Positions 1 through 64,000 of a DNA stretch of 64,000 nucleotides are shown one piece after another. Numbering within the stretch: position 1 is the first letter of the stretch; every line of letters starts with the position of its first letter. The translations under genes were made by a program, and so were the position numbers. Source of the DNA: a virus. The notes below the pieces were generated by a model that was not told the origin of the DNA, did not search any database, and saw nothing but the letters and a program-made list of their open reading frames with translations. The stretch lies in the IMG/VR virus record IMGVR_UViG_3300042387_001265, positions 16,234 through 80,233 of that record, one strand, 5' to 3'.

Positions 1-1750
1 AAAATTCTCTGGCACAGATGAAGCCATAGCTGCTGTTGCGAACGTAGAAGTATATGCATCAAATGGCTCTATTAGAACACTAACATTAATTTCCGGTGGT
101 TTGTACGCAAACAAACCTATAGCATTACCTGATACGAATCCACATCGTGTATTATATGCAAACGGTATAACAATTACAAATCGTGGTCAAGGTTATTCAA
201 ATGGTTGGTTGTCATTTGCCGGTGGTAGCCCACTAAGAGATGCTAATGTTCAATTGATAGTTCATCCAAATACAGTCATCAACACAGTCATTGTTCATGA
301 TTCTGGATTATATCAAATTGAACCAACTTCAGTAACACCAAATACGAATCCAAATGTTGTTATCTCAGAAATTACAGTAACAAGCAAAGGTAATGGACAT
401 TCAAATGGTGTTCTTACATTCTCTGGTGGAAATCCAACACGTGCGGCAACAGTTTCCGTTGAAACTTTCCCACCACAATCTGCACAAGTTGTTTCGATTG
501 TTGCAAATACGAATGCACATTCAGTTAATGGTTATATTCTTTTTACTGGAACGGGAAAAGACAATATAAGTGCAAACGCAAGAATTTATGTTAATACAAC
601 TGGAGCAATTGAAAATGTAACCGTTTTGAATAGAGGTTTATATGTTGGAACGCCAACAGCAACAGCAAATGTTGGTAATGCAATTTTCACATTAACAATG
701 TTGCCATTAGATGGTCAAATTCGTAAAATTGTTATTGTTGACCCGGGTTTATATACGTCCACACCATCTGCAACTCTAAACACTTCACCAAATTCTGTTA
801 TTGATATTAGTTCAAACACAGCAACCAATGTTTATGTTGGTCGTAGTTTGGCTAATGGTTATTTAATATTTACTGGTGGTGACCCAGTTAGAGATGCGAA
901 TGCAACATATGAAGTGTATCCATCAAATGGCGTAATCAACATGCAATCGATTGTGATTACTGATGTTGGATTATATCGTCGTCCACCAACGTTTGTTAGA
1001 CCAAATATAACTCCGGTTTCTATTACACAAGTATTGCCATTGATTGGTGGTTCTGGATACGTAAACGGTAATGTAGTGTTTTCAACAACCCAAGCGACCG
1101 CAAATATTGTTGCTAATTGCGTTGTAACAGTAAATTCAACCGGTGCAATTGTTCGCACACGTATGAATGATGTTGGATTGTATGCAAATGGCGCTGATGT
1201 TATTGTAGTTGGTATTTTAGACCCTGCTACTGCAACACTGCAAACACCAACCACGGCAGCAAGTTTTTCAATAGGTTTTAATGCAAATACAACAAACGTA
1301 GCCAATCTTGTTGTCACAACATCCGTAAATGTTGGACAAACAGCGGTTGTTGGTGTAATTGCTAATAGCAACACTTATACGAACGCAACATTCTCATTAG
1401 TCGCTGTCGCAAATGCACAAACCAATGCAGTAATATCTGTTGGATTTGTTGAACAAAACACCGCAGCAAATGTTCTTGTTGAAGTATATTCTGGAAATGG
1501 TGCAATAAGAAAATTAACTACAAATAGCAGCAGTGTGATTAAAGGTGTTGGTGAATATTATTATACTCCAGATTCTACGCCAAATAGTGCAGGAAGTGGA
1601 GCGGTAATTAAATTTAATCCCGTTTCGTGGTATCAAACTGCAAATTTAGAAACCGCTGTCGTAATTTCCACAATTTCTACAATTCTAGTAACTACCGAAT
1701 CTGAAGCTATTATTCAAACAGAATTCGAAAAAGAATTAATAATAGAATAA
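1..1750 (+). CDS. beta-repeat virion structural protein (5' end outside window)
   Basis: The frame is open from base 2, so the true start lies upstream and the TTG at 101 is internal. About 583 residues are visible. They consist of degenerate repeats of roughly 65-70 residues: a GxGYxNGxLxFxGG strand pair, then a segment around DVGLY or DSGLY, then PTxxxPN. The protein is rich in Asn, Thr, Val and Gly and almost free of Cys and Trp, typical of beta-rich phage surface proteins. Its position before a stalk protein and gp8 suggests a fibre or baseplate-attached structural protein. Related GxGY modules occur inside the gp8-like and DUF4815 proteins downstream. The repeat reading is direct; the role is inferred from context and I do not recognise a named family. 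Confidence 0.75.
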   Translation, partial: KFSGTDEAIAAVANVEVYASNGSIRTLTLISGGLYANKPIALPDTNPHRVLYANGITITNRGQGYSNGWLSFAGGSPLRDANVQLIVHPNTVINTVIVHDSGLYQIEPTSVTPNTNPNVVISEITVTSKGNGHSNGVLTFSGGNPTRAATVSVETFPPQSAQVVSIVANTNAHSVNGYILFTGTGKDNISANARIYVNTTGAIENVTVLNRGLYVGTPTATANVGNAIFTLTMLPLDGQIRKIVIVDPGLYTSTPSATLNTSPNSVIDISSNTATNVYVGRSLANGYLIFTGGDPVRDANATYEVYPSNGVINMQSIVITDVGLYRRPPTFVRPNITPVSITQVLPLIGGSGYVNGNVVFSTTQATANIVANCVVTVNSTGAIVRTRMNDVGLYANGADVIVVGILDPATATLQTPTTAASFSIGFNANTTNVANLVVTTSVNVGQTAVVGVIANSNTYTNATFSLVAVANAQTNAVISVGFVEQNTAANVLVEVYSGNGAIRKLTTNSSSVIKGVGEYYYTPDSTPNSAGSGAVIKFNPVSWYQTANLETAVVISTISTILVTTESEAIIQTEFEKELIIE

Positions 1751-1753
1751 ATA
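1746..1753 (+). promoter_or_regulatory. candidate T4-type late promoter (AATAAATA)
   Basis: AATAAATA differs by one base from the T4 late consensus TATAAATA. It overlaps the end of the upstream gene. Transcription should start about six bases downstream, near 1759, giving a leader of about 18 nt with AGGAATT before the ATG at 1777. That leader length matches the stronger late promoters at 36941, 39226 and 41734. In AT-rich DNA a single 8-mer is weak evidence. Confidence 0.4.
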
Positions 1754-1776
1754 CAAAGTAAATTTAGGAATTAAAA

Positions 1777-2952
1777 ATGTCAAAAATTAAGTTATCAGAA
1801 TTAACTGAATTAACATCACCATCGTCTAATACGAAAAATACATTTTTTCTAGTGACGGATACCGAATCTGGTATTCCTGTTTCTAAAAAGATGTCCGCTT
1901 TTACATTAGATACTTTGTTAGACACAACACAAGGTCAAGCAAACTTGGCGTTCAATCATGCAAATTCTGGTTTCATTCAAGCCAATTCTGCATACAGGCA
2001 CGTAAATTCTGCTTTTAATCACGCAAATTCTGGTTTCATTCAAGCCAATTCGGCATTTAATTTTGCCAATGGTGCTGCAATTGCAGCCAACACACCATCA
2101 CATGTAGCAAACTCTGCTGCCATATATGCTAATGGAGCATTCGCTGCTGCTAACGCAGCGTCTGCAACTGATGCAACACAAAACAATAATATTGTTGCAG
2201 CATTTGCACACGCTAATTCAGCATTTCTTGCTGCAAATACTCCATCACATGTGGCAAATTCTGCTGCAATCTACGCCAATGGTGCTTTCATTGCTGCAAA
2301 TACTCCATCACATGTGGCAAATTCTGCTGCAATCTATGCTAACGGAGCATTCAATGCAGCAAACGTAGAAAGTGGAATTAATTTAACACAAAATAACAGT
2401 ATAAGTGCGGTTTTCATACATGCCAATTCATCTTTTGATTTTGCAAATGGTGTTTCGATTGCTGCAAACACACCATCATATACAGCAAACTCTTCGGGTT
2501 CTTATGCAAACTCAGCATTTATACATGCAAATTCTGCTTTTGATGTTGCGAATGCTGCAAGCACAACCAACATAACACAAAATAATAATATTTCAGCAGC
2601 ATTCGCACACGCAAACGCAGCTTTTGACGTAGCCAATACAAACACAAACGTTGTCGCTGTGTATGAACAAGCAAATGCCGCTTTTATTACAGCAAACAGT
2701 GGATTTATACAAGCCAATGCATCATTCGACCATGCCAATTCTGGATTTATACAAGCCAATGCATCATTTGACCATGCCAATTCTGGATTTATTCATGCCA
2801 ATTCTGCGTTTGATGCTGCAAATACGGCGGATGATTATAGCGCAGCAAATACTCAACTATGGGCAAATCCCGCACCCGTAACTGTTCAGACAGCAATTGA
2901 CCGTCTTGTAGCTGTTGTCTTTGCGTTAAATAGTAACACTCCAATACCATAA
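1777..2952 (+). CDS. fibre/stalk protein with AN-heptad repeats
   Basis: The product has 391 residues. After about 50 unique residues, most of the chain (about 53-350) is a seven-residue repeat of the type AN-S-[AG]-F-x-x, seen as HANSGFIQ, YANGAFAA and similar. The strict heptad spacing and small or aromatic residues at fixed places suggest a long oligomeric, probably trimeric, coiled-coil stalk. The C-terminus (about 350-391) is a short unique domain. The same repeat builds the stalks of the proteins at 11071, 14285 and 24218. An 89-nt segment (2053-2141) is identical to one in the 24218 gene. The start ATG has AGGAATT upstream. It lies directly before gp8-like, so it is likely a baseplate-attached fibre or connector; the precise role is unknown. 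Confidence 0.75.
   Translation: MSKIKLSELTELTSPSSNTKNTFFLVTDTESGIPVSKKMSAFTLDTLLDTTQGQANLAFNHANSGFIQANSAYRHVNSAFNHANSGFIQANSAFNFANGAAIAANTPSHVANSAAIYANGAFAAANAASATDATQNNNIVAAFAHANSAFLAANTPSHVANSAAIYANGAFIAANTPSHVANSAAIYANGAFNAANVESGINLTQNNSISAVFIHANSSFDFANGVSIAANTPSYTANSSGSYANSAFIHANSAFDVANAASTTNITQNNNISAAFAHANAAFDVANTNTNVVAVYEQANAAFITANSGFIQANASFDHANSGFIQANASFDHANSGFIHANSAFDAANTADDYSAANTQLWANPAPVTVQTAIDRLVAVVFALNSNTPIP
1936..2826 (+). repeat. 21-bp coding repeat (AN heptads), stalk region
   Basis: Degenerate 21-bp units encode the seven-residue AN repeat. Longer sub-repeats of 63 bp, three heptads each, are nearly identical around 2235-2350. Confidence 0.8.
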
Positions 2953-2964
2953 TAGATAATAATC

Positions 2965-4536
2965 ATGTCATCAGTAACATCTAAAAAACTACCTTACATA
3001 GCATCGATTCAATTTAGAGAGTCGTTTTATGAACCATCTCCTGAAGTTGGTTATGTTTACATTGGAAGACCTCTTGCATACACAGATGAAAATTTTCCCT
3101 CACCAGCTATTGATAGTATCGAAGAAGAGAAGTTGGTTTGGGAGAATATGATTGGGGCTAAAAAAATCACAGGAAATGACGTAGAACTTGTCATACCTTT
3201 GGTCAGTTGGACAGCTAACACAAAATATAAACAATATGATGATTTGATTGATTTGGAAGATTTGATAACTGGTGACATTTCTTTAAATGTAAAACCAATG
3301 TATGTTTACACTTCTGAACGTAATGTTTATAAGTGTTTATCAAATAATGCATCGGCAAATTCTGTTGTGGAACCAACGGGTGACTATATTTCATCAAACG
3401 GCAACATATCAACATCCGATGGTTTCATTTGGAAATATATGTTCAATGTCAGACCATCCAATAAATTCTTGACGAATGAGTGGATTCCAGTGCCAATCGG
3501 CACAAATCAATTAGATTATGGTGTTAGTAGTACAGGTGTTATCGATGGAGAACTTACAACAATAGTTGTTACAAGTAGTGGATTAGGTTTTTATGAAAAT
3601 AATGTTTCAGTTATTCCTACTTTCTCTTCCGGTTGTACAGTATTAACACTAGCAAACACTACAAATGTTGCAGCTAATATGTCAGTTTCTGGTGTTGGTA
3701 TAGTTCCAGGAACATATATCAGAAATATTGACGTACCAAATAACAATATAGCTTTATCATTCGCAACCAGTGGTTCGGGTGGTGGTAACACAACAGCAAA
3801 TCAAATTGCACTAACCACAAGAATTTATATTGATGGTGATGGTATTGGTGCGGTTGCTAGGTCAACAATCAATTCGGCTGGATATTTGACAAAGGTTACA
3901 GTTACTACTATTGGAACTGGATATTCGAGAGCTAATGCATTTGTATATGGAACAGGTTCAGGAGCAACGTTACGTGTTATTCGTGATATGAAGTATGGTC
4001 ATGCAAGAAATCCAGCAAAAGAATTGGGTGCAAATAGTGTGATGATTGTTTCCAGAATGGGTGAAATTGATTCAACTGAAAATGGAAAAATTCCAGCAAA
4101 TACATCATTTAGGCAGTATGGTGTTCTAGTTAATCCACATAAATATGGAAATTCTCAAGCAGTTTCAGCAACATCGGCTAATGCTGTAATATCACAAGCA
4201 ACATCTTTGATTATGACAACGGGTTCAAATTATACTATTGGTGAATTTGTTTATCAAGGTTTTGCTAATGACACATCAGCATCTTCAACCACTGCATATG
4301 GGTTTGTTTTGGATCAAACCGCAACACAAGTAAGACTGACTAATGTAAGAGGAATTTTTAAAACTGGTTTTCCTTTGCGTGGAACGAGTTCTGGTATAGC
4401 AGATCGTTTGGTTATTTCAGTACAAAATCCAGAATTTCAACCATATTCTGGTGATGTTATATACACTGAGAATGCATTCAAAACGCAAAGATCAGAAGGT
4501 CAAGCGGAAAATATAAAACTTATTGTAAGATTTTAA
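2965..4536 (+). CDS. 8: baseplate wedge subunit, gp8-like
   Basis: The product has 523 residues, against 334 for T4 gp8. The N-terminal 190 residues carry gp8-family features: an FRESFYEP opening, the YKCLSNNASANSVVEPTG segment near 122-139, and DGFIWKYMF near 152-160. The C-terminus SGDVIYTENAFKTQRS near 497-512 is also typical of gp8 in cyanophage relatives. The extra length is a Gly/Thr-rich beta insertion at about 190-330 ending in an IGTGYSRANAFVYGTG module like that of the first gene. gp8 is a wedge component of the baseplate and acts in tail assembly. The order gp8-like then DUF4815 protein then fibres supports the call. Assigned from remembered family features, not a search. Confidence 0.8.
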   Translation: MSSVTSKKLPYIASIQFRESFYEPSPEVGYVYIGRPLAYTDENFPSPAIDSIEEEKLVWENMIGAKKITGNDVELVIPLVSWTANTKYKQYDDLIDLEDLITGDISLNVKPMYVYTSERNVYKCLSNNASANSVVEPTGDYISSNGNISTSDGFIWKYMFNVRPSNKFLTNEWIPVPIGTNQLDYGVSSTGVIDGELTTIVVTSSGLGFYENNVSVIPTFSSGCTVLTLANTTNVAANMSVSGVGIVPGTYIRNIDVPNNNIALSFATSGSGGGNTTANQIALTTRIYIDGDGIGAVARSTINSAGYLTKVTVTTIGTGYSRANAFVYGTGSGATLRVIRDMKYGHARNPAKELGANSVMIVSRMGEIDSTENGKIPANTSFRQYGVLVNPHKYGNSQAVSATSANAVISQATSLIMTTGSNYTIGEFVYQGFANDTSASSTTAYGFVLDQTATQVRLTNVRGIFKTGFPLRGTSSGIADRLVISVQNPEFQPYSGDVIYTENAFKTQRSEGQAENIKLIVRF

Positions 4537-4546
4537 AGGTTAATAA

Positions 4547-7500
4547 ATGGCACTAATTACTAATTTCAATCAAGACCCGTACTACGACGATTTTGACGAC
4601 GACAAAAATTATTATAGGGTTTTGTTTAAACCAGGAAATGCTGTACAGGCACGTGAATTAACGCAGTTACAGACTAACCTACAAGATCAAATTAAAAAAT
4701 TTGGTGACCATATTTTCAAAACCGGTTCTATTGTTACTGGTGGTCAGATTACTATTCAGAATACAACTTATTTGAATATATCTTCAACATATTCTGGTCA
4801 AGATATTTCTTATCTGAATTTTGATAAACAAATAATTATTAACACCGCAAACACAAAACGTGCATACGTTTTAAAGTCGTATCCTGCGTCTGTTTCAGAC
4901 AATCAGCCAATAACATTTATTATTAATCAAATGTATGGTGACCCATTTACTTCAGACGAATCATTCTATACTTCAAACAATGATGTATCATCAATAGTCT
5001 ATTATGCAAATACAGCTTCTTCAAATGTAACTGGCAACTGCCAATCATTTTCTGTCAACGAAGGTGTCTTCTATTATGATGGCTTTTTTGTTAAGACTCA
5101 ACCACAAACTGTAGCCATAAACAAATATAGTCTACAAGGAAGTGCTATTGTTGGTTTTAACGTAAATGAGGATTTAATTGATTACTCTGAAGATACAACA
5201 CTTTTAGACCCAGCACAGGGCTCTTCAAATTTTCAAGCTCCGGGTGCAGACCGTTACAAAATTGAAATGGTTTTGGATACAAGAAGCGTTGATAGCACAG
5301 ATTTAAAACAGTTTATTGAATTAGGAACTGTTCAAGATGGTGTTCCTTTAAAAGTTGCTCAAACTCCAATTTATGCGGCAATTGGTGATGAACTTGCCCG
5401 TAGAACAGAAGATGAGTCTGGTGATTACGTTATTAAAAATTTTGCAATAGAACTAAATGACAGCGCCGCAAATTCAGCCTATTCCAATATTTCTTTGGGT
5501 TCTGGTAAAGCCTACATTAAAGGTTATGAATTTAGAAGAGATGCGCCGACAATTATAACGGTTCCAAAACCAAGAACAACAGAATCTGTTTCGAATCGTA
5601 GAATTGAAGTTGATTATGGCTATTATATTTTTGCGAATAGTTTGTTTGGTAATTTTGCAACAAATCAATATAGTAATGTTGAACTATCTCTATTGAATAC
5701 TGGACAAGCCAATGCTTATTTGAACGCAGGAAATACTGCAATATATTCCAATACCGTAATTGGAAATACAAAAGTCAAACTAGTTTCTTTCTATTCGGTT
5801 TCAGCTAATACTTTAGAGAGTAATAACTACATTTATAAAGTGTTCTTAACTGATATCAACACACGTTCGATTGGTGCAAATGGTGGATATGGTGTAAATG
5901 CTACTAGTGGTTCTGCTACTACAATTGTATTACCGAGTGGATATGCAGCTAATAATGATGTTTATAAGGGACTATCAATTAGAATAGTTGGTGGTGCACC
6001 ATTCAATACGCCTAGTGATAATACTGCAAGAATTATTACAGATTATGTTGGTTCAACTTTAACTGCTACAGTTTCTCCACCATTTAGTAGTGATGCTGCT
6101 ACCGCTGCGGCAGCAGGTAATTTTAGATTTGTTATTGACCCAAAATTTGTTGATGTTGAATCTTTGGTTACTCGTAGTGCCTCTGGTTTAAGAATCGCAT
6201 CTGCAAACGTTTCTCCACTCTCAAAAGATAGAAGCTATGGTTCTAGTGCAACTTCAATTACACAATCGAAATTATTTCAACCTACTATAATTAATGAATC
6301 TAAACGTGAACCATTACTAATTAAGATTGGTGAAAATAATATTGCCGATAATACGATTCGTGATTTTTCATATTCTTATAGAAGACTTTATCAAACTGTA
6401 ACATTTACATCTGGCGTGTCTCAGTCTCTATCTTTAGGAACAGGAGAAACTTTACAGAGTGCTGCCACATCTTCATCCAAACAAGAATATTATCAAATCG
6501 TTGTAACAAATCAGGGAACTGGTATTCATGTTAAAGGAAAAACTGTTCCGGCGCAACAATTTAGCGTTGATACAGCATCACGTACTATTAGTGTTGATGG
6601 TGGAGAAAATATGACGGCAAACATTTATGCTGTTGTAAATGCATCAAATCCAACATCAAAAACAAAAACATTTATTCCTGCAAACACAAAACTTGTCGAC
6701 CCTTCTTGGGGTCTTGGTTTAGGAACTTATATTAGCGTTTTTGGTACTAATGCTTCAGGTAATACCAATGCAAATATTGCACCATATGATGGACAAACAA
6801 TCATTAATCAAAATATTGTTGAAAGAAAACCTGGTGCACCACAATATTTGTATGTAACAGATGTTCATTCTATTAATGCTATTTTTGATTTAAATGGCTC
6901 AAACGTTTCAACATCCGTTTACAATTCTCTGACAGAGGCATCTAATGTAACAAGCCGTTATGTATTGAATACTGGCCAAAAAGATTCTTATTATGAATGG
7001 GCATCAATTACTTTAAAACCTGGTCAAAATGCTCCAATTGGACCTCTTGTTGTTCGTTATAACAGATTCACATCAAACGGCTCAGGATATTTTGATATTG
7101 ATTCATACACAAGATTGGGATCACAAGAGAAGGGTGGACAAGGTCTTGATTATGGATTGGTTCCTATTTTCACTACACAAGATGGAGCGAAAATACCTTT
7201 AAAAGATTATCTAGATTTTAGACCAGTTCGTGCTGATGCTACTTCAACATATAGAGCAAATAACTTTGTATTGAATGTTGATGAAGCCGTTCTTGGTCCA
7301 CAGATTGCCGAGCCAGGATTAGATATTATTACTGATTATGAATATTACTTACCAAGAATTGATAGGGTTGTCTTAAATAAGAGCAGAGAGTTTCAGGTAT
7401 TACAGGGTATACCTGCGATTAATCCTGTGGTTCCTATAGAACCAACCGATTCTATGACATTGTATGTTTTGTCATATCCACCATACACAACATTTACAAA

Positions 7501-10500
7501 TTCGGCTACAATTCAGACATTCAATCATAGACGCTATACAATGAGAGATATTGCGAGATTGGACAAAAGAATTTCGAATCTTGAATTGTATACATCACTA
7601 TCAATTGCCGAATTAGCCACAATTAATAAGAATGATAGAACGGTTCGTGATTCTGTTGGTTTATCAAGACCAAAAAATGGAGTATTTGTTGATTCATTTG
7701 TTGACAAAGCTGCCGCTGCAATCACACAGCCAGATTTTGATGCTGCAATCGATATTGTATCTCGTTTGTGTAGAGGTTCATTCAATTTAAATTCTACAAC
7801 AATATTCTCAAACAATTCTATTTCAAATCAAAATATTGAAATTAATGGTCCATTGTTGCTGTTGTCTTCTTCAAACACTACGTTTGTTTCGCAAAATAGA
7901 GCATCGAAGACGATGAACATTAATCCGTTCAACATTGTTAATTATATTGGAACAGTTAAGCTTGATCCACCATCTGATGTTTGGCGCTCAGAAACTCGTT
8001 TAGAATCTCAAAACATTGATCTTTCTGGTGGCCAAGAAGCAGCAGATGCATGGTCAGCAATGGAGTTTAAATCGTATGGTTATTGGAATACAGAGGTTAT
8101 TGGTGTTTCAAAACAAGTATTAGATAAATCAACTAAAATTGATGTTACAAGCGCATCTGGTAAATATGCAGCAGAGGCTAGTGCCCAGTTTGAAAAAACG
8201 GGAAAAGCGTCATCTGTTGCGGGTGGAACAGGAGCTGCGATTAAAGGTGATGTTGATTATATCACAACTACAAACTATCTAGAAACACAAACTTTAGAAA
8301 AAACTCGTACCAATCTAGTTACAACAATTACACCAAAACAATTAACAGAATCTTTTGGAGACCGTTTAGTTGATGTTAGTGTTGTACAATACATGAGAGA
8401 AAAGAATATTTTAATTCTTGGTACAAAGTTTAAACCATTTACAACACTAAATGCATTCTTTGATAACGTAAACGTAAACGATAATATTGCAAAAATAAAT
8501 CGTTTTGAAATGACTCAAAATAAATTAAAATATAAAACAACAATTGCTGATGCTGAAACTGTAACTTTTTATAAAGTATCCGATACAAGTGGTTTAAAAG
8601 ATACTGATATACAGATTGGTACTGGTAAAGTTGTTTTAACTTCTAGCAAAAATGCATTTATTGTGAGCATCACTCCAGAACCAACATTCGGTTCATGGAT
8701 ACAGTGTACACCAGATGGCATTTGGATTAAAGGTGATGTTACTGGTCAAGTTTATAGAACCACAAATTGGATTCATCAATCAGGTATCGCACGTGCTGGT
8801 GGCGCAACAACAATTTCACTTGCACACAGTGTGGGTGGTGCATCAAATGCAACAGATTATGTCGGCAAGACAATTCGTATTATTGCTGGAAAAGGTAAAG
8901 GACAATCTGCAACAATTAGCAATTATACCTTTGGCACTGGTGTTGCAGATATTGATGGAACTTGGAAAACAAATCCAGATTCAACTTCTGTTTATACTAT
9001 TGGAACACTAGAAACAACTAAAGAAGGTGCATGTGCGGCAGTGTTCTTTATGCCTGCTGATGTTTACAGAACAGGTGAAAAAGTTCTTCGTTTGATTGAT
9101 GACGAGTTTAACAATATCGAAAATTCAAGAACCAACGGCAATGCTAAGTTCTATTCACAGGGTCAAGTTGATACTAAACAAGAACAAATTGTTACAGTTT
9201 TTGTACCAACATCAACACAAACTTCTGTTACGGAACAAACTACAGATACGGTAACTTCGGTAAAATCAGTAACTAATACAACAACAAAAAATAACGTTGT
9301 CATTGGTTATTATGACCCACTTGCACAGACATTTTTAATTAATCCAAATCAATATCCACAAGGTATTGTGATTGATTCTGTGCGTGTTTGTTTCAAAACA
9401 AAAGATGTGAGTGAACCTGTTACATGTCAGATTCGACCAGTTAATAATGGTTACCCATCATCTGCTGTGATTTACCCATATGCTGAAAAAACATTAACTC
9501 CAGACGAAGTTAATATAACAGATATTCCAGATTTGGGTGATGCAAACAAATATACAGAATTTAAATTTGATGTACCCGTTCTCTTGTTACCTGGAGAGCA
9601 TTCGTTTGTTCTGGTTTCAAATAGTAATGGTTATGAATGTTATGTTGCACAGATTGGTGGTACAGACATCCGTACCAGCGTAAAAATCTCTGAACAACCA
9701 TATACGGGTTCACTATTCTTATCTCAAAATGGTTCTACATGGACCGCAGACCAAGAATTGGATATCATGTTCAGTATTCAAAAAAGAGTATTCTCACAAA
9801 ATTCTGGACAAGCATTCTTTGAAGCTGACCTTTCTGGATATTCTTCTAATACAGTATTCGATACATTGAATTTTATGTCTACTGATGCAACTGTATTGAA
9901 TACAAATATTTCTTATGACTTTATTGCTCAACCAGAGTCTGGAGATTCTCAACCATTTTTACCAATTATTCCTAATTTGGATTATGATTGTGTTGATGGA
10001 TATGGCAGAAGAATTCTGAGTAAAACTATTGGAAACACATCATTCCAATTAAGAGCAACACTTTCAACAACAAATTCAGATATTTCTCCTATGATTGATA
10101 TCTCTCGTTTGAATTTGTTGACTATTGAAAATAAGATTAACAATATGGAATTGCAAAACACAGGATTCATTATTGTAAATCAAGGCTCTGGATACACAAC
10201 GAATGGCAGTGTTATCTTTAGTTATCCAGATGGTGCCGTTGGTCAAGGTGCGGGTGGTGCTGCAAGAGCAGTAACTGATGGAGATAAAATTACTCGAATT
10301 GAATTAACAAATGCTGGAACTGGATATTTGACTTCTCCTATATTACAAATTACTGGTGGAGGTGGTTCTGGTGCAACGGCTGTTTATAATGGTGAAGATA
10401 AATCTTCTGGTGGTAATTCAAACATTCGTTATATTACCAAGCGTGTGAAACTTGCTTCTGGTTTTGAAGCGGGTGATTTGCGTGTTTACATGGATGTCTA

Positions 10501-10846
10501 TCGTCCACCAGGTTCTGGAATTTTAGTGTATTACAAACTACTATCAGATTCAGATAGTGCAAGCTTTGATGACAATAACTATCAATTGATGACTGAATTT
10601 TCAGACACTTTAAACGTGACTTCTACGGCTAAAAACGATTTCTTTGAAGCTATCTACGCTCCAGGTACCTATGGTACAGGCGAATTTGATAATAAGGTTT
10701 CGTATTTGTCTGCTAACGGAAGCATTGATCCATACACAGATTTCTCATTATTTGCAATCAAAGTGGTTATGTATGGAACAAGCACTGTTAATGTTCCTAA
10801 AATTTCACAGTTGCGTGTTGTTGCTTTACCTGCATCTACTACATAA
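4547..10846 (+). CDS. DUF4815-type giant baseplate/fibre-attachment protein (gp10 position)
   Basis: This is the largest gene of the window, with 2099 residues. The N-terminus is typical of DUF4815 proteins of T4-like phages: TNFNQDPYYDDFD, then YRVLFKPGNAVQARELTQLQ (about 23-42), then the DQIKKFGDHIFKTGS segment. The body is beta-rich with an internal beta insertion around 1420-1480. Near the C-terminus (about 1870-1955) lies a pair of GSGYTTNG / GTGYLTSP modules ending in a Gly-rich stretch. In relatives this gene follows gp8 and is a virion structural protein, usually placed at the baseplate as a gp10-like wedge or fibre adaptor. AGG and an ATG follow 10 nt after gp8. The placement as fibre adaptor is inferred from the fibre genes that follow. 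Confidence 0.8.
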   Translation: MALITNFNQDPYYDDFDDDKNYYRVLFKPGNAVQARELTQLQTNLQDQIKKFGDHIFKTGSIVTGGQITIQNTTYLNISSTYSGQDISYLNFDKQIIINTANTKRAYVLKSYPASVSDNQPITFIINQMYGDPFTSDESFYTSNNDVSSIVYYANTASSNVTGNCQSFSVNEGVFYYDGFFVKTQPQTVAINKYSLQGSAIVGFNVNEDLIDYSEDTTLLDPAQGSSNFQAPGADRYKIEMVLDTRSVDSTDLKQFIELGTVQDGVPLKVAQTPIYAAIGDELARRTEDESGDYVIKNFAIELNDSAANSAYSNISLGSGKAYIKGYEFRRDAPTIITVPKPRTTESVSNRRIEVDYGYYIFANSLFGNFATNQYSNVELSLLNTGQANAYLNAGNTAIYSNTVIGNTKVKLVSFYSVSANTLESNNYIYKVFLTDINTRSIGANGGYGVNATSGSATTIVLPSGYAANNDVYKGLSIRIVGGAPFNTPSDNTARIITDYVGSTLTATVSPPFSSDAATAAAAGNFRFVIDPKFVDVESLVTRSASGLRIASANVSPLSKDRSYGSSATSITQSKLFQPTIINESKREPLLIKIGENNIADNTIRDFSYSYRRLYQTVTFTSGVSQSLSLGTGETLQSAATSSSKQEYYQIVVTNQGTGIHVKGKTVPAQQFSVDTASRTISVDGGENMTANIYAVVNASNPTSKTKTFIPANTKLVDPSWGLGLGTYISVFGTNASGNTNANIAPYDGQTIINQNIVERKPGAPQYLYVTDVHSINAIFDLNGSNVSTSVYNSLTEASNVTSRYVLNTGQKDSYYEWASITLKPGQNAPIGPLVVRYNRFTSNGSGYFDIDSYTRLGSQEKGGQGLDYGLVPIFTTQDGAKIPLKDYLDFRPVRADATSTYRANNFVLNVDEAVLGPQIAEPGLDIITDYEYYLPRIDRVVLNKSREFQVLQGIPAINPVVPIEPTDSMTLYVLSYPPYTTFTNSATIQTFNHRRYTMRDIARLDKRISNLELYTSLSIAELATINKNDRTVRDSVGLSRPKNGVFVDSFVDKAAAAITQPDFDAAIDIVSRLCRGSFNLNSTTIFSNNSISNQNIEINGPLLLLSSSNTTFVSQNRASKTMNINPFNIVNYIGTVKLDPPSDVWRSETRLESQNIDLSGGQEAADAWSAMEFKSYGYWNTEVIGVSKQVLDKSTKIDVTSASGKYAAEASAQFEKTGKASSVAGGTGAAIKGDVDYITTTNYLETQTLEKTRTNLVTTITPKQLTESFGDRLVDVSVVQYMREKNILILGTKFKPFTTLNAFFDNVNVNDNIAKINRFEMTQNKLKYKTTIADAETVTFYKVSDTSGLKDTDIQIGTGKVVLTSSKNAFIVSITPEPTFGSWIQCTPDGIWIKGDVTGQVYRTTNWIHQSGIARAGGATTISLAHSVGGASNATDYVGKTIRIIAGKGKGQSATISNYTFGTGVADIDGTWKTNPDSTSVYTIGTLETTKEGACAAVFFMPADVYRTGEKVLRLIDDEFNNIENSRTNGNAKFYSQGQVDTKQEQIVTVFVPTSTQTSVTEQTTDTVTSVKSVTNTTTKNNVVIGYYDPLAQTFLINPNQYPQGIVIDSVRVCFKTKDVSEPVTCQIRPVNNGYPSSAVIYPYAEKTLTPDEVNITDIPDLGDANKYTEFKFDVPVLLLPGEHSFVLVSNSNGYECYVAQIGGTDIRTSVKISEQPYTGSLFLSQNGSTWTADQELDIMFSIQKRVFSQNSGQAFFEADLSGYSSNTVFDTLNFMSTDATVLNTNISYDFIAQPESGDSQPFLPIIPNLDYDCVDGYGRRILSKTIGNTSFQLRATLSTTNSDISPMIDISRLNLLTIENKINNMELQNTGFIIVNQGSGYTTNGSVIFSYPDGAVGQGAGGAARAVTDGDKITRIELTNAGTGYLTSPILQITGGGGSGATAVYNGEDKSSGGNSNIRYITKRVKLASGFEAGDLRVYMDVYRPPGSGILVYYKLLSDSDSASFDDNNYQLMTEFSDTLNVTSTAKNDFFEAIYAPGTYGTGEFDNKVSYLSANGSIDPYTDFSLFAIKVVMYGTSTVNVPKISQLRVVALPASTT

Positions 10847-10847
10847 T

Positions 10848-11069
10848 ATGTACGTTCAAATTAAAGATAATAAAAACTTTTATCGTGATACGGAAAGTAA
10901 TGCGCTCCTCAACGTTAACGTTGAGGAGCTTAAAACTTATTACGCCGAACGAGAATTGCGTTTAAAAGAGATGCGAAAAAAAGAAGAAATGGAAAATAAA
11001 GTAAATAAATTAGAAGAGGATGTATCTGAAATAAAAAATCTTCTGCGTCAACTTGTAGCAAAGTCATAA
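10848..11069 (+). CDS. small coiled-coil protein between baseplate and fibre genes
   Basis: The product has 73 residues and starts 1 nt after the stop of the DUF4815 gene. A longer frame reading back to 10644 exists, but that part overlaps the upstream gene and the ATG at 10848 begins a sensible protein. Residues 1-30 read as a small folded head (MYVQIKDNKNFYRDTES). Residues 33-73 are a charged amphipathic helix with heptad spacing (KVNKLEEDVSEIKNLLRQL), so a coiled coil is likely. Proteins of this form occur between baseplate and fibre genes in related phages. It is probably a small virion or assembly protein, function unknown. The gene contains a 26-nt perfect palindrome. Confidence 0.7.
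   Translation: MYVQIKDNKNFYRDTESNALLNVNVEELKTYYAERELRLKEMRKKEEMENKVNKLEEDVSEIKNLLRQLVAKS
10904..10929 (+). repeat. 26-nt perfect palindrome / 11-bp hairpin inside a gene
   Basis: The two 13-nt halves, GCTCCTCAACGTT and its exact complement, meet with no spacer. In RNA this gives an 11-bp GC-rich stem with a TTAA loop. It lies inside the coiled-coil gene, 57 nt after its start, and is not followed by a T-run. Confidence 0.85.
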
Positions 11070-11070
11070 A

Positions 11071-14000
11071 GTGAAAATAGACCAACTTACATCCGCAAAC
11101 ACTTTTGAAGAGTGGTTGTCAACAACTTCCGGATTAATTGCTGTTGCTAATAATCTTACCAACAATACTTACGGTGGATTTTTAGCAAACTCTTCAATCT
11201 CAATTGAAGGTAATCAATCTTCAATTAATGTTCGAACACATGCGAACATTAATACACTGAGGGCAAACACGGGCAATATTGCTAATTCTTATTTTGGAAA
11301 AAGCAATGCATCGGTTGAATTAGATTTAACCGTTGGAAGAAAACTAACAGCCAATACTCTTTACGCTGATACGATTTTTGTTTTTAACAATTTAGATGAA
11401 GCAATAAGTGTATATGATCAGGCAAATGCACAATTTATACATGCAAACTCTACTTTCGTTCAATCAAATTCTGCATATAATCATACAAATTCATCCTTTA
11501 ATCATGCAAACGCAGAATTTGTAAAATCTAACTCCGCATTTGTTCGTTCCAATTCTGCATTCATACAATCTAATGCAGTTTATAATCACGCAAATAGCCA
11601 ATTTATACAATCCAATGCTGCATATAATCATGTAAATTCTTCATTTAATCATGCCAATTCTAGTTTTATTAAAGTTAATACGGCATTTGATTATACAAAT
11701 TCACAGTTTATACAATCGAATGCTGCATTTGCTTTGAGTAATGCTGCATTTGTTCAAGCAAATGTAACGTTTCCTCAAGCCAATTTATCATTTGCTGCTG
11801 CCAATTCTCAATTTGCATACGCAAATGTTGTATTAACACAATCGAATTCAGCATTCATTCGTGCTAATAATTCATTAGATGCAAACAATGGCGGATTGGT
11901 AACTGCTACACCTGCATTTTCAACTTATTCATTGGTCTATACTCGATTTTTTGGCCAGTCTTATGGCGGTGGTGTTCTTGCACCTAATGGTGATGTGCAT
12001 TTTGTACCTCTTCAAGCTGATATAGGACAAAAGATATCTGCTGCTGGTGTAGTATCAACATATTCGTTAGCTTATACAACATCTGCGGCTTCTGGTATTC
12101 ATAATGGTGGTGTTCTAGCAACTAATGGAGACATTCACTTTGTTCCCAATAGTTCAAGAGTTGGACAAAAAATATCTTCTGCTGGTGTTGTATCGACTTA
12201 CTCATTAGCATATACTACCACAAGTGCTTATGCAGGTGGTGTTCTAGCAACTAATGAAGAAATTTACTTTGTTCCTAATTTTGCAAGAGTTGGACAAAAA
12301 ATCTCTTCCGCTGGTGTAGTTTCAACTTATTCATTAGTATATACAACTTCTTCCGCTTATCAAGGTGGTGTTCTTGCACAAAATGGTGACATTCACTTTG
12401 TTCCTAATAGAGCAATAGTAGGACAAAAAATATCATCTAGCGGCGTTGTCACAACTTATTCTTTGGTATATACCACTGTTTTAGGCGCTTATGCAGGTGG
12501 TGTTCTTGCACCCAATGGTGATATTCATTTTATTCCTCTTAGTGCTAGAGTAGGACAAAAAGTATCATCTGCTGGTGTGGTATCTACTTATTCATTGCTG
12601 TATACGGTAACTAATGCTTATGTTGATGGTGTTCTTGCACCAAATGGAGATATACATTTTGTGCCTTTTAATGCTAACAGAGGACAAAAAATAACATCTG
12701 ACGGTATTGTTTTAACGTATGCATTACCATCTATCGCTGCCAGTGGATTTTTTGGCGGAGTTTTAAATACAAATAAAGAACTAATTCCAGTTCCATATTC
12801 CAGTAGTTTTGGATTAAAATTAGACTTATCAAAGACATATTCATATGATTTCGCTAATCTTACAATAAGATCGACTGAAGGTATAAAAACTGAAGTTGCT
12901 GCTGGACAAGATTCTATCATAATCAAAAATCCTATTGGTGGAACAGGAGCAAATACCGCAAATCTAACACCAAACACATTGACTGCAAATGTGACTGTAA
13001 CTATTCCAAATGAATCCTTTACAGTAGGTTTCAGAAATATACCAAAAGCAAATGCATTCGTTTACTCTGATATAGTTTCAACATATGCACTAGTATACAC
13101 TAGTACAACTCCAGCAGTTTATTCTGGTGGTGTTCTTGATCCAAATGGTGATGTTCATTTTGTTGCGTTTAATGCGCCAGTTGGACAAAAAGTATCTACA
13201 GCCGGTGTGGTATCAACATATTCGTTAGTATATACAACTGGTGGGTCATATTCTGGTGGTGTTCTTGCACAGAATGGTGATATACATTTTGTTCCTTTTC
13301 TTGCCAATAGAGGACAAAAAGTATCATCGGCTGGTGTAGTATCCACTTATTCGTTGGTATACACAACGAGTCGTGCATATGCTGGTGGCGTTCTTGCACC
13401 TAATGGTGATATTCATTTTGTTCCCCGTAGCGCAAACAGAGGACAAAAAATATCATCGGCTGGTGTAGTATCCACTTATTCGTTGGTATACACAACGAGT
13501 TTTGCATACTGGGGTGGTGTTCTTGCACCAAATGGCGACATCCATTTTATTCCTCAAGATGCAAATAGAGGGCAAAAAATATCCGCATCGGGTGTTGTGT
13601 CAACATATTCACTAGCATATACTACTTCGAGCGCATATTATGGTGGTGTTCTTGATTCAAATGGTGACATACATTTTGCTCCATATAACGCAAATAGAGG
13701 ACAAAAAGTTTCTGCTTCTGGTGTAGTATCCACTTATTCAATTTTATTTAACGTGCTGGAACAAAGTGCTTATAATGGTGGTGTTCTTGCACCGAATGGT
13801 GACATTCATTTTCTTCCTGGTGATGCTAATAGAATATTAAAAATATCATCTTCTGGAATAATATCCACTTATGCAGTTGCCACACCTCTTGATTATAGTG
13901 GTGGTGTTCTTGCACCAAATGGTGAAGTTCATCTTGCTCCAGACGATGGTTTTCGTGGTCAAAAAATAACATTATCAACCGAACACACGCTTGGTAGAGA

Positions 14001-14265
14001 TGATTTAGGTAAACAAGTTAAATCTTCAACATTTGCAACAATAAACATTCCAGCAGCAACATTTACTGATGGTGATGTGATCACGATTGTAAATAACGGT
14101 AGAGGAAACGTTAATATTAATTGTGGAGCTATAACAACGTCATATATTGCGGGAATAAATACAGATGTATCTCGTGTTAAAATTGGTCCAAGAGGTATCG
14201 TAACAATCATGTTTACAGACATTGACAGTTGTGTTTTATCTGGAACAATAATAGAATTAGAGTAA
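11071..14265 (+). CDS. tail fibre with AN-heptad stalk and two seven-bladed propellers
   Basis: The product has 1064 residues and a GTG start 1 nt after the previous stop. Residues 1-105 are an N-domain shared with the 14285 protein (QLTSANTFEEWL). Residues 110-270 are an AN-heptad stalk ending ANNSLDANNGG. Residues about 284-585 hold seven repeats of 43 residues (VSTYSLVYTT, then GGVLAPNGDIHFVP, then GQKISSAG). Residues about 590-665 are a linker found also in 14285 (VTVTIPNESFTVGFRNIP). Residues about 668-970 hold seven more repeats. The C-terminal 90 residues again match 14285. Seven repeats per block, each with one strand-rich NGDIHFVP core, fit seven-bladed beta-propellers. By position and build it is a receptor-binding fibre; the propeller fold and function are inferred. 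Confidence 0.8.
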   Translation: MKIDQLTSANTFEEWLSTTSGLIAVANNLTNNTYGGFLANSSISIEGNQSSINVRTHANINTLRANTGNIANSYFGKSNASVELDLTVGRKLTANTLYADTIFVFNNLDEAISVYDQANAQFIHANSTFVQSNSAYNHTNSSFNHANAEFVKSNSAFVRSNSAFIQSNAVYNHANSQFIQSNAAYNHVNSSFNHANSSFIKVNTAFDYTNSQFIQSNAAFALSNAAFVQANVTFPQANLSFAAANSQFAYANVVLTQSNSAFIRANNSLDANNGGLVTATPAFSTYSLVYTRFFGQSYGGGVLAPNGDVHFVPLQADIGQKISAAGVVSTYSLAYTTSAASGIHNGGVLATNGDIHFVPNSSRVGQKISSAGVVSTYSLAYTTTSAYAGGVLATNEEIYFVPNFARVGQKISSAGVVSTYSLVYTTSSAYQGGVLAQNGDIHFVPNRAIVGQKISSSGVVTTYSLVYTTVLGAYAGGVLAPNGDIHFIPLSARVGQKVSSAGVVSTYSLLYTVTNAYVDGVLAPNGDIHFVPFNANRGQKITSDGIVLTYALPSIAASGFFGGVLNTNKELIPVPYSSSFGLKLDLSKTYSYDFANLTIRSTEGIKTEVAAGQDSIIIKNPIGGTGANTANLTPNTLTANVTVTIPNESFTVGFRNIPKANAFVYSDIVSTYALVYTSTTPAVYSGGVLDPNGDVHFVAFNAPVGQKVSTAGVVSTYSLVYTTGGSYSGGVLAQNGDIHFVPFLANRGQKVSSAGVVSTYSLVYTTSRAYAGGVLAPNGDIHFVPRSANRGQKISSAGVVSTYSLVYTTSFAYWGGVLAPNGDIHFIPQDANRGQKISASGVVSTYSLAYTTSSAYYGGVLDSNGDIHFAPYNANRGQKVSASGVVSTYSILFNVLEQSAYNGGVLAPNGDIHFLPGDANRILKISSSGIISTYAVATPLDYSGGVLAPNGEVHLAPDDGFRGQKITLSTEHTLGRDDLGKQVKSSTFATINIPAATFTDGDVITIVNNGRGNVNINCGAITTSYIAGINTDVSRVKIGPRGIVTIMFTDIDSCVLSGTIIELE
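11920..12830 (+). repeat. propeller-coding repeat block 1 (7 units of about 129 bp)
   Basis: Seven units, each with a GGVL and an NGDIHFVP-type core. Unit seven is degenerate (GGVLNTNKELIPVP). Confidence 0.85.
13072..13985 (+). repeat. propeller-coding repeat block 2 (7 units of about 129 bp)
   Basis: Seven units. The phrase beginning TCCACTTATTCG recurs at 13342 and 13471, exactly 129 bp apart, and the flanking DNA is nearly identical. Confidence 0.85.
13504..13598 (+). repeat. 95-nt block nearly identical to 21043-21137
   Basis: Base-by-base reading gives one mismatch in 95 nt between this blade and the blade at 21043-21137 in a different gene 7.5 kb away, while surrounding blades differ at many silent sites. 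Confidence 0.85.
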
Positions 14266-14284
14266 TTATTTTTAGAAAACAAAA

Positions 14285-15610
14285 ATGGCAATAAATCAAC
14301 TATCAACTTCGAATACATTTACAGACTGGTTGCAAGCAACTTCTTCATTAATTGAAGTTGCCAACAGTCTTACAAGTAATGCTAGTGGCGGTCTTATTGC
14401 CAACTCTTCAATCTTCATTCAAGGTGAAGGTGCATCATTAAACGTTCGTACACTTGCGAATATTAATACTCTGCAAGCAAATACTGCAAACATTGGTAAT
14501 ACCAGATTTAGTGAGAGTAATGTAAATATTCAACTAGATTTAACTGTTGGAAGAAATTTATCGACAGTTAGTATTTACGCAAACGAGATTTATCAGAAGG
14601 GTGCAAATCTTCTACCGCTAATACAAAAGGTGCAACCCGCATATGATCACGCAAATGCTGGATTTATTCATGCAAACTCTGGTTTTATAAAAACCAATTC
14701 TGCATATGATTCTGTAAATGCAGCATTTATACATGCCAATTCTGGTTTTATTCAAACTAATGCTGCGTTTGACCATGCTAATTCTGGTTTCATTCAAGCC
14801 AACTCAGCGTTTGTACATGCTAATTTTGGATTCACGCAAACCAACACAGCTTACACTCAAACAAATGCTGCTTTTATTACAGCAAACAGTGGATTTATTC
14901 AAACCAATGCAGCATTTGACCACGCTAATTCAGGATTTATTCAAGCTAACACTTCTTTTGCACGTACTAATGCTGCATTCAATCATGCGAATTCAGGATT
15001 CATACAAGCAAACGCTGCATTTGATCATGCTAATTCTGGATTCATTCAAGCCAATGCAGCATTCAATAGTGCAAATGCTGCATTTATTCGTGCCAATAAC
15101 TCCTTAGATGCAAACAATGGTGGTATTGTTACTGGTAATGTTATCGTTAGATCATCTGTCGGTATAAAAGTAGAAAATGATATTTTACAAGATGCTATTA
15201 TTCTAAAAGGCAGAAATGGTGGAACTAGTTCATATTCTGCAACACTTGTACCAGACACACTTACAAGTAACGTTACTGTTACGATTCCGGGTGAAAATTT
15301 CACTGTTGGTTTTAGAAACATACCATCGGCTGGAGATAAAACATTTTATACTTTACAAGTTTCTGATGTTGGAAAATATATTAAAGTTGCTGGTACAATC
15401 ACGATACCAAACAACACATTTTCAGAAAATGATGTTGTAACACTTTATAATAATACAAGCACTAGCAAAACAATAACATGTGATATAGCTGTAGCTTACA
15501 TTGCAGCATTTGATACTGATGTTTCTAGTGTATCTCTTTCACCAAGAGGCATTGCAACAATTTTGTTTACAACTTCTAATAGTTGTGTGATTATGGGGAA
15601 TGCTATATAA
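14285..15610 (+). CDS. tail fibre, propeller-less paralogue of the 11071 fibre
   Basis: The product has 441 residues. The N-domain (1-100, QLSTSNTFTDWL to LDLTVGRNL) aligns throughout with the 11071 protein. An AN-heptad stalk (about 115-275) ends in the same ANNSLDANNGG phrase. It is followed directly by the shared linker (VTVTIPGENFTVGFRNIP, about 325-345) and the shared C-terminal domain. Both seven-repeat blocks of the 11071 protein are absent and the flanking sequence joins cleanly. This shows that the propellers behave as insertable cassettes. The last base of the stop codon is the first base of the next ATG. Likely a fibre that forms the same shaft without the receptor-binding propellers, or the ancestral form; the role is inferred. 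Confidence 0.75.
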   Translation: MAINQLSTSNTFTDWLQATSSLIEVANSLTSNASGGLIANSSIFIQGEGASLNVRTLANINTLQANTANIGNTRFSESNVNIQLDLTVGRNLSTVSIYANEIYQKGANLLPLIQKVQPAYDHANAGFIHANSGFIKTNSAYDSVNAAFIHANSGFIQTNAAFDHANSGFIQANSAFVHANFGFTQTNTAYTQTNAAFITANSGFIQTNAAFDHANSGFIQANTSFARTNAAFNHANSGFIQANAAFDHANSGFIQANAAFNSANAAFIRANNSLDANNGGIVTGNVIVRSSVGIKVENDILQDAIILKGRNGGTSSYSATLVPDTLTSNVTVTIPGENFTVGFRNIPSAGDKTFYTLQVSDVGKYIKVAGTITIPNNTFSENDVVTLYNNTSTSKTITCDIAVAYIAAFDTDVSSVSLSPRGIATILFTTSNSCVIMGNAI

Positions 15611-18081
15611 TGGCAGTTATTTTTAGAAATAGAGTTTATGGTATTACTGACCAATACGCCACTCAAAATACTTATTTTCAATTAACAGGTCCTGTTGGTC
15701 TTCCAACAGGACTAAGCTCTGGTCAAGCGTACTGGAGAATTGATGGTGCAGGAACAGGCTTTGGTCTTAGCAATGTTGCATCCGGAAATAGTATATATTA
15801 TTCTATGAGTACGGGAACTGATTGGGAAGTTGGAAAAGGTAGACTGTATATTTCTGATTTTAGAGTTTACACTCAAAGGGCTTCATATACAATCAGTGAT
15901 GCGTATTCGGATGGTGTTCTTGGAAATGATGGTTACATTCATTTTGTTCCATACAATGCGACTGTTGGACAAAAGATATCCGACGCTGGTGTAGTGTCAA
16001 CCTATTCATTAATTTACACCACTGCTGGTGCTTATGTTGGTGGTGTTCTTGGTGATGATGGTCATGTTTATTTTGTTCCCCACAATGCAAGAGTTGGACA
16101 AAAAGTAGATTTCAATGGTACTGTATCAACCTATTCATTAGTATATACAACGGCTGGAGCGTATGCCGGCGGCGTTCTGGATCCATTTCAACAAGATCAT
16201 ATTCATTTTGTTCCACACAATGCTAATAGGGGACAACGAGTTGGCCAAGGAACAGATTATGGTTTAGTTTCAACTTATTCATTACCCTATACAACAGCTG
16301 GTGCATATTGGGGTGGATTTCAAGGTCCATTTGCTGCAAACTTTGTTAATTATAATGCAAACCGAGGAATGAAAGTAGAGGCTAATACTGATCCCGAAAC
16401 AACAACATCAGCGCCTCCAGTAATTACAACATATACATTACCCTATACCGCTGCTGGTGCTTATCGAGGCGCTGTTTTAGATTATTTAGGTAATGCTCAT
16501 TATGTTCCATACAATGCGAATAGGGGTACTTATAATCAAGACGGAGTAGTTGAAAATATTGTAACGACATATTCACTTGCATATACAACAACGGGTGCAT
16601 ATTCTGGTGGTGTTTTAGACGACCTAGGTCGTCCACAAATTTTGCCTGATGGTTCTGAAGACAGTGGTCCCAGTATTCATTTTGTTCCACATAATGCAAG
16701 AGTCGGTCAGAAAATATTTCAACAATCAACTTTTGATTCAACCTTCAGTGGCATGGTAACAACATATGCTTTACCTTACACAACTACCGGAGCATATGAG
16801 GGTGGTGTAATTGAGGTGTTTTCAAAAAATATTTACTTTGTTCCACGTAATGCCAATCAAATACAAAAATTATCTTACAATACAATAACTAGAGACACAG
16901 TATATTCTTCATCAAATAATAATAATCCCGTTGATTTTGATTTTACTCCGAGCATATACGAAGGTCCTTACGTTGTTTATCCAAATGCTGTTGCCGTTGG
17001 TGGTGTTCCATCGGGGGATAACAATGAAATTGGACCGGATTTATCTGGTTGGAGAGCATTTCGTGGTTTGTTAGAACAAGGCGTTCTGGGCGGTAATGTA
17101 TTTAATAATCGTGGAGTTGGTGGAATTGTATCGACATATTCTTTGGGTTATACGCTTACTAATTCTTATCGTGGTGGTGTTCTTGCACCAAACGGAGACA
17201 TTCACTTTGTTCCTTATCTGGCTAATAGAGGACAAAAAATCTCTTCATCTGGTGTCGTATCAACATATTCATTAGTTTATACTTCCGACGCTTATCTGGG
17301 TGGTGTTCTTGCACCAAATGGTGATATACATTTTATTCCTCATAGTGCTAGAGTAGGACAAAAAATTAATATAAACGGTGTTGTATCCACATATTCATTA
17401 CTATATACAACGCTCACTTCTTATGGTGGTGGTGTTCTTGCACCAAATGGAGACGTACACTTTATTCCTTATAGTGCCGAAAGAGGACAAAAAGTCTCTG
17501 CTGCTGGCGTTGTGTCAACATATTCATTAGTTTATACCGGTCCTGCCGTTTATGGTGGTGGTGTTCTTGCGCCTAATGGCGATATACATTTTGTACCGTT
17601 ACAGGGTAACAGAGGACAAAAAATATCTGCTGCTGGCGTAGTGTCAACATATTCATTGATATATACGAATTCCGGTGGTTCTTATTGGAGTGGTGTTGTT
17701 GCACCAAATGGTGATATACATTTTATTCCTGCCAATGCTGTTGTAGGACAAAAAATATCTATTAATGGTACCGTTTCAACATATTCGTTAGTGTATACTG
17801 CAACTCTTGCTCATGCTGGTGGTGTTCTTGCGCCAAATGGTGATATTCATTTTGTTCCTTGGTGGGGAAATCGAGGACAAAAAATATCTGCTGCTGGTGT
17901 AGTGTCAACATATCCATTGATACATACAAATGCCACTGGTTCTCATTTTGGTGGTATTCTCAGACCTAATGGTGACATACATTTTGTACCTACAAATGCT
18001 GTTGGTCAAATGATTTCAACACTTCCTAGTACACCATTACCTATGAATGCATGTCTCAGTCCATTTTTAAACAAACTTTAA
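15610..18081 (+). CDS. tail fibre/adhesin with two seven-bladed propellers
   Basis: The product has 823 residues. I chose the ATG at 15610, which overlaps the previous stop by one base, over an upstream start at 15583. Residues 1-90 form an N-domain ending WEVGKGR, a pattern common at the attachment end of phage fibre proteins. Block one (about 92-430) has seven repeats that are the most diverged in the window, with inserts in blades 3, 4 and 6. A linker with SSNNNNPVDF and LSGWRAFRGLLEQ (about 438-505) follows. Block two (about 506-805) has seven canonical repeats. The C-terminus is ACLSPFLNKL, echoed in the next two proteins. Predicted fold: N-domain, propeller, linker, propeller, short tail. 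Function as receptor-binding protein is inferred. Confidence 0.78.
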   Translation: MAVIFRNRVYGITDQYATQNTYFQLTGPVGLPTGLSSGQAYWRIDGAGTGFGLSNVASGNSIYYSMSTGTDWEVGKGRLYISDFRVYTQRASYTISDAYSDGVLGNDGYIHFVPYNATVGQKISDAGVVSTYSLIYTTAGAYVGGVLGDDGHVYFVPHNARVGQKVDFNGTVSTYSLVYTTAGAYAGGVLDPFQQDHIHFVPHNANRGQRVGQGTDYGLVSTYSLPYTTAGAYWGGFQGPFAANFVNYNANRGMKVEANTDPETTTSAPPVITTYTLPYTAAGAYRGAVLDYLGNAHYVPYNANRGTYNQDGVVENIVTTYSLAYTTTGAYSGGVLDDLGRPQILPDGSEDSGPSIHFVPHNARVGQKIFQQSTFDSTFSGMVTTYALPYTTTGAYEGGVIEVFSKNIYFVPRNANQIQKLSYNTITRDTVYSSSNNNNPVDFDFTPSIYEGPYVVYPNAVAVGGVPSGDNNEIGPDLSGWRAFRGLLEQGVLGGNVFNNRGVGGIVSTYSLGYTLTNSYRGGVLAPNGDIHFVPYLANRGQKISSSGVVSTYSLVYTSDAYLGGVLAPNGDIHFIPHSARVGQKININGVVSTYSLLYTTLTSYGGGVLAPNGDVHFIPYSAERGQKVSAAGVVSTYSLVYTGPAVYGGGVLAPNGDIHFVPLQGNRGQKISAAGVVSTYSLIYTNSGGSYWSGVVAPNGDIHFIPANAVVGQKISINGTVSTYSLVYTATLAHAGGVLAPNGDIHFVPWWGNRGQKISAAGVVSTYPLIHTNATGSHFGGILRPNGDIHFVPTNAVGQMISTLPSTPLPMNACLSPFLNKL
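15880..16890 (+). repeat. diverged propeller block (7 units)
   Basis: Cores run DGVLGNDGYIHFVP, GGVLGDDGHVYFVP, GGVLDPFQQDHIHFVP, GGFQGPFAANFVNYN, RGAVLDYLGNAHYVP, GGVLDDLGRP with later SIHFVP, and GGVIEVFSKNIYFVP. The count is seven despite the divergence. Confidence 0.75.
17127..18030 (+). repeat. propeller-coding repeat block (7 units)
   Basis: Seven units with near-invariant APNGDIHFVP/IP cores; the last is GGILRPNGDIHFVP. Confidence 0.85.
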
Positions 18082-18090
18082 AGAAAAAAT

Positions 18091-20403
18091 ATGGCTTTTG
18101 TTGCTTTAGATAGAGCGAACGTAACATCGAATACGACTGGAACTGGTACCATATTATTTGGACCTACTGTTTCGGGATATACTGATTTTTCAGATGTTGG
18201 AAATAATAATCAAACTTATTATGCAATTACTGATGCATCAAATTTTGAGATAGGTGTTGGTACAGTAAAAACGCAGATTCCGTCAACATATTCTCTATTA
18301 TATACAAGTAATAATGCATATTACGGTGGTGTACTCGCACAAAATGGTGACATACATTTTGTTCCTTCATTTGCCGAAGTTGGACAAAAGATATCTGCTT
18401 CTGGTGTAGTTTCAACATACTCATTGATATACACACAAAATACTGATAATGGAGCACATATTGGTGGTGTTCTTGCAACAAATGGAGATATTCACTTTGT
18501 TCCTAGCGGCAGTCCGGTTGGACAAAAAGTGTCTTCGTTAGGCGTAGTATCAACATATTCGTTGATATACACTACAGCATTTGCTTATCATGGTGGTGTT
18601 TTAGATTTAAATGGAGATATTCATTTTATACCAAGAGATGCACCCGTTGGACAAAAAATATCCTCGGCTGGTGTCGTGTCAACATATTCATTGGTATATA
18701 CCAGATCGGATGCATACGCCGGTGGTGTTTTAGATTTAAATGGAGATATACATTTTGTTCCCAATGAATCTGAAATTGGTCAAAAAATTTCAACAACTTC
18801 GGGTGTCGTATCAACATATTCATTAGTATATACTACTTCTGATGCATATCAAAGTGGTGTTCTTGCATCCAATGGCGATGTTTATTTCATTCCGGAAAAT
18901 GCTTCGGTTGGACAGAAAATATCTAAAACTGGTGTTGTGTCAACTTATTCGTTAATATACACCAACACTTTGGCATATCACGCTGGCGGAGTTCTTGCTC
19001 CCAATGGAGATATACATTTTGTTCCATATCGTTCACCCGTTGGACAAAAAATTTCAACGACCACTGGCATTGTTTCAACATATTCACTAGCTTACACCAC
19101 ATCGACTTCTTATTTTGGTGGTGTTTTGGATGCAAATAATAACATACAATTCGTTCCATTTGATGCAACAGTTGGACAAAAAATAACAACACCTCGAATG
19201 GAAAGAGACTTTGTACTTGCATCAAGTAACAATGATAATAAAGTAAATTTCTCTGCTGGCACGAAAAGTGTTTATATTCCACAGCCATCAACACTAGTGC
19301 AAGGTTCCGCTGCTACGGCAGATGATTCTTCAATTGATTCGAGTTTAAATGCGTGGAAAGGACTTCAAAGAAGTTTGATGAAAAGCATTACAGCTGGAAC
19401 GACATTCAAGAATCCTATTCCATCAACATATTCATTGACATATACTTTTGAAAACGCATACAGTGGCGGTGTTCTTGCAGTTAATGGTGACATCCACTTT
19501 GTACCATATAATGTAAATATTGGACAAAAATTATCTCCAACTGGTATTAGTTCTACTTATTCTGTTATAGCTTATGGAGGTTATTGGGGCGGTGTTCTTG
19601 CGCCTAATGGCGATATACATTTCGTACCTAACGATGCAACTGTTGGACAAAAGATATCTGCTTCTGGTGTTGTGTCAACATATTCATTAGTGTATCAAAG
19701 AGGTGAGGCGTTTGTTGGTGGTGTTGTTGCACCAAATGGAGATATACATTTCGTGCCTTGGGCTTCAAGAATAGGCCAAAAAGTATCTACCACTGGTGTA
19801 GTTTCGACATACTCATTGGTAAATACTGGAACCCTTGCTTATTATGAAGGTGGTGTTCTTGCACCAAATGGTGAAGTACACTTTGTTCCTTTTCTTACTC
19901 CTGTTGGACAAAAAATATCAGCATCAGGTGTTGTGTCTACATATTCATTAGCATATACTACTACTGAAGCCTACGCTGGTGGAGTCATTGCACCCAATGG
20001 AGACATACATTTTGTTCCTTATGATGCAAGAGTTGGACAAAAAGTCTCTATTGATGGTGTGGTTTCGACATATTCATTAGCATACACTCGTAACAATGCA
20101 TACGCTGGAGGTGTTCTTGCACCAAATGGTGAAATTCATTTTGTTCCATTTTGGGCAGCTCGTGATGATTTGGGTGTGGGAATTGGTCAAAAAATATCTT
20201 TAAATGGCGTTGCATCTACATATCCAGTTACACCAATTTCTATGGGCGCAAATCAAGGACCATATTCTTTTGGTGTTTTAGATTTTGATGGTAATATTCA
20301 TTTTATTCCAGTAGGACAAAACGGCGTATCACAAAAAATATACACATTATCTAAACCCCTAGATAGTGAAATAGCACTCGGTTCATTCTTAAATAAGTTA
20401 TAA
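18091..20403 (+). CDS. tail fibre/adhesin with two seven-bladed propellers
   Basis: The product has 770 residues. The N-domain (1-60, VALDRANVTSNTTGTGTILFGPTVSGYTDF to FEIGVGT) is a clear example of the attachment-type domain also seen in the 20407 protein. Block one (about 62-368) has seven repeats. The linker (about 370-445) contains ASSNNDNKVNF and LNAWKGLQRSLMK, homologous to that of the 15610 protein. Block two (about 446-750) has seven repeats, the last being FGVLDFDGNIHFIP. The C-terminus is LGSFLNKL. The gene follows 9 nt after its paralogue and probably arose by duplication. Likely a receptor-binding virion protein; the fold is inferred from repeat number. Confidence 0.78.
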   Translation: MAFVALDRANVTSNTTGTGTILFGPTVSGYTDFSDVGNNNQTYYAITDASNFEIGVGTVKTQIPSTYSLLYTSNNAYYGGVLAQNGDIHFVPSFAEVGQKISASGVVSTYSLIYTQNTDNGAHIGGVLATNGDIHFVPSGSPVGQKVSSLGVVSTYSLIYTTAFAYHGGVLDLNGDIHFIPRDAPVGQKISSAGVVSTYSLVYTRSDAYAGGVLDLNGDIHFVPNESEIGQKISTTSGVVSTYSLVYTTSDAYQSGVLASNGDVYFIPENASVGQKISKTGVVSTYSLIYTNTLAYHAGGVLAPNGDIHFVPYRSPVGQKISTTTGIVSTYSLAYTTSTSYFGGVLDANNNIQFVPFDATVGQKITTPRMERDFVLASSNNDNKVNFSAGTKSVYIPQPSTLVQGSAATADDSSIDSSLNAWKGLQRSLMKSITAGTTFKNPIPSTYSLTYTFENAYSGGVLAVNGDIHFVPYNVNIGQKLSPTGISSTYSVIAYGGYWGGVLAPNGDIHFVPNDATVGQKISASGVVSTYSLVYQRGEAFVGGVVAPNGDIHFVPWASRIGQKVSTTGVVSTYSLVNTGTLAYYEGGVLAPNGEVHFVPFLTPVGQKISASGVVSTYSLAYTTTEAYAGGVIAPNGDIHFVPYDARVGQKVSIDGVVSTYSLAYTRNNAYAGGVLAPNGEIHFVPFWAARDDLGVGIGQKISLNGVASTYPVTPISMGANQGPYSFGVLDFDGNIHFIPVGQNGVSQKIYTLSKPLDSEIALGSFLNKL
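18280..19195 (+). repeat. propeller-coding repeat block (7 units)
   Basis: Seven units, from GGVLAQNGDIHFVP to GGVLDANNNIQFVP. Confidence 0.85.
19425..20345 (+). repeat. propeller-coding repeat block (7 units)
   Basis: Seven units, from GGVLAVNGDIHFVP to FGVLDFDGNIHFIP. Confidence 0.85.
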
Positions 20404-20406
20404 CAT

Positions 20407-21828
20407 ATGTCATTTATTGTCAGAGATTTGGTTCAAATGGGAACCGCTACAACAGGTAACAATGATTTATTATTGTTTCCTACCTCTACATCCAAGTATA
20501 GAACTTTAAATGCTTCTGATGCTAATAACAAAGTTCATTATTTCGTTACTAGTGGATCGCGTTGGGAAGTTGGAATAGGTACCATTCAAGTAAGTTCACC
20601 AGACATTTATTCAAACGTGCAGTTTACCATAACCAGAGATGAAATTTCGGATTCTCAAGATAATGGTAGAAAAATTAATTTTCCAGCTGGCGTTAAAAAT
20701 GTTACAATAACTTTTCCTGCAGAACTTGTTCCGGGAACCATACCTACTTCAGATGATGCATCAACCACGAATAATTTAATTTCATGGCGTGGTCTAGAGA
20801 GGGAATTGAGACAGGGTGTTATAAGAGGTACGCCATTTGATAATGGTGGCGTTGGCGGTATAGTATCAACTTATTCGTTAATTTATACAACTTCTCAAGC
20901 TTATCGTGGTGGTGTTCTTGCACCTAATGGTGATATTCACTTTGTTCCAGGTTTCGCAAATAGGGGTCAAAAAGTATCTGCATCTGGTGTTGTATCGACT
21001 TATTCGTTAGTTTATACTACTGCTGGTGTTGATGGTCAAGGTGCATACTGGGGTGGTGTTCTTGCACCAAATGGCGACATCCATTTTATTCCTCATGATG
21101 CAAATAGAGGGCAAAAAATATCCGCATCGGGTGTTGTATCAACGTATTCTTTAGTTTATTCACTCACATCTGGTTATCTGGGTGGTGTTCTTGCACCAAA
21201 TGGTGATGTTCATTTTGTGCCTTTTAATGCTGAGAGAGGTCAAAAAATATCTGCTGCTGGCGTTGTATCAACATATTCATTAGTATACACTAGAACCGTT
21301 GCTTATGCAGGTGGCGTTCTTGCACCCAATGGTGACATACATTTTGTTCCTTCATTTGCTGAGAGAGGTCAAAAAATATCCTCTGCTGGTGTTGTTTCAA
21401 CTTATTCATTAGTTTATACAACGGCAAATGCTGCATTTTTTGGAGGCGTTCTTGCACAGAATGGTGATATTCATTTTGTTCCTTATCGTGCCAACAGAGG
21501 GCAAAAAATATCCTCTGCTGGTGTCGTATCAACATATTCTTTAGTTTATACTACTGGTGCGGCTTATTCTGGCGGTGTTCTTGCACCTAATGGTGATATT
21601 CATTTTATTCGTTTTAGTGCAATCGTAGGACAAAAAGTGTCTGCTGATGGCGTTGTAACAACTTATTCTCTAATTACTACTGGAACTCAGCTACATTATG
21701 GAGGCGTTCTTGCACAGAATGGTGATATTCATTTTGCTCCTTTTTCTGGAAACATAGGACAGAAGATTTCAACGGGCATAAATATATCGCCAGGTCGAGT
21801 TTTATCGCCATTTTTTAACAAATATTAA
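20407..21828 (+). CDS. tail fibre/adhesin with one seven-bladed propeller
   Basis: The product has 473 residues. The N-domain (1-60, FIVRDLVQMGTATTGNNDLLLFP to WEVGIGT) matches the two upstream paralogues. It is followed immediately by the linker domain (about 70-148, with TSDDASTTNNLISWRGLEREL), without the first propeller that they place between N-domain and linker. One block of seven repeats (about 150-458) follows. The C-terminus is LSPFFNKY. So this is the one-propeller version of the same design. Blade two (21043-21137) is nearly identical in DNA to a blade in the 11071 gene. A likely receptor-binding virion protein. Confidence 0.78.
   Translation: MSFIVRDLVQMGTATTGNNDLLLFPTSTSKYRTLNASDANNKVHYFVTSGSRWEVGIGTIQVSSPDIYSNVQFTITRDEISDSQDNGRKINFPAGVKNVTITFPAELVPGTIPTSDDASTTNNLISWRGLERELRQGVIRGTPFDNGGVGGIVSTYSLIYTTSQAYRGGVLAPNGDIHFVPGFANRGQKVSASGVVSTYSLVYTTAGVDGQGAYWGGVLAPNGDIHFIPHDANRGQKISASGVVSTYSLVYSLTSGYLGGVLAPNGDVHFVPFNAERGQKISAAGVVSTYSLVYTRTVAYAGGVLAPNGDIHFVPSFAERGQKISSAGVVSTYSLVYTTANAAFFGGVLAQNGDIHFVPYRANRGQKISSAGVVSTYSLVYTTGAAYSGGVLAPNGDIHFIRFSAIVGQKVSADGVVTTYSLITTGTQLHYGGVLAQNGDIHFAPFSGNIGQKISTGINISPGRVLSPFFNKY
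20860..21780 (+). repeat. propeller-coding repeat block (7 units)
   Basis: Seven canonical units; unit six has IHFIRF and unit seven IHFAPF instead of the usual VP. Confidence 0.85.
21043..21137 (+). repeat. 95-nt block nearly identical to 13504-13598
   Basis: Partner of the block at 13504-13598, with one mismatch in 95 nt. Confidence 0.85.
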
Positions 21829-21848
21829 TTTTTTAACGTGAGGAAATT

Positions 21849-23195
21849 ATGTATAATCGAGACAAAATCATTAACACAATGAAAGAGATTTATAGTGAAT
21901 CTAAAACAATCAAACCGTATGTTGTAATTGCACAGCCGCGAAGAGACTTAAAAGAAACACCTGCACAAAATTTTGACGGTTATGAGGGTCTTCATATTGA
22001 TTTGATGGGATTCTCTCACGGTTTCTGCAACATTGGCGGTGAAAAAGTTGACGTTGCACGAAACTATCTTATTGAACAAGCATTAGAGAGCGGTGCTAAG
22101 TATCTTTTGTTTGTTGGCGAAGATACTGTACTTCCTTATGATGGCTTTAAAAAGCTTATGAAAACTGCTGAAGAGAATCCTGGAGCAGTTGTTACAGGAG
22201 TTTATTATATTAAATGCTCCGATGCTATGATTATGGTTCGTGAAGAAGATTGGATTACTATTCCTAATGTTGATCCCGGTCAAGTCATTGAAGCGTGGCA
22301 AACTGGTATGGATGTTATGTTAGTTCCGATTGATTTGCTCAAGCAAATGAAAGAAGAAGAACCAGAACTTCCTTTCTGTTGTATTGGTAATAACATCAAC
22401 GACGAAATTCCATTTATCGGTGAAGATAACTTCTTTGTGCATCGTCTACACAAGAGAGGAACAAAGCTTCTTGTAAATACAGATGTTCAATGTCTACATA
22501 TGGACTTAGCAACAGGCATGTATACAGCACATCCTTCCGTTGATTTAACAAAATATTATACAAATATTAAACCAACTCGTCCACTAACATTGGATGATAA
22601 AGAGTTTATTGACCGTCGTTGGATTGATAGATTGCCGGATGGCACAAGTTACAAATCTTTCATTCAAAGTAAATTGGATAAAAAAGAACCAATCCGTTTC
22701 AATATGGGTTCTGGCGGTGACAAGATTCCAGGATATCTGAGTGTTGATAAAAACAATAAAGATGCCGACATTAAAGTAGATGTTTTAAAAATGGATTTAC
22801 CAGAAAATGTTACAGACGAAATTCTTGCAAGTCATTTAATTGAACATTTGCCACAACATCGTGCGCCAGAGATTCTGCAAAAATGGCACAAAACATTAAA
22901 ACCTTCCGGTAAACTTGTTTTAGAAACTCCGAATTTTGATGAAATGTGTAGAGATTATATTCAATCAAAAGATGAGGTTGAAAAAAGAACTTTGATGACA
23001 TGTATTTTTGGTGCTGCGGCAGAAGAAGAATCTGCTGAGACACGGGAAAAAGGTGCGTTATATCCACATCTTTGGGGTTACACACCACAATCACTTACTG
23101 ATTTGTGTAAAGTAATTGGATTTAAAGACATTAAAATATTGCAACCAATAGGAAAGCATCCAGGTAAAAATTTCAGATTGGAAGCTGTTAAATAA
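21849..23195 (+). CDS. glycosyltransferase-like / SAM methyltransferase fusion
   Basis: The product has 448 residues, with a strong GAGGAAA ribosome site 5 nt before the ATG. The N-terminal half (about 20-235) resembles the GT-A-like domain common in T4-like phages: DVARNYLIEQAL at 68-79, then a strand with an acidic pair, YLLFVGEDTVLP (85-96), then GAVVTGVYYIK. The C-terminal part (about 280-448) is a class I methyltransferase: motif I NMGSGGDKIPGYLSVD (285-300), then ILASHLIEHLPQHRAPEIL (325-343) and LKPSGKLVLETPNF (350-363). It directly follows the fibre adhesins, so it may decorate a virion protein or host surface sugar; the substrate is unknown. The next gene overlaps it by 1 nt. Confidence 0.7.
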   Translation: MYNRDKIINTMKEIYSESKTIKPYVVIAQPRRDLKETPAQNFDGYEGLHIDLMGFSHGFCNIGGEKVDVARNYLIEQALESGAKYLLFVGEDTVLPYDGFKKLMKTAEENPGAVVTGVYYIKCSDAMIMVREEDWITIPNVDPGQVIEAWQTGMDVMLVPIDLLKQMKEEEPELPFCCIGNNINDEIPFIGEDNFFVHRLHKRGTKLLVNTDVQCLHMDLATGMYTAHPSVDLTKYYTNIKPTRPLTLDDKEFIDRRWIDRLPDGTSYKSFIQSKLDKKEPIRFNMGSGGDKIPGYLSVDKNNKDADIKVDVLKMDLPENVTDEILASHLIEHLPQHRAPEILQKWHKTLKPSGKLVLETPNFDEMCRDYIQSKDEVEKRTLMTCIFGAAAEEESAETREKGALYPHLWGYTPQSLTDLCKVIGFKDIKILQPIGKHPGKNFRLEAVK

Positions 23196-23461
23196 TGATT
23201 CTAAAGAAAGAACATGCCAACAAACTAGTTAATGTTGTGAATTGTGTTCACATAATCATAGAACATGGGGAATTCTCTGAAGGTGATGCCCTAATACTGT
23301 TTAACAATAGTGAAGAGTTTCTAACAATACATAGTAACATTTTCAATACATATCGTTCTGGTGTTGCAAAGAAATGTACCCTGATTGAATTCCCCCCAAG
23401 ATGTCTAATGAATGCTGTTTTTGTAGATGACGAAACCGTAGTTTTTGCTAAAGGAATATAA
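23195..23461 (+). CDS. small conserved-type protein of unknown function
   Basis: The product has 88 residues and overlaps the stop of the fusion gene by one base (TAATG). It is a mixed alpha/beta sequence without a recognisable motif, signal peptide or membrane segment. The phrase EGDALILFNNSEEFLTIHSNIF lies near 28-49. A minus-strand frame covers the same bases but has no ribosome site or neighbours on that strand. Translation is probably coupled to the upstream gene. Function unknown. Confidence 0.55.
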   Translation: MILKKEHANKLVNVVNCVHIIIEHGEFSEGDALILFNNSEEFLTIHSNIFNTYRSGVAKKCTLIEFPPRCLMNAVFVDDETVVFAKGI

Positions 23462-23569
23462 ATGAGTGGAATACTAATGACGCTTTTTACACGAACAGTA
23501 GTCACTGTTAATCCAATTTTAGCGTCTATATCAGCCGCGCCTTCTGGACAATTACCTTTAGGAAGTTAA
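23462..23569 (+). CDS. possible 35-residue gene
   Basis: An ATG immediately after the previous stop (TAAATGAG) opens a 35-codon frame ending TAA at 23569: MSGILMTLFTRTVVTVNPIL then ASISAAPSGQLPLGS. The position and the hydrophobic first half suggest a coupled small gene, possibly membrane-associated. Its length gives little statistical support and it may be chance. Confidence 0.35.
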   Translation: MSGILMTLFTRTVVTVNPILASISAAPSGQLPLGS

Positions 23570-23574
23570 CCAGT

Positions 23575-23623
23575 TTAATTCCCCTTTTGACTAAATAGTA
23601 CATTAAAAAGGGGAATTAACTTG
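23575..23623 (+). promoter_or_regulatory. RBS-hiding hairpin with a late-type promoter in its loop
   Basis: TTAATTCCCCTTTT (23575-23588) and AAAAGGGGAATTAA (23606-23619) form a perfect 14-bp inverted repeat with a 17-nt loop. The loop contains ACTAAATA (23590-23597), a variant of the T4 late promoter. The right arm contains AAGGGGAA, the only ribosome site for the TTG start at 23621. Read-through RNA would fold and hide this site. RNA started at the late promoter, near 23603, would lack the left arm. The hairpin is direct; the regulation is inferred from the known T4 gene e arrangement. The left-to-right hairpin has no T-run and is not a good terminator. Confidence 0.65.
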
Positions 23624-23956
23624 GCTGCTTATCTAGAACTAACGATTGAACAGGGTGCAAATCTAACATCCATAGTCACAGTCAATGACGCACAAGGAGA
23701 TGCGGTTAATCTTTCAACTTATACCGCATCATCCCAATTACGCAAATCTTATTATTCTTCATCCGCTAATACTCTTAGTGCGATTGTTACGGGCAATTCC
23801 AATGGACAAATAACATTGTCAATGACTGCCGCAAACACTGCTGTATTGACACCAGGAAGATATGTATATGACTTGGTAATCACAAATTCAGTAGATAATT
23901 CTAAGACTAGAGTGATTGAGGGAATTGCGATTGTATTGCCTTCGGTAACGAGGTAA
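23621..23956 (+). CDS. small beta-rich virion protein
   Basis: The product has 111 residues with a TTG start; AAGGGGAA lies 6 nt upstream and no ATG is available early in the frame. The chain is an all-beta, Ig-like type: LTIEQGANLTSIVTV, then SSQLRKSYYSSSA, then LTPGRYVYDLVIT near the end. Similar short proteins precede fibre genes in T4-like phages of aquatic bacteria and are virion-associated. A regulatory hairpin covers its ribosome site, pointing to strictly late expression. Function is inferred from context. Confidence 0.65.
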   Translation: MAAYLELTIEQGANLTSIVTVNDAQGDAVNLSTYTASSQLRKSYYSSSANTLSAIVTGNSNGQITLSMTAANTAVLTPGRYVYDLVITNSVDNSKTRVIEGIAIVLPSVTR

Positions 23957-23959
23957 ATT

Positions 23960-24214
23960 ATGTCATTAGATTTAGGTTCGGTTTCTCTTAGAAATAATAC
24001 TCTCGGTACGATTACGGTTCAACAACCAAATCGTACTACGCTCACTTCTCCAGACTTTAAACCAAAACCGAATATCTCATTATCAGAAATAAATGATGTG
24101 TCAACCGTTGGCGTTGAAGATGGAAGATTCTTAGCTTTCAACTCAGCAAATAATCGTTACGAATTTGAAATTCCTATTGCTGTTATTGAGAAGGTTGACG
24201 GAGGCCAATTCTAA
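23960..24214 (+). CDS. small fibre-associated protein of unknown function
   Basis: The product has 84 residues, three bases after the previous stop. The second half reads SLSEINDVSTVGVEDGRFLAFNSANNRYEF, which resembles the SDINDVDxxxxxDGxxLxyxxxxxxW segments found in many phage fibre proteins. It probably is a small accessory piece of the fibre at 24218, whose gene starts 3 nt downstream. No enzymatic motif is visible. Confidence 0.6.
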   Translation: MSLDLGSVSLRNNTLGTITVQQPNRTTLTSPDFKPKPNISLSEINDVSTVGVEDGRFLAFNSANNRYEFEIPIAVIEKVDGGQF

Positions 24215-24217
24215 AAT

Positions 24218-27200
24218 ATGGCAAATACACCCATTCAAATAAAAAGATCATTAGTAACAAATACACCAGCATCTTTAAATGTTGGTGAACCCGCATATTC
24301 TTATTCAAGTAACACCCTATTCATAGGAAGCCCAAACGGAACAGGAACGATTCCAATTGGTGGATATGATACATATCTTCGTTCAATTAATTCATTAGAC
24401 CGTGCTAACTCCGCATTCGAGGCTGCAAACAGCACACTCACTGGGATTACTGCATCATTTATAAAAGCCAATGCTGCATACGATCATGCCAATGCATCTT
24501 ATCAATCACAAAATGCAACTGGTCAATATGCAAATTCTGCATTTACAGTGGCAAACGGTGCATTCATACATGCCAATTCAAGTTTTATAAAAACCAATGC
24601 ATCATTTAATCATGCGAACTCTTCATATGAGTCTCAAAATGCCACAGGACAATATGCCAATGCTGCGTTAATTCATGCGAATTCTTCATTTAATTTTGCA
24701 AACACCGTAAATGTATTTTCGTATTCAGCATATCATCATGCTAATTCTGGATTTATTCAAGCAAATTCAGCATTTATTCATGTAAACTCTTCGTTTAATT
24801 TTGCAAATGGTGTTTCAATTGCAGCTAATACGCCATCGAACGTGGCAAACTCTGCTGCAATTTATGCTAACGGTGCATTTGTTGCTGCAAATATTGCCGA
24901 TAGTAAGGCAATTAGTGCAGGTGCATATGCAAACTCTGCTTTTGCACAATCAAATGTAGCACTAATACAAGCAAACTCTGCATTTGTCCATGCGAACTCT
25001 TCATATGAGTCTCAAAATGCCACAGGAGAATATGCTAATGCTGCATTTACAGTAGCAAACGGTGCATTCATTCACGCAAATTCTGGTTTTATTCATGCGA
25101 ATGCAGCATATCAATCTCAGAATGCGACGGGTCAATATTCTAATGCTGCATTTGTTCATGCAAATAGTGCATATCAATCTCAGAATGCAACAGGTCAATA
25201 TGCCAACAGTGCATTTATACATGCAAATTCTGCATTTATAAAAACAAATTCTGCTTTTGACCATGCTAATTCAGCTTTTGCACAATCCAATGTTGCATTA
25301 ACACAAGCCAATGCATCATTTGATTATGCGAACTCAACATTTATTTTTGCAAATGGTGTTTCAATTGCAGCAAACACACCATCACATGTAGCCAATTCTG
25401 CTAGTGTATATGCCAACTCTGCATTCAATTCTGCAAACATATCAGATAGTAAAGCAGTATCAGCCGGTTCTTATGCGAATTCTGCATTCATACATGCTAA
25501 TTCTGCATTTATTTTTGCAAATGGTGTTTCAATTGCAGCCAACACACCATCACATGTAGCGAACTCTGCTAGTGTATATGCCAATAGTGCTTTTGTTGCT
25601 GCTAATATTGCCAAACAAGATTCACTGTCTGCTGGTTCATATGCAAACTCAGCATTTATACGTGCTAATTCTGCATTTAATTTTGCCAATGGTGCTGCAA
25701 TTGCAGCCAACACACCATCACATGTAGCAAACTCTGCTGCCATATATGCTAATGGAGCATTTGTAAGAGCAAATACACCCTCGCATGTAGCAAACTCTGC
25801 TGCCATATATGCTAATGGAGCATTTATTGCAGCAAACATATCAAATAGTAAAGCAGTATCAGCCGGTTCTTATGCAAATTCTGCATTCATACATGCTAAT
25901 TCTGCATTTGAGCATTCCAATTCTGGATTTATTCAAGCGAACTCTGCATTCATACATGCCAATTCTGCTTATCAATCACAGAATGCAACTGGTCAATATG
26001 CTAATGCTGCATTTGTAAGAGCAAACAATTCACTGAATGCGAATCTTGGTGGTATAATTACAGCTAATGTTACAATCAATGCTAATCTAACAACGCAAAA
26101 TGTTTTTGTTGGTTCTTACATTGACCTAAACACAGCACCAAGTATTCCTGCAATAAATGAAGGTCGTTTATTTTATGATAATTATGAAAAATCGGTTGCG
26201 TTCTATGGTGATTCTGGTGAAACGATTCAAATAGGACAAAGTTTTATTCGTGTTTGGAACAATACAGGTTCTACAGTCAACAAAGGTAAAGTTGTAAGAA
26301 TTGGTAACGATGTATCAACAAATGGTTTTCCTTCCATTATACTTTCATCTGCTGATACAGCACAAAATGCAGAAGCAATTGGCTTCACAATCGCACCAAT
26401 TGCAAACAATTCATATGGATATGTTTTAGCCACTGGTGAAATTCATGACATTAACACTTCGTTGTTTAATTCTGGTCAAGAATTATTTCTATCAACAACT
26501 CCTGGGGATTATCAAACTACACCACCTGCACCACCAAATGTTCCTATTGCTGTAGGTTATATTCTAACTTCTGATGTATCTAGTGGTTCTATTCTTGTCA
26601 ATATTCATTTGATGGAAGGCAAGAACAAATCAAATGGCGCTATTCTGTTTGGTCGAAATGGTGCAATTGATCAGGACCCAACTAAACTATATTGGGATTA
26701 TGTTAATGATCGTTTAGGTATTGATACAGACAGCCCACAAGCAAATCTACATGTTGCTGGTGATGGTTTGTTTACAGGTAATCTTACTATTACAGGAAAT
26801 CTTGTAATTAGCAATGCTCAAACAATTACTACAGACCAACTATTTGTTGGTGGTAACAATGTAATTTTGAGTGCAAATGTTACTGGTGAACCTTCACTCA
26901 ATGCTGCAATCATTGTCAATCGTGGCACATCACCTAATGCATATATTCTTTGGGATGAAACTGTTAATGAATGGTTAGCATACGAAGGCACTGGTGCAGC
27001 TGGCCATATTCTTCTTGCAAATAAAACTGCCAACTCATGGGCAGTATATAACACTTTCGAAGCATATGAAAAAGAGTTTTATCCTATTGGTGCAAATCTT
27101 GCCAACAGTACAAACGAACAAGCTAAAGCAGGATTTGCAACTGCCAATATTGCAGAAAATTTAGCAATCGCAAGTTTCAAACACGCAAACTCTGGATTCA

Positions 27201-29080
27201 TTCAGTCTAACTCTGCGTTTATTCACGCAAATTCTGCTTATCAATCTCAGAATGCAACAGGTGAATATGCCAACAGTGCATTTACAGTAGCCAATGGTGC
27301 ATTCATACATGCAAATGCTGCGTTCACATTAGCTAATGGCGCATTCATACATGCAAATTCCGCATTTAATAAAGCAAACGGTGTAGTACAAACAGGGTTT
27401 ACAACAATATCCGCAAATAGTGTCAGTATAACACCAGCAAGTAATACAGACACATTAACTATTACTGCTGGTAATAATATTATCATCAATACAAACTCTG
27501 GCACAAAAACAATCACAATTGCATCTGTAACATATAGTAATACTGACGTAAAAATTTATTTGGAATCATTATCTAATATTGCTATTGGTTCCACAGCCAA
27601 TAACCAAGGACAATACGCTACAGCAGTTGGCGCTGGCGCAGGTAGTGACAATCAAGGTACTTATGCCATTGCTATTGGCCAAGAAGCAGGGTTCAGTAAC
27701 CAGGGAGCTTATGGTACTGCGTTAGGAGTCGGCGCAGCATATCAAGACCAAGGTAGCCAGGCAATTGCAGTTGGTTATAATGCAGGTCAACTTCTCCAAG
27801 GACAGTTTGCTACCGCAATTGGTTATAATGCGGGTCAACAAGTTCAAGGTGTAGGCACGGTGGCGATTGGATCCAGTGCGGGATCTGTAGGTCAAAGAGA
27901 GAGTGCCATTGCTATTGGATCCGCAGCCGGTGAAACCACTCAAGGTAATACCGCAGTATCCATTGGCTACTATGCAGGCGCAGGTACACAGGGTGAAAAC
28001 TCAGTAGCAATTGGTGGATTTGCAGGCGAAATGAATCAAGGTTACCAGGCAATTGCTATTGGCGCAGTGGCAGGCCAAACAAATCAAGGTAATAGTGCTA
28101 TTGCTATCGGCGTGGGTGCCGGATATCTAAATCAAAATGATAACAGTATTATTATTTCCGCTAATGGACAATTAGATTCTACTACAACTGGGTTCTTTGT
28201 TGATCCATTGAGAAACGTGAGTTCTGATGATGTATTATACTACAACTCAACAACTAAAGAAATAACATTTGGTGTAGATTTATCTGGAATACATGCTAAT
28301 GCAGCATTTGATTATGCGAACTCAACATTTATTTTTGCAAATGCAGGGTTTATTGTAGCAAACTCTGGTTTCATTCAAGCCAATGCTGCATTTGATCACG
28401 CTAATTCAGGATTCATTCAAGCCAATGCTGCATTTGATCACGCTAATTCAGGATTCATTCAAGCCAATACTTCTTTTGCACTTACTAATGCTGCATTCAA
28501 TCATGCAAACTCAGGATTTACTCAAGCCAATGCTGCATTCGTTCATGCTAATTCAGGATTCATTCAAGCAAATGCAGCTTTTTCTGTGGCAAATAGTGCT
28601 GTTGTTTTTCCTAGTGGAACTGCTATGTTATTTGTTCAAACGACAGCACCAACTGGTTGGACAAAATCAACAACACATGATAATAAAGCATTACGAGTAG
28701 TTACTGGAACTGCTAGTAGTGGAGGTACAACAAACTTTACTTCAGTGTTTACAAGTAGAACACCGGCTGGTACTGTTTCTGGTACTAACTCGGGTGGTGC
28801 TGTTTCCGATTCGGGTCTAACAGAAGCACAATTAGCATCTCACGCACACACCGAACAATTAATGTCATCCGTTGCAACGATGACTACAACCGGTACACGT
28901 ATTGGTGGTTCCGCTACTGGTACTACAAACAGAACTGCGACATCACCCACACTTGGAACAGGTTCGGGTTCGGTACACGGTCACGGTTTTACAAATCCAT
29001 CATGGTCAGGTTCATTTACTGGAACAGCAATGGATTTTGCTGTTCAGTATGTTGATGTAATTATAGCAACGAAGGATTAA
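24218..29080 (+). CDS. long tail fibre: stalk, YadA-like repeats, collar-type tip
   Basis: The product has 1620 residues. Residues 1-55 are an N-domain (IQIKRSLVTNTPASLNVGEPAYS), a form common in phage fibres. About 60-605 is a very long AN-heptad stalk. About 610-985 is a beta region with NLTITGNLVISNAQ and GEPSLNAAIIVNRG phrases. A second stalk runs to about 1065. About 1130-1306 holds eleven 16-residue repeats (QGTYAIAIGQEAGFSN type), like the left-handed beta-roll heads of YadA-type adhesins. A third stalk (about 1350-1465) leads to the tip, 1467-1620: GTAMLFVQTTAPTGWTKST, HDNKALRVVTGTASSGG, SHAHTEQ, VHGHGF and the ending FAVQYVDVIIATKD. The His-rich tip is of the collar/receptor-binding type that may bind metal. 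This should be a main receptor-binding fibre. Confidence 0.85.
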   Translation: MANTPIQIKRSLVTNTPASLNVGEPAYSYSSNTLFIGSPNGTGTIPIGGYDTYLRSINSLDRANSAFEAANSTLTGITASFIKANAAYDHANASYQSQNATGQYANSAFTVANGAFIHANSSFIKTNASFNHANSSYESQNATGQYANAALIHANSSFNFANTVNVFSYSAYHHANSGFIQANSAFIHVNSSFNFANGVSIAANTPSNVANSAAIYANGAFVAANIADSKAISAGAYANSAFAQSNVALIQANSAFVHANSSYESQNATGEYANAAFTVANGAFIHANSGFIHANAAYQSQNATGQYSNAAFVHANSAYQSQNATGQYANSAFIHANSAFIKTNSAFDHANSAFAQSNVALTQANASFDYANSTFIFANGVSIAANTPSHVANSASVYANSAFNSANISDSKAVSAGSYANSAFIHANSAFIFANGVSIAANTPSHVANSASVYANSAFVAANIAKQDSLSAGSYANSAFIRANSAFNFANGAAIAANTPSHVANSAAIYANGAFVRANTPSHVANSAAIYANGAFIAANISNSKAVSAGSYANSAFIHANSAFEHSNSGFIQANSAFIHANSAYQSQNATGQYANAAFVRANNSLNANLGGIITANVTINANLTTQNVFVGSYIDLNTAPSIPAINEGRLFYDNYEKSVAFYGDSGETIQIGQSFIRVWNNTGSTVNKGKVVRIGNDVSTNGFPSIILSSADTAQNAEAIGFTIAPIANNSYGYVLATGEIHDINTSLFNSGQELFLSTTPGDYQTTPPAPPNVPIAVGYILTSDVSSGSILVNIHLMEGKNKSNGAILFGRNGAIDQDPTKLYWDYVNDRLGIDTDSPQANLHVAGDGLFTGNLTITGNLVISNAQTITTDQLFVGGNNVILSANVTGEPSLNAAIIVNRGTSPNAYILWDETVNEWLAYEGTGAAGHILLANKTANSWAVYNTFEAYEKEFYPIGANLANSTNEQAKAGFATANIAENLAIASFKHANSGFIQSNSAFIHANSAYQSQNATGEYANSAFTVANGAFIHANAAFTLANGAFIHANSAFNKANGVVQTGFTTISANSVSITPASNTDTLTITAGNNIIINTNSGTKTITIASVTYSNTDVKIYLESLSNIAIGSTANNQGQYATAVGAGAGSDNQGTYAIAIGQEAGFSNQGAYGTALGVGAAYQDQGSQAIAVGYNAGQLLQGQFATAIGYNAGQQVQGVGTVAIGSSAGSVGQRESAIAIGSAAGETTQGNTAVSIGYYAGAGTQGENSVAIGGFAGEMNQGYQAIAIGAVAGQTNQGNSAIAIGVGAGYLNQNDNSIIISANGQLDSTTTGFFVDPLRNVSSDDVLYYNSTTKEITFGVDLSGIHANAAFDYANSTFIFANAGFIVANSGFIQANAAFDHANSGFIQANAAFDHANSGFIQANTSFALTNAAFNHANSGFTQANAAFVHANSGFIQANAAFSVANSAVVFPSGTAMLFVQTTAPTGWTKSTTHDNKALRVVTGTASSGGTTNFTSVFTSRTPAGTVSGTNSGGAVSDSGLTEAQLASHAHTEQLMSSVATMTTTGTRIGGSATGTTNRTATSPTLGTGSGSVHGHGFTNPSWSGSFTGTAMDFAVQYVDVIIATKD
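25673..25761 (+). repeat. 89-nt block identical to 2053-2141
   Basis: Reading both lines base by base gives 89 identical nucleotides, from GCATTTAATTTTGCC to GCTAATGGAGCATT, in two fibre genes 23.6 kb apart. Synonymous sites are identical too. Confidence 0.85.
27605..28132 (+). repeat. eleven 48-bp units coding a YadA-like beta-roll
   Basis: Each unit encodes 16 residues of the form QGxxAIAIGxxAGxxN. Eleven full units run from 27605 to 28132, and a partial unit follows (QNDNSIII). Confidence 0.85.
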
Positions 29081-29081
29081 C

Positions 29082-29552
29082 ATGATTAACATAAACGATT
29101 ATAATTTAACTCTTGTAAAAGAAGATGGCGTGGTTTGTTTAAATGGTGACTGCATTGACGGATTCGATTTAAGTAATACAATGCCTTCTGATATTACTTT
29201 CGTTCACTGGTATGGCCCAAGAGGCTACGGTGAATTACAGCATTCAAAAGACGAAAATGAAGTTACTCCTCCAAATACCAGAATAACATCTGTTGATGAA
29301 TATTTACCTCTGGTTGAAGAGTGGTTAGAAAAAGACGAAATACGTAAACAACCATATGTAAATACCGCTGAAGACAATAAAGAAATAGCTAGAGTAAAAT
29401 TGTTCATGACAGACTATGTTTATCTTCCTGATGTCAACATACTAAATAAATCAGATTTTGACGCTTATAGAACATTGATTCGTCAGATATTTTTTAATCC
29501 TGTTGGTGGTGAAATAGATTGGCCAGTGGTACCAGATCCACAGTGGGCTTGA
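29082..29552 (+). CDS. probable tail fibre assembly chaperone
   Basis: The product has 156 residues and starts 1 nt after the stop of the long fibre gene. It is acidic, with YGPRGYGELQ near 45-54, an EYLPLVEEWLEKDE helix, and the C-terminus RQIFFNPVGGEIDWPVVPDPQWA. A short protein directly downstream of a collar-tip fibre and ending in a Pro/Trp-rich tail fits the small chaperones that help fold fibre tips in many phages. Its position is the strongest evidence. Confidence 0.6.
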   Translation: MININDYNLTLVKEDGVVCLNGDCIDGFDLSNTMPSDITFVHWYGPRGYGELQHSKDENEVTPPNTRITSVDEYLPLVEEWLEKDEIRKQPYVNTAEDNKEIARVKLFMTDYVYLPDVNILNKSDFDAYRTLIRQIFFNPVGGEIDWPVVPDPQWA

Positions 29553-29565
29553 TAATGGAGATACT

Positions 29566-29871
29566 ATGCAAATTAAACCTGGTAATTTTTGTCCGTTAAT
29601 TAAAAAAGACTGTATTGGTATTCAGTGCAGTTGGTTCACTCAGATTAGAGGTACTAATCCAAATACTGGAGCTGAAATTGACGAATGGAATTGTGCAATA
29701 ACTTGGTTTCCTGTTTTACTAGTAGAAAATAGTCAACAACAAAGACAAACAGGTGCTGCGATTGAGAGCTTTAGAAATGAGATGGTAAAGGCAAATGAAA
29801 ATAGTCAACAAGTTTTATTAGAAACAATAAATCAAACATCAAAGATAACTAACGAAAAATGGCAAAAATAA
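29566..29871 (+). CDS. conserved phage protein with four Cys
   Basis: The product has 101 residues, with GGAGATACT before the ATG. Residues 1-50 are MQIKPGNFCPLIKKDCIGIQ, then CSWFTQIRGTNPNTGAEIDE and WNCAITWFP. The four Cys at positions 8, 16, 21 and 44 could bind a metal ion. The C-terminal half is a Gln/Asn-rich helix (ENSQQQRQTGAAIESFRNEM). I recognise the pattern as recurring in unrelated phages but know no proven function. The last 13 nt overlap the gp13 start. Confidence 0.65.
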   Translation: MQIKPGNFCPLIKKDCIGIQCSWFTQIRGTNPNTGAEIDEWNCAITWFPVLLVENSQQQRQTGAAIESFRNEMVKANENSQQVLLETINQTSKITNEKWQK

Positions 29872-30812
29872 GTACAAGACAACAATTTAAAGAATATTGC
29901 CTACGCAAGCTAGGTTTTCCGGTTATCGAAATTAATGTTGATGATGACCAAGTGGAAGACCGTATTGATGATGCAATATCTTTTTGGCGTGATTACCATT
30001 ATGATGGAACAGAAAAACTGTTCATGAAACATCAAATCACACAAGCAGACATTGAACGTCAATGGATTTATTGTCCTGATGCCGTTCAGTTTGTTATTGG
30101 AATATTTCCATTTGACCAATCAAATGCGTCAATCAATATGTTTGATTTGCGTTATCAGTTACGTTTACATGACTTATATGACTTTACATCAGTATCATAT
30201 GTGTCATATGAAATTACAATGCAACATTTACGTACATTAAATCTTTTATTCTCAGGAACTCCACAGTTTCGTTTCAATCGTCATCAAAACAAAGTATTCT
30301 TAGACATTGACTGGACACGTGACGTTGAGCCTGGAGATTATGTTATTGTGGAATGTTATCGTGTTTTAAGTCCAGATACTGTAACTCTAACTGGTACAGT
30401 TGCAGGTAGTCCATCATCAAATACAATCGTAGGAACAGGAACAAAATTTGACCAAGAAATTGTTCCATTTGATTTTATCAATATTGGGGGAGAATCTGTT
30501 CAAGTAAAGAACATCGCTTCACCAACAAGTTTAACTTTAGCTTCACCACCAACACAAACGCATACAGCTTCGACTGTGACAATTGATGGTTTAACAGATA
30601 TTTACAATGACCGTTTTCTAAAAAAATATGCTACTGCAAAAATCAAACAACAGTGGGGTAATAATTTGAAAAAGTTTGAAGGTATTCAAATGCCGGGTGG
30701 TGTGACATTGAATGGTCAAAAAATATATGAAGAAGCTGAAGAAGAGCTTAAAACTATGGAAGAAGAAATGTACCAAATGGGTTCATTACCTTCTGAAATA
30801 TTTATAGGATAA
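29859..30812 (+). CDS. 13: neck protein gp13
   Basis: The product has 317 residues. The N-terminus STRQQFKEYCLRKLGFPVIEIN, with VEDRIDDAISFWRDYHYDGTE at 32-52 and the QITQADIERQWI segment, is typical of gp13 of T4-like phages. The C-terminus KIKQQWGNNLKKFEGIQMPGG with the GQKIYEEAEEEL helix also fits. About 172-247 looks like a small beta domain inserted between the conserved parts (TGTVAGSPSSNTIVGTG to STVTIDG). gp13 and gp14 form the head-tail neck that joins the filled capsid to the tail. gp14 follows at once. Confidence 0.85.
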   Translation: MAKISTRQQFKEYCLRKLGFPVIEINVDDDQVEDRIDDAISFWRDYHYDGTEKLFMKHQITQADIERQWIYCPDAVQFVIGIFPFDQSNASINMFDLRYQLRLHDLYDFTSVSYVSYEITMQHLRTLNLLFSGTPQFRFNRHQNKVFLDIDWTRDVEPGDYVIVECYRVLSPDTVTLTGTVAGSPSSNTIVGTGTKFDQEIVPFDFINIGGESVQVKNIASPTSLTLASPPTQTHTASTVTIDGLTDIYNDRFLKKYATAKIKQQWGNNLKKFEGIQMPGGVTLNGQKIYEEAEEELKTMEEEMYQMGSLPSEIFIG

Positions 30813-30814
30813 TT

Positions 30815-31723
30815 GTGGCTACTAATTTTTATTTTAATCCTTTTCCATCTCGTTTAGGTAATGGTAATTCCGTTACTCCAGAACAGTTATTGGTGGAAGA
30901 TTTGGTTATTGAAGCACTTAAAATATACGGATTGGATGTATATTATTTACCAAGAACTACAAGAGATGAAGTAGATTACTTATTTGGCGAAGACGTTCTC
31001 AAAGAATATCGTACAGCTTGCCCTATTGAAATGTATCTTGAAAATGTTACTGGAATGGAAGGTGAAGGTGATTTTATTTCCAAATTTGGTTTAGAGATTC
31101 GTGATGAGATTACTTTTCTAGTTTCAAGATTGCGTTTCCGTTATGCTGTGAATGGATTGACTCGTCCACGTGAAGGTGATTTAATTTATATTCCAATGAT
31201 GACTGGACTGTATGAGATTACTTATGTTGAACATGAAAGTAATCAAGCAATGTATTATACTTTAGGTCGTGGTCGTGGCGGCAACGTATACGTATATGCA
31301 TTAAAAATGAAACAATATGTGTTTTCTTCGGAAATTATTGAAACTGGAGTTGCTGAGATTGATAACAATATAAGAGCATATTATCCAAGAACTCGTATAT
31401 CTCTTGCTGCTGGCGGTACAGGTAAGTTTGTTAATGATGAAATAGTTTATCAGGGTTCCACTCTTGCTACATCAACAGCACAAGCACTTGTTCTTGATTT
31501 TGTTCCAAATACACATATTGACATTTACAGAACACAAGGTAGTTTTGTGGACACTTCGGCTGTAAAAGGAAATACATCAGGAGCAAATTGGAGTATCACA
31601 TTAGTTTCTGATACGGAAACACAAAATAATGCATTTGAAGATATCATTGATAATGCTCGTATTGAGGCAGCATCAGATGGTATTATTGATTTTTCAGAAA
31701 CAAATCCTTTTGGTGAGCCATAA
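30815..31723 (+). CDS. 14: neck protein gp14
   Basis: The product has 302 residues with a GTG start two bases after gp13. FYFNPFPSRLGNGNSVTPEQ is followed by LLVEDLVIEALKIYGLDVYYLPRT (25-48), DYLFGEDVLKEYRTACPIEMYLEN and the GFEGEGDFISKFGLEIRDEI-type segment (here GMEGEGDFISKFG), all hallmarks of gp14. It completes the neck after packaging. The C-terminus ends DFSETNPFGEP. It overlaps gp15 by 1 nt. Confidence 0.85.
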   Translation: MATNFYFNPFPSRLGNGNSVTPEQLLVEDLVIEALKIYGLDVYYLPRTTRDEVDYLFGEDVLKEYRTACPIEMYLENVTGMEGEGDFISKFGLEIRDEITFLVSRLRFRYAVNGLTRPREGDLIYIPMMTGLYEITYVEHESNQAMYYTLGRGRGGNVYVYALKMKQYVFSSEIIETGVAEIDNNIRAYYPRTRISLAAGGTGKFVNDEIVYQGSTLATSTAQALVLDFVPNTHIDIYRTQGSFVDTSAVKGNTSGANWSITLVSDTETQNNAFEDIIDNARIEAASDGIIDFSETNPFGEP

Positions 31724-32724
31724 TGTTAGGTAACGCACAGTTTTATCATCGCACCATTCGAAAGATGGTCGTAACTTTTGGTACACTTTTTAACGACCTT
31801 GAAATTGTTCGTTATACTCAAGCAGGTACACCAAAAGAAAAACTAAAAGTACCACTTTCTTATGGTTCAAAAGAAAGATATCTAACACGAATAACATCTG
31901 ACCCAAATTTAATTAAGACAATCAACACTCTTGTTCCTCGAATGTCTTTTAATTTGGAAAATTTGGAATACGATACAAGTCGTAAACAAGTTTCAACATT
32001 ACGTAACTTTGCAGGTGAAACAGACTCGACTGTAAAAACACAATTTGTTCCTGTTCCATATAATTATGAATTTTCTTTATCTGTGTATGTTCGTAATACT
32101 GAAGATGGTACTCAAATATTAGAACAGATATTACCATTCTTTACACCAGATTTTAGTGTTGTTGTGGATTTTATTCCATCGATGAATCAAAAATATACCG
32201 TTCCAATTATATTAAATTCCGTATCATCTACAGTTGATTATGAGGGAGTTGATGCTGATGGAACAACTCGTTTAATTATTTGGGATTTAAACTTTACAGC
32301 AAAAGGCTTTATTTGGCCACCAGTCAAATCTGGCAATCTTATTACACGAGCTAATACTCAATTGTTTATTGATTTATCAAATACATCACAACAAAAAGCA
32401 TATGTTGATTTTGCAAATGGTTATGGAGTATTGACTCAAGGTGAAACTGTTCGAGATATTGCAAATAATTTTGTTGCTACGGTAGATTATTTTTCTAATA
32501 CAACTACAGGTGAAATTATACTTACTGGTGCAAATAAAACTCTTCAGCCAAATTATGTGTTGACTGGAGATTATTCAAATTCCAGATATGCTGTTCAATC
32601 TCTTGACCAAAATGCTGTAAAAGCAGTTAAAGTTATTACCGAACCTGACCCATTAAATGCAGGACCAGAAGAAGATTTTGGTTTTACTGAAACTATTATA
32701 ACATATCCGGATACATTATCATGA
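31723..32724 (+). CDS. 15: tail sheath stabiliser gp15
   Basis: The product has 333 residues, against 272 in T4. FYHRTIRKMVVTFGTLFNDLEIVR (7-30), KVPLSYGSKERYL (42-54) and the VPRMSFNLENLEYDTSRK segment (70-87) are typical of gp15. gp15 caps the tail end and binds the neck. The extra C-terminal 90 residues are beta-rich (LTQGETVRDIANNFVA) and absent in T4. The stop overlaps the gp16 start (ATGA). Confidence 0.85.
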   Translation: MLGNAQFYHRTIRKMVVTFGTLFNDLEIVRYTQAGTPKEKLKVPLSYGSKERYLTRITSDPNLIKTINTLVPRMSFNLENLEYDTSRKQVSTLRNFAGETDSTVKTQFVPVPYNYEFSLSVYVRNTEDGTQILEQILPFFTPDFSVVVDFIPSMNQKYTVPIILNSVSSTVDYEGVDADGTTRLIIWDLNFTAKGFIWPPVKSGNLITRANTQLFIDLSNTSQQKAYVDFANGYGVLTQGETVRDIANNFVATVDYFSNTTTGEIILTGANKTLQPNYVLTGDYSNSRYAVQSLDQNAVKAVKVITEPDPLNAGPEEDFGFTETIITYPDTLS

Positions 32725-33119
32725 AAAAATTAAATCAAAATTTATCCGAAATTTTTGATATAGAACCAATTGAAATAAAAGAACAACCAAAAAAAGAATT
32801 GACAACAGTGGATTTTGGTACAGATATCGATACTGACACCAACTTTGCTAGAGAAAATATTAAACAACTCATTGAAAAAGGTAGTAAATCTTTTGAAGAA
32901 TTAACTACTGTAGCAAATCAGTCTGAATCTCCAAGAGCTTATGAAGTTCTTGCTACTATGATGAAGAGTTTAGCAGACATGAATAAAGATTTATTAGAAC
33001 TTCAAAAACGTAAAAAAGAATTACAGCCAAAAGAATCAACACAAAATCTGAACATAGATAAAGCTGTGTTTGTTGGTTCAACAGCGGAACTTGTAAAAAT
33101 GATTAAATCCAACAAATAA
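32721..33119 (+). CDS. 16: small terminase subunit gp16
   Basis: The product has 132 residues. A variable N-terminus (LSEIFDIEPIEI) is followed by ENIKQLIEKGSKSFEELTTV (45-64), then SPRAYEVLATMMKSLADMNKDLLEL (71-95), two predicted helices that match the oligomerising core of gp16. The C-terminus KAVFVGSTAELVKMIK fits the family. It forms a ring that recognises DNA and stimulates gp17. Adjacent to the large subunit in most relatives; here a Dps-like gene separates them. Confidence 0.85.
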   Translation: MKKLNQNLSEIFDIEPIEIKEQPKKELTTVDFGTDIDTDTNFARENIKQLIEKGSKSFEELTTVANQSESPRAYEVLATMMKSLADMNKDLLELQKRKKELQPKESTQNLNIDKAVFVGSTAELVKMIKSNK

Positions 33120-33130
33120 TTGAGGAAACA

Positions 33131-33565
33131 ATGGAACAATTAATAGAACAGATGAAAGTTATTCTTGGTACAAATTTTGGTTTGTACTTCAAAGCACACA
33201 CATTCCATTGGAATGTAGAAGGTCCTAATTTTGCAGAGTATCATGGATTTTTAGGAACATTCTATGATGCTGTATTTGACCAAACAGATTCAATTGCAGA
33301 ACATATTCGTGCATTAGGTTCATACACTCCAACATCATTGGCAAGAATGATTGAGCTTTCCAAAGTCAACGACTTGGTGGCTATTCCATCACCACTTATT
33401 ATGATGAGTGAACTTGCAAACGATAATGATAAATTTATTATGGAACTCCGTTCAGGAATTGCTCTTGCTGATGCTGCTGATGAGCCAGCAGTAGGAAACT
33501 TTTTACAAGATATTTTAGATGCTCATCAAAAACACGGATGGATGTTGAGAAGTTTTACACGATAA
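33131..33565 (+). CDS. Dps/ferritin-like protein
   Basis: The product has 144 residues, with GAGGAAA 5 nt before the ATG. It matches the Dps family over its whole length. The motif TFHWNVEGPNF (24-34) is the family signature. The ferroxidase ligands are present with the spacing of E. coli Dps: His26, His38 (+12), Asp53 (+15) and Glu57 (+4). The usual Lys-rich N-terminal DNA-binding tail is missing, since only about 12 residues precede the first helix. Dps forms 12-mers that oxidise and store iron and use up peroxide. In a phage it could protect DNA or host from oxidative damage, or be packaged. Its place between gp16 and gp17 suggests late expression. The family call is firm; the role is inferred. 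Confidence 0.88.
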   Translation: MEQLIEQMKVILGTNFGLYFKAHTFHWNVEGPNFAEYHGFLGTFYDAVFDQTDSIAEHIRALGSYTPTSLARMIELSKVNDLVAIPSPLIMMSELANDNDKFIMELRSGIALADAADEPAVGNFLQDILDAHQKHGWMLRSFTR

Positions 33566-33568
33566 AAA

Positions 33569-35200
33569 ATGGAAGACGGATACCTTGGTAATGCCCGGTT
33601 AAAAAAAGCCGGTGTTGAAATATCCTATACTGAAGAACAAGTTTTAGAAATAGCAAAATGTGCTGAAGACCCAGTATATTTTATTCGAAACTATGTAAAG
33701 ATTGTCAACGTTGACCGTGGTCTTGTGCCATTTGAAATGTGGGACTTTCAAGAAAACATGGTTCGCACATTTCATGACAATCGTTTCTGTATTGCAAAGA
33801 TGCCACGCCAAGTTGGTAAAACAACTACGACTGTTGGTTACATGTTATGGTCGGCTTTGTTCAATGAAGAATATGTTATTGGTATTCTTGCAAACAAACT
33901 CCAACTTGCACAAGACATCCTAGGCAAAATTCAGAAAGCTTTTGAATATCTTCCATCATGGCTTCAACAAGGCATCATAAACTGGAATAAACGTTCAATT
34001 GAATTAGAAAACGGTTCTAAGATTTATGCATATGCTACATCTTCTGCGGGTGTTCGTGGCGGTACATATAATTTAATTTTTCTTGATGAGTTTGCGTTCG
34101 TTCCACATAACATGGCAGTGGACTTTTTCACTTCTACTTATCCTGTTATTTCATCTGGTAAATCCTCAAAAGTAATTATTGTTTCTACGCCTAATGGCTT
34201 AAATCTGTTTTATAAAATGTGGACAGATGCGATTGAAAATCGGTCAACATATAAAACACTTGAAGTTCACTGGTCAATGGTACCAGGCCGAGATGAAAAG
34301 TGGAAAGAAGAAACGATAAGAAACACTTCGGAAGAACAGTTCCGACAAGAGTTTGAGACTGAGTTTATTGGTTCGGCTGCTACCCTAATATCTGGTGCCA
34401 AACTACGCTCAATGGCGTTCCATGACCCAATGCGTATTGAAGATGATGGTCATTTAGCCATATATGAAAATCCTAAACCAGGAAGAATCTACATTGCTAC
34501 TGTAGACTGCTCGGAAGGTGTTAACCTAGACTATCACACAATCAATATTATTGATGCAACTGAAGCTCCCTACAAACAAGTTGCACTGTATCGTAATAAT
34601 AAATTACCGTTAATGTTTTTACCTACGGTAATTTATGCATTGGCAAATCGGTATAATGAAGCTTATGTTTTGATTGAAACCAATAATGTCGGTCAGCAGG
34701 TGGTGGACATACTACATTATGATTTGGAGTACGGAAACATTTATAGACTTGAGCATCATCATATCAAAGGTCAAAGTATCTCATCTGGATTCAAACGTTC
34801 AGTGGCTTTTGGTATTAAAACCACCAAATCAGTCAAGAAAATTGGTTGTGCGAACTTAAAAACATTGATAGAAAATGACAAACTAATTATCAATGATTTT
34901 AACACCATAGCTGAACTGAACACATTTGTTCGCACCAAAGATACTTATGCTGCCGAAGAGGGCAATAATGATGATATCGTTATGGGTTTGGTGGTATATT
35001 CTTGGTTGACAGCGCAAGCGTTTTTCAAAGATGAGACACGAATTGACATTCGTAAAATTATGCTGGAAGAGCAAAACATGCTTGGAGAAGAAAACATGCT
35101 TCCATTTGGTTTTATTGAAGATGGATTGTCTAGAGAAGCTGAGATTGCTGATGGAGATTTATGGGAGCCTCCAGCTGGCTATTTATCATCAAATTTATAA
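33569..35200 (+). CDS. 17: large terminase subunit gp17
   Basis: The product has 543 residues. Walker A is MPRQVGKTT at 78-86 and Walker B LIFLDE at 169-174. A coupling motif VSTPNG lies at 205-210. The C-terminal RNase H-like nuclease starts with ATVDCSEG, Asp at 313, and continues to the NNDDIV acidic site near 470. gp17 is the ATP-driven packaging motor and cuts concatemeric DNA. The frame starts 3 nt after the Dps stop. A 12-bp inverted repeat lies within the gene (34599-34636). Confidence 0.93.
   Translation: MEDGYLGNARLKKAGVEISYTEEQVLEIAKCAEDPVYFIRNYVKIVNVDRGLVPFEMWDFQENMVRTFHDNRFCIAKMPRQVGKTTTTVGYMLWSALFNEEYVIGILANKLQLAQDILGKIQKAFEYLPSWLQQGIINWNKRSIELENGSKIYAYATSSAGVRGGTYNLIFLDEFAFVPHNMAVDFFTSTYPVISSGKSSKVIIVSTPNGLNLFYKMWTDAIENRSTYKTLEVHWSMVPGRDEKWKEETIRNTSEEQFRQEFETEFIGSAATLISGAKLRSMAFHDPMRIEDDGHLAIYENPKPGRIYIATVDCSEGVNLDYHTINIIDATEAPYKQVALYRNNKLPLMFLPTVIYALANRYNEAYVLIETNNVGQQVVDILHYDLEYGNIYRLEHHHIKGQSISSGFKRSVAFGIKTTKSVKKIGCANLKTLIENDKLIINDFNTIAELNTFVRTKDTYAAEEGNNDDIVMGLVVYSWLTAQAFFKDETRIDIRKIMLEEQNMLGEENMLPFGFIEDGLSREAEIADGDLWEPPAGYLSSNL
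34599..34636 (+). repeat. 12-bp perfect inverted repeat inside gp17
   Basis: ATAAATTACCGT (34599-34610) and ACGGTAATTTAT (34625-34636) are exact complements with a 14-nt loop. No T-run follows. It may be chance or a pause or structure element. Confidence 0.6.
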
Positions 35201-35203
35201 AAA

Positions 35204-35211
35204 ACTAAATA
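35204..35211 (+). promoter_or_regulatory. candidate late promoter for gp18 (ACTAAATA)
   Basis: ACTAAATA lies just after the gp17 stop in the only gap of the region. It differs from TATAAATA at two positions, but the same 8-mer occurs in the hairpin loop at 23590. The expected leader of about 40 nt carries a strong AAGGAGAAA ribosome site before the gp18 ATG. Confidence 0.45.
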
Positions 35212-35256
35212 CAATAACAAAAAGAAAATTGACCCAAACAATAAAGGAGAAATCCA

Positions 35257-36945
35257 ATGGCATTTCAATTATCACCTGGAGTAAATGTATCAGAGATTGA
35301 CCTGACTACAGTTATTCCTTCAGTGGGCACTTCTACAGGTGCTTTTGTAGGACCTTTTGCTTGGGGACCATGTGGTGAAGTTACAACTGTTTCCGATGAA
35401 GTTCGTTTAGTCGATTCATTTGGTAAACCAGATAGCACAAATTATGAATACTGGTTCTCTGCTGCAAACTTTCTTGCATACGGAAATAATCTAAAAGTCG
35501 TTCGTGCATTCAATTCATCATCTACTTTGAATGCTACAGCAAACGGTACTGGTTTGTTGATTAAAAATCAAAGCGATTATGAAGAAAATCATACAGGATA
35601 TGCTGCAAATTCTTATAACGGTTTCGGCGCACGTTGGGCTGGTGCTTTAGGTAACTCATTAAGCGTTTCTATGGCTGATGCTGCATCATATTCAACTTGG
35701 GCATATAAAACTCAATTTACATCTGCACCAAGTAATTCAAGTTATGTAGCAGCAAGAAATGGTTCGTTTGACGAACTTCATGTTGTTGTTGTAGACCAAG
35801 ATGGATTGTTTAGTGGTACAGAAGGCACAGTTCTTGAAAAATATTCATTTGTTTCGAAAGCATCTGACGCTAAAGATGACTCTGGAAATTCAAATTACTA
35901 CAAGAATGTAATTCAATCTAAGTCAAAATATATTTGGTGGTTGTCACATCCAACACAAAATACTGGTGTAGGAACAGCATGGGGTTCATCAGCGAATGCA
36001 TCTAGTTTTGCAAACACAACTGGTAATGTAACGTTCTCGTTGTCTGGTGGAGCAGATGGTACAGTTGATACTTCACAAATTACTACAAGCTGGGACCAAT
36101 TCAAGAATGCAGAATCAGTAGACATTTCACTCTGTGTAACTGGCACAGGTAATTCTACAATTTCAAGTTATGTTATTGACAATATTGTAGGAACACGTAA
36201 AGATTGCGTTGCATTTGTTTCACCAACCAAAGCAAGTGTTGTGGACAATTCTGGTAATGAAGTTAGTGACATTACTACATTCCGTAATTCACTTACATCA
36301 TCTTCATATGCAGTTCTAGATTCTGGTTACAAATATCAATACGACAAATACAGTGATGTTTATCGTTGGGTACCATTAAACGGTGACATTGCTGGTCTGT
36401 GTGTAAGAACAGACCAAGAACGTGACCCATGGTTTTCACCTGGTGGTTTAAATCGTGGCGTTATCAAGAACGTTGTAAAACTTGCTTGGAATCCACTAAA
36501 ATCAGAACGTGATTCATTGTATTCTGTTGGCGTAAATCCTGTTGTTTCTTTCCCAGGAGAAGGTACAGTTCTGTTCGGTGACAAAACATTACTGAGCAAG
36601 CCAAGTGCATTTGATCGTATCAATGTTCGTCGTTTATTCATCACTCTTGAAAAAGCAATTTCACGTGCAGCACGTTTCTCGTTGTTTGAATTTAATGATC
36701 AATTCACACGCGCACAGTTTGTTGCTCTAGTTGAGCCATTCTTACGTGACGTTCAAGGTCGTCGTGGTATCACAGACTATCGAGTTGTGTGTGACGATAC
36801 AAACAACACTGGAGAAGTTATTGATCGTAATGAATTCGTTGGTGACATCTATATTAAACCAGCACGTTCTATCAACTTCATTCAATTGAACTTCGTAGCA
36901 GTTCGTACGGGAGTATCTTTCAATGAAGTCGTAGGTGCGGCATAA
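35257..36945 (+). CDS. 18: tail sheath protein gp18
   Basis: The product has 562 residues. The N-terminus SPGVNVSEIDLTTVIPSVGTSTGAFVGPFAWGPCGE is typical of phage sheath proteins (contractile sheath, beta-hairpin that laces to neighbours). YWFSAANFLAYGNNLKVVRAF (65-85) and the C-terminal block RRLFITLEKAISRAARFSLFEFND, DVQGRRGITDYRVVCDDTNNT, then the ending FIQLNFVAVRTGVSFNEVVG are strongly conserved in gp18. AAGGAG 8 nt upstream indicates high translation. It is followed at once by the tube gene. Confidence 0.93.
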   Translation: MAFQLSPGVNVSEIDLTTVIPSVGTSTGAFVGPFAWGPCGEVTTVSDEVRLVDSFGKPDSTNYEYWFSAANFLAYGNNLKVVRAFNSSSTLNATANGTGLLIKNQSDYEENHTGYAANSYNGFGARWAGALGNSLSVSMADAASYSTWAYKTQFTSAPSNSSYVAARNGSFDELHVVVVDQDGLFSGTEGTVLEKYSFVSKASDAKDDSGNSNYYKNVIQSKSKYIWWLSHPTQNTGVGTAWGSSANASSFANTTGNVTFSLSGGADGTVDTSQITTSWDQFKNAESVDISLCVTGTGNSTISSYVIDNIVGTRKDCVAFVSPTKASVVDNSGNEVSDITTFRNSLTSSSYAVLDSGYKYQYDKYSDVYRWVPLNGDIAGLCVRTDQERDPWFSPGGLNRGVIKNVVKLAWNPLKSERDSLYSVGVNPVVSFPGEGTVLFGDKTLLSKPSAFDRINVRRLFITLEKAISRAARFSLFEFNDQFTRAQFVALVEPFLRDVQGRRGITDYRVVCDDTNNTGEVIDRNEFVGDIYIKPARSINFIQLNFVAVRTGVSFNEVVGAA

Positions 36946-36948
36946 ATA
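36941..36948 (+). promoter_or_regulatory. late promoter for gp19 (CATAAATA)
   Basis: CATAAATA differs from the T4 late consensus at one base. It contains the stop codon of gp18. Start near 36954 gives a 17-nt leader with CAGGAG before the gp19 ATG. Confidence 0.6.
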
Positions 36949-36970
36949 AGAGAGAAACAGGAGAAAATAA

Positions 36971-37516
36971 ATGGCATTTAACGTAAATCAATTCCGCTCT
37001 CAACTTCAAAGTGACGGCGCACGTCCTAATCTGTTTGAAGTGAGTATGCCGTTTCCTGCATTCTCATTACCAGGAAACGCACAAACAAAAATGACGTTCA
37101 TGTGTAAAACAGCACAACTTCCAGGTTCAACTCTGGGCGTTGTGCCTGTTCAATACTTCGGTCGTGAATTAAAGTTCGTAGGTAATCGTACTTTTGCAGA
37201 TTGGACAGTTACAATTATCAACGATGAAGACTTTGCAGTTCGTAATGCATTTGAACGTTGGATGAATGGCATTAATAGCCATAATCTTAATGTTCGTAAT
37301 CCAATTGCTGGAACACCACTAGGATATACTGTTGATGGTGAAGTTACTCAGTTTGGAAAAGCAGGTAACTCAATTAAAAAATATAAATTTGTAGGTTTAT
37401 TTCCAACAGATATCACTCCAATCGATGTTGATTGGGGCTCAAATGATACTATTGAAGAATTTTCTGTAACGCTTACCTATCAGTGGTGGGAAGCAGTAGC
37501 AGACGGTGTGGTCTAA
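36971..37516 (+). CDS. 19: tail tube protein gp19
   Basis: The product has 181 residues, against 163 in T4. FRSQLQSDGARPNLFEVSMPFP (7-28), then FMCKTAQLPGSTLGVVPVQYFGRELKFVGNRTF (44-76) and WTVTIINDEDFAVRNAFERWMNGINSH (78-104) are diagnostic. It stacks as hexamer rings inside the sheath and conducts DNA. A strong terminator follows at once, marking the end of the tail unit. Confidence 0.93.
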   Translation: MAFNVNQFRSQLQSDGARPNLFEVSMPFPAFSLPGNAQTKMTFMCKTAQLPGSTLGVVPVQYFGRELKFVGNRTFADWTVTIINDEDFAVRNAFERWMNGINSHNLNVRNPIAGTPLGYTVDGEVTQFGKAGNSIKKYKFVGLFPTDITPIDVDWGSNDTIEEFSVTLTYQWWEAVADGVV

Positions 37517-37542
37517 AAGTAGGGGGGACACCCCTACTTTTT
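37515..37542 (+). terminator. intrinsic terminator after gp19
   Basis: AAAAGTAGGGG (37515-37525) pairs perfectly with CCCCTACTTTT (37531-37541) around a GGACA loop and runs into T residues. The stem begins at the gp19 stop codon. Confidence 0.9.
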
Positions 37543-37567
37543 ATTATAAAATGAAAGGAAAATTCTA

Positions 37568-39247
37568 GTGGCGATTAAGCTGTTTGGCTTTACTTTAGGT
37601 TCGAAAGATGTTGTTCAGAAAGAAAAACCTGAACAATCATCTTTCGTTCTTCCTTCCGCTGCACAACTAGATGACGGTGCTGTTACTATTACGCAAAATG
37701 CGTATTATGGCACATACGTAGATTTAGAAGGTTCAGTTCGTAATGAGATAGAACTTATCACTCGTTACCGTGAAATGTCCAATCATCCAGAGTGTCAAAT
37801 GGCAATTGATGAAATCGTCAATGAAGCCATAACACACGATGATAGAGGCAAAGTTGTTGATATTGTTTTAGATAATCTGAAACAACCAGAATCAATTAAG
37901 AAAAAAATTATTGAAGAGTTTGATAATGTCCAAAAGATGTTAAACTTTTCAAACTTAGCCGACGACTTATTTAAACGTTGGTACATTGACGGTCGCATGT
38001 TCTACCATGTGGTAGTTAATGATAAGAATCCAAAAGAAGGTATTCAAGAACTCCGTTATATTGACCCACGTAAAATTCGTAAAGTGCGTGAAGTCAAAAA
38101 AGAAAGAGATCCCAAAACCGGTGCTTTAATTGTCGAATCTGTTGCTGAATATTATGTGTACAATGACCGAGGTACAACAACTCAAACGTTTACTGCAAAC
38201 GTAACTCAAGGTCTTCGTATTGCACCAGAATCCATTATTAATGTTAATTCAGGTTTGATGGATGCAAAGAATACTTTTGTTATTTCATATCTACACAAAG
38301 CAATCAAGCCACTCAATCAGTTACGTATGATTGAAGATGCGATTGTTATCTATCGTATTTCACGTGCGCCAGAACGCCGTATTTTCTACATTGACGTTGG
38401 TAATTTACCAAAAGGTAAAGCCGAACAATATCTCCGTGATATCATGATCAAGTATCGTAACAAAATGGTTTACGATGCCAATACTGGTGAACTGCGTGAT
38501 GAACGTAAACATTTATCGATGTTGGAAGATTTCTGGTTGCCACGTAGAGAAGGTGGTAAAGGAACAGAAATTACTACTTTACCCGCTGGTCAAAATCTTG
38601 GTGAATTAGAAGATGTAAAATATTTCCAAAAGAAACTATTACAATCACTGAACGTTCCATACTCACGCTTAGAATCGCAAGAAGGTGGAATGGCTGGTCT
38701 AGGTCGTTCACAAGAAGTTACACGTGACGAACTAAAATTTGCAAAATTTGTTATTCGTTTACGTAATAAATTTTCACAACTATTTGATGAGGCTTTAAAA
38801 ATTCAATTAGTTTTAAAAGGTATTTGTACTCGTGAAGAATGGGAACAATTCAAAGAAGATATCTATTATGATTTCCGTAAAGATAATAACTTCACTGAAC
38901 TTCGTGAAGCAGAGTTATTGCAGAATAGATTGCAAATGGTAGGTTTAGTTGACCCATATATCGGTCGATATTTTTCTCAACAGTATGTTATGAACAAAGT
39001 TTTAATGATGACTGATGAGGAAATTGAAGCTATGCGAGAGAAAATACAAGAAGAAAAAGAAACGCTACCAGATGATATGCAAGGACCTATAATGCAGCAG
39101 GGCGGAGCTGAAGAACAGCAACCGCAATCTGACCAACCTCCAGTTGACAATACCGTTGAAAATGCCAATGAAACGGAATCATTAACGCCTCAGCTTGATG
39201 ATGAGGTAAACAAGTCAGTAATTAGTATAAATAATAGACGCAAATAA
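37568..39247 (+). CDS. 20: portal vertex protein gp20
   Basis: The product has 559 residues with a GTG start preceded by AAAGGAAAATT. Typical phrases are YYGTYVDLEGSVRNEIELITRYREMS (47-72), HPECQMAIDEIVNEAI (73-88), IDPRKIRKVREV and YIDVGNLPKGKAEQYLRDIM. The C-terminal third has SRLESQEGG and LRLRNKFSQLFDEALK-like segments and an acidic tail. gp20 forms the 12-mer portal and starts head assembly. An upstream terminator separates it from the tail genes, so it needs its own promoter, not clearly seen. Confidence 0.92.
   Translation: MAIKLFGFTLGSKDVVQKEKPEQSSFVLPSAAQLDDGAVTITQNAYYGTYVDLEGSVRNEIELITRYREMSNHPECQMAIDEIVNEAITHDDRGKVVDIVLDNLKQPESIKKKIIEEFDNVQKMLNFSNLADDLFKRWYIDGRMFYHVVVNDKNPKEGIQELRYIDPRKIRKVREVKKERDPKTGALIVESVAEYYVYNDRGTTTQTFTANVTQGLRIAPESIINVNSGLMDAKNTFVISYLHKAIKPLNQLRMIEDAIVIYRISRAPERRIFYIDVGNLPKGKAEQYLRDIMIKYRNKMVYDANTGELRDERKHLSMLEDFWLPRREGGKGTEITTLPAGQNLGELEDVKYFQKKLLQSLNVPYSRLESQEGGMAGLGRSQEVTRDELKFAKFVIRLRNKFSQLFDEALKIQLVLKGICTREEWEQFKEDIYYDFRKDNNFTELREAELLQNRLQMVGLVDPYIGRYFSQQYVMNKVLMMTDEEIEAMREKIQEEKETLPDDMQGPIMQQGGAEEQQPQSDQPPVDNTVENANETESLTPQLDDEVNKSVISINNRRK
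39226..39233 (+). promoter_or_regulatory. late promoter for prohead core genes (TATAAATA)
   Basis: This is an exact match to the T4 late consensus, located inside the last codons of gp20. Start near 39239 gives a leader of about 21 nt with TAGGGAGTTA before the ATG at 39260. Confidence 0.75.
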
Positions 39248-39259
39248 TAGGGAGTTACC

Positions 39260-39610
39260 ATGCAAATCCAAGAAGTTATTAATCACATTGCTGCTGGCGA
39301 TAGCGTGGCAGCAAAAGAAAGCATAGAAAATATTCTATCAGCAAAAGCGTTTGATGCGCTTCAAACTCGTAAACAAGAAATTGCTTCAACTCTTTTTGGT
39401 GGTCAAGAGCAAGAGCAAGAGTATGAAGAGGCGATGGAAGAAGGTATAAAGGGTGCTGCTATCGGTGGCGCATTAGGTTCAGTTGGTGGTCCAGTTGGTG
39501 CTGCTGTTGGTGGTGCATTGGGTCATGTTGCTGGCGAAGGTCTTGCTAGTTTAAGAAAAAGAACAGTTGCAGCAGGAAAAGCTTTTGCTACAAAACCATC
39601 ACGTGATTAA
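39260..39610 (+). CDS. 67: prohead core protein gp67-like with Gly-zipper tail
   Basis: The product has 116 residues. The first 47 (VINHIAAGDSVAAKESIENI, KAFDALQTRKQEIASTLFGG) match the small prohead core protein of cyanophage-type T4 relatives. An acidic, Gln-rich hinge ends AMEEGIK (58-64), close to the gp21 cleavage pattern [LI]xE|[AG]. The tail (65-93) is a Gly zipper, GAAIGGALGSVGGPVGAAVGG, with GxxxG spacing like membrane-inserting or self-packing helices. The core protein part helps shape the prohead. The tail could form a peptide in the mature head; that role is inferred. Confidence 0.75.
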   Translation: MQIQEVINHIAAGDSVAAKESIENILSAKAFDALQTRKQEIASTLFGGQEQEQEYEEAMEEGIKGAAIGGALGSVGGPVGAAVGGALGHVAGEGLASLRKRTVAAGKAFATKPSRD

Positions 39611-39613
39611 TTA

Positions 39614-40285
39614 ATGAAATCATTATTACAATTTAAATGTATTGTTGAAGAAGAAAAGTCCGACTACTCAAAGTTGGACATTCTTGTTCGTGCAGGTTTA
39701 GCAAACAAAGCACAGCTCCAACGTATTCACAAAATAGTGGATAAGATGGGCGAAGAACGTCCAGTGTTCAATAATGCTGATCGTGAAATCATGCGTAATC
39801 TTTTCAATCGTATGGCTGATTTGATTACAAGCAATAAACAAATTTTTACACGTGCAAGACAAGCAGTTAGAGAAGATTTGAACGAAGCACGAAGCGACAG
39901 TGTTGGTAGTGCTTTTCCATTAGTACCGGACCCACCGGTTGTTTTGGTAATCAAACGCAAAGCAGTAAGATTGTATCCAGATGGCACTAGAGTTGCGCTT
40001 TATTGGAGCGACAAACTAAAGAAATATTTTAGCGTTCCATATGGACCAGCCTTAGATTCGACAATTCAAGCTGAGGAATATGTCAGAGAATTTTTAGAGT
40101 CCGATGAAATCGCTTTAAATGATGGTAATAATGTTTCTCTAAACGAACAAACAAAAGAAATGTTTATAGATGTTTATGGGCGTTTAGATGAGCAAAACAA
40201 AGAATATTTTTGGAATCAATTAACAGAATCAGCATCAACATTTGGAAAACTCTATGAATTTTGTAGAACTAATTCTTCAGAATAA
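39614..40285 (+). CDS. prohead core / head-associated protein, gp68 position
   Basis: The product has 223 residues. MKSLLQFKCIVEEEKSDYSK resembles prohead-associated N-termini. The segment LVRAGLANKAQLQRIHKIVDKMG, then NADREIMRNLFNRMADLITSN (55-75) is predicted helical. LNEARSD at 89-95 fits the gp21 site pattern LxE|A, cutting after Glu91. The C-terminal half is a mixed alpha/beta domain (LYPDGTRVALYWSDKLKKYFSVPYG). It lies where T4 has gene 68 and overlaps the next gene by 32 nt. The exact identity is uncertain; head-related function is well supported by the neighbours. Confidence 0.6.
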   Translation: MKSLLQFKCIVEEEKSDYSKLDILVRAGLANKAQLQRIHKIVDKMGEERPVFNNADREIMRNLFNRMADLITSNKQIFTRARQAVREDLNEARSDSVGSAFPLVPDPPVVLVIKRKAVRLYPDGTRVALYWSDKLKKYFSVPYGPALDSTIQAEEYVREFLESDEIALNDGNNVSLNEQTKEMFIDVYGRLDEQNKEYFWNQLTESASTFGKLYEFCRTNSSE

Positions 40286-40715
40286 ATTAGACGAAGCCAA
40301 AGAACTCATCTATGAAAAATTGGATGAGATAGCTTCTATTAAATTAGAAGAGATAAAGCCATTCGTTGTTGATGAGATGTTTGAAGAGATTGAAGTTGAC
40401 GAAGAAGTATTAGAAGAGGCTGCAAAGAAACGAAATCCAAATGTTGTTAAAATGGGTAGAGTTCAAAAGATTCGTCGCCGTATTCGTCGCAATAAAAAAG
40501 GTAAGATTATCGTACAGAAAAATGTACGCAAATCAGCACTAAAAGGATATCGTTTGTCTGGCAATACAGTAAAGCGTATACCAGCAACAGTAAGATTACG
40601 TAAAGCACGTTTATTGAAACGTGCATGGAAAACAACAAGAAGAGCAAAACTTAGACGCACATTGTTAAAGAGAAAGATGTCAATGCGCCGTCGTAAATCT
40701 ATGGGACTAAGATAA
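40254..40715 (+). CDS. bipartite head protein: acidic core part, basic DNA-binding-like tail
   Basis: The product has 153 residues. I chose the ATG at 40254 over a TTG at 40242; it overlaps the previous gene by 32 nt. Residues 1-55 are an acidic helical prohead-core segment (FVELILQNKLDEAKELIY), with 19 Asp/Glu. LEEAA at 53-57 matches the gp21 pattern LxE|A. The remaining 98 residues have 41 Lys/Arg and no acidic residue, with phrases such as KIRRRIRRNKKGK and KRKMSMRRRKSMGLR. Proteins of this type lie before gp21 in cyanophage relatives. The reading is that the acidic part guides it into the prohead and the protease frees a basic peptide that binds DNA. This last point is inferred from motif and charge. 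Confidence 0.75.
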   Translation: MNFVELILQNKLDEAKELIYEKLDEIASIKLEEIKPFVVDEMFEEIEVDEEVLEEAAKKRNPNVVKMGRVQKIRRRIRRNKKGKIIVQKNVRKSALKGYRLSGNTVKRIPATVRLRKARLLKRAWKTTRRAKLRRTLLKRKMSMRRRKSMGLR

Positions 40716-40716
40716 A

Positions 40717-41079
40717 ATGCCATTTGAAATAACTAACAGTTTAAGAGGAACATCAGTCATTCGTGGTGTCGATGCGGGTACTTACACAATCACACTGAAT
40801 GATTTAAGAGCCAATACCACAATCGAAAGTGTGTCGGCCGCAGATATTAAACGAATCATGTGGTCAACAAACGGTAGCATTACAGTTGTTAGAAACGGTG
40901 TTCCACAACTTGCTTTGCATACAGGTGGTGTTATGGATTTTGCAGACTTTGCACACTCACTTGCAAATAATAATACTCAAAGCATTGTTGTAACAATTAA
41001 TACAGGCGGTTCTTTTATTATGGAAGTTTCTAAAGTTGCGACATACAATGTTGACCCATATACAGGAGCATCCATCTAA
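40717..41079 (+). CDS. small beta-rich head-associated protein
   Basis: The product has 120 residues, one base after the previous stop. It is all-beta in pattern: SVIRGVDAGTYTITLNDL, then DIKRIMWSTNGSITVVRNGV (44-63), LHTGGVMDFADFAHSLANNNTQSIVVT. I recognise similar proteins before gp21 in cyanophage relatives, usually listed as virion proteins. It may decorate the capsid or be internal; nothing more is visible. It overlaps gp21 by one base. Confidence 0.65.
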   Translation: MPFEITNSLRGTSVIRGVDAGTYTITLNDLRANTTIESVSAADIKRIMWSTNGSITVVRNGVPQLALHTGGVMDFADFAHSLANNNTQSIVVTINTGGSFIMEVSKVATYNVDPYTGASI

Positions 41080-41729
41080 TGAAACTAATTAAAGAACATA
41101 TTGAAGATGTAAGATATCTTACCGAAAAAACAGAAGACGGTAAAAAACAAATGTACATTGAAGGTATTTTTCTTGTCGGTGACACAGTTAACCGAAACAA
41201 TCGCATGTACGAAATGAAAACATTACGTAATGAAGTCGCACGATACACAAAAGAACTTATTGAATCTAATCGTGCGCTTGGCGAACTAGGACATCCTGAT
41301 ACACCATCACTCAATCTTGAACGTGTATCTCATAAGATTGTTAGCCTTAAAGAAGACGGAAATACTTTTGTAGGTAAAGCACTTATTATGGAAACACCTT
41401 ATGGACAAATAGCCAAGAATTTAATAGATTCTGGTGTAAATCTGGGTGTTTCTTCACGTGCCCTAGGCTCAGTTGTAATGACTAAAGAGGGTTACAATTT
41501 AGTCCAAGATGATTTGCGTCTTGCAACAGCAGCAGACATCGTTGCTGACCCTTCAGCACCAGGAGCTTTTGTTCAAGGTATTATGGAGAACAAAGAGTGG
41601 ATGTATGTTGAAGGTCGTTTTGTTGAGTCACATATTGACTACGCTAAAAAACAGATTCGTCAAGCATCACGCAAAGAAATTGAGACTGTTGGATTACAAC
41701 TTTTCGAAAATTTTCTACGAAAACTTTAA
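41079..41729 (+). CDS. 21: prohead maturation protease gp21
   Basis: The product has 216 residues, similar to T4 (212). The protease signature is present: GELGHP with His72, GVSSRALG with the nucleophile Ser at 125 or 126, and the DPSAP segment near 162-166. GDTVNRNNRMYEMKTL near 34-49 is typical. It cleaves scaffold, core and capsid proteins after Glu in [LI]xE patterns. Candidate targets occur in five neighbouring products. Confidence 0.92.
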   Translation: MKLIKEHIEDVRYLTEKTEDGKKQMYIEGIFLVGDTVNRNNRMYEMKTLRNEVARYTKELIESNRALGELGHPDTPSLNLERVSHKIVSLKEDGNTFVGKALIMETPYGQIAKNLIDSGVNLGVSSRALGSVVMTKEGYNLVQDDLRLATAADIVADPSAPGAFVQGIMENKEWMYVEGRFVESHIDYAKKQIRQASRKEIETVGLQLFENFLRKL

Positions 41730-41733
41730 AATT

Positions 41734-41741
41734 TATAAATA
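41734..41741 (+). promoter_or_regulatory. late promoter for gp22-gp23 (TATAAATA)
   Basis: An exact match to the T4 late consensus in the 34-nt gap after gp21. Start near 41747 gives a leader of about 17 nt with AAGGAG before the gp22 ATG. Confidence 0.85.
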
Positions 41742-41763
41742 AGAAATCATAAGGAGATATTCA

Positions 41764-42867
41764 ATGGCAACAAACAAACTAATGGAAGCAGCGGCAGAAA
41801 TTCTTGCAGCAAGCAAGTCTTCGGCTCCTGGTATGCCAATGCCTAAGTTACAGCACGACACTCCAGGCAATTCTGGAACACCTGAAGACTTGGGCGGTCC
41901 TACACCACAAAACAACAAACCAAATGATGATTCTAACAAGCTTTCAAACAAAGCTAAAGACTCAGCTGGTTCAAATAAATCTTCATTGAACATGAAGCCT
42001 TCACACGCTTCTGCCGATACACAACTTGGTGACAAGAACATGCGTCCGGGTTCAGGTACCAACATGATGCCAGAAGATGTTGAAGAAGATGTAGAAATTT
42101 TTGATGATAATTCAGCAGTTGAAGAAATGAAAGCTCAGATGAAAGAAGATATTGATTCTCTTTTTGCTGATGACAAAAACATTTCTGAAGACTTTAAAGC
42201 TAAAGCTGTTACTATTTTTGAAGCACGTGTATTTGACCGTGTTGCTCAAATTCAAGAGCAATTGGAATCAGAATATGCTGGTCAATTGGTAGAAGCTGTT
42301 GAAACAATCAAAGCAGAACTAACAGAAAAAGTCGATGACTATCTCAACTACGTAGTTGAGCAGTGGATGGAAGAAAATCAAATTGCTGTTGAAAGCGGTT
42401 TACGTTCCGAAATTACAGAAGACTTTATTGCCGGTCTACGCAATCTGTTTGCTGAAAACTATATCAATGTTCCAGAAGACAAAGTTGACCTTGTAGAAGA
42501 ACTTGCTTCTAAGGTTGAAGAACTGGAAGAAAAATTGAACGAAGAAATTGAAACTAATATTCAGTATAAAAAACAACTTACTGAAGCAGTCAAAGTACAA
42601 CTAGTAAATGAAGTGTGTGAAGGTCTCACAGCAACTCAAGTTGAAAAGATTAAAGCACTCGCAGAGAGTGTAGAATTTTCCACAGAGGAAGAATTCGTAG
42701 AAAAACTTGAAACAATTCGTGAGAACTATTTCCCATCAGGCATGAAAAAAGCCGATGCAGCACAGCTTCACGAAACAGTTGATGACACTGATGGTAACGA
42801 AAAGAAGATGTCTTCTGATCCTTACGTTGCATCAGTCATGCAAGCAATTTCTAAAACAAAAATTTAA
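41764..42867 (+). CDS. 22: prohead scaffold protein gp22
   Basis: The product has 367 residues, longer than the T4 scaffold (269). The N-terminus has LMEAAAEILA (6-15), which includes an LxE|A site. A Gly/Pro/Asn-rich stretch (20-115) follows. From 120 on it is strongly acidic and helical, with coiled-coil segments such as VDLVEELASKVEELEEKLNEEIET. The C-terminus SSDPYVASVMQAISKTKI is typical of gp22. It forms the core on which gp23 assembles and is degraded by gp21. Confidence 0.88.
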   Translation: MATNKLMEAAAEILAASKSSAPGMPMPKLQHDTPGNSGTPEDLGGPTPQNNKPNDDSNKLSNKAKDSAGSNKSSLNMKPSHASADTQLGDKNMRPGSGTNMMPEDVEEDVEIFDDNSAVEEMKAQMKEDIDSLFADDKNISEDFKAKAVTIFEARVFDRVAQIQEQLESEYAGQLVEAVETIKAELTEKVDDYLNYVVEQWMEENQIAVESGLRSEITEDFIAGLRNLFAENYINVPEDKVDLVEELASKVEELEEKLNEEIETNIQYKKQLTEAVKVQLVNEVCEGLTATQVEKIKALAESVEFSTEEEFVEKLETIRENYFPSGMKKADAAQLHETVDDTDGNEKKMSSDPYVASVMQAISKTKI

Positions 42868-42890
42868 TAATAATCAAAGGAGATACAAAG

Positions 42891-44234
42891 ATGTATTTGT
42901 CTGAAAATTTACAAAACAAATGGGATGGTGTTCTAAATCATCCAGACTTGCCAGCGATTGCTGACCCATATCGTAAGGCAGTTACAGCAGTTATCCTGGA
43001 AAATCAGGCTACTGAAATGATCAAAGAATCTGGTATGCTGCAAGAGACCGGTTCACCAACTAACTTTGCTGGTACAGGCGGTTTTGGTGGCGGTGCTGCT
43101 GCTGCAGGTCCAGTTGCTGGTTTCGATCCAATTCTTATCAGCTTAGTTCGTCGTTCATTACCTAATCTGATTGCGTATGACGTTTGCGGCGTTCAGCCAA
43201 TGACAGGTCCTACAGGTCTGATTTTTGCAATGCGTACTAAGTATGCATCACAAGGTGGTGGAGAAGCATTCTACAACGAAGCTAACACAGCATTCTCTGG
43301 TGCTAACGGCGCTATCGTTGCTTCTTCAATGACAATTGCTGGTAACACAACAGATTATCTGTTTACTGGTAACGCTGCTCCTACAGGCGCAATGACTACT
43401 GGTTCTGCTGAAGCATTAGGCGACGGTGCAGCTGGTAACACATTCCAAGAAATGGCATTCTCAATTGAGAAAGTTACTGTTACAGCACGTACACGTGCAT
43501 TGAAAGCAGAATACTCAATGGAACTTGCACAAGACTTGAAAGCAGTTCATGGTCTAGACGCAGAAACAGAATTGGCTAATATCCTTTCTGCTGAAATTCT
43601 TGCTGAAATCAACCGTGAAGTTATCCGTACAATCTACAAAGTTGCTAAACCAGGCTGTCAAGCTGGTACAACAACTCGTGGTGCATTCAACCTTGACACA
43701 GATTCAAACGGTCGTTGGATGGTTGAAAAGATTAAAGGTCTTGCATTCCAGATTGAACGTGAAGCAAACCAAATTGCTAAGACAACTCGTCGTGGTAAAG
43801 GTAACATCGTTATCTGTTCTTCAGACGTAGCTTCTGCTCTAGCGATGTCAGGTATTCTTGATTACAACTCAGCACTTGCTGGTCAAGTTAATCTAACAGT
43901 TGATGATACTGGTAATACTTTTGCTGGTACAATCTTCGGTCGTATCAAAGTTTACATTGACCCATACTTCCCAACAGGCTCAACATCTGAGTTTGCGGTT
44001 GTAGGTTACAAGGGTACTAACGCATACGATGCTGGTATGTTCTACTGCCCATACGTTCCTCTACAAATGGTTCGTGCAGTTGATACAGGTACATTCCAGC
44101 CAAAGATTGGCTTCAAGACTCGTTACGGTCTAGTTGCTAACCCATTTGCTGAAGGTACTGACCAGGGTCTAGGTCGTTTGGATTCACAGTCAAACAACTA
44201 CTACCGTGGTTTCCGTATTGCAAACTTGATGTAA
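42891..44234 (+). CDS. 23: major capsid protein gp23
   Basis: The product has 447 residues, somewhat shorter than T4 (521). KWDGVLNHPDLPAI with YRKAVTAVILENQ (10-40) and the phrases DPILISLVRRSLPNLIAYDVCGVQPMTGPTGLIFAMR are diagnostic. EMAFSIEKVTVTARTRALKAEYSMELAQDLKAVHGLDAE follows. LQETGSP at 50-56 is a plausible gp21 cut after Glu52, equivalent to the T4 cut at 65, though the next residue is Thr rather than Ala or Gly. AAGGAG precedes the start. A strong terminator follows the gene. Confidence 0.95.
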   Translation: MYLSENLQNKWDGVLNHPDLPAIADPYRKAVTAVILENQATEMIKESGMLQETGSPTNFAGTGGFGGGAAAAGPVAGFDPILISLVRRSLPNLIAYDVCGVQPMTGPTGLIFAMRTKYASQGGGEAFYNEANTAFSGANGAIVASSMTIAGNTTDYLFTGNAAPTGAMTTGSAEALGDGAAGNTFQEMAFSIEKVTVTARTRALKAEYSMELAQDLKAVHGLDAETELANILSAEILAEINREVIRTIYKVAKPGCQAGTTTRGAFNLDTDSNGRWMVEKIKGLAFQIEREANQIAKTTRRGKGNIVICSSDVASALAMSGILDYNSALAGQVNLTVDDTGNTFAGTIFGRIKVYIDPYFPTGSTSEFAVVGYKGTNAYDAGMFYCPYVPLQMVRAVDTGTFQPKIGFKTRYGLVANPFAEGTDQGLGRLDSQSNNYYRGFRIANLM

Positions 44235-44262
44235 TTAAATAACCACCGTAGAGTGGGATTTA

Positions 44263-44292
44263 AAGAGGCTTCTTCGGGAGCCTCTTTTTTTT
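44263..44292 (+). terminator. intrinsic terminator after gp23 with UUCG loop
   Basis: AAGAGGCTTC (44263-44272) pairs with GGAGCCTCTT (44277-44286), including one G-T wobble, around a TTCG tetraloop closed by C-G. Eight T residues (44285-44292) follow. Confidence 0.95.
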
Positions 44293-44295
44293 GTT

Positions 44296-44303
44296 TATAA
44301 ATA
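44296..44303 (+). promoter_or_regulatory. late promoter for gp3 (TATAAATA)
   Basis: An exact match to the T4 late consensus, four bases after the gp23 terminator. The expected start near 44309 coincides with the ATG of the next gene, leaving almost no leader. Confidence 0.8.
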
Positions 44304-44308
44304 AGCAT

Positions 44309-44848
44309 ATGACAGCACTTAATAGAACCCCAACAAATCCAAATTCAATTCAACCTAACAAGTTTACGTTGAACTTTAGTCGTGCGCCAAATTTACAATA
44401 TTTTTGTCAGACTATTTCTTTACCAGGTGTTTCAACATCAGAAATACCTATTAACAATCCATTCGTTGAATTATATGCACCAGGTGAAAAGACAATATAT
44501 GATGTATTAAATATTACTTTTATTGTTGATGCAGAAATGTTAAGTTGGTTAGAGATTCATGACTGGCTTCGTGCAATGACTTTCCCAACCGAATTTGAAG
44601 AGTATCAGTCTTTAGGTAAACTTTCTCAATTCACTAGCGCACAAGCATCAGCTACACCACAATATGCAGATGGTTCTGTAACAATTCTCTCAGCATCAAA
44701 TAAACCGTACTACCGTTTTAACTTCAAAGATTTATTTCCAATCTCACTTTCTGGTTTTATTTTATCTTCAACTGACTCTCCAGAATCAATTGTCACAGCA
44801 GACGCAACTTTCAGATTTACCTATTATAACGTAGAAAAATTATTTTAA
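44309..44848 (+). CDS. 3: tail completion protein gp3-like
   Basis: The product has 179 residues, close to T4 gp3 (176). A TTG at 44291 would extend it into the terminator, so the ATG at 44309 is preferred although it has no clear ribosome site. PTNPNSIQPNKFTLNFSRAPN, then YFCQTISLPGVSTSEIPINNPF (31-52) and VLNITFIVDAEMLSWLEIHDWLRAMTFP (69-96) follow the gp19-like tube fold pattern. The order gp23, gp3, uvsY, uvsW is that of cyanophage relatives. It should cap the tail tube. The gp3 name is based largely on position. Confidence 0.7.
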   Translation: MTALNRTPTNPNSIQPNKFTLNFSRAPNLQYFCQTISLPGVSTSEIPINNPFVELYAPGEKTIYDVLNITFIVDAEMLSWLEIHDWLRAMTFPTEFEEYQSLGKLSQFTSAQASATPQYADGSVTILSASNKPYYRFNFKDLFPISLSGFILSSTDSPESIVTADATFRFTYYNVEKLF

Positions 44849-44851
44849 ATG

Positions 44852-44860
44852 TGATATACT
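44852..44860 (+). promoter_or_regulatory. extended -10 promoter candidate for uvsY
   Basis: TGATATACT is an extended -10 element (TG-n-TATACT, hexamer at 44855-44860). The -35 region is poor. It lies in the only gap before uvsY, next to TAC-TCC / GGAG-GTA complementarity over the ribosome site CGGAGG. Confidence 0.5.
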
Positions 44861-44879
44861 CCTAATACGGAGGTAAACT

Positions 44880-45314
44880 ATGAGCAAACTTGATGATGTA
44901 TTACAGATGTGGGCAACTGATTCTATCATTGATAGAACTGAACCTGGTAAAGCACTGATTGACATTCCAAAACTTCATTCGAAGTATTTAAACATTCTTT
45001 CTTCACATAGATTGTTAGTCAAAGAAGCCGAATTTCAATATAACAAATGGCGTAAATTAAAGTGGGAATACTACACTGGCAAACTTGACGAAGAATTGTT
45101 GCATCATTATGGATGGCAACCATTTCCTTTTACACTCAAATCTGAAATCAATACATACTTAGAAGCAGACGAAGATATCAATAAGTATCTTGCTAGAAAA
45201 CTATTACATGAAGAAATTGTGGAAGTATGCCAAGCAATCATAAAAGAACTAAACAACCGAACATGGGAGCTTCGGTCATTCATTGACTGGGAAAAGTTTA
45301 TTCAAGGTGTTTGA
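44880..45314 (+). CDS. uvsY: recombination mediator UvsY
   Basis: The product has 144 residues (T4 137). LDDVLQMWATDSIIDRTEPGKALIDIPKLHSKYLN is typical of UvsY, as are the helices LLVKEAEFQYNKWRKLKWEYYTGKL (45-69) and the C-terminal NNRTWELRSFIDWEKFIQG. UvsY loads UvsX recombinase on gp32-coated single strands. A strong CGGAGG site precedes it. Its last 8 nt overlap uvsW. Confidence 0.9.
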   Translation: MSKLDDVLQMWATDSIIDRTEPGKALIDIPKLHSKYLNILSSHRLLVKEAEFQYNKWRKLKWEYYTGKLDEELLHHYGWQPFPFTLKSEINTYLEADEDINKYLARKLLHEEIVEVCQAIIKELNNRTWELRSFIDWEKFIQGV

Positions 45315-46788
45315 TTTAATTTTACGAAAACAGAACGAAGCGTTCATAAGAATTGATTGTGAGAAGAGTGTCGCTTACGAACTCTCTTCTTATTTTGAAT
45401 TTTTTGTTCCTGGTTATCAGTTCATGCCAACATACAAGAATAAATTGTGGGATGGAAAAGTTCGTCTTTTCGATTTGCGTTCACATACAATTTATTCTGG
45501 TCTGTTGCCGTACATTGAAAAGTTTTGCGCTGAAAGAGAATATAAGTATGAGATTGACTCAGCAATCACTGCAACTGAGAATTTCTCAGCATTAGAAGCT
45601 AAAGAGTTTATAGACAGTCTTGAACTGCACAAAACCATTATACAAGAAGGTGCAAGAGAATATCAAGTAAAAGCATTCATTTCTGCCGTTAGAAATAGAA
45701 GAATGTTGTTATTATCACCGACTGGTTCAGGTAAGTCCTTCATTTTGTATCTCATTCTGAGATATGTTCAGCATAAAAAACACAAAAAAGGTTTGTTGAT
45801 TGTTCCGACAACATCACTTGTTGAACAGATGTACTCCGATTTTGCATCTTACGGATACGATTCAGAGAAATATTGTCATCGTCAATATTCTGGTAAAGAC
45901 AAGAACACAGACAAGTTTCTTACAATCACCACATGGCAATCAATCTATAAAAATCCACCAGAATACTTTGAGCAGTTTGATTTTGTTTTTGGTGATGAAG
46001 CACACCAGTTCAAAGCAAAGTCTCTGACTACCATTATGTCTGGATTAAAGAATGCATCTTACAGAATTGGATGTACAGGAACAATTGATGGTACACAAAC
46101 ACACAAACTTGTTCTTGAGGGATTGTTTGGACCAGTTTATCAATCAACGACAACAGCTAAACTTATTGAAGATAAGATGTTAGCAGAATTTAAAATAAAA
46201 TGTTTGATATTAAAATATTCTGAAGAAGTTTGTAAACAGTCCAGAGCATGGGACTATCAGAGTGAAATAAACTACATAGTTAGTAACAAAGCACGAAATG
46301 AATTTATTCGTAATCTTACACTATCACTAGAGGGCAATTCTCTTGTGCTATTTAATTTGGTTGAAAAACATGGCAAACAACTTCACAAACTCATTGAAGA
46401 GAAAGCTAGTAATAGGCATGTTTTTTTTGTGTATGGTGGAACAGATGTTCAAGTCCGTGAACAAGTTCGTGCCATTACCGAAAAAGAAAATAACGCCATC
46501 ATCGTGGCTTCTTACGGCACTTTTTCTACCGGTATTAATATACGTAATCTTCATAACGTTATTTTTGCCTCACCGTCTAAGTCGAGAGTTAGAAATTTAC
46601 AATCAATTGGAAGAGGCTTGCGAATTGGAGACAACAAAAAAGAAGCGGTACTATTTGATATAGCAGATGATTTTCGCATAGGTAAACATGTTAATTTCAC
46701 ATTGAAACATTTTGCCGACCGTGTTAAAATATATGATGGAGAAAAGTTCAAATACAAATTCTACAACATAGAGGTCAAAAATGCATAA
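45307..46788 (+). CDS. uvsW: recombination DNA/RNA helicase UvsW
   Basis: The product has 493 residues from a GTG at 45307; a TTG at 45283 would add eight residues. The start is chosen by alignment with the N-terminus of T4 UvsW, where IRIDCEKSVAYEL and WDGKVRLFD match. Walker A is SPTGSGKS (137-144), DEAH lies at 230-233, and motif VI SIGRGLRIGD lies near the end. UvsW unwinds branched DNA and R-loops and drives the switch from origin to recombination-dependent replication. It overlaps UvsY and the next gene, so the three form one unit. Confidence 0.9.
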   Translation: MFDLILRKQNEAFIRIDCEKSVAYELSSYFEFFVPGYQFMPTYKNKLWDGKVRLFDLRSHTIYSGLLPYIEKFCAEREYKYEIDSAITATENFSALEAKEFIDSLELHKTIIQEGAREYQVKAFISAVRNRRMLLLSPTGSGKSFILYLILRYVQHKKHKKGLLIVPTTSLVEQMYSDFASYGYDSEKYCHRQYSGKDKNTDKFLTITTWQSIYKNPPEYFEQFDFVFGDEAHQFKAKSLTTIMSGLKNASYRIGCTGTIDGTQTHKLVLEGLFGPVYQSTTTAKLIEDKMLAEFKIKCLILKYSEEVCKQSRAWDYQSEINYIVSNKARNEFIRNLTLSLEGNSLVLFNLVEKHGKQLHKLIEEKASNRHVFFVYGGTDVQVREQVRAITEKENNAIIVASYGTFSTGINIRNLHNVIFASPSKSRVRNLQSIGRGLRIGDNKKEAVLFDIADDFRIGKHVNFTLKHFADRVKIYDGEKFKYKFYNIEVKNA

Positions 46789-47197
46789 CGTAAAACTAAT
46801 AAGAATGCAATCTGGTGAAGATATATTAGCTTCTATGTGTGAAGAAGAAAATTCCGATATGATTCAGTTGAATGAGCCCATGCGTTTAGTATTTCGAAGA
46901 ATGCCAACTGGACAAACTGTAATGATGATGATGCCCTGGTTACCGGTTGAACTTATCAAAGTTAATAGTGCAAATATATATTATACAGACATTGTTACGA
47001 TTGTTGAACCTAGAGAAGAAATGATTAGGTATTATGATAAAGTGATTGAGAAATTATCAAAAGATATGGAAGAATCTGATAAGAAAATAAATGAATTATT
47101 AGAAGACCATGACGATAGTGATGAAGAAAATGAAGAAGAAGTATACCAAGAAATTCTACAACACATAAATGAAATAAAAAATAAAAAGTTACATTAA
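46781..47197 (+). CDS. Sm-like small protein after uvsW
   Basis: The product has 138 residues and overlaps the uvsW end by 8 nt. The N-terminal half (VKLIRMQSGEDILASMCEEE, MRLVFRRMPTGQTVMMMMPWLPV) is a short beta-barrel pattern like the Sm-like proteins found after uvsW in cyanophage relatives. The C-terminal half is an acidic helix (EKLSKDMEESDKKINELLEDH) that may be a coiled coil. Sm-like folds often bind RNA; that function is inferred. Confidence 0.65.
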   Translation: MHNVKLIRMQSGEDILASMCEEENSDMIQLNEPMRLVFRRMPTGQTVMMMMPWLPVELIKVNSANIYYTDIVTIVEPREEMIRYYDKVIEKLSKDMEESDKKINELLEDHDDSDEENEEEVYQEILQHINEIKNKKLH

Positions 47198-47211
47198 AGG
47201 ATTAGTTTATT

Positions 47212-48729
47212 ATGTCAAAAGTGGTGACATTTGTTATACCAAGCAGTGCTGCACAAGCATATCAGGAACTCTCTAATAAGTATTCTGCTATTGAACCGCC
47301 AACATGGGCATTGTTACTTGCTAACGCTGTTCGTGTTGATGGATATAATCCTTGTATTTTAGATTTTGATGCTGAACCTACAAGTGTTGAACAAGCAGCA
47401 GAGAAAATTGCGGATACAAAAACTGATATAGCAGTCTTTGTTCTTTATGGACAAAATCCAAACTCAGGCACCACGATGATGATTGGTGCATCAAAACTAG
47501 CAAAGCAACTTAAAGCATCACATCCATCAATCAAAACAGTATTCATCGGCTCACATGCTTCTGCATTGCCATATGATGTTATTGGTTTACCTTATGTTGA
47601 TTTCGTATTCATCAATGAGGGTGTTTATGGTCTGCTAGATTTGCTGCAAACAAACTATGTTGATGAACTAGACAAAGTTCGTGGTCTGGTATATAAGAAA
47701 CATGGCTTTGCTGCGACGGGTGCTCCTGGTGAGATTGTTCAAACGAAAGATATGGACAGAGTTATGCCAGGTTATGCATGGGATTTGCTACCAAAAGATA
47801 ACAACTTATTAGACAAATACAGAGCGCATTATTGGCATTCATATTTCAAAGACGAAGGTCGTACACCATTTGCTGCAATCTCAACATCACTGGGTTGTTC
47901 ATTTGGTTGCAACTTCTGTATGATTAATATCGTCAATAGAACATCATATCAACAAGGCACAGTATCATCCGATACTCGTGGTATGCGTTTCTGGTCACCA
48001 GAATTAATGTTGAAAGAATTTGAATATCTATGGGAAAATGGTGTACGCACAGTTCGTTTGACTGATGAGATGTTTTTTCTAAACAAAAAATATTATGTTC
48101 CTATTCTGCAAGGTCTGGTTGACCGTGGAATGAAGTTTAATTTCTGGGCATATGCACGTGTAGATTCCGTTCGAAAAGACCAACTAGAATTGTTCAAAGA
48201 AGCTGGAGTAAATTGGCTTGCACTTGGTATCGAAGCAGGTAATCCACAAGTTCGTTTAGAAATTGATAAAGGTCGATTTAAGCAAGTTGATATTCGTGAA
48301 GTTGTACAAGACATTAAAGATGCTGGTATCAATGTGTTGGGCAATTACATGTTTGGTTTTCCAGAAGATACACAAGAGACAATGCAAGAAACTTTAGACC
48401 TTGCACTTGAGTTAAACTGTGAACATGCAAACTTCTATGCAGCAATGGCATTACCTGGTAGTCCACTTTATATGGAAGCAGTTAATAATAAATGGGAATT
48501 ACCACAGACGTTCGATGAGTTCGCATTTCTATCATATGACTGTAAACCACTCAGAACAAAAGCACTAACTGGTGCTGAAGTATTGAAGTTTCGTGATGAT
48601 GCTTGGCACAAATACTTTTCACATGGACCATTCTTGAATCTTGTTGAAAACAAATTTGGAATTGATTCACGTAAAAATATTGAAGAGATGTCCAAGATTA
48701 GATTGAAAAGGAAAATTCTAGGTGACTAA
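47212..48729 (+). CDS. B12-binding radical SAM enzyme
   Basis: The product has 505 residues. Residues 1-185 have a B12-binding-type alpha/beta domain (LGANAVRVDGY-like start, VLYGQNPNSGTTMMIGASKLAKQLK, VFIGSHASALP). The radical SAM cluster motif CSFGCNFC has Cys at 229, 233 and 236. The barrel contains LGIEAGNPQVR and NVLGNYMFGFPEDTQETMQETLDLA. Such enzymes often methylate or rearrange unreactive carbon atoms, as in natural-product and sugar synthesis. It opens an operon of sugar genes; the next gene overlaps by 8 nt. The substrate is unknown. The canonical DxHxxG of B12-binding domains is not visible. Confidence 0.82.
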   Translation: MSKVVTFVIPSSAAQAYQELSNKYSAIEPPTWALLLANAVRVDGYNPCILDFDAEPTSVEQAAEKIADTKTDIAVFVLYGQNPNSGTTMMIGASKLAKQLKASHPSIKTVFIGSHASALPYDVIGLPYVDFVFINEGVYGLLDLLQTNYVDELDKVRGLVYKKHGFAATGAPGEIVQTKDMDRVMPGYAWDLLPKDNNLLDKYRAHYWHSYFKDEGRTPFAAISTSLGCSFGCNFCMINIVNRTSYQQGTVSSDTRGMRFWSPELMLKEFEYLWENGVRTVRLTDEMFFLNKKYYVPILQGLVDRGMKFNFWAYARVDSVRKDQLELFKEAGVNWLALGIEAGNPQVRLEIDKGRFKQVDIREVVQDIKDAGINVLGNYMFGFPEDTQETMQETLDLALELNCEHANFYAAMALPGSPLYMEAVNNKWELPQTFDEFAFLSYDCKPLRTKALTGAEVLKFRDDAWHKYFSHGPFLNLVENKFGIDSRKNIEEMSKIRLKRKILGD

Positions 48730-49321
48730 ACAAGAACTTATCGCATTCGAAGATAAGATTGCTGATCATTTCAACAATGGCAGAATTCGTGCGCCAATTC
48801 ATCTGTACTATGGCAATGAGAATGAAATGATAAAAATCTTCAAAAACATTCGGTCAATAGATTGGGTGTTTTGTTCATGGCGTTCACATTATCAATGTCT
48901 GTTGAAAGGTGTGCCGCCAGATGTTTTAGAAAAAGATATTTTGGAAGGCAAGTCAATCTCACTTTGTTATCCACAATACAACATATACTCATCAGCAATT
49001 GTTGGTGGCAATATTCCTATTGCAGTAGGAACTGCGATGGCAATGAAACGTAAAAAGATTGACACGAAGGTGTATTGCTTTGTTGGTGACATGACATCAG
49101 AATCTGGCATCTTCATGGAAAACTTCAAGTATTCTATTCAACATGAACTGCCTATCAAATTTATTGTTGAAGATAATGGCAAATCTGTTTGTACTGATAC
49201 AAATAAAACTTGGGGTGTATCAGAATCATCATATAAGAATTGTGAACACGAATCCATTTATTATTATGAATATGAAACAAAATATCCACATGCTGGTGCG
49301 GGAATGAGGGTACAATTTTGA
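48722..49321 (+). CDS. TPP-dependent enzyme, alpha-type subunit
   Basis: The product has 199 residues, with a GTG start overlapping the previous gene by 8 nt. The TPP motif runs from GDMTSES at 122-128 to EDNG at 150-153, with the usual spacing of about 30 residues. SSAIVGGNIPIAVGTAMAMK (90-109) is typical of E1-alpha and transketolase families. The chain is much shorter than E1-alpha proteins (about 320) and contains only the core domain. Its partner is the next gene. Together they should transfer a two-carbon unit or decarboxylate a keto acid, perhaps building a branched sugar; inferred from operon. Confidence 0.8.
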   Translation: MTKQELIAFEDKIADHFNNGRIRAPIHLYYGNENEMIKIFKNIRSIDWVFCSWRSHYQCLLKGVPPDVLEKDILEGKSISLCYPQYNIYSSAIVGGNIPIAVGTAMAMKRKKIDTKVYCFVGDMTSESGIFMENFKYSIQHELPIKFIVEDNGKSVCTDTNKTWGVSESSYKNCEHESIYYYEYETKYPHAGAGMRVQF

Positions 49322-49848
49322 AATACTTTGACGAACTAAAACGTGCAATGAACATGCTTGCTGGTGATCCAAGAGTTATCTTTATGGGTCAAGCAGTAGA
49401 GTATGCTGGTACAGCAATGTCTAACACACTAAAAGATGTTCCTAAAGAACAATTATTAGAAATGCCTGTGTTTGAAGACACACAAATGGGCATGACATTG
49501 GGTTTAGCACTTGCTGGTTATATTCCTGTGAGCATTTATCCACGTTGGAATTTTCTAGTGTGTGCAACAAATCAGTTAGTCAATCACGTAGATAAAATTA
49601 CGATGATGTCCGATTACAAGCCAAGAATTATCATAAGAACTGGTATTGGTTCTGAAAGACCTTTACATCCACAACATCAACATGTCGGTGATTATACAGA
49701 TGCCTATAGACTTCTTTGCCCAAATACTGATATAATTAAGTTAGAAGAACCAAGACATGTCTACGATGCATACTGCACAGCATATCTGAGAAGAGATGGA
49801 AAATCTACCATATTGGTTGAGTATGGTGATTATTATAATGAAAAATGA
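49318..49848 (+). CDS. TPP-dependent enzyme, beta-type (Pyr domain) subunit
   Basis: The product has 176 residues, with a TTG start that shares four bases with the previous stop. VIFMGQAVEYAGTAMSNTL (20-38), then VFEDTQMGMTLGLALAGYIPVSIYPRWNF (51-79), including the Glu that activates TPP, match the pyrimidine-binding domain of E1-beta and transketolase. The separate C-terminal transketolase domain is missing, so the pair is a minimal split TPP enzyme. Four-nt overlap with the kinase gene shows operon structure. Confidence 0.8.
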   Translation: MKYFDELKRAMNMLAGDPRVIFMGQAVEYAGTAMSNTLKDVPKEQLLEMPVFEDTQMGMTLGLALAGYIPVSIYPRWNFLVCATNQLVNHVDKITMMSDYKPRIIIRTGIGSERPLHPQHQHVGDYTDAYRLLCPNTDIIKLEEPRHVYDAYCTAYLRRDGKSTILVEYGDYYNEK

Positions 49849-50828
49849 TCATATCTAAAACACCGTATCGTTTATCTTTATTTGGAGGTGGCACAGATTA
49901 TCCAGCATGGTATGAAAAACATCCATCTAGAGTAATCTCTGCTGCAATGGCTCATTATTGCTATATAAGTTTAAAGAAGTTACCGCCTTATTTTGAACAT
50001 GCTAATCGGATTATCTATTCAAAGATAGAAACTGTTGATGACATATCTGAGATAGAACATCCTTCAGTAAGGGAGTGTTTAAAGTATTATGATATATCTA
50101 ATGGTATTTCTATTAGCCACGACGGCGACCTTCCTGCTCGTTCTGGCATTGGATCATCTTCTGCATTTACTGTTGGACTGGTAAATGCCATCACAACTTA
50201 TCTAGGCAAATCAAATCATGCATATGACCTTGCTAGAGCAGCAATAGATATTGAACAGAATCGAATTGGTGAATCTGTCGGTGTACAAGATCAGATTGCA
50301 GCCGCTTATGGTGGTTTAAATGTTATTGAACTTTCAAAAGACAAAATAAAAGTTTTATCTTTAGATGTATCTTTTGAATACGAAAACAATTTAGAAAAGC
50401 ATATTATGTTAGGCTTTTCTGGTATTGATAGATTTTCTGATGTTCATGCTAAACAACAAGTTGAAAATATTAAATCAGGCAAATCGGAAAAATATTTGGA
50501 TGCTATATCCAGAGTATCAAATTGTGCATATGATTTAATGATTGATGAACAACCGATGAAAGAGTTAGGCGACCTTCTTGTTGAACAGTGGTACTACAAA
50601 AGAGAACTAACAAATGATGTAACGAGTGAGTATATAGATACAATATATAACAAAGCAATAAAAGCTGGTGCATATGGTGGTAAATTGATGGGTGCTGGTG
50701 GTGGTGGTTTCTTTATGTTTCTTGCTCCGCCTGATGCACATGAAAAAATTAAACTAGCAATACCTGAAATCAACGTGTGGGTGCCATTTAAATTTGACTA
50801 TAGTGGCAGCACAATTATCATGGAGTGA
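49845..50828 (+). CDS. GHMP kinase, heptose 7-phosphate kinase-like
   Basis: The product has 327 residues. ISKTPYRLSLFGGGTDYPAWY (3-23) is typical of D-glycero-D-manno-heptose 7-phosphate kinases (HddA type). The ATP loop PARSGIGSSSAFTVG lies at 97-111, and the C-terminal motif KLMGAGGGGFFMF near 291-303. With the cytidylyltransferase at 53482 it suggests activation of a heptose or similar sugar as in LPS and S-layer heptose pathways. The sugar itself is inferred. Confidence 0.82.
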   Translation: MIISKTPYRLSLFGGGTDYPAWYEKHPSRVISAAMAHYCYISLKKLPPYFEHANRIIYSKIETVDDISEIEHPSVRECLKYYDISNGISISHDGDLPARSGIGSSSAFTVGLVNAITTYLGKSNHAYDLARAAIDIEQNRIGESVGVQDQIAAAYGGLNVIELSKDKIKVLSLDVSFEYENNLEKHIMLGFSGIDRFSDVHAKQQVENIKSGKSEKYLDAISRVSNCAYDLMIDEQPMKELGDLLVEQWYYKRELTNDVTSEYIDTIYNKAIKAGAYGGKLMGAGGGGFFMFLAPPDAHEKIKLAIPEINVWVPFKFDYSGSTIIME

Positions 50829-50830
50829 CG

Positions 50831-52006
50831 ATGAAGTATCCTTTAATGTCTGATAATATTACAAGAGAAGATTTAGATTTGGTAATAGAACATCTCAAAA
50901 AAGATAATCCAAAACTTACGAATGGACCAGAGTGTCGTGCTTTTGAAGAAGCATGGTCTAAATGGTTGGGTGTAAAGTATTCAGTCTTTGTCAATTCCGG
51001 TGCTTCTGCAAATCTATTGTCAATGACAATGTTGAAGATTAAACATCCAGAAGGTGGTGAAGTGATTGTGCCGCCATTTACATGGGTATCTGATATCGCT
51101 TCTATTCTTCAATGCGGATTCACTCCAGTATTTGTTGACATCGACTTAGACACTCTTGGTATGAATGAGGATGGCATACTAAATGCTATCACAGATAAGA
51201 CACGTGCTGTCTTTATAACTTACGCTCAAGGCTTCGACTGCTTATCTGACAGAGTATTAGAAGTTCTTCGTCATCGTAACATTCCTTTGATTGAAGATGT
51301 GTGTGAATCGCATGGTGCAACACATAATCAAAAGCTTTTGGGTAGCTTTGGTTGGATGTCAAACTTCTCATTTTATTTTGCACACCACATGTCAACGATT
51401 GAAGGTGGTATGGTTTGTACAAATGATGAAGAAGTTTATCACACAGTTCGTATGCTCCGTTCACACGGTATGGTACGTGAATGCGGTAGTTCAAAGATGT
51501 CTGAAAAATATAAAGCAGAAAATCCAGAATTAAATCCAGATTTCATTTTCGCATATCCAGCATACAACATGCGTAACAATGAAATTGGCGGTATACTTGG
51601 TCAAAATCAGTTGAAATATCTGGATGAAAATGTTAAACTTAGAAATAAAAATCTATTTCACTTCTTATCAAAGCTAGACCAGAAAAAGTATAAGGTAGAT
51701 TTTAGATTGATAGGATGTAGTAACTATGCGTTTAACATAGTGCTACAGCATGACTATTGTACAGAATATTTTGTAAATCGTTTGATGGGTAAAATGCGTG
51801 ATGAAGGAATTGAGTTTCGTCGTGGCTCTGCTGGTGGTGGAAATCAATTGAGACAACCATATTTGAAAAATATTGTACCAGAAAATCATTATAGGAACTT
51901 TCCGAATACTGACCACATGCATTTTTATTCGTTCTACATTGGAAATTATCCAACACTAAAAGAATCAGCAATCAATGAAATCGTAAACATTTTAAATAGG
52001 GTATAA
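50831..52006 (+). CDS. DegT-fold sugar enzyme with His for the PLP Lys (ColD/RfbH-type dehydratase)
   Basis: The product has 391 residues from the ATG at 50831, preceded by GGAG; a GTG at 50825 would overlap the kinase by four bases. VNSGASANLLSMTML (55-69), VIVPPFTWVSDIASILQCGFTPVFVDID (78-105) and the LIEDVCESHGA segment (153-163) are typical of DegT/DnrJ/EryC1 sugar aminotransferases. The active-site phrase reads SFYFAHHMSTIEGG: His185 stands where aminotransferases have the PLP lysine. This replacement is the hallmark of ColD and RfbH 3-dehydratases, which remove the 3-hydroxyl in 3,6-dideoxyhexose synthesis. A dehydratase is therefore more likely than an aminotransferase. Confidence 0.82.
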   Translation: MKYPLMSDNITREDLDLVIEHLKKDNPKLTNGPECRAFEEAWSKWLGVKYSVFVNSGASANLLSMTMLKIKHPEGGEVIVPPFTWVSDIASILQCGFTPVFVDIDLDTLGMNEDGILNAITDKTRAVFITYAQGFDCLSDRVLEVLRHRNIPLIEDVCESHGATHNQKLLGSFGWMSNFSFYFAHHMSTIEGGMVCTNDEEVYHTVRMLRSHGMVRECGSSKMSEKYKAENPELNPDFIFAYPAYNMRNNEIGGILGQNQLKYLDENVKLRNKNLFHFLSKLDQKKYKVDFRLIGCSNYAFNIVLQHDYCTEYFVNRLMGKMRDEGIEFRRGSAGGGNQLRQPYLKNIVPENHYRNFPNTDHMHFYSFYIGNYPTLKESAINEIVNILNRV

Positions 52007-52007
52007 T

Positions 52008-52949
52008 ATGGGACAGTGGCGAGTATTAGTAACTGGTGGAGCTGGTTACATTGGTTGTATTCTAGTAGAATACTTATTGCAAATAGGATGTAAAGTTACT
52101 GTATTGGATAACTTTATGTTTCGTCAAAGTGGATTGAATCATCTTTGTGAAAATAAAGACTTGACCATCGTGAATGGTGATATTCGTAATCCAGCACATA
52201 TGGCACAACTGCTGAAAGAAGCAGATATTATTATTCCTCTTGCTGCACTTGTTGGCGCACCATTGTGTAACAAAGATGTTGTTGGTGCAGACACAACAAA
52301 TAAAGATGCAATGTTCTGGATGCTAAAGAATGTATCAAATGAACAGCGCATCATTATGCCTACAACAAATTCTGCTTATGGTACCGGTGATGAAAATAAC
52401 TTCTGTACAGAAGATTCTCCACTACGTCCTATTTCAAAGTATGCGGTCGATAAAGTTGCAGTAGAAAAAGAATTAATGCAGCGTGAAAATTCAATCAGCT
52501 ATCGTCTTGCTACAGTATTCGGTATGTCACCGCGTATGCGTACAGATTTGTTGGTTAATGACTTGACATATCGTGCAGTGAATGATGGTTATACTATCAT
52601 CTTTGAGGGTCACTTCAAACGTAATTATGTCCATGTGCGTGATGTATGTGAAGCATTCTTACACGCAATTCATCAGTTTGAAAATATGCGTGGTAATATT
52701 TACAACGTAGGTCTTTCTTCAGCAAACGTTTCTAAATTAGAGTTGTGTGAAATTATTAAGAAACATATTCCAAGCTTTACAATCGTAGAAGGCGATATCA
52801 AGAAAGACCCTGACCAACGTAACTATATCGTTTCAAATGAAAAGTTAGAAGCAACTGGATGGATGCCATATCATACACTTGATGATGGTATTGTTGAACT
52901 TATTAAGGGATACACATACATCAAGAACAATATTCATGGTAATGTATAA
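52008..52949 (+). CDS. NAD-dependent sugar epimerase/dehydratase
   Basis: The product has 313 residues. The Rossmann motif VTGGAGYIG lies at 8-16, the catalytic SxxxYxxxK family residues at Tyr145 and Lys149 (YAVDK), and a TTNSAYG segment at 119-125. It is an extended short-chain dehydrogenase acting on a nucleotide sugar (epimerase, dehydratase or reductase). One base separates it from the preceding gene and one base overlaps gp55. It closes the first part of the sugar operon. Confidence 0.88.
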   Translation: MGQWRVLVTGGAGYIGCILVEYLLQIGCKVTVLDNFMFRQSGLNHLCENKDLTIVNGDIRNPAHMAQLLKEADIIIPLAALVGAPLCNKDVVGADTTNKDAMFWMLKNVSNEQRIIMPTTNSAYGTGDENNFCTEDSPLRPISKYAVDKVAVEKELMQRENSISYRLATVFGMSPRMRTDLLVNDLTYRAVNDGYTIIFEGHFKRNYVHVRDVCEAFLHAIHQFENMRGNIYNVGLSSANVSKLELCEIIKKHIPSFTIVEGDIKKDPDQRNYIVSNEKLEATGWMPYHTLDDGIVELIKGYTYIKNNIHGNV

Positions 52950-53485
52950 TGGCAACCCATTACGTAAACAACGCTGATTTTTTAGCAGCATTAATAAAAT
53001 ATAAAGAAGATTGCGTCATATCGGAGAGAGATGGAACACCAGAACCAAAAGTTCCAAATTACATTGGCGAATGTTTTCTAAAAATTGCGGAACATCTATC
53101 AAGAAAACCAAACTTCATATCATATACTTATCGTGATGAGATGATATCTGATGGTGTTGAAAATTGTTTGATGTACTTCCGCAATTTTGACCCGGCAAAA
53201 TCAACAAATCCATTTGCTTATTTTACACAGATAATATATTATGCATTCTTACGTAGAATTATGCGTGAGAAGAAACAGTTATATGTTAAGTATAAAGCAA
53301 CACAACAATTTGGATTACTTGATGAGGGAGAGATGTTTGAAGATGAAGATGGAAACATGAGGCAATTTGAATTGTATGATAACATCTCAGAATTTATCCA
53401 TAATTTTGAAGAGAATAAGAAAAAGAAAAGCGTAAAGAAAGCAACTGGACTTGAACAATTTTTGGATGATGAGACTGAAAAATGA
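52949..53485 (+). CDS. 55: late sigma factor gp55
   Basis: The product has 178 residues (T4 185). YRDEMISDGVENCLMYFRNFDPAKSTNPFAYFTQIIYYAFLRRIMREKKQ near 60-109 is the sigma region 2-like core conserved in gp55. gp55 directs host RNA polymerase to TATAAATA late promoters, several of which are present in this window. The embedding among sugar genes (epimerase before, cytidylyltransferase after) is unusual. It overlaps both neighbours. Confidence 0.92.
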   Translation: MATHYVNNADFLAALIKYKEDCVISERDGTPEPKVPNYIGECFLKIAEHLSRKPNFISYTYRDEMISDGVENCLMYFRNFDPAKSTNPFAYFTQIIYYAFLRRIMREKKQLYVKYKATQQFGLLDEGEMFEDEDGNMRQFELYDNISEFIHNFEENKKKKSVKKATGLEQFLDDETEK

Positions 53486-53922
53486 AAGTAGGATTTAATT
53501 GCAGTACATTTGATTTGTTTCATGCAGGTCATGTAACGATGTTGAGAGAAGAAAAAAGATATTGTGACTATCTTATTGTTGCAATTCAAGTTGACCCAAC
53601 CGTTGATAGACCAGACACAAAAAATAAACCCATAATGTCCATTTATGAACGTTATGTCTGTGTCTCAGCATGTAAATATGTTGATGAAGTGATTGTTTAT
53701 CACACCGAAGAAGACTTGTTGAATCTTTTGAAGACACAGCACATCGATATCCGTTTTCTTGGTGATGAGTATAAAACAAAAGACTTCACTGGAAAACAGT
53801 GGTGTTTAGATCATGGCATAGAATTACATTATCATAATAGAGAACACCCATACAGCAGTTCTTCATTACGAAAACGCATTTACGAAGCTGAACTAGCTAA
53901 ACTGGAAAATAAATCTAAATGA
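53482..53922 (+). CDS. cytidylyltransferase-family nucleotidyltransferase
   Basis: The product has 146 residues. The nucleotide-binding HAGH lies at 14-17 in STFDLFHAGHVTML, and the closing motif YSSSSLRKRI near 128-137. This is the compact form of TagD or the C-terminal domain of HldE. Similar small transferases occur beside gp47 in cyanophage relatives. Here it may activate the sugar phosphate made by the kinase at 49845. Substrate inferred. Confidence 0.85.
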   Translation: MKVGFNCSTFDLFHAGHVTMLREEKRYCDYLIVAIQVDPTVDRPDTKNKPIMSIYERYVCVSACKYVDEVIVYHTEEDLLNLLKTQHIDIRFLGDEYKTKDFTGKQWCLDHGIELHYHNREHPYSSSSLRKRIYEAELAKLENKSK

Positions 53923-54989
53923 AACTATGTATTTTAGGTGATACGCATTTTGGTATGCGTAATGATTCGTTGGACTTTCATAAATATGCAGAGAAGTTTT
54001 ACAACGATGTATTTTTTCCTTACCTAAAAGAAAATGGTATTTCAACCATTATACAACTGGGCGATTTATTCGACCGCCGTAAGTTTATCAACTTTAATTC
54101 ACTATACTTGTGTCGTGAATATTTTTTTGATAAACTTAAAGAGAACAACATCACACTTTATACATTGCTTGGTAACCATGATGTTGCGTTCAAAAACACC
54201 CTTCAAGTTAATTCATCACAATTACTTCTAGACGGATATGATAACATTACTGTATTGGATACTTTTACTACAATGCAGTTTGATGGGATTGATGTTGATA
54301 TTGTACCTTGGATATGTGACGATAACGAAGCTGAAATCTTATCTGAGATAAAAAAATCAAAGTCACAAATTTGTTTTGGACATTTCGAACTTGCTGGTTT
54401 CGAAATGGACCGTGGAAATATTTGTCATGAAGGTCTAGATAAAAAGAAGATTGACAAATATGATGTTGTTCTTACTGGACATTTTCACCACAAATCAACT
54501 GACGGTACAATCACTTATGTTGGTACGCCATATGAAATAACTTGGGCAGACTATAACGACCCAAGAGGATTTCATATCTTTGATACCAATACAAGAGAAC
54601 TTGAGTTCATACGAAATCCACATCGTATGTTCTACAAACTAAATTATAAAGATGATTTGGAACATTTTGCAGAAAACTACAGAACATTTGATTATTCCAT
54701 CTATACAGGAAGTTATGTGAAAGTTGTTGTTCTATGTAAACAAAACCCATTCTTGTTTGATATTGTGATAGATAATCTTTATAAAGCTGGCGTAGCAGAC
54801 TTGTCGATTGTTGAAGACTTTGGTGATGTAGAAAATGGAAACGATGATACTTCCATCGATGAAGCGGAAGATACAATGACAATTCTTTCTAAGTACATAG
54901 ATAACTTGACACTTGATGTAGAGTCTGTTAAACTTAAAAACATTATGCACGAACTTTACATTGAAGCGTTAAGCACTGATACTGAATGA
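53919..54989 (+). CDS. 47: recombination nuclease subunit gp47 (Mre11/SbcD family)
   Basis: The product has 356 residues (T4 339). Metallophosphoesterase motifs are GDTHFG (7-12), GDLFDRR (48-54), GNHD (85-88) and LTGHFHHKS in the middle. With gp46 it trims double-strand ends for recombination-dependent replication and degrades host DNA. Start and stop codons overlap both neighbours (ATGA). Confidence 0.93.
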   Translation: MKLCILGDTHFGMRNDSLDFHKYAEKFYNDVFFPYLKENGISTIIQLGDLFDRRKFINFNSLYLCREYFFDKLKENNITLYTLLGNHDVAFKNTLQVNSSQLLLDGYDNITVLDTFTTMQFDGIDVDIVPWICDDNEAEILSEIKKSKSQICFGHFELAGFEMDRGNICHEGLDKKKIDKYDVVLTGHFHHKSTDGTITYVGTPYEITWADYNDPRGFHIFDTNTRELEFIRNPHRMFYKLNYKDDLEHFAENYRTFDYSIYTGSYVKVVVLCKQNPFLFDIVIDNLYKAGVADLSIVEDFGDVENGNDDTSIDEAEDTMTILSKYIDNLTLDVESVKLKNIMHELYIEALSTDTE

Positions 54990-56695
54990 TACTATTCAAA
55001 AAATTACGTTGGAAAAATCTACTATCTACCGGCAACCACTTCACAGAAATTTTACTGAATGGTAACTCCAACACACTGATTGTCGGCTCAAATGGCTCAG
55101 GTAAATCCACGATGCTAGATGCATTGTGTTTTGTGCTATTTGGCAAACCATTCCGTAATGTCAACAAACCGAATCTTCTAAATAGTATTAACGGCAGAGA
55201 TTGTGTCGTTGAGATTGAGTTTTCTATTGGTAATAAAGAATATAAGATTATTCGTGGTATAAAACCAAATACGTTTGAGATATACCAAGACCAAGTTTTG
55301 CTGAACCAAGACGCGGCTGTAAGAGATTATCAAGACTATCTAGAGAAGTTTATTCTCAAACTAAACTATAAGTCTTTTACACAGATTGTAATCCTTGGTT
55401 CAGCATCCTTTACTCCTTTCATGCAGCTATCTGCTGCTGACCGTCGAGCAATCATAGAAGATTTGCTTGACATTCAAATCTTCTCCACAATGAATAGTCT
55501 TGTTAAAGAGAGACTTTCAAATAATAAAGACTTGATGATTCAAAAGAAGAATGAAATTGAATTATACAAGCAACGTTATGATTTGAAGAAAGAGCATCTA
55601 GACAAACTCAATCAAAACAATGAAGAGAAGATAAAAGAATATGAGAAAGAGATACAGAGTAGTAGAGAAAGCATTGTCTCCTTATCAAATGAAATTGACT
55701 TGTTGGGCAAAACCATCACCGAGTTGGATGCCCACGTGGCAAAAGCACCTGAAGTTGAGAAGAAGATTGCTGCGTTTAGAAAGATTGAGTCGCAAATTGA
55801 AAGCAAGATATCCAAAGTGGAACATGATAGACATTTCTACGAACACAATCCTGATTGCCCAACCTGTAGGCAAGCCATTACCCTGGAGTTTAAAGAGGGG
55901 CAGCTTTCAGAACTTCAATCGAAAGAGCAAGAACTGTCTGGTGGTATAGGAGAACTGAGAACAAAAATTACTGAACAAGAAAATATTCTAACAGTTATAC
56001 GTGATGATGAAAAGAAATTAAATACATTAAAGATTGAAGTTGCTACCAAGAAGACTGGTATGCAGGGCTTGCAAACTGCAATCACCAAATTAGAGAAACA
56101 AATTAAAGAATTACAAACGACTGAGAAAGAAGATTCAAATCAAAACGAATTAGTTACAATTCAGAATCAGATCAAACAAGCACAGAGTGAATTGAAACAG
56201 TTAATTGATGATAAAGCATATTATGATGTTGCTTCAACATTACTCAAAGATACTGGTATCAAAACCAATATTGTAAAACAGTATTTACCAGTCATCAATA
56301 AACTGGTTAACAAATATCTGTCTAGCATGGACTTCTTTGTCAACTTTAATTTGGATGAATCGTTTAAAGAAACAATCAAGTCAAGACATCGTGATGATTT
56401 CAGCTATCATAATTTCTCAGAGGGTGAGAAACAACGTATTGATATGTCATTGATGTTGACATGGAGAGCGATTGCTAAGTTAAAAAATTCCATAAATACG
56501 AACTTGTTGATACTTGATGAAGTGTTTGATTCAAGCCTTGATGTTGGTGGTACAGAAGACTTGATGAAAATATTGCATACACTAAATGACGCTAATCTTT
56601 TTGTTATAAGTCATAAGGGTGATATACTGCAAGATAAATTTGCTAATACAATTCGATTTGAGAAATCAAAGAACTTTTCGAGGATAATGAAATGA
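54986..56695 (+). CDS. 46: recombination nuclease subunit gp46 (Rad50/SbcC family)
   Basis: The product has 569 residues (T4 560). Walker A is GSNGSGKS at 34-41. A coiled coil (about 175-420) carries the zinc hook CPTC at 291-294. The C-terminal ABC signature NFSEGEKQRIDMSLML and Walker B TNLLILDEVFDSSLD follow. It is the ATPase partner of gp47. Overlaps with gp47 and the deformylase gene make one transcription unit. Confidence 0.95.
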   Translation: MILFKKLRWKNLLSTGNHFTEILLNGNSNTLIVGSNGSGKSTMLDALCFVLFGKPFRNVNKPNLLNSINGRDCVVEIEFSIGNKEYKIIRGIKPNTFEIYQDQVLLNQDAAVRDYQDYLEKFILKLNYKSFTQIVILGSASFTPFMQLSAADRRAIIEDLLDIQIFSTMNSLVKERLSNNKDLMIQKKNEIELYKQRYDLKKEHLDKLNQNNEEKIKEYEKEIQSSRESIVSLSNEIDLLGKTITELDAHVAKAPEVEKKIAAFRKIESQIESKISKVEHDRHFYEHNPDCPTCRQAITLEFKEGQLSELQSKEQELSGGIGELRTKITEQENILTVIRDDEKKLNTLKIEVATKKTGMQGLQTAITKLEKQIKELQTTEKEDSNQNELVTIQNQIKQAQSELKQLIDDKAYYDVASTLLKDTGIKTNIVKQYLPVINKLVNKYLSSMDFFVNFNLDESFKETIKSRHRDDFSYHNFSEGEKQRIDMSLMLTWRAIAKLKNSINTNLLILDEVFDSSLDVGGTEDLMKILHTLNDANLFVISHKGDILQDKFANTIRFEKSKNFSRIMK

Positions 56696-57270
56696 GTGAA
56701 ATTCTAACAATTGATACATCTGCTGGTCTACAAACAGCCGAAAGAATTGATCCTCTTCGTGTATACGGAGAAGATTTTTCTATGCTTGGTCAAAAAATAC
56801 CAGAATATACTGGTACGTTTCCAGCACCAGCATTAGTTACACTGAGTAAACGATTGAAGATGACGATGAAGCTTTATGCTGGTCTTGGTCTTTCAGCAAA
56901 TCAGTGTGGTGTTGCTGAAAGAATGTTTGTAATTGGAACAGAAGAGTTTCAACTAGTATGCATCAATCCAAAAGTTACCGCAGCTGGTCCATTTGTAAAA
57001 GATAAAGAAGGTTGTCTTTCTTTTCCTGCATTGTTTTTGAATGTTGACCGTCCATCTTGGATTGAAGCAGAGTTTTTGGATGAAAACGGTGAAACAAAAC
57101 AAGTGAGATTAGAAGGTCTTTCTGCACGTTGTTTCCTACATGAACTTGACCACCTTGATGGAATAAGATATACTGAGTATGTTAAACCACTTGCATTAAA
57201 AATGGCAAGACAGAAAGCTAATAAGATGGTAAAGAAAATTATTAGAGGAAAGAAAAATGAAAAAGTCTGA
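56692..57270 (+). CDS. peptide deformylase
   Basis: The product has 192 residues. All three catalytic motifs are present: GLSANQCG (66-73), EGCLS (106-110, with the metal-binding Cys) and HELDH (150-154). It removes the formyl group from new proteins. Phage versions are known and thought to support high-rate late translation or photosystem repair in cyanobacteria. The N-terminal 60 residues and basic C-terminal tail (KKIIRGKKNEK) are longer than in minimal phage forms. It overlaps gp46 by four bases. Confidence 0.92.
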   Translation: MSEILTIDTSAGLQTAERIDPLRVYGEDFSMLGQKIPEYTGTFPAPALVTLSKRLKMTMKLYAGLGLSANQCGVAERMFVIGTEEFQLVCINPKVTAAGPFVKDKEGCLSFPALFLNVDRPSWIEAEFLDENGETKQVRLEGLSARCFLHELDHLDGIRYTEYVKPLALKMARQKANKMVKKIIRGKKNEKV

Positions 57271-57607
57271 GATTCAAGAAACTGGCACATATGAAAATTG
57301 TATGGAGTTGCTTACTGATGAATATCAACCACCAACTCTAAATCGTTTTTTTGGTGAGAGTGATGATGACAATGAAGGCGTTGATGTTCAAAATGCCGAA
57401 TGGCAAAAGCATTGGGTTGGTATGCCAATGTTTGAACAGAATGATAAGAAAACATATAAAACAATCTATCTTCATTTCCGAAACAAAGAAGATTATGAAG
57501 CGTTTGCAAAATTGGTGGACCAAAATCTTACAGAGAAAACAAAATCAATCTGGTATCCAAAACTTGAAAGAGATGAAAACTCTTTGAAGAGATGGATTGA
57601 GGCATGA
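57257..57607 (+). CDS. conserved phage protein of unknown function
   Basis: The product has 116 residues and overlaps the deformylase gene by 14 nt. EWQKHWVGMPMFEQNDKKTYKTIYLHF (48-74), then EDYEAFAKLVDQNLTEKTKSIWYP (78-101) is a pattern I recall from many phages with T4-like or unrelated genomes (MPEF ... F ... KTKSIWYP). No catalytic motif is visible. It is translated with its neighbours. Function unknown. Confidence 0.65.
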   Translation: MKKSEIQETGTYENCMELLTDEYQPPTLNRFFGESDDDNEGVDVQNAEWQKHWVGMPMFEQNDKKTYKTIYLHFRNKEDYEAFAKLVDQNLTEKTKSIWYPKLERDENSLKRWIEA

Positions 57608-58404
57608 GTCAAGTAGATTTTCTTAAAGAAAAGCCTCAAGTATTGTTTGAGTATTTTCTCAAAGATTATGGCAGTTTGTTTTCTATAGATGCCGAAGAGT
57701 GTCGAGCAATTCGAAAGACTGATAAAATCTTTCAAGAATTGTCGAACAAATGGTATGATGATTTAGCAAATACAGATACCGGAAACATCTATGAGGTTTA
57801 CAATCATGACTACTATTTTATTGATGTGTTCAATTGTTTTGTCTCATATAGTCGAGACTACGTTAAAAGAATTTTAAAGTCATCACACTTTGGAGAACTG
57901 AAAGAACCTAAAGTTATTGTTGATATTGGTTGTGGTATAAGTTACAGCACAAGTTTATTGAAACAGTTATTTCCTGAAGCCAAAGTTTATGCAATCAATC
58001 TAAGAGATACTAAACAATGGAAGTTCTGTGAAATAATGGCAGAAAGAATGAACTTCAATCTAGTTGGCTCAATTACTGAGATTGGCGAACCTGTTGATAT
58101 ATTATTTGCTTCAGAATACTTTGAACACATTTATAATCCGATTGAACACGTTGACGATATTATTGGTACTCTAAAACCGAAACATATGATAATTGCAAAC
58201 TCATTCAACACATGGGGGATGGGACACTTTACACAATATGATGTTTATGGTACAATGGTGAGTCAAGAAAAAATAAGCAAGATGTTTAATCAGCATTTGA
58301 AAAGAAGACACTATGATAACATCAAATGTGGAATATGGAATAACAAACCTTTGATATGGAAAAGAAATGACGAATCCGACACATCCAGTTTATATCGTTT
58401 CTAA
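57604..58404 (+). CDS. class I SAM-dependent methyltransferase
   Basis: The product has 266 residues. Motif I VIVDIGCGISYSTSLLKQLFP (104-124) is clear, followed by AKVYAINLRDT. DILFASEYFEHIYNPIEHVDDI (about 170-191) is the motif IV region. There is no NPPY or PCQ motif, so a DNA base methyltransferase is not indicated; a small molecule, sugar or protein is more likely. The last 38 nt overlap the glycosyltransferase gene. Confidence 0.8.
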   Translation: MSQVDFLKEKPQVLFEYFLKDYGSLFSIDAEECRAIRKTDKIFQELSNKWYDDLANTDTGNIYEVYNHDYYFIDVFNCFVSYSRDYVKRILKSSHFGELKEPKVIVDIGCGISYSTSLLKQLFPEAKVYAINLRDTKQWKFCEIMAERMNFNLVGSITEIGEPVDILFASEYFEHIYNPIEHVDDIIGTLKPKHMIIANSFNTWGMGHFTQYDVYGTMVSQEKISKMFNQHLKRRHYDNIKCGIWNNKPLIWKRNDESDTSSLYRF

Positions 58405-59263
58405 GGGTCGTTCTGATACAATGATTACGTCAAAATCATTGTCCAGAATGAAAGTACCTCATTATATTGTGATTGAACCACAAGATGAAGAAGCGTATGA
58501 TAAAGCATTAGATAAATTTAATATTCGTGATTATGTCACGTTGATTGTTGCACCATTCAGTAATCATGGTGATGGCCCTGGTCGTGCAAGAAACTTTGCA
58601 TGGGATCATTCTATTTCTATTGGTGCAGATAAACATTGGGTACTTGATGATAATATTTCTGATTTCTATAGACTGCATCAAAACTATCGTATCCGTGTAG
58701 AGTCTGGTGTTATCTTCAAAGCAGCAGAAGATTTTGTTGACCGATTTGAGAATGTACCAATCTCTGGTTTTCAGTATCGATTCTTTATTGCACCAAATCA
58801 AAGTTATCCACCTTATGTAAAGAATACTCGAATCTATTCTACACTGTTGATAGATAACAATTGTAAACATCGTTGGCGTGGTCGTTACAATGAAGACACT
58901 GATATCTGTCTGCGTGTTTTGAAAGATGGTGATTGTACTATTCAGTTCAATGCATTCTTGCAAGGTAAAGCAGCAACACAAACTGTTAAGGGTGGTAACA
59001 CTGAAGAGTTTTATCACAAAGAAGGTATTGAAAAGAATGTTTGGATTGATGGTGTGAATGCTGAAGGTACGAGAAACAAATCTGAGATGCTGGTAAGAAT
59101 GCATCCAGATGTTGCACGAATGGTCTGGCGATACAAACGCTGGCATCATTACGTAGACTATTCACCATTCAAGAAGAATGAACTGCGTTACAAAAAAGAC
59201 ATCATTTTACCAAAAGAACCAAACGAATATGGTATGAAACTTGTAACGAATTTCAAAGCTTGA
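58367..59263 (+). CDS. TAGT-like glycosyltransferase
   Basis: The product has 298 residues. VYIVSKGRSDTMITSKSLSRM (8-28), GPGRARNFAWDHSI (66-79), KHWVLDDNISDFYRLHQNYRI (84-104) and WRGRYNEDTDICLRVLKDGDC (165-185) form a pattern I recognise from phage proteins called TET-associated glycosyltransferases. The DD pair in WVLDDN would bind the nucleotide sugar and metal. In relatives these enzymes are linked to hypermodified cytosine in phage DNA. No TET/JBP oxygenase is visible here, so the DNA-modification role is uncertain. The -35 element of the next promoter overlaps its stop codon. Confidence 0.72.
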   Translation: MTNPTHPVYIVSKGRSDTMITSKSLSRMKVPHYIVIEPQDEEAYDKALDKFNIRDYVTLIVAPFSNHGDGPGRARNFAWDHSISIGADKHWVLDDNISDFYRLHQNYRIRVESGVIFKAAEDFVDRFENVPISGFQYRFFIAPNQSYPPYVKNTRIYSTLLIDNNCKHRWRGRYNEDTDICLRVLKDGDCTIQFNAFLQGKAATQTVKGGNTEEFYHKEGIEKNVWIDGVNAEGTRNKSEMLVRMHPDVARMVWRYKRWHHYVDYSPFKKNELRYKKDIILPKEPNEYGMKLVTNFKA

Positions 59264-59288
59264 CAATCCATTTATCTCCGATTATACT
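59260..59288 (+). promoter_or_regulatory. sigma70-type promoter before the CobT-like unit
   Basis: TTGACA (59260-59265), a 17-nt spacer, then TATACT (59283-59288). The -35 contains the TGA stop of the upstream gene. One mismatch from the full consensus; a likely early promoter used by host polymerase. Confidence 0.88.
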
Positions 59289-59316
59289 AGATGTATAGTG
59301 ATGATTGGAGATAAAG

Positions 59317-59505
59317 ATGTCAACTTTACAAGATGTTGTTGATGAAAATGAAATTGGTTATCAATATGCTATTCTTGATATCAAAAATGCAATAAGTAAT
59401 TACGGCATAGATATAGTTCTGGAAGCAATTGATTCTTATGTAAATGATAACGTCAATTTAGACTTGACAAACATTTATATCCCTGATACTATTACATTTC
59501 AATAG
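59317..59505 (+). CDS. small acidic protein of unknown function
   Basis: The product has 62 residues. The ATG at 59317 follows GGAGATAA and is preferred over a TTG at 59305. It is the first gene after the sigma70-type promoter and is acidic (MSTLQDVVDENEIGYQYAIL, then LEAIDSYVNDNVNLDLTNIY). No motif is recognised. It is probably expressed early together with the CobT-like gene, 15 nt downstream. Confidence 0.65.
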   Translation: MSTLQDVVDENEIGYQYAILDIKNAISNYGIDIVLEAIDSYVNDNVNLDLTNIYIPDTITFQ

Positions 59506-59520
59506 TAAACGAGGTTTCAA

Positions 59521-61875
59521 ATGAACAACATTCAAAATCAAAAGTCTGGTCTTGCCAAACTGATGGCAACCGAGAATCTCACTGTTCAACATGCCAAAAC
59601 TTATACGGCATCATTTGATCCTAAAAATCGTATTCTAACATGTCCTATCTGGACAGAAATGTCTGGCGATCTTTATGACTTGCTAATGGGTCATGAAGTT
59701 GGTCACGCTATCGATACACCTGCCGATGGTTGGCATGGTGCTGTTCATGACCGCGGTCGTAGTTACAAGGGCTTTCTCAATGTGGTTGAAGATGCACGAA
59801 TTGAGAAGCGCCAAAAACGCCGTTATCCTGGTCTACGTAAATCTTTTATCAACGGCTTCAGTGAACTAATGAACCGTGACTTCTTTGGTCTAAAGGGTCG
59901 TGATATCAATTCAATGTCATTCATTGACCGACTGAACTTATACACAAAGTCCAGTTATACAATGGACATTCAGTTCAATGACATTGAAAAAGATTTTGTT
60001 GAACGTGTTCAGGCTTGTGAATCTTTTGAAGAAGCCTTGAAATTGACGGATGAAATTTGGGACTATTCAAAAGAAGAACAACAACAAACCGAAATGCCTC
60101 AAGATGATTTTGGCTATGAGTTTGATGAAGATGGTGAAGAATCTGAAGTCGGTTCTGGTGACGGTGATGCCGAGACTGATGGCAAAGGTAAACAAAAAGC
60201 AAAAACAAAAGCGAACGGTCAAGATGGTGACCAAGATTCTGATGATTCATCTGACGGTGATGGTGAAGAATCCGATGAAGATGGTGAAGGTACAAAATCC
60301 GCAAAGTCTGACGGTGAATCTGAAGATGATGAATCTTTCGAAGAATCTGAACAGGGTAATGCTATCAATCGTTATAAAGAATCGAAAAGCCTTTCAGAGG
60401 GCTTAGATGACTTTGAACCTCGGTGTGAAACTGATGAAAACTTTCGTGCAAATGAATCTAGTCTTATTGCAAAAAATTCACGTGAATATGTTTATGTAAA
60501 CATTCCTGCGCCGAATCTGAAAAACATTGTCACGCCAGCAAAACGTGTTCAGGAACTTTTGACTGAAGATTTTTCCAAACAACGGCAAGATTATCAGCAA
60601 GTTGCCAATAATTTGTATGCAGATTTTCGTAAGAAAAATGAACGGTATATCTCTCTTCTGGCAAAAGAATTTGAGATGCGTAAGGCTGCACAACGGTTTG
60701 CAAAAGCAAAAACTGCGTCCACTGGTGATATTGATATCAGCCGTGTATTCAAATATCAGATTGATGATAATATCTTCAAAAAAATCATGCGTGTTCCTAA
60801 GGGTAAGTCGCACGGTTTGGTTCTGTTACTTGATAAGTCTGGTTCAATGTCCGAAAATCTTACGGCATCATTAGAACAAATTCTGATTCTGGCATTGTTC
60901 TGCCGTAAAGTAAGCATTCCGTTCAGTGCATATGGTTTTGGTAATGCAGAGAATGTCCGACACATGGATTTTCCTTCGGACCCATCGTTTGATGAGTACG
61001 GTAATGTAATTCTGAAAAGCTACAGCACTGGTTGCTTTTCTGAAAAAGAAGGTGACTTGCAACTTTCTAGTGTGTACCTGCGTGAGATGATTAATTCGAA
61101 AATGAGTAATTCTGAATTTTCGAATGCCGTGAAAAACATTCTGTGCGTTATGGATGCGTTTCAATACAGATATTCGTATGGTAAATTCTTTCAGCGTCCT
61201 AAGAGTGAAAGTTTATCAAACACACCATTGACTGAGGCTTTGATTGCTTCTCAGCCAGTCATCAAAGAATTTCGCAAATTGAACAATCTTGATATTGTCA
61301 ATCTGTGTGTGGTTCACGATGGCGATGCTGATACAACAACTAGCTATCATAATAATGGCACAAGAAATTATTATCGTGTGGGTTATCAGAATGTTTTTCT
61401 GTGCGACAAAAAAGAAAAACTGCAATTTGAATTGTCTGATGATGAGAACGGTGCCAGAATTGCGGTATCAAAGTGGTTGACTAAAACCACTGGTGCTAAA
61501 ATAATTGGTTTCTATCTTGCACCAGATTCACAAGTTAGAAATGTTATTCGCCGTCGGTTTGTGAATGATGAAGTTCTTGCTGCCGATGATAGTAACAAAA
61601 AATATACTTGGGAATGGAAGTGTGCTACTAATGAAGTTTATAGCAAGTATGCAAAAATCTTCCGTAAAAATAAGTATCTTGAATCCAAAAATGATGGCTA
61701 CGAATCATTTTTCATCATTGCTGGTGGTAATGATTTGAATGTTGGTGATGACACGTTTGATGCACCCGATAAAGTTACCGCAACTAGTCTGTCAAAAGCA
61801 TTTGGTAAGTTTACCAAAAATCGTCAAGTGAATCGGGTTCTGGTTTCACGATTCATTGGTATGATTGCTGCTTGA
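59521..61875 (+). CDS. cobT: CobT-like protein: HExxH domain plus VWA domain
   Basis: The product has 784 residues. Residues 1-180 form a metallopeptidase-like domain with HEVGH at 58-62 and NVVEDARIEKR at 87-97, where a Glu could be the third ligand. A very acidic linker (about 195-285) follows. From about 430 a VWA domain has an intact metal site DKSGSMS (438-444). In T4-like phages of aquatic hosts this protein, paired with CobS, is called CobT or porphyrin biosynthesis protein. With the AAA+ gene downstream it could form a MoxR/CobS-VWA chaperone-type complex. True cobalt chelation lacks support, since no CobN subunit is seen. Confidence 0.8.
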   Translation: MNNIQNQKSGLAKLMATENLTVQHAKTYTASFDPKNRILTCPIWTEMSGDLYDLLMGHEVGHAIDTPADGWHGAVHDRGRSYKGFLNVVEDARIEKRQKRRYPGLRKSFINGFSELMNRDFFGLKGRDINSMSFIDRLNLYTKSSYTMDIQFNDIEKDFVERVQACESFEEALKLTDEIWDYSKEEQQQTEMPQDDFGYEFDEDGEESEVGSGDGDAETDGKGKQKAKTKANGQDGDQDSDDSSDGDGEESDEDGEGTKSAKSDGESEDDESFEESEQGNAINRYKESKSLSEGLDDFEPRCETDENFRANESSLIAKNSREYVYVNIPAPNLKNIVTPAKRVQELLTEDFSKQRQDYQQVANNLYADFRKKNERYISLLAKEFEMRKAAQRFAKAKTASTGDIDISRVFKYQIDDNIFKKIMRVPKGKSHGLVLLLDKSGSMSENLTASLEQILILALFCRKVSIPFSAYGFGNAENVRHMDFPSDPSFDEYGNVILKSYSTGCFSEKEGDLQLSSVYLREMINSKMSNSEFSNAVKNILCVMDAFQYRYSYGKFFQRPKSESLSNTPLTEALIASQPVIKEFRKLNNLDIVNLCVVHDGDADTTTSYHNNGTRNYYRVGYQNVFLCDKKEKLQFELSDDENGARIAVSKWLTKTTGAKIIGFYLAPDSQVRNVIRRRFVNDEVLAADDSNKKYTWEWKCATNEVYSKYAKIFRKNKYLESKNDGYESFFIIAGGNDLNVGDDTFDAPDKVTATSLSKAFGKFTKNRQVNRVLVSRFIGMIAA

Positions 61876-61900
61876 CAAAGTGTGGAACTTTCTTTATAAT
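61872..61900 (+). promoter_or_regulatory. sigma70-type promoter before the CobS-like gene
   Basis: TTGACA (61872-61877), a 17-nt spacer and TATAAT (61895-61900) make a perfect consensus. The -35 again contains the stop codon of the upstream gene. Confidence 0.93.
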
Positions 61901-61931
61901 GTAGTTTCTACTGTGATGAGGAGTTTATATT

Positions 61932-63125
61932 ATGGCAAGTCGTTCTGCTAAACGCCAGGTTTTTATTGATGCACTTATTGCAACTGGCAAATCTGAAGTT
62001 ACAAAAGTTGATGTTGTTGCAATTGCTGAAAAGCTAAGTATTCCCGTTCCTCAGTGGTTCGTGAATGATGAATCTAACAAAGTAAAGCGTGGTGTTTATC
62101 GTGTTCCCGCTGCATCCAACGCGGCACCGGCTGCGTCCGTGGCTATCAATATGGCTGCACAAGTGATTCCGCTTGCAAAGCCTGAGCCAGTCGCTGGTAA
62201 TCGTATTGCAAATGTGACAACTGACCTAGAAGTTACTGATTTGATACCAACGCAGTATTCAAACTATGTACCTTTTGGCAACTTTGCTGATGTGTTGTCA
62301 ATTGTACAATCAAATATGTTCTTCCCTGTTTTCGTTACGGGTCATTCTGGTAACGGTAAAACAATGTCAATTGAGCAAGCTTGTGCCAAAGCAAAACGTA
62401 AATTCGTTTGTGTATCAATGACACCAGAAACCGATGAAGGCGATCTTCTTGGTAACTATGTTCTGATCAACGGTCAGATGGAATGGCGTGATGGTCCTGT
62501 TACCGTTGCAGCCCGCCAGGGTGCTGTATTGTGTATTGATGAGATTGATTACGGCGCACAAAATCTGTCCTGCCTTCAGCGTGTCCTTGAGGGTAAGCCG
62601 TTTCTTTTGAAAAAGAAAAACGAAATTGTTGCTCCTGCTCCTGGCTTTACTGTGTTTGCTACTGCTAACACAAAGGGTAAGGGTTCTGAAGATGGTCGCT
62701 ATATGTTTACCAACGTATTGAACGAGGCGTTTCTTGAGCGTTTTCCTAATACGATGGAACAAGAATGGCCTCCTGCGAAAGTTGAACAGAAAATCATTGA
62801 AAAAGAATTGAAGTCGGTTAATCGTGAAGATGATGACTTCGCCAAAAAGCTTGTGACTTGGGCTACAGTGATTCGTAATACTTTCACTGAAGGTGGTTGT
62901 GATGAGGTTATCTCGACCCGCCGTTTGGTACATATCGTTAAAACATACGGTATCTACGGTGATAAAATCAAAGCAATTAAGTATTGCTTGAATCGTTTTG
63001 ATGTTGATACTTCGGTTACTTTCCTTGACTTGTATACCAAAGTTGATGGTGGTGCTGATGTTGATTCTATCAAAACTGCCGAAACACCTACAGCAGAAAC
63101 AAATACGGAAGAAATTCCTTTCTAA
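61932..63125 (+). CDS. cobS: CobS-like AAA+ ATPase
   Basis: The product has 397 residues. Walker A is GHSGNGKT (137-144), Walker B VLCIDEID (199-206). MTPETDEGDLLGNYVLING (163-181) and FTVFATANTKGKGSEDGRYM are typical of CobS/MoxR ATPases. The N-terminal 65 residues look like a small helical domain, joined by an Ala/Pro-rich linker. It should work with the VWA protein encoded upstream. Common in cyanophage-type T4 relatives. Its own perfect promoter and GAGGAG site suggest strong early expression. A terminator follows at once. Confidence 0.9.
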   Translation: MASRSAKRQVFIDALIATGKSEVTKVDVVAIAEKLSIPVPQWFVNDESNKVKRGVYRVPAASNAAPAASVAINMAAQVIPLAKPEPVAGNRIANVTTDLEVTDLIPTQYSNYVPFGNFADVLSIVQSNMFFPVFVTGHSGNGKTMSIEQACAKAKRKFVCVSMTPETDEGDLLGNYVLINGQMEWRDGPVTVAARQGAVLCIDEIDYGAQNLSCLQRVLEGKPFLLKKKNEIVAPAPGFTVFATANTKGKGSEDGRYMFTNVLNEAFLERFPNTMEQEWPPAKVEQKIIEKELKSVNREDDDFAKKLVTWATVIRNTFTEGGCDEVISTRRLVHIVKTYGIYGDKIKAIKYCLNRFDVDTSVTFLDLYTKVDGGADVDSIKTAETPTAETNTEEIPF

Positions 63126-63140
63126 GCTAACATTTACCAA

Positions 63141-63170
63141 GGGGAGTGTTGACACACTCCCCTTTTTTTT
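63141..63170 (+). terminator. intrinsic terminator after cobS, overlapping a promoter
   Basis: GGGGAGTGT (63141-63149) pairs with ACACTCCCC (63154-63162) around TGAC, followed by eight T (63163-63170). The T-run is at the same time the spacer of the next promoter. Confidence 0.95.
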
Positions 63171-63177
63171 ATATACT
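63149..63177 (+). promoter_or_regulatory. sigma70-type promoter embedded in the cobS terminator
   Basis: TTGACA (63149-63154) spans the loop of the terminator hairpin. After a 17-nt spacer comes TATACT (63172-63177). Start near 63184. Confidence 0.85.
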
Positions 63178-63185
63178 GACAATAT

Positions 63186-63236
63186 GTAGAGAACAGTCGC
63201 CTCTACTATTTCTTTTTTTGTGCGACTATTTTTTAA
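63186..63236 (+). promoter_or_regulatory. leader with two mutually exclusive hairpins
   Basis: GTAGAG (63186-63191) can pair with CTCTAC (63201-63206). Alternatively AGTCGC (63195-63200), which lies in that loop, can pair with GCGACT (63222-63227), followed by ATTTTTTAA. Both stems are six perfect base pairs and cannot form together without a pseudoknot. The layout resembles an attenuator before the gene at 63250; this is inferred. Confidence 0.5.
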
Positions 63237-63249
63237 TGGAGTAAATTGA

Positions 63250-63513
63250 ATGTCTGCTAAACAGAAAATTCTAAACTATCTTTCTAAAGATTCTGGCTAC
63301 AACACACTCACTGCGGCACAAATTCGTGCCCGTTTTGGTATCACTAATGTTGGTGCCCGCATTGAAGAACTTCGTTCTGAAGGTCACTGCATTTATACCA
63401 ACAAGAAAACCCTCGATAACGGTAAGACAATCACTTACTATCGTCTTGGCAAACCTAGCCGCGAAATGGTTGCAGCAGCACATGCAGTTTTTGGCGCAGA
63501 AGTTTTTGCCTAA
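63250..63513 (+). CDS. small winged-helix DNA-binding protein
   Basis: The product has 87 residues. SAKQKILNYLSKDSGYNTLTAAQIRARFGI with VGARIEELRSEGHCIYTNKKTL and the beta wing GKTITYYRLG fit a winged helix-turn-helix. The form is common in T4-like phages of aquatic hosts. It has its own sigma70-type promoter and a structured leader, so it may be an early regulator. A hairpin terminator follows. DNA binding is inferred from fold pattern. Confidence 0.8.
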   Translation: MSAKQKILNYLSKDSGYNTLTAAQIRARFGITNVGARIEELRSEGHCIYTNKKTLDNGKTITYYRLGKPSREMVAAAHAVFGAEVFA

Positions 63514-63528
63514 AAAGAAGTGAGTTTT

Positions 63529-63570
63529 AGAGTAGGAGCATATATATAATATGTGTTTCTACTCTTTTTT
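63529..63570 (+). terminator. probable intrinsic terminator after the winged-helix gene
   Basis: AGAGTAG (63529-63535) pairs with CTACTCT (63559-63565) and six T end at 63570. The 23-nt loop can form an inner CATAT/ATATG stem. A TATAAT (63545-63550) lies in the loop, but no acceptable -35 is placed before it. Confidence 0.7.
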
Positions 63571-63581
63571 ATGGATAAATT

Positions 63582-64000
63582 ATGCAGATACAAGTCAACC
63601 TTGAAGACCTAAGAAAAAACAAACTGTTCATTGCGACACCCATGTATGGTGGAATGAATCACGGTTTGTACATGAAATCTTGTCTCGACCTTCAGACCAT
63701 TATGATTAAGTATGGTATTGAAGTCAAATTTTCTTTCCTTTTTAATGAATCACTCATTACACGAGCAAGAAATTATCTAGTAGATGAATTTCTACGCTCA
63801 GATTATACCCATATGATGTTTATCGATTCAGATATTCATTTTGACCCAAATGATGTTGTTGCATTGATGGCTCTTGATAAAGATGTTATTGGTGGTCCAT
63901 ATCCGAAGAAATCAATCAATTGGCAAAACATTGCCGATACTGCTCGGCGTCATCCAGATTTGAATCCTCGTGAACTTGAAAATCTTGTTGGCGAATATGT
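63582..64000 (+). CDS. glycosyltransferase-like protein (3' end outside window)
   Basis: The frame opens with ATG at 63582 and stays open to the window end, giving 139 residues. LFIATPMYGGMNHGLYMKSCLDL (14-36), FNESLITRARNYLVDEFLRSDYTHMMFIDSDIHFDPNDV is the GT-A-like pattern of a protein common in T4-like cyanophages; the DSD triad would bind metal and nucleotide sugar. It resembles the N-terminal half of the 21849 fusion. The 3' end and C-terminal domain are not visible. Confidence 0.75.
   Translation, partial: MQIQVNLEDLRKNKLFIATPMYGGMNHGLYMKSCLDLQTIMIKYGIEVKFSFLFNESLITRARNYLVDEFLRSDYTHMMFIDSDIHFDPNDVVALMALDKDVIGGPYPKKSINWQNIADTARRHPDLNPRELENLVGEY

Follow-up and report, generated by a model that had tools for sequence, protein, structure and literature searches.

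A divergent gp68-type protein, probably of the prohead core, with a putative gp21 cleavage site at its acid/base junction in an uncultured T4-like phage group

We found that a 153-residue protein of an uncultured T4-like phage, encoded at positions 40254..40715 (plus strand; ATG start, stop codon included) of the window (the whole stretch of 64,000 nucleotides analysed here, taken from an 80-kb IMG/VR virus contig), belongs by sequence comparison to the gp68 class of head proteins, as a member that is both new and divergent. Its profile relationships indicate homology to T4 gp68 and to the gp68 proteins of the Ackermannviridae annotated as prohead core or head scaffolding proteins. We consider it probable that this protein is the phage's own gp68, a minor prohead-core (scaffold) protein whose basic domain acts in core assembly and is freed by the gp21 protease at an LEE↓A site (the arrow marks the scissile bond). 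The first-pass annotation of this DNA did not recognize the relationship to gp68, by which the protein joins a class already known. The assignment names gp68, among the least understood of the T4 head proteins, in a large uncultured T4-like group in which databases had left it unnamed, and it points to one architecture common to distant families, in which a core-directed part that varies is followed by a fixed protease site and then by a basic domain that is conserved.

The gene is found in a T4-like head cluster on the plus strand, in the order gp20, gp67-like gene, 223-aa gene, gp68-type gene, 120-aa gene, gp21, gp22 and gp23, and so lies between the portal/gp67 genes and gp21 with two extra genes intervening. 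The portal protein gp20 (37568..39247) is followed, as in T4, by a gp67-like protein (39260..39610), which combines an N-terminal core-protein part (phrog_2088, 2e-08; phrog_1064, prohead, 1.4e-06) with a C-terminal glycine-zipper part. Some relatives have the glycine-zipper part, others have something different in its place and many lack it, as though whatever stands behind the core segment of this protein were exchangeable. The 223-aa protein (39614..40285) is a conserved neighbour that belongs to no database family and has no match among named phages. It possesses a conserved internal LxE↓A motif of its own (DLNE↓ARSD), situated in a linker whose length varies and which separates an N-terminal part that begins with MKSLLQFK..VEEEK from a conserved domain (VLVIKRKAVRLYPDGTRVALYWSDKL). 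The conservation of this motif within a variable linker suggests a second gp21-processed head protein, and the 223-aa protein is probably another gp21 substrate. The end of its gene overlaps the start of the gp68-type gene by 32 bases. The 120-aa protein (40717..41079) has no assigned function and a single, distant phage match, in Synechococcus phage BUCT-ZZ01, where the matching gene occupies the same position just before gp21; in many T4-like phages a different small protein stands at this place. The prohead protease gp21 (41079..41729; PHROG 207, E=1.7e-74; Pfam Peptidase_S77, E=1.7e-35) comes next, so that the gene is indeed located two genes before gp21, as had been annotated, and it is followed by the gp22 scaffold (41764..42867; net charge -39) and the major capsid protein gp23 (42891..44234).

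We then investigated whether the reading frame is shared and maintained in related phages. Scanning viral contigs turned up 486 relatives, 80 of which were kept. In 80 of 80 related loci the gene comes directly after the same 223-aa neighbour, and it occupies the gp20-to-gp21 interval in every locus whose flanks are long enough. The dN/dS values are 0.11-0.22 for the whole protein and 0.10-0.25 for the basic part. In the segregation of acidic from basic residues, the ORF ranks first among the 154 ORFs of the window, and none of 20,000 residue shuffles equals its score. The second strongest acid/base split in the window belongs to a 784-aa ORF at 59521-61875, with a net charge of -37 followed by +14. 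The gene is real: it is syntenic, evolves under purifying selection and has hundreds of relatives from the environment; a chance or misread frame is ruled out by the synteny, the dN/dS values and the shuffles.

The acidic N-terminal part (residues 1-55; 40254..40418) contains 19 D/E and 5 K/R residues (pI 4.05) and is predicted to be helical (helices 3-8 and 12-42). The basic C-terminal domain (residues 56-153; 40419..40712) contains 41 K/R and no D/E residues (net charge +41, pI 12.0, 11.7 kDa). The first-pass annotation had described this composition and the LEE↓AA join exactly to the residue. The N-terminal part is weakly similar to the gp67-type N-termini of distant T4-like phages, and an HMM of this part reached neither the window's own gp67-like protein nor T4 gp67. 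The basic domain, 67-100% identical within the close family, is also conserved across phage families, and its conserved positions include the uncharged residues Q88, S94, G98, S143 and G151. AlphaFold predicts N-terminal helices and, in the C-terminal part, an ordered domain in which strands precede a helix, while the LEE↓A site falls in a low-confidence linker (residues 43-66). The mean pLDDT is 78 (90 for the C-terminal domain alone). Two models share the strands-then-helix arrangement but differ in detail (pTM 0.37 and 0.51), and we claim no fold from them. Neither model has a Foldseek match in the PDB at E<=0.001, and a search of solved structures returned a single chance-level ribosomal match (E=0.47). 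The significant matches in the BFVD library of viral structures are a phage protein without a name and one named 'Prohead core protein' (E=2e-4). The conserved uncharged residues together with the predicted strands and helix point to a specific interface in the basic domain and not to a tail of protamine type, and searches of Pfam, NCBIfam and PDB sequences gave no match to a histone, HU/IHF or protamine family.

The relationship to gp68 was established through profiles and intermediate sequences. Direct scans of Pfam, PHROGs and NCBIfam gave no match to a gp68 model, tblastn against named phages found no match for the protein, a scan of genome contigs with the basic part found no relatives, and scans with the gp68 and gp21 of Vibrio phage D524 found no loci. 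Distant environmental T4-like contigs were gathered by a scan anchored on gp21. A basic-domain protein stands upstream of gp21 in 12 of these 80 gp21-anchored loci, nearly always within a few bases of it; many T4-like phages thus seem to do without such a protein, although some of the flanks are short. The family HMM recognizes 11 of the 12 bridging proteins at E=8e-23 to 2e-07, with values of 8e-23 to 4e-10 for bridging proteins encoded directly upstream of gp21, compared with 0.075 for the best shuffled or reversed decoy. One bridging protein (L251) matches PHROG 3503 ('head scaffolding protein') over its full length at 2e-06. PHROG 3503 is the Ackermannviridae protein encoded beside gp21 and annotated as gp68 in Vibrio phage YC, and our basic-domain HMM matches the annotated gp68 of that phage at 5e-06. 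In profile-to-profile comparisons, each against the best of 60 column-shuffled controls, the family profile (A3) scores 53.4 against the Ackermannviridae type (control 18.1) and 41.8 against the T4 type (control 21.5), the part aligned to the T4-type profile being the C-terminal 35 columns, while the Ackermannviridae and T4 types score 54.9 against each other (control 19.5). The homology of the 153-aa protein to both gp68 types, as indicated by these intermediates and profiles, concerns a region of biased composition, and it coincides with the gp68 layout of an acidic N-terminal and a basic C-terminal part. In three of the proteins upstream of gp21 (L220, L223 and L261), the basic domain ends proteins of 300-370 residues that have long, differing N-terminal parts and an LDE↓A before the domain.

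We then investigated the junction between the two parts. The putative gp21 site comprises codons 53-56 (40410..40421; LEE↓A within EEVLEE↓AAKKRN) and lies in the low-confidence, presumably flexible linker. T4 gp21 cleaves after L/I-x-E (PMC9026906), and LEE↓A has the form of a gp21 maturation site, L/I-x-E followed by a small residue. Within the same phage group, the N-terminal part of gp23 has a conserved [LI]xE↓[TAV] at residues 50-53, near the expected propeptide cut position (about residue 52), and this candidate propeptide site agrees with an L/I-x-E specificity in these phages. We compared 47 distinct close relatives, and in 47 of 47 Ala comes directly after the final L/I-x-E that precedes the basic part (35 LEEA, 7 LDEA and 5 IDEA), even though the adjoining upstream stretch differs in length by 4-8 residues. 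The gp21-type site that had been annotated at the acid/base junction of a head-core gene is therefore a constant feature of the close family. Past the junction, 43 of the 47 have no acidic residue, and the other four have one Glu outside an L/I-x-E context. As the basic domain contains no Glu here, it offers no L/I-x-E for further cutting. Among 23 diverse sequences, E55 belongs to the 13 columns that are invariant. Among 26 divergent members, which are not independent, so that the comparison with shuffles is descriptive, 21 show [LIVM]xE precisely where the charge curve has its minimum (mean 4.7 and maximum 12 in 3,000 shuffles), and 16 also have A, G or S after it (mean 0.85, maximum 6). The charge-minimum algorithm misplaced L220, L223 and L254, although their sequences contain LDE↓A, LDE↓A and IVE↓A, respectively. 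Upstream of the cut, the parts have from about 12 to about 290 residues and for the most part cannot be aligned, which leaves the cut site and the basic domain as the constant elements.

Could the motif nevertheless be unused? The protein might act uncut and be expelled or degraded whole, with LEE↓A a by-product of a Leu/Glu-rich acidic linker. An LDE↓A at residues 12-15 is as conserved as the junction site, so that motif conservation alone is no proof of cutting, and Table 1 of PMC9026906 lists T4 gp68 as 'not cleaved'. What counts, as we read the alignments, is the placement of the site at the exact charge junction and its persistence through linker insertions and deletions. Its junction-specific recurrence across unalignable N-terminal parts, far above the shuffles, together with the invariance of E55, makes an unused site unlikely. 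Release of the basic part by gp21 at the junction is likely and well supported by comparison, because the junction site is strongly selected and is encountered again in relatives that are very distant.

In T4, gp68 belongs to the prohead core, where about 240 copies of it are present (PMC9958956), and Keller et al. (1984), as cited in PMC9697503, connect it with head size. By analogy, the N-terminal part of the 153-aa protein would place it in the core, where the basic domain, judging from charge, might bind acidic partners such as gp22 (T4 gp67, too, is acidic, with a net charge of -25) and contribute to the assembly of the core and to its size ahead of shell closure. The activated protease would then cut LEE↓A as well as sites in the N-terminal part, uncoupling the basic domain and dissolving the core so that DNA can enter, while the Glu-free basic domain would escape further cutting. 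Following the T4 precedent, most of it would leave the head, and a residue may stay with the DNA. With copy numbers borrowed from T4, 240 basic domains of +41 each carry about 9,840 positive charges. This would balance about 44% of the net negative charge that 576 gp22 molecules of this phage have together, and about 2.9% of the phosphates in a genome of 169 kb.

This bears on the proposal, made in the first-pass annotation, that the basic part is a released, histone-like head peptide. Release has gained support from the comparison of sequences; retention in the head as a DNA-condensing peptide of 98 residues, binding the incoming DNA, has not, and we regard it as rather doubtful. Such a function would suit a domain with 41 K/R, no acidic residue and no cleavable site of its own. 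In T4, further basic internal proteins (IPs) stay in the head, where their lysines contact DNA phosphates (PMC3012670), and prepackaged IPs speed packaging (PMC7697877). Traces of gp68-type proteins have also been detected in virions: gp154 of the Ackermannviridae-like phage Sajous1, which we infer to be a gp68 homolog from its place beside the protease, with two spectra (PMC10892097), and the gp68-type gp165 of Morganella phage MP1 with one peptide (PMC5384007). However, the authors of both papers caution that proteins detected at low counts may be contaminants. T4 gp68 is present in 240 copies per prohead but in 0 copies per mature head (PMC9026906, Table 1); while that table marks it as not cleaved, the text of the same paper says that it is cleaved into fragments, and other reviews likewise describe it as cut, with fragments that mostly exit (PMC7411985; PMC9958956). 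A charge of some 3% of the DNA phosphate and the conserved residues and predicted strands and helix, which favour a specific interface, also speak against condensation. A core-assembly (scaffold-binding) role is likelier. On the other hand, undercounting in virion proteomes is possible, since trypsin would destroy so basic a domain. One could go further and see the gp68-type basic domain as a conserved, protease-released, DNA-contacting internal head protein, undercounted because trypsin turns it into very small peptides, that primes empty heads for packaging across several phage families and has, ahead of a single fixed cut site, targeting parts that can be exchanged freely; we offer this as speculation with little likelihood of being right. 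An old question becomes testable with this family, namely whether gp68 is cut at its acid/base junction and where its basic half goes.

The basic domain might instead be cargo that, like T4 IPI-III, is injected and acts early in infection. The logic would be similar (an N-terminal targeting part, an LxE cut and a basic mature part), the upstream parts are swapped freely, and the short N-termini of some relatives, for example MLSFKEFIAESEVDE↓A (L251), resemble capsid targeting sequences in kind. IPs are usually fast-evolving and strain-specific. The basic domain, unlike usual IPs, is 67-100% identical within the family and conserved across phage families. T4 gp68 is also absent from the listed ejected proteins (PMC7411985), and ejected cargo is in our view very unlikely, leaving a core-assembly protein with a releasable basic domain as the preferred reading.

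Among named systems, T4 gp68 (prohead core protein; PHROG 1049, 'head scaffolding protein') is similar in its place in the gene cluster and in its layout, with 67 residues containing 16 D/E, LNE↓F and then 74 residues containing 26 K/R, and the C-terminal ends are alike (KRKKALKRRKALGLS vs KRKMSMRRRKSMGLR). The N-terminal halves, on the other hand, cannot be aligned, the basic half has three acidic residues in T4 gp68 and none here, the P1' residue is Phe instead of Ala, and T4 lacks the two genes that are added here between gp20/gp67 and gp21. The gp68-type proteins of the Ackermannviridae (PHROG 3503; LHE287, Vibrio phage YC) share the basic domain with G-Y/F-K-x-S and the terminal KAMxxRxxxGL, and likewise adjoin gp21, with LDE↓A or MDE↓Q at the junction. 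They differ in a very short acidic part (about 19 residues) that resembles a targeting peptide, and in a Cys pair in the basic domain of some members. T4 gp67 and the gp67-like proteins of cyanophages (PHROG 1064, 683) are weakly similar in the N-terminal helical part but are acidic throughout and lack a basic domain, and the present phage has its separate gp67-like gene (39260-39610). The comparison with T4 IPI-IPIII is one of layout, not of sequence: from these prohead-core proteins, too, gp21 removes an N-terminal part at L/I-x-E to leave a basic mature part (PMC9026906), but their targeting part has only about 10-19 residues, and they are retained and ejected.

Follow-up and report, generated by a model that had tools for sequence, protein, structure and literature searches.

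A predicted terminator fused to a sigma70-type promoter upstream of a winged-helix gene in a virus related to T4-like cyanophages

Can one short piece of DNA end the transcription of one operon and begin that of the next? The question is raised by the junction between a cobS-like gene and the gene of an 87-residue winged-helix protein, p87, in the window, by which we mean the whole stretch of 64,000 nucleotides that was analysed. The window makes up most of an 80,233-base virus record, whose major capsid protein is closest to those of T4-like cyanophages (64.7% to P-TIM40). The initial annotation had placed a terminator and a promoter within the same 37 bases of this junction, 63141-63177. The features concerned are the following.

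61932-63125, + strand: cobS-like AAA+ ATPase, the upstream gene (open reading frame; Pfam AAA_5, 4.4e-19; PHROG 249, 5.3e-100)
63139-63177, + strand: the fused element, which reads AAGGGGAGTGT-TGAC-ACACTCCCCTT-TTTTTT-A-TATACT
63139-63164, + strand: predicted terminator hairpin of 11 pairs with loop TGAC (mechanical scan, fold, covariation)
63149-63154, + strand: -35 hexamer TTGACA, which spans the hairpin loop and its closing pair (mechanical scan)
63163-63170, + strand: T8 run of the predicted terminator, within the promoter spacer (sequence; kept in relatives)
63172-63177, + strand: -10 hexamer TATACT, 17 nt after the -35 hexamer (promoter match; spacing conserved)
63184, + strand: expected transcription start, approximate, about 7 nt after the -10 hexamer
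63238-63241, + strand: GGAG, likely ribosome-binding site of p87 (from the sequence)
63250-63513, + strand: p87, 87-residue winged-helix protein, the downstream gene (open reading frame; Pfam HTH_39, 6.2e-08; PHROG 4973, 2.1e-17)

A mechanical scan recovered both signals exactly where they had been annotated. The promoter, TTGACA-17-TATACT at 63149-63177, matches the sigma70 consensus (TTGACA, about 17 nt, TATAAT) at 11 of 12 positions. Its -35 hexamer does lie across the hairpin loop, spanning the closing T-A pair and TGAC, and the T-run, described as the spacer, is wholly inside the 17 nt that precede TATACT. The first two T of the T8 run are at the same time the last two T of the hairpin 3′ arm, and the stable G+C-rich stem followed by a T-run is what characterises an intrinsic terminator. 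Folding of the RNA from 63126 to 63172 gave -18.5 kcal/mol (z = -5.55), a value that none of 200 shuffles equalled. When both signals were scanned for in combination, one fused element was found in the 64-kb window and none in the 16.3 kb of the record outside it; first-order Markov resampling of the window, done 150 times, produced a single one in total.

Promoter-like matches taken alone are not enriched in the 4-kb stretch around the element (9 found, 10.7 expected from shuffles), and the loop TGAC recurs in many elements. These two observations would fit a terminator standing alone, with TTGACA and TATACT as chance matches in its A+T-rich loop and tail. The case for the fused element is carried by the combination of signals and by its conservation, not by promoter matches alone.

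The fused element was sought in relatives, as the initial annotation had suggested, and was found there. Loci were gathered from IMG/VR by CobS (best 80 loci) and by p87 (best 80 loci), neither set being a random sample; since the two sets overlap, counts are given on distinct sequences. Among the loci listed, the p87 upstream regions of 130 loci reduced to 44 distinct elements. Where the p87 homologue was more than 70% identical, 24 of the 29 distinct elements listed were fused, with a spacer of 17 nt in 22 and of 18 nt in two. The five others comprise one in which the element is deleted (L042) and four, near the 70% limit, that have the promoter without the hairpin (L137, L138, L139 and L141). 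The deleted locus, L042/L091 (one contig), has cobS directly 5′ of the p87 ribosome-binding site, and the loss is either a real deletion or an assembly artefact at the palindrome.

Over 26 distinct aligned elements (L042 left out), stem pairing was kept in 95.5% of 286 cells. Six of the 11 pairs change on both sides, G-U pairs are tolerated, and the covariation score of the stem was reached by none of 500 shuffles; sliding the partner by 1-3 columns lowered every covariation measure. TTGAC was invariant in 26/26 aligned elements, and the T-run is kept in the p87 relatives listed. In a flank-swap test on the close p87 set, 87% of 516 swaps could still pair, which indicates that divergence at the p87 locus alone is modest. 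With covarying stems, invariant hexamers and T-run, and a near-fixed 17-nt spacer, the claim that terminator and promoter share the same bases is strongly supported by sequence comparison.

The name given to the element, the cobS terminator, fared less well. Some relatives (L010, L011, L017, L023, L032, L045, L048, L055, L057 and others) carry an insert of about 1.5 kb that separates cobS from the region upstream of p87 and has a promoter of its own directly at the stop of cobS. In relatives with such an insert the fused element remains next to p87, so that it is better called the terminator-promoter of p87.

Farther away the picture changes. Among the loci listed, p87 homologues of 70% identity or less keep the promoter hexamers, and the form with a U-tract was found in 0 of their 15 distinct elements. 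Three of these relatives (L054, L062, L135) keep a long hairpin over the -35 hexamer, and three (L057, L058, L081) have a palindrome within the spacer and no U-tract. Phage DLP6 has a p87 homologue, and no fused element was seen in the 120 bases 5′ of its gene. The distant homologues devoid of the U-tract form, together with the four closer ones devoid of a hairpin, suggest that the terminator is dispensable over longer times.

Since the palindrome sits on the promoter of a gene for a DNA-binding protein, and since the three spacer palindromes just mentioned have no U-tract, the hairpin might be a protein operator, for instance for winged-helix p87 itself, rather than a terminator. We rejected this reading, which strikes us as very improbable: the stem varies freely in its letters yet retains its pairing and the T-run, G-U pairs are tolerated, and the same design is found 5′ of unrelated genes (see below).

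Near-consensus promoters with a palindromic spacer, GCAA- or TTCG-like loops and no T-run were also seen in L056, L057, L081 and L017, either before p87-like genes or immediately behind cobS. Hairpins (p <= 0.01) were present in 8 of 58 non-redundant strong promoters of the family's loci, fused ones included. A hairpin within the promoter thus holds for some, not most, promoters in this phage family.

Recurrence of the fused design before other genes was examined by a pattern scan of IMG/VR and GTDB genomes (TTGACA, a T6 run inside the spacer, TATAAT). A hairpin was counted when its 3′ arm abutted the T-run, with a score of at least 12 and p <= 0.01 against shuffled upstream flanks, both thresholds being our choice. 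Among the matches listed, such a hairpin was found in 37 of 121 viral elements versus 4 of 117 bacterial or archaeal ones, and many of the viral matches precede cyanophage-type genes: hli (high-light-inducible proteins), thymidylate synthase and a small acidic protein. Gene names were recognised by eye, then backed by annotated matches.

Because the pattern scan selects the element itself, the test was repeated by protein. For the small acidic cyanophage protein, which is unrelated to p87, the best 80 loci (3 with too little sequence) gave 60 distinct upstream regions. Among these listed loci, 58 of the 60 were fused, with a 17-nt spacer in 58/58 and 31 distinct stems; the remaining two have the same design with TTTACA. 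For hli, where the best 80 loci (one too short) gave 68 distinct upstream regions, a promoter was found in 67 and a fused terminator in 22 of the loci listed, the spacer being 17 nt in 22/22. The promoter can thus stand without the terminator. In the small-protein family, finally, all 53 distinct elements had a stem of their own that scored 11 or more, a score reached by 52% of 2620 swapped flanks. Taken with the element counts, this swap test indicates that hexamers and T-run are nearly fixed and that the stem letters are free, with complementarity kept.

These data also bear on the possibility, raised above, of a terminator with chance hexamers. We rejected it and find it scarcely credible, since the 17-nt spacing is near-fixed, the promoter is retained by hli relatives that have no hairpin, and the hexamers are kept by distant p87 relatives. 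We regard the anatomy, spacing, covariation and recurrence of the fused element as established from these comparisons, and the element looks like a real compact control element.

Named phage isolates were searched as well. The exact pattern was present in 4 of the 16 records, with 6 occurrences that all lie in the forward (gene) direction, and the reversed control pattern gave 0 matches in the same 16 records. A terminator-first scan, in which the terminator had to be fused to a promoter matching at least 10/12, counted one fused element in P-SSM2, one in S-PM2, two each in S-SM2, S-SRM01, P-TIM68 and S-SCSM1 (one of the latter doubtful), three in P-SSM4 and four in KVP40; at this promoter threshold none was found in T4, RB49, Syn9 or HTVC008M. 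A separate fused scan, which covered no KVP40, likewise found none in Syn9, T4 and HTVC008M. Its shuffled means (first-order Markov resampling) were 0 to 0.4 per genome. The thresholds of the two scans differ, and their counts are similar, not identical (P-SSM2, 0 in the fused scan versus 1 in the terminator-first scan). The S-PM2 copy (AJ630128, 124309) lies 5′ of hli03, as does one S-SM2 copy, another S-SM2 copy precedes an epimerase gene, and the P-SSM2 copy follows regA. In S-SM2 (GU071095), elements are located at 167151 and 143550. A weak match of the fused scan in RB49 (promoter 9/12) was read as an ordinary terminator and set aside. Elsewhere in RB49 (AY343333, around 3192, minus strand), a promoter has its -10 hexamer, TATAAT, in the loop of a terminator-like hairpin.

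Three overlaps of another kind were noticed. At the end of cobT (61875) in the window, the stop codon TGA lies within the -35 hexamer of a promoter at 61872-61900 (TTGACA/TTGACT type). The same overlap of stop codon and -35 hexamer is found in S-PM2 (AJ630128, 124309-124314), where the gene before hli03 ends at 124312, and in P-SSM2 (AY939844, 142801-142806), where regA ends at 142804.

How does the element compare with known systems? Composite promoter-terminator motifs of T4-type phages, the promoter-early stem-loops or PeSLs, have reportedly been described by Arbiol (2010) and Comeau (2014). The window element resembles them in combining a sigma70-like promoter with a predicted stem-loop terminator between two genes of a T4-like phage. 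It may also share with them a position where genes are exchanged: among its relatives about 1.5 kb is present or absent beside the element, but gene order is mostly stable. It differs in number, PeSLs occurring as many alike copies whereas a single copy was found in the 80,233 bases of this record, which may be incomplete. Geometry differs also. RB49 has nine tandem pairs, in which the -35 hexamer starts 16-30 nt after the start of the T-run; in KVP40 the seven fused copies are almost identical and carry TTGAC in the 5′ arm, their order being AAAAGGGTTGAC, short loop, GTCAGCCCTTT or GTCAACCCTTT, and -10 hexamer. In the window element, by contrast, TTGACA falls at the loop, the T-run serves as spacer and the stems covary, and the element is single-copy and vertically conserved. 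It would thus work like a PeSL, with a geometry of its own and without the multi-copy feature.

In the literature, PeSLs of T4-type phages are treated in passages of PMC4503421 and PMC3950731, and appear as reference entries in PMC5348500 and PMC5931544. Passages of PMC4503421 report for S-PM2 potential stem loops along with an early promoter resembling that of the host, with a PeSL density lower than in other T4-like phages; these passages describe no fused PeSL for S-PM2. More broadly, searches of the open-licence PMC library, judged on titles, abstract openings and cited passages, brought up no paper that names a fused element with the -35 hexamer in a hairpin in cyanophages.

The reading that we prefer, and hold to be probably correct from the sequence evidence, is that of a compact operon-boundary element, combining in one DNA a terminator and a sigma70-type promoter for p87. 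A sigma70 promoter needs two hexamers and a 17-nt spacing and tolerates most flank and spacer sequence. The free positions could therefore be shaped into a terminator: the 5′ arm would lie upstream of the -35 hexamer, TTGACA would provide the loop with its closing pair, and the spacer would be taken up by the 3′ arm together with the T-run. RNA polymerase coming from the cobT/cobS side would make the hairpin and U-tract and terminate at about 63165-63171, and the same DNA would act as a strong sigma70-type promoter, starting the p87 mRNA near 63184. We infer that RNA both ends and starts at the element. Polymerase stopped in the T-run would cover the -10 hexamer and the start site, so that termination and initiation should exclude each other sterically at any instant. 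From this geometry, the passage of polymerase and the use of the promoter may influence one another, as had been proposed initially.

Such exclusion could be taken further, the element acting mainly as a switch between operons, in which incoming polymerase is halted at a promoter that is already occupied, and termination in turn masks the promoter. By their coordinates both events would need the same DNA stretch. The block is, however, a prediction from footprints, and the near-consensus downstream promoters argue for strong use rather than a delicate balance; we consider a mutual block of this kind quite unlikely.

Another possibility adds coupling to the compact boundary element. The terminated polymerase would stay on the DNA, with sigma still or again bound, and re-initiate at the promoter beneath it, so that upstream transcription would feed downstream transcription. 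The distance from terminator to promoter is here as short as possible, and passages of PMC6978380, PMC6978322 and PMC11347151 report retention of bacterial polymerase once intrinsic termination has occurred, and re-initiation nearby that depends on the distance from terminator to promoter; a terminator lying close to a promoter is the setting in which re-initiation is proposed. The terminators and promoters in these passages are separate, and a fused element is not described in them. Retention and re-initiation are documented there mostly in vitro; re-initiation by a terminated polymerase in vivo is called not yet demonstrated in passages of PMC6978380 (2020) and PMC11347151 (2024), while PMC6978322 reports antisense signals in vivo consistent with it. 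Against recycling at the window element, re-initiation in PMC6978322 was mostly antisense on its template, and genome compaction alone could give the overlap; RB49, moreover, uses tandem pairs. On balance we judge recycling here to be improbable, if less so than a mutual block. We would be equally sceptical of the broader idea that the element is a natural polymerase relay, coupling consecutive operons without read-through, and that selection acting on the two functions at once maintains it in the window's lineage and in T4-like cyanophages.

For the compact boundary element itself, the consequence is that those positions of a near-consensus promoter at which the sequence is free can hold a complete (predicted) intrinsic terminator, and that this recurs with stems that differ. 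Such elements may be overlooked when a stretch of DNA is annotated as either a terminator or a promoter. The S-PM2 and S-SM2 loci before hli03 are natural, laboratory-accessible sites at which to ask whether polymerase re-initiates in vivo once it has terminated.

The leader of the p87 mRNA holds a second candidate RNA structure, close behind the expected start site.

63186-63227, + strand: candidate H-type pseudoknot of the p87 mRNA leader (covariation)

Its stems would pair 63186-63191 with 63201-63206 and 63195-63200 with 63222-63227. In 30 distinct leaders, which together offer 358 cells, 96.4% of the cells were paired and 29 had changed on both sides, a number as high in 0 of 500 shuffles; the number of pair types was not raised (450 of 500 shuffles as high). 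Scores of single leaders were often matched by shuffles, so the case rests on covariation. The candidate is the only strict match in the window. Leaders of similar design, built with other stems, are found before related genes in L056 and further loci. A search of Rfam gave 3 matches up to E = 5, none near the gathering score, and no family that fits the pseudoknot. A leader pseudoknot is known in the T4 gene 32 mRNA. In both, the pseudoknot, a candidate one for p87, belongs to an early phage mRNA and lies in its leader; the proteins differ, p87 being of the winged-helix type rather than a single-stranded-DNA-binding protein. The candidate pseudoknot may control p87 translation or protect the 5′ end of the mRNA.

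Two further observations were made in the window. A second terminator-like hairpin, of 17 pairs in the scan and with TATAAT inside, lies 3′ of p87 at 63529-63565. Far from this junction, several large open reading frames in 11071-21828 carry many copies of a motif like STYSLVYTT...GGVLAPNGDIHFVP, as seen by eye, and are perhaps repeated fibre proteins.
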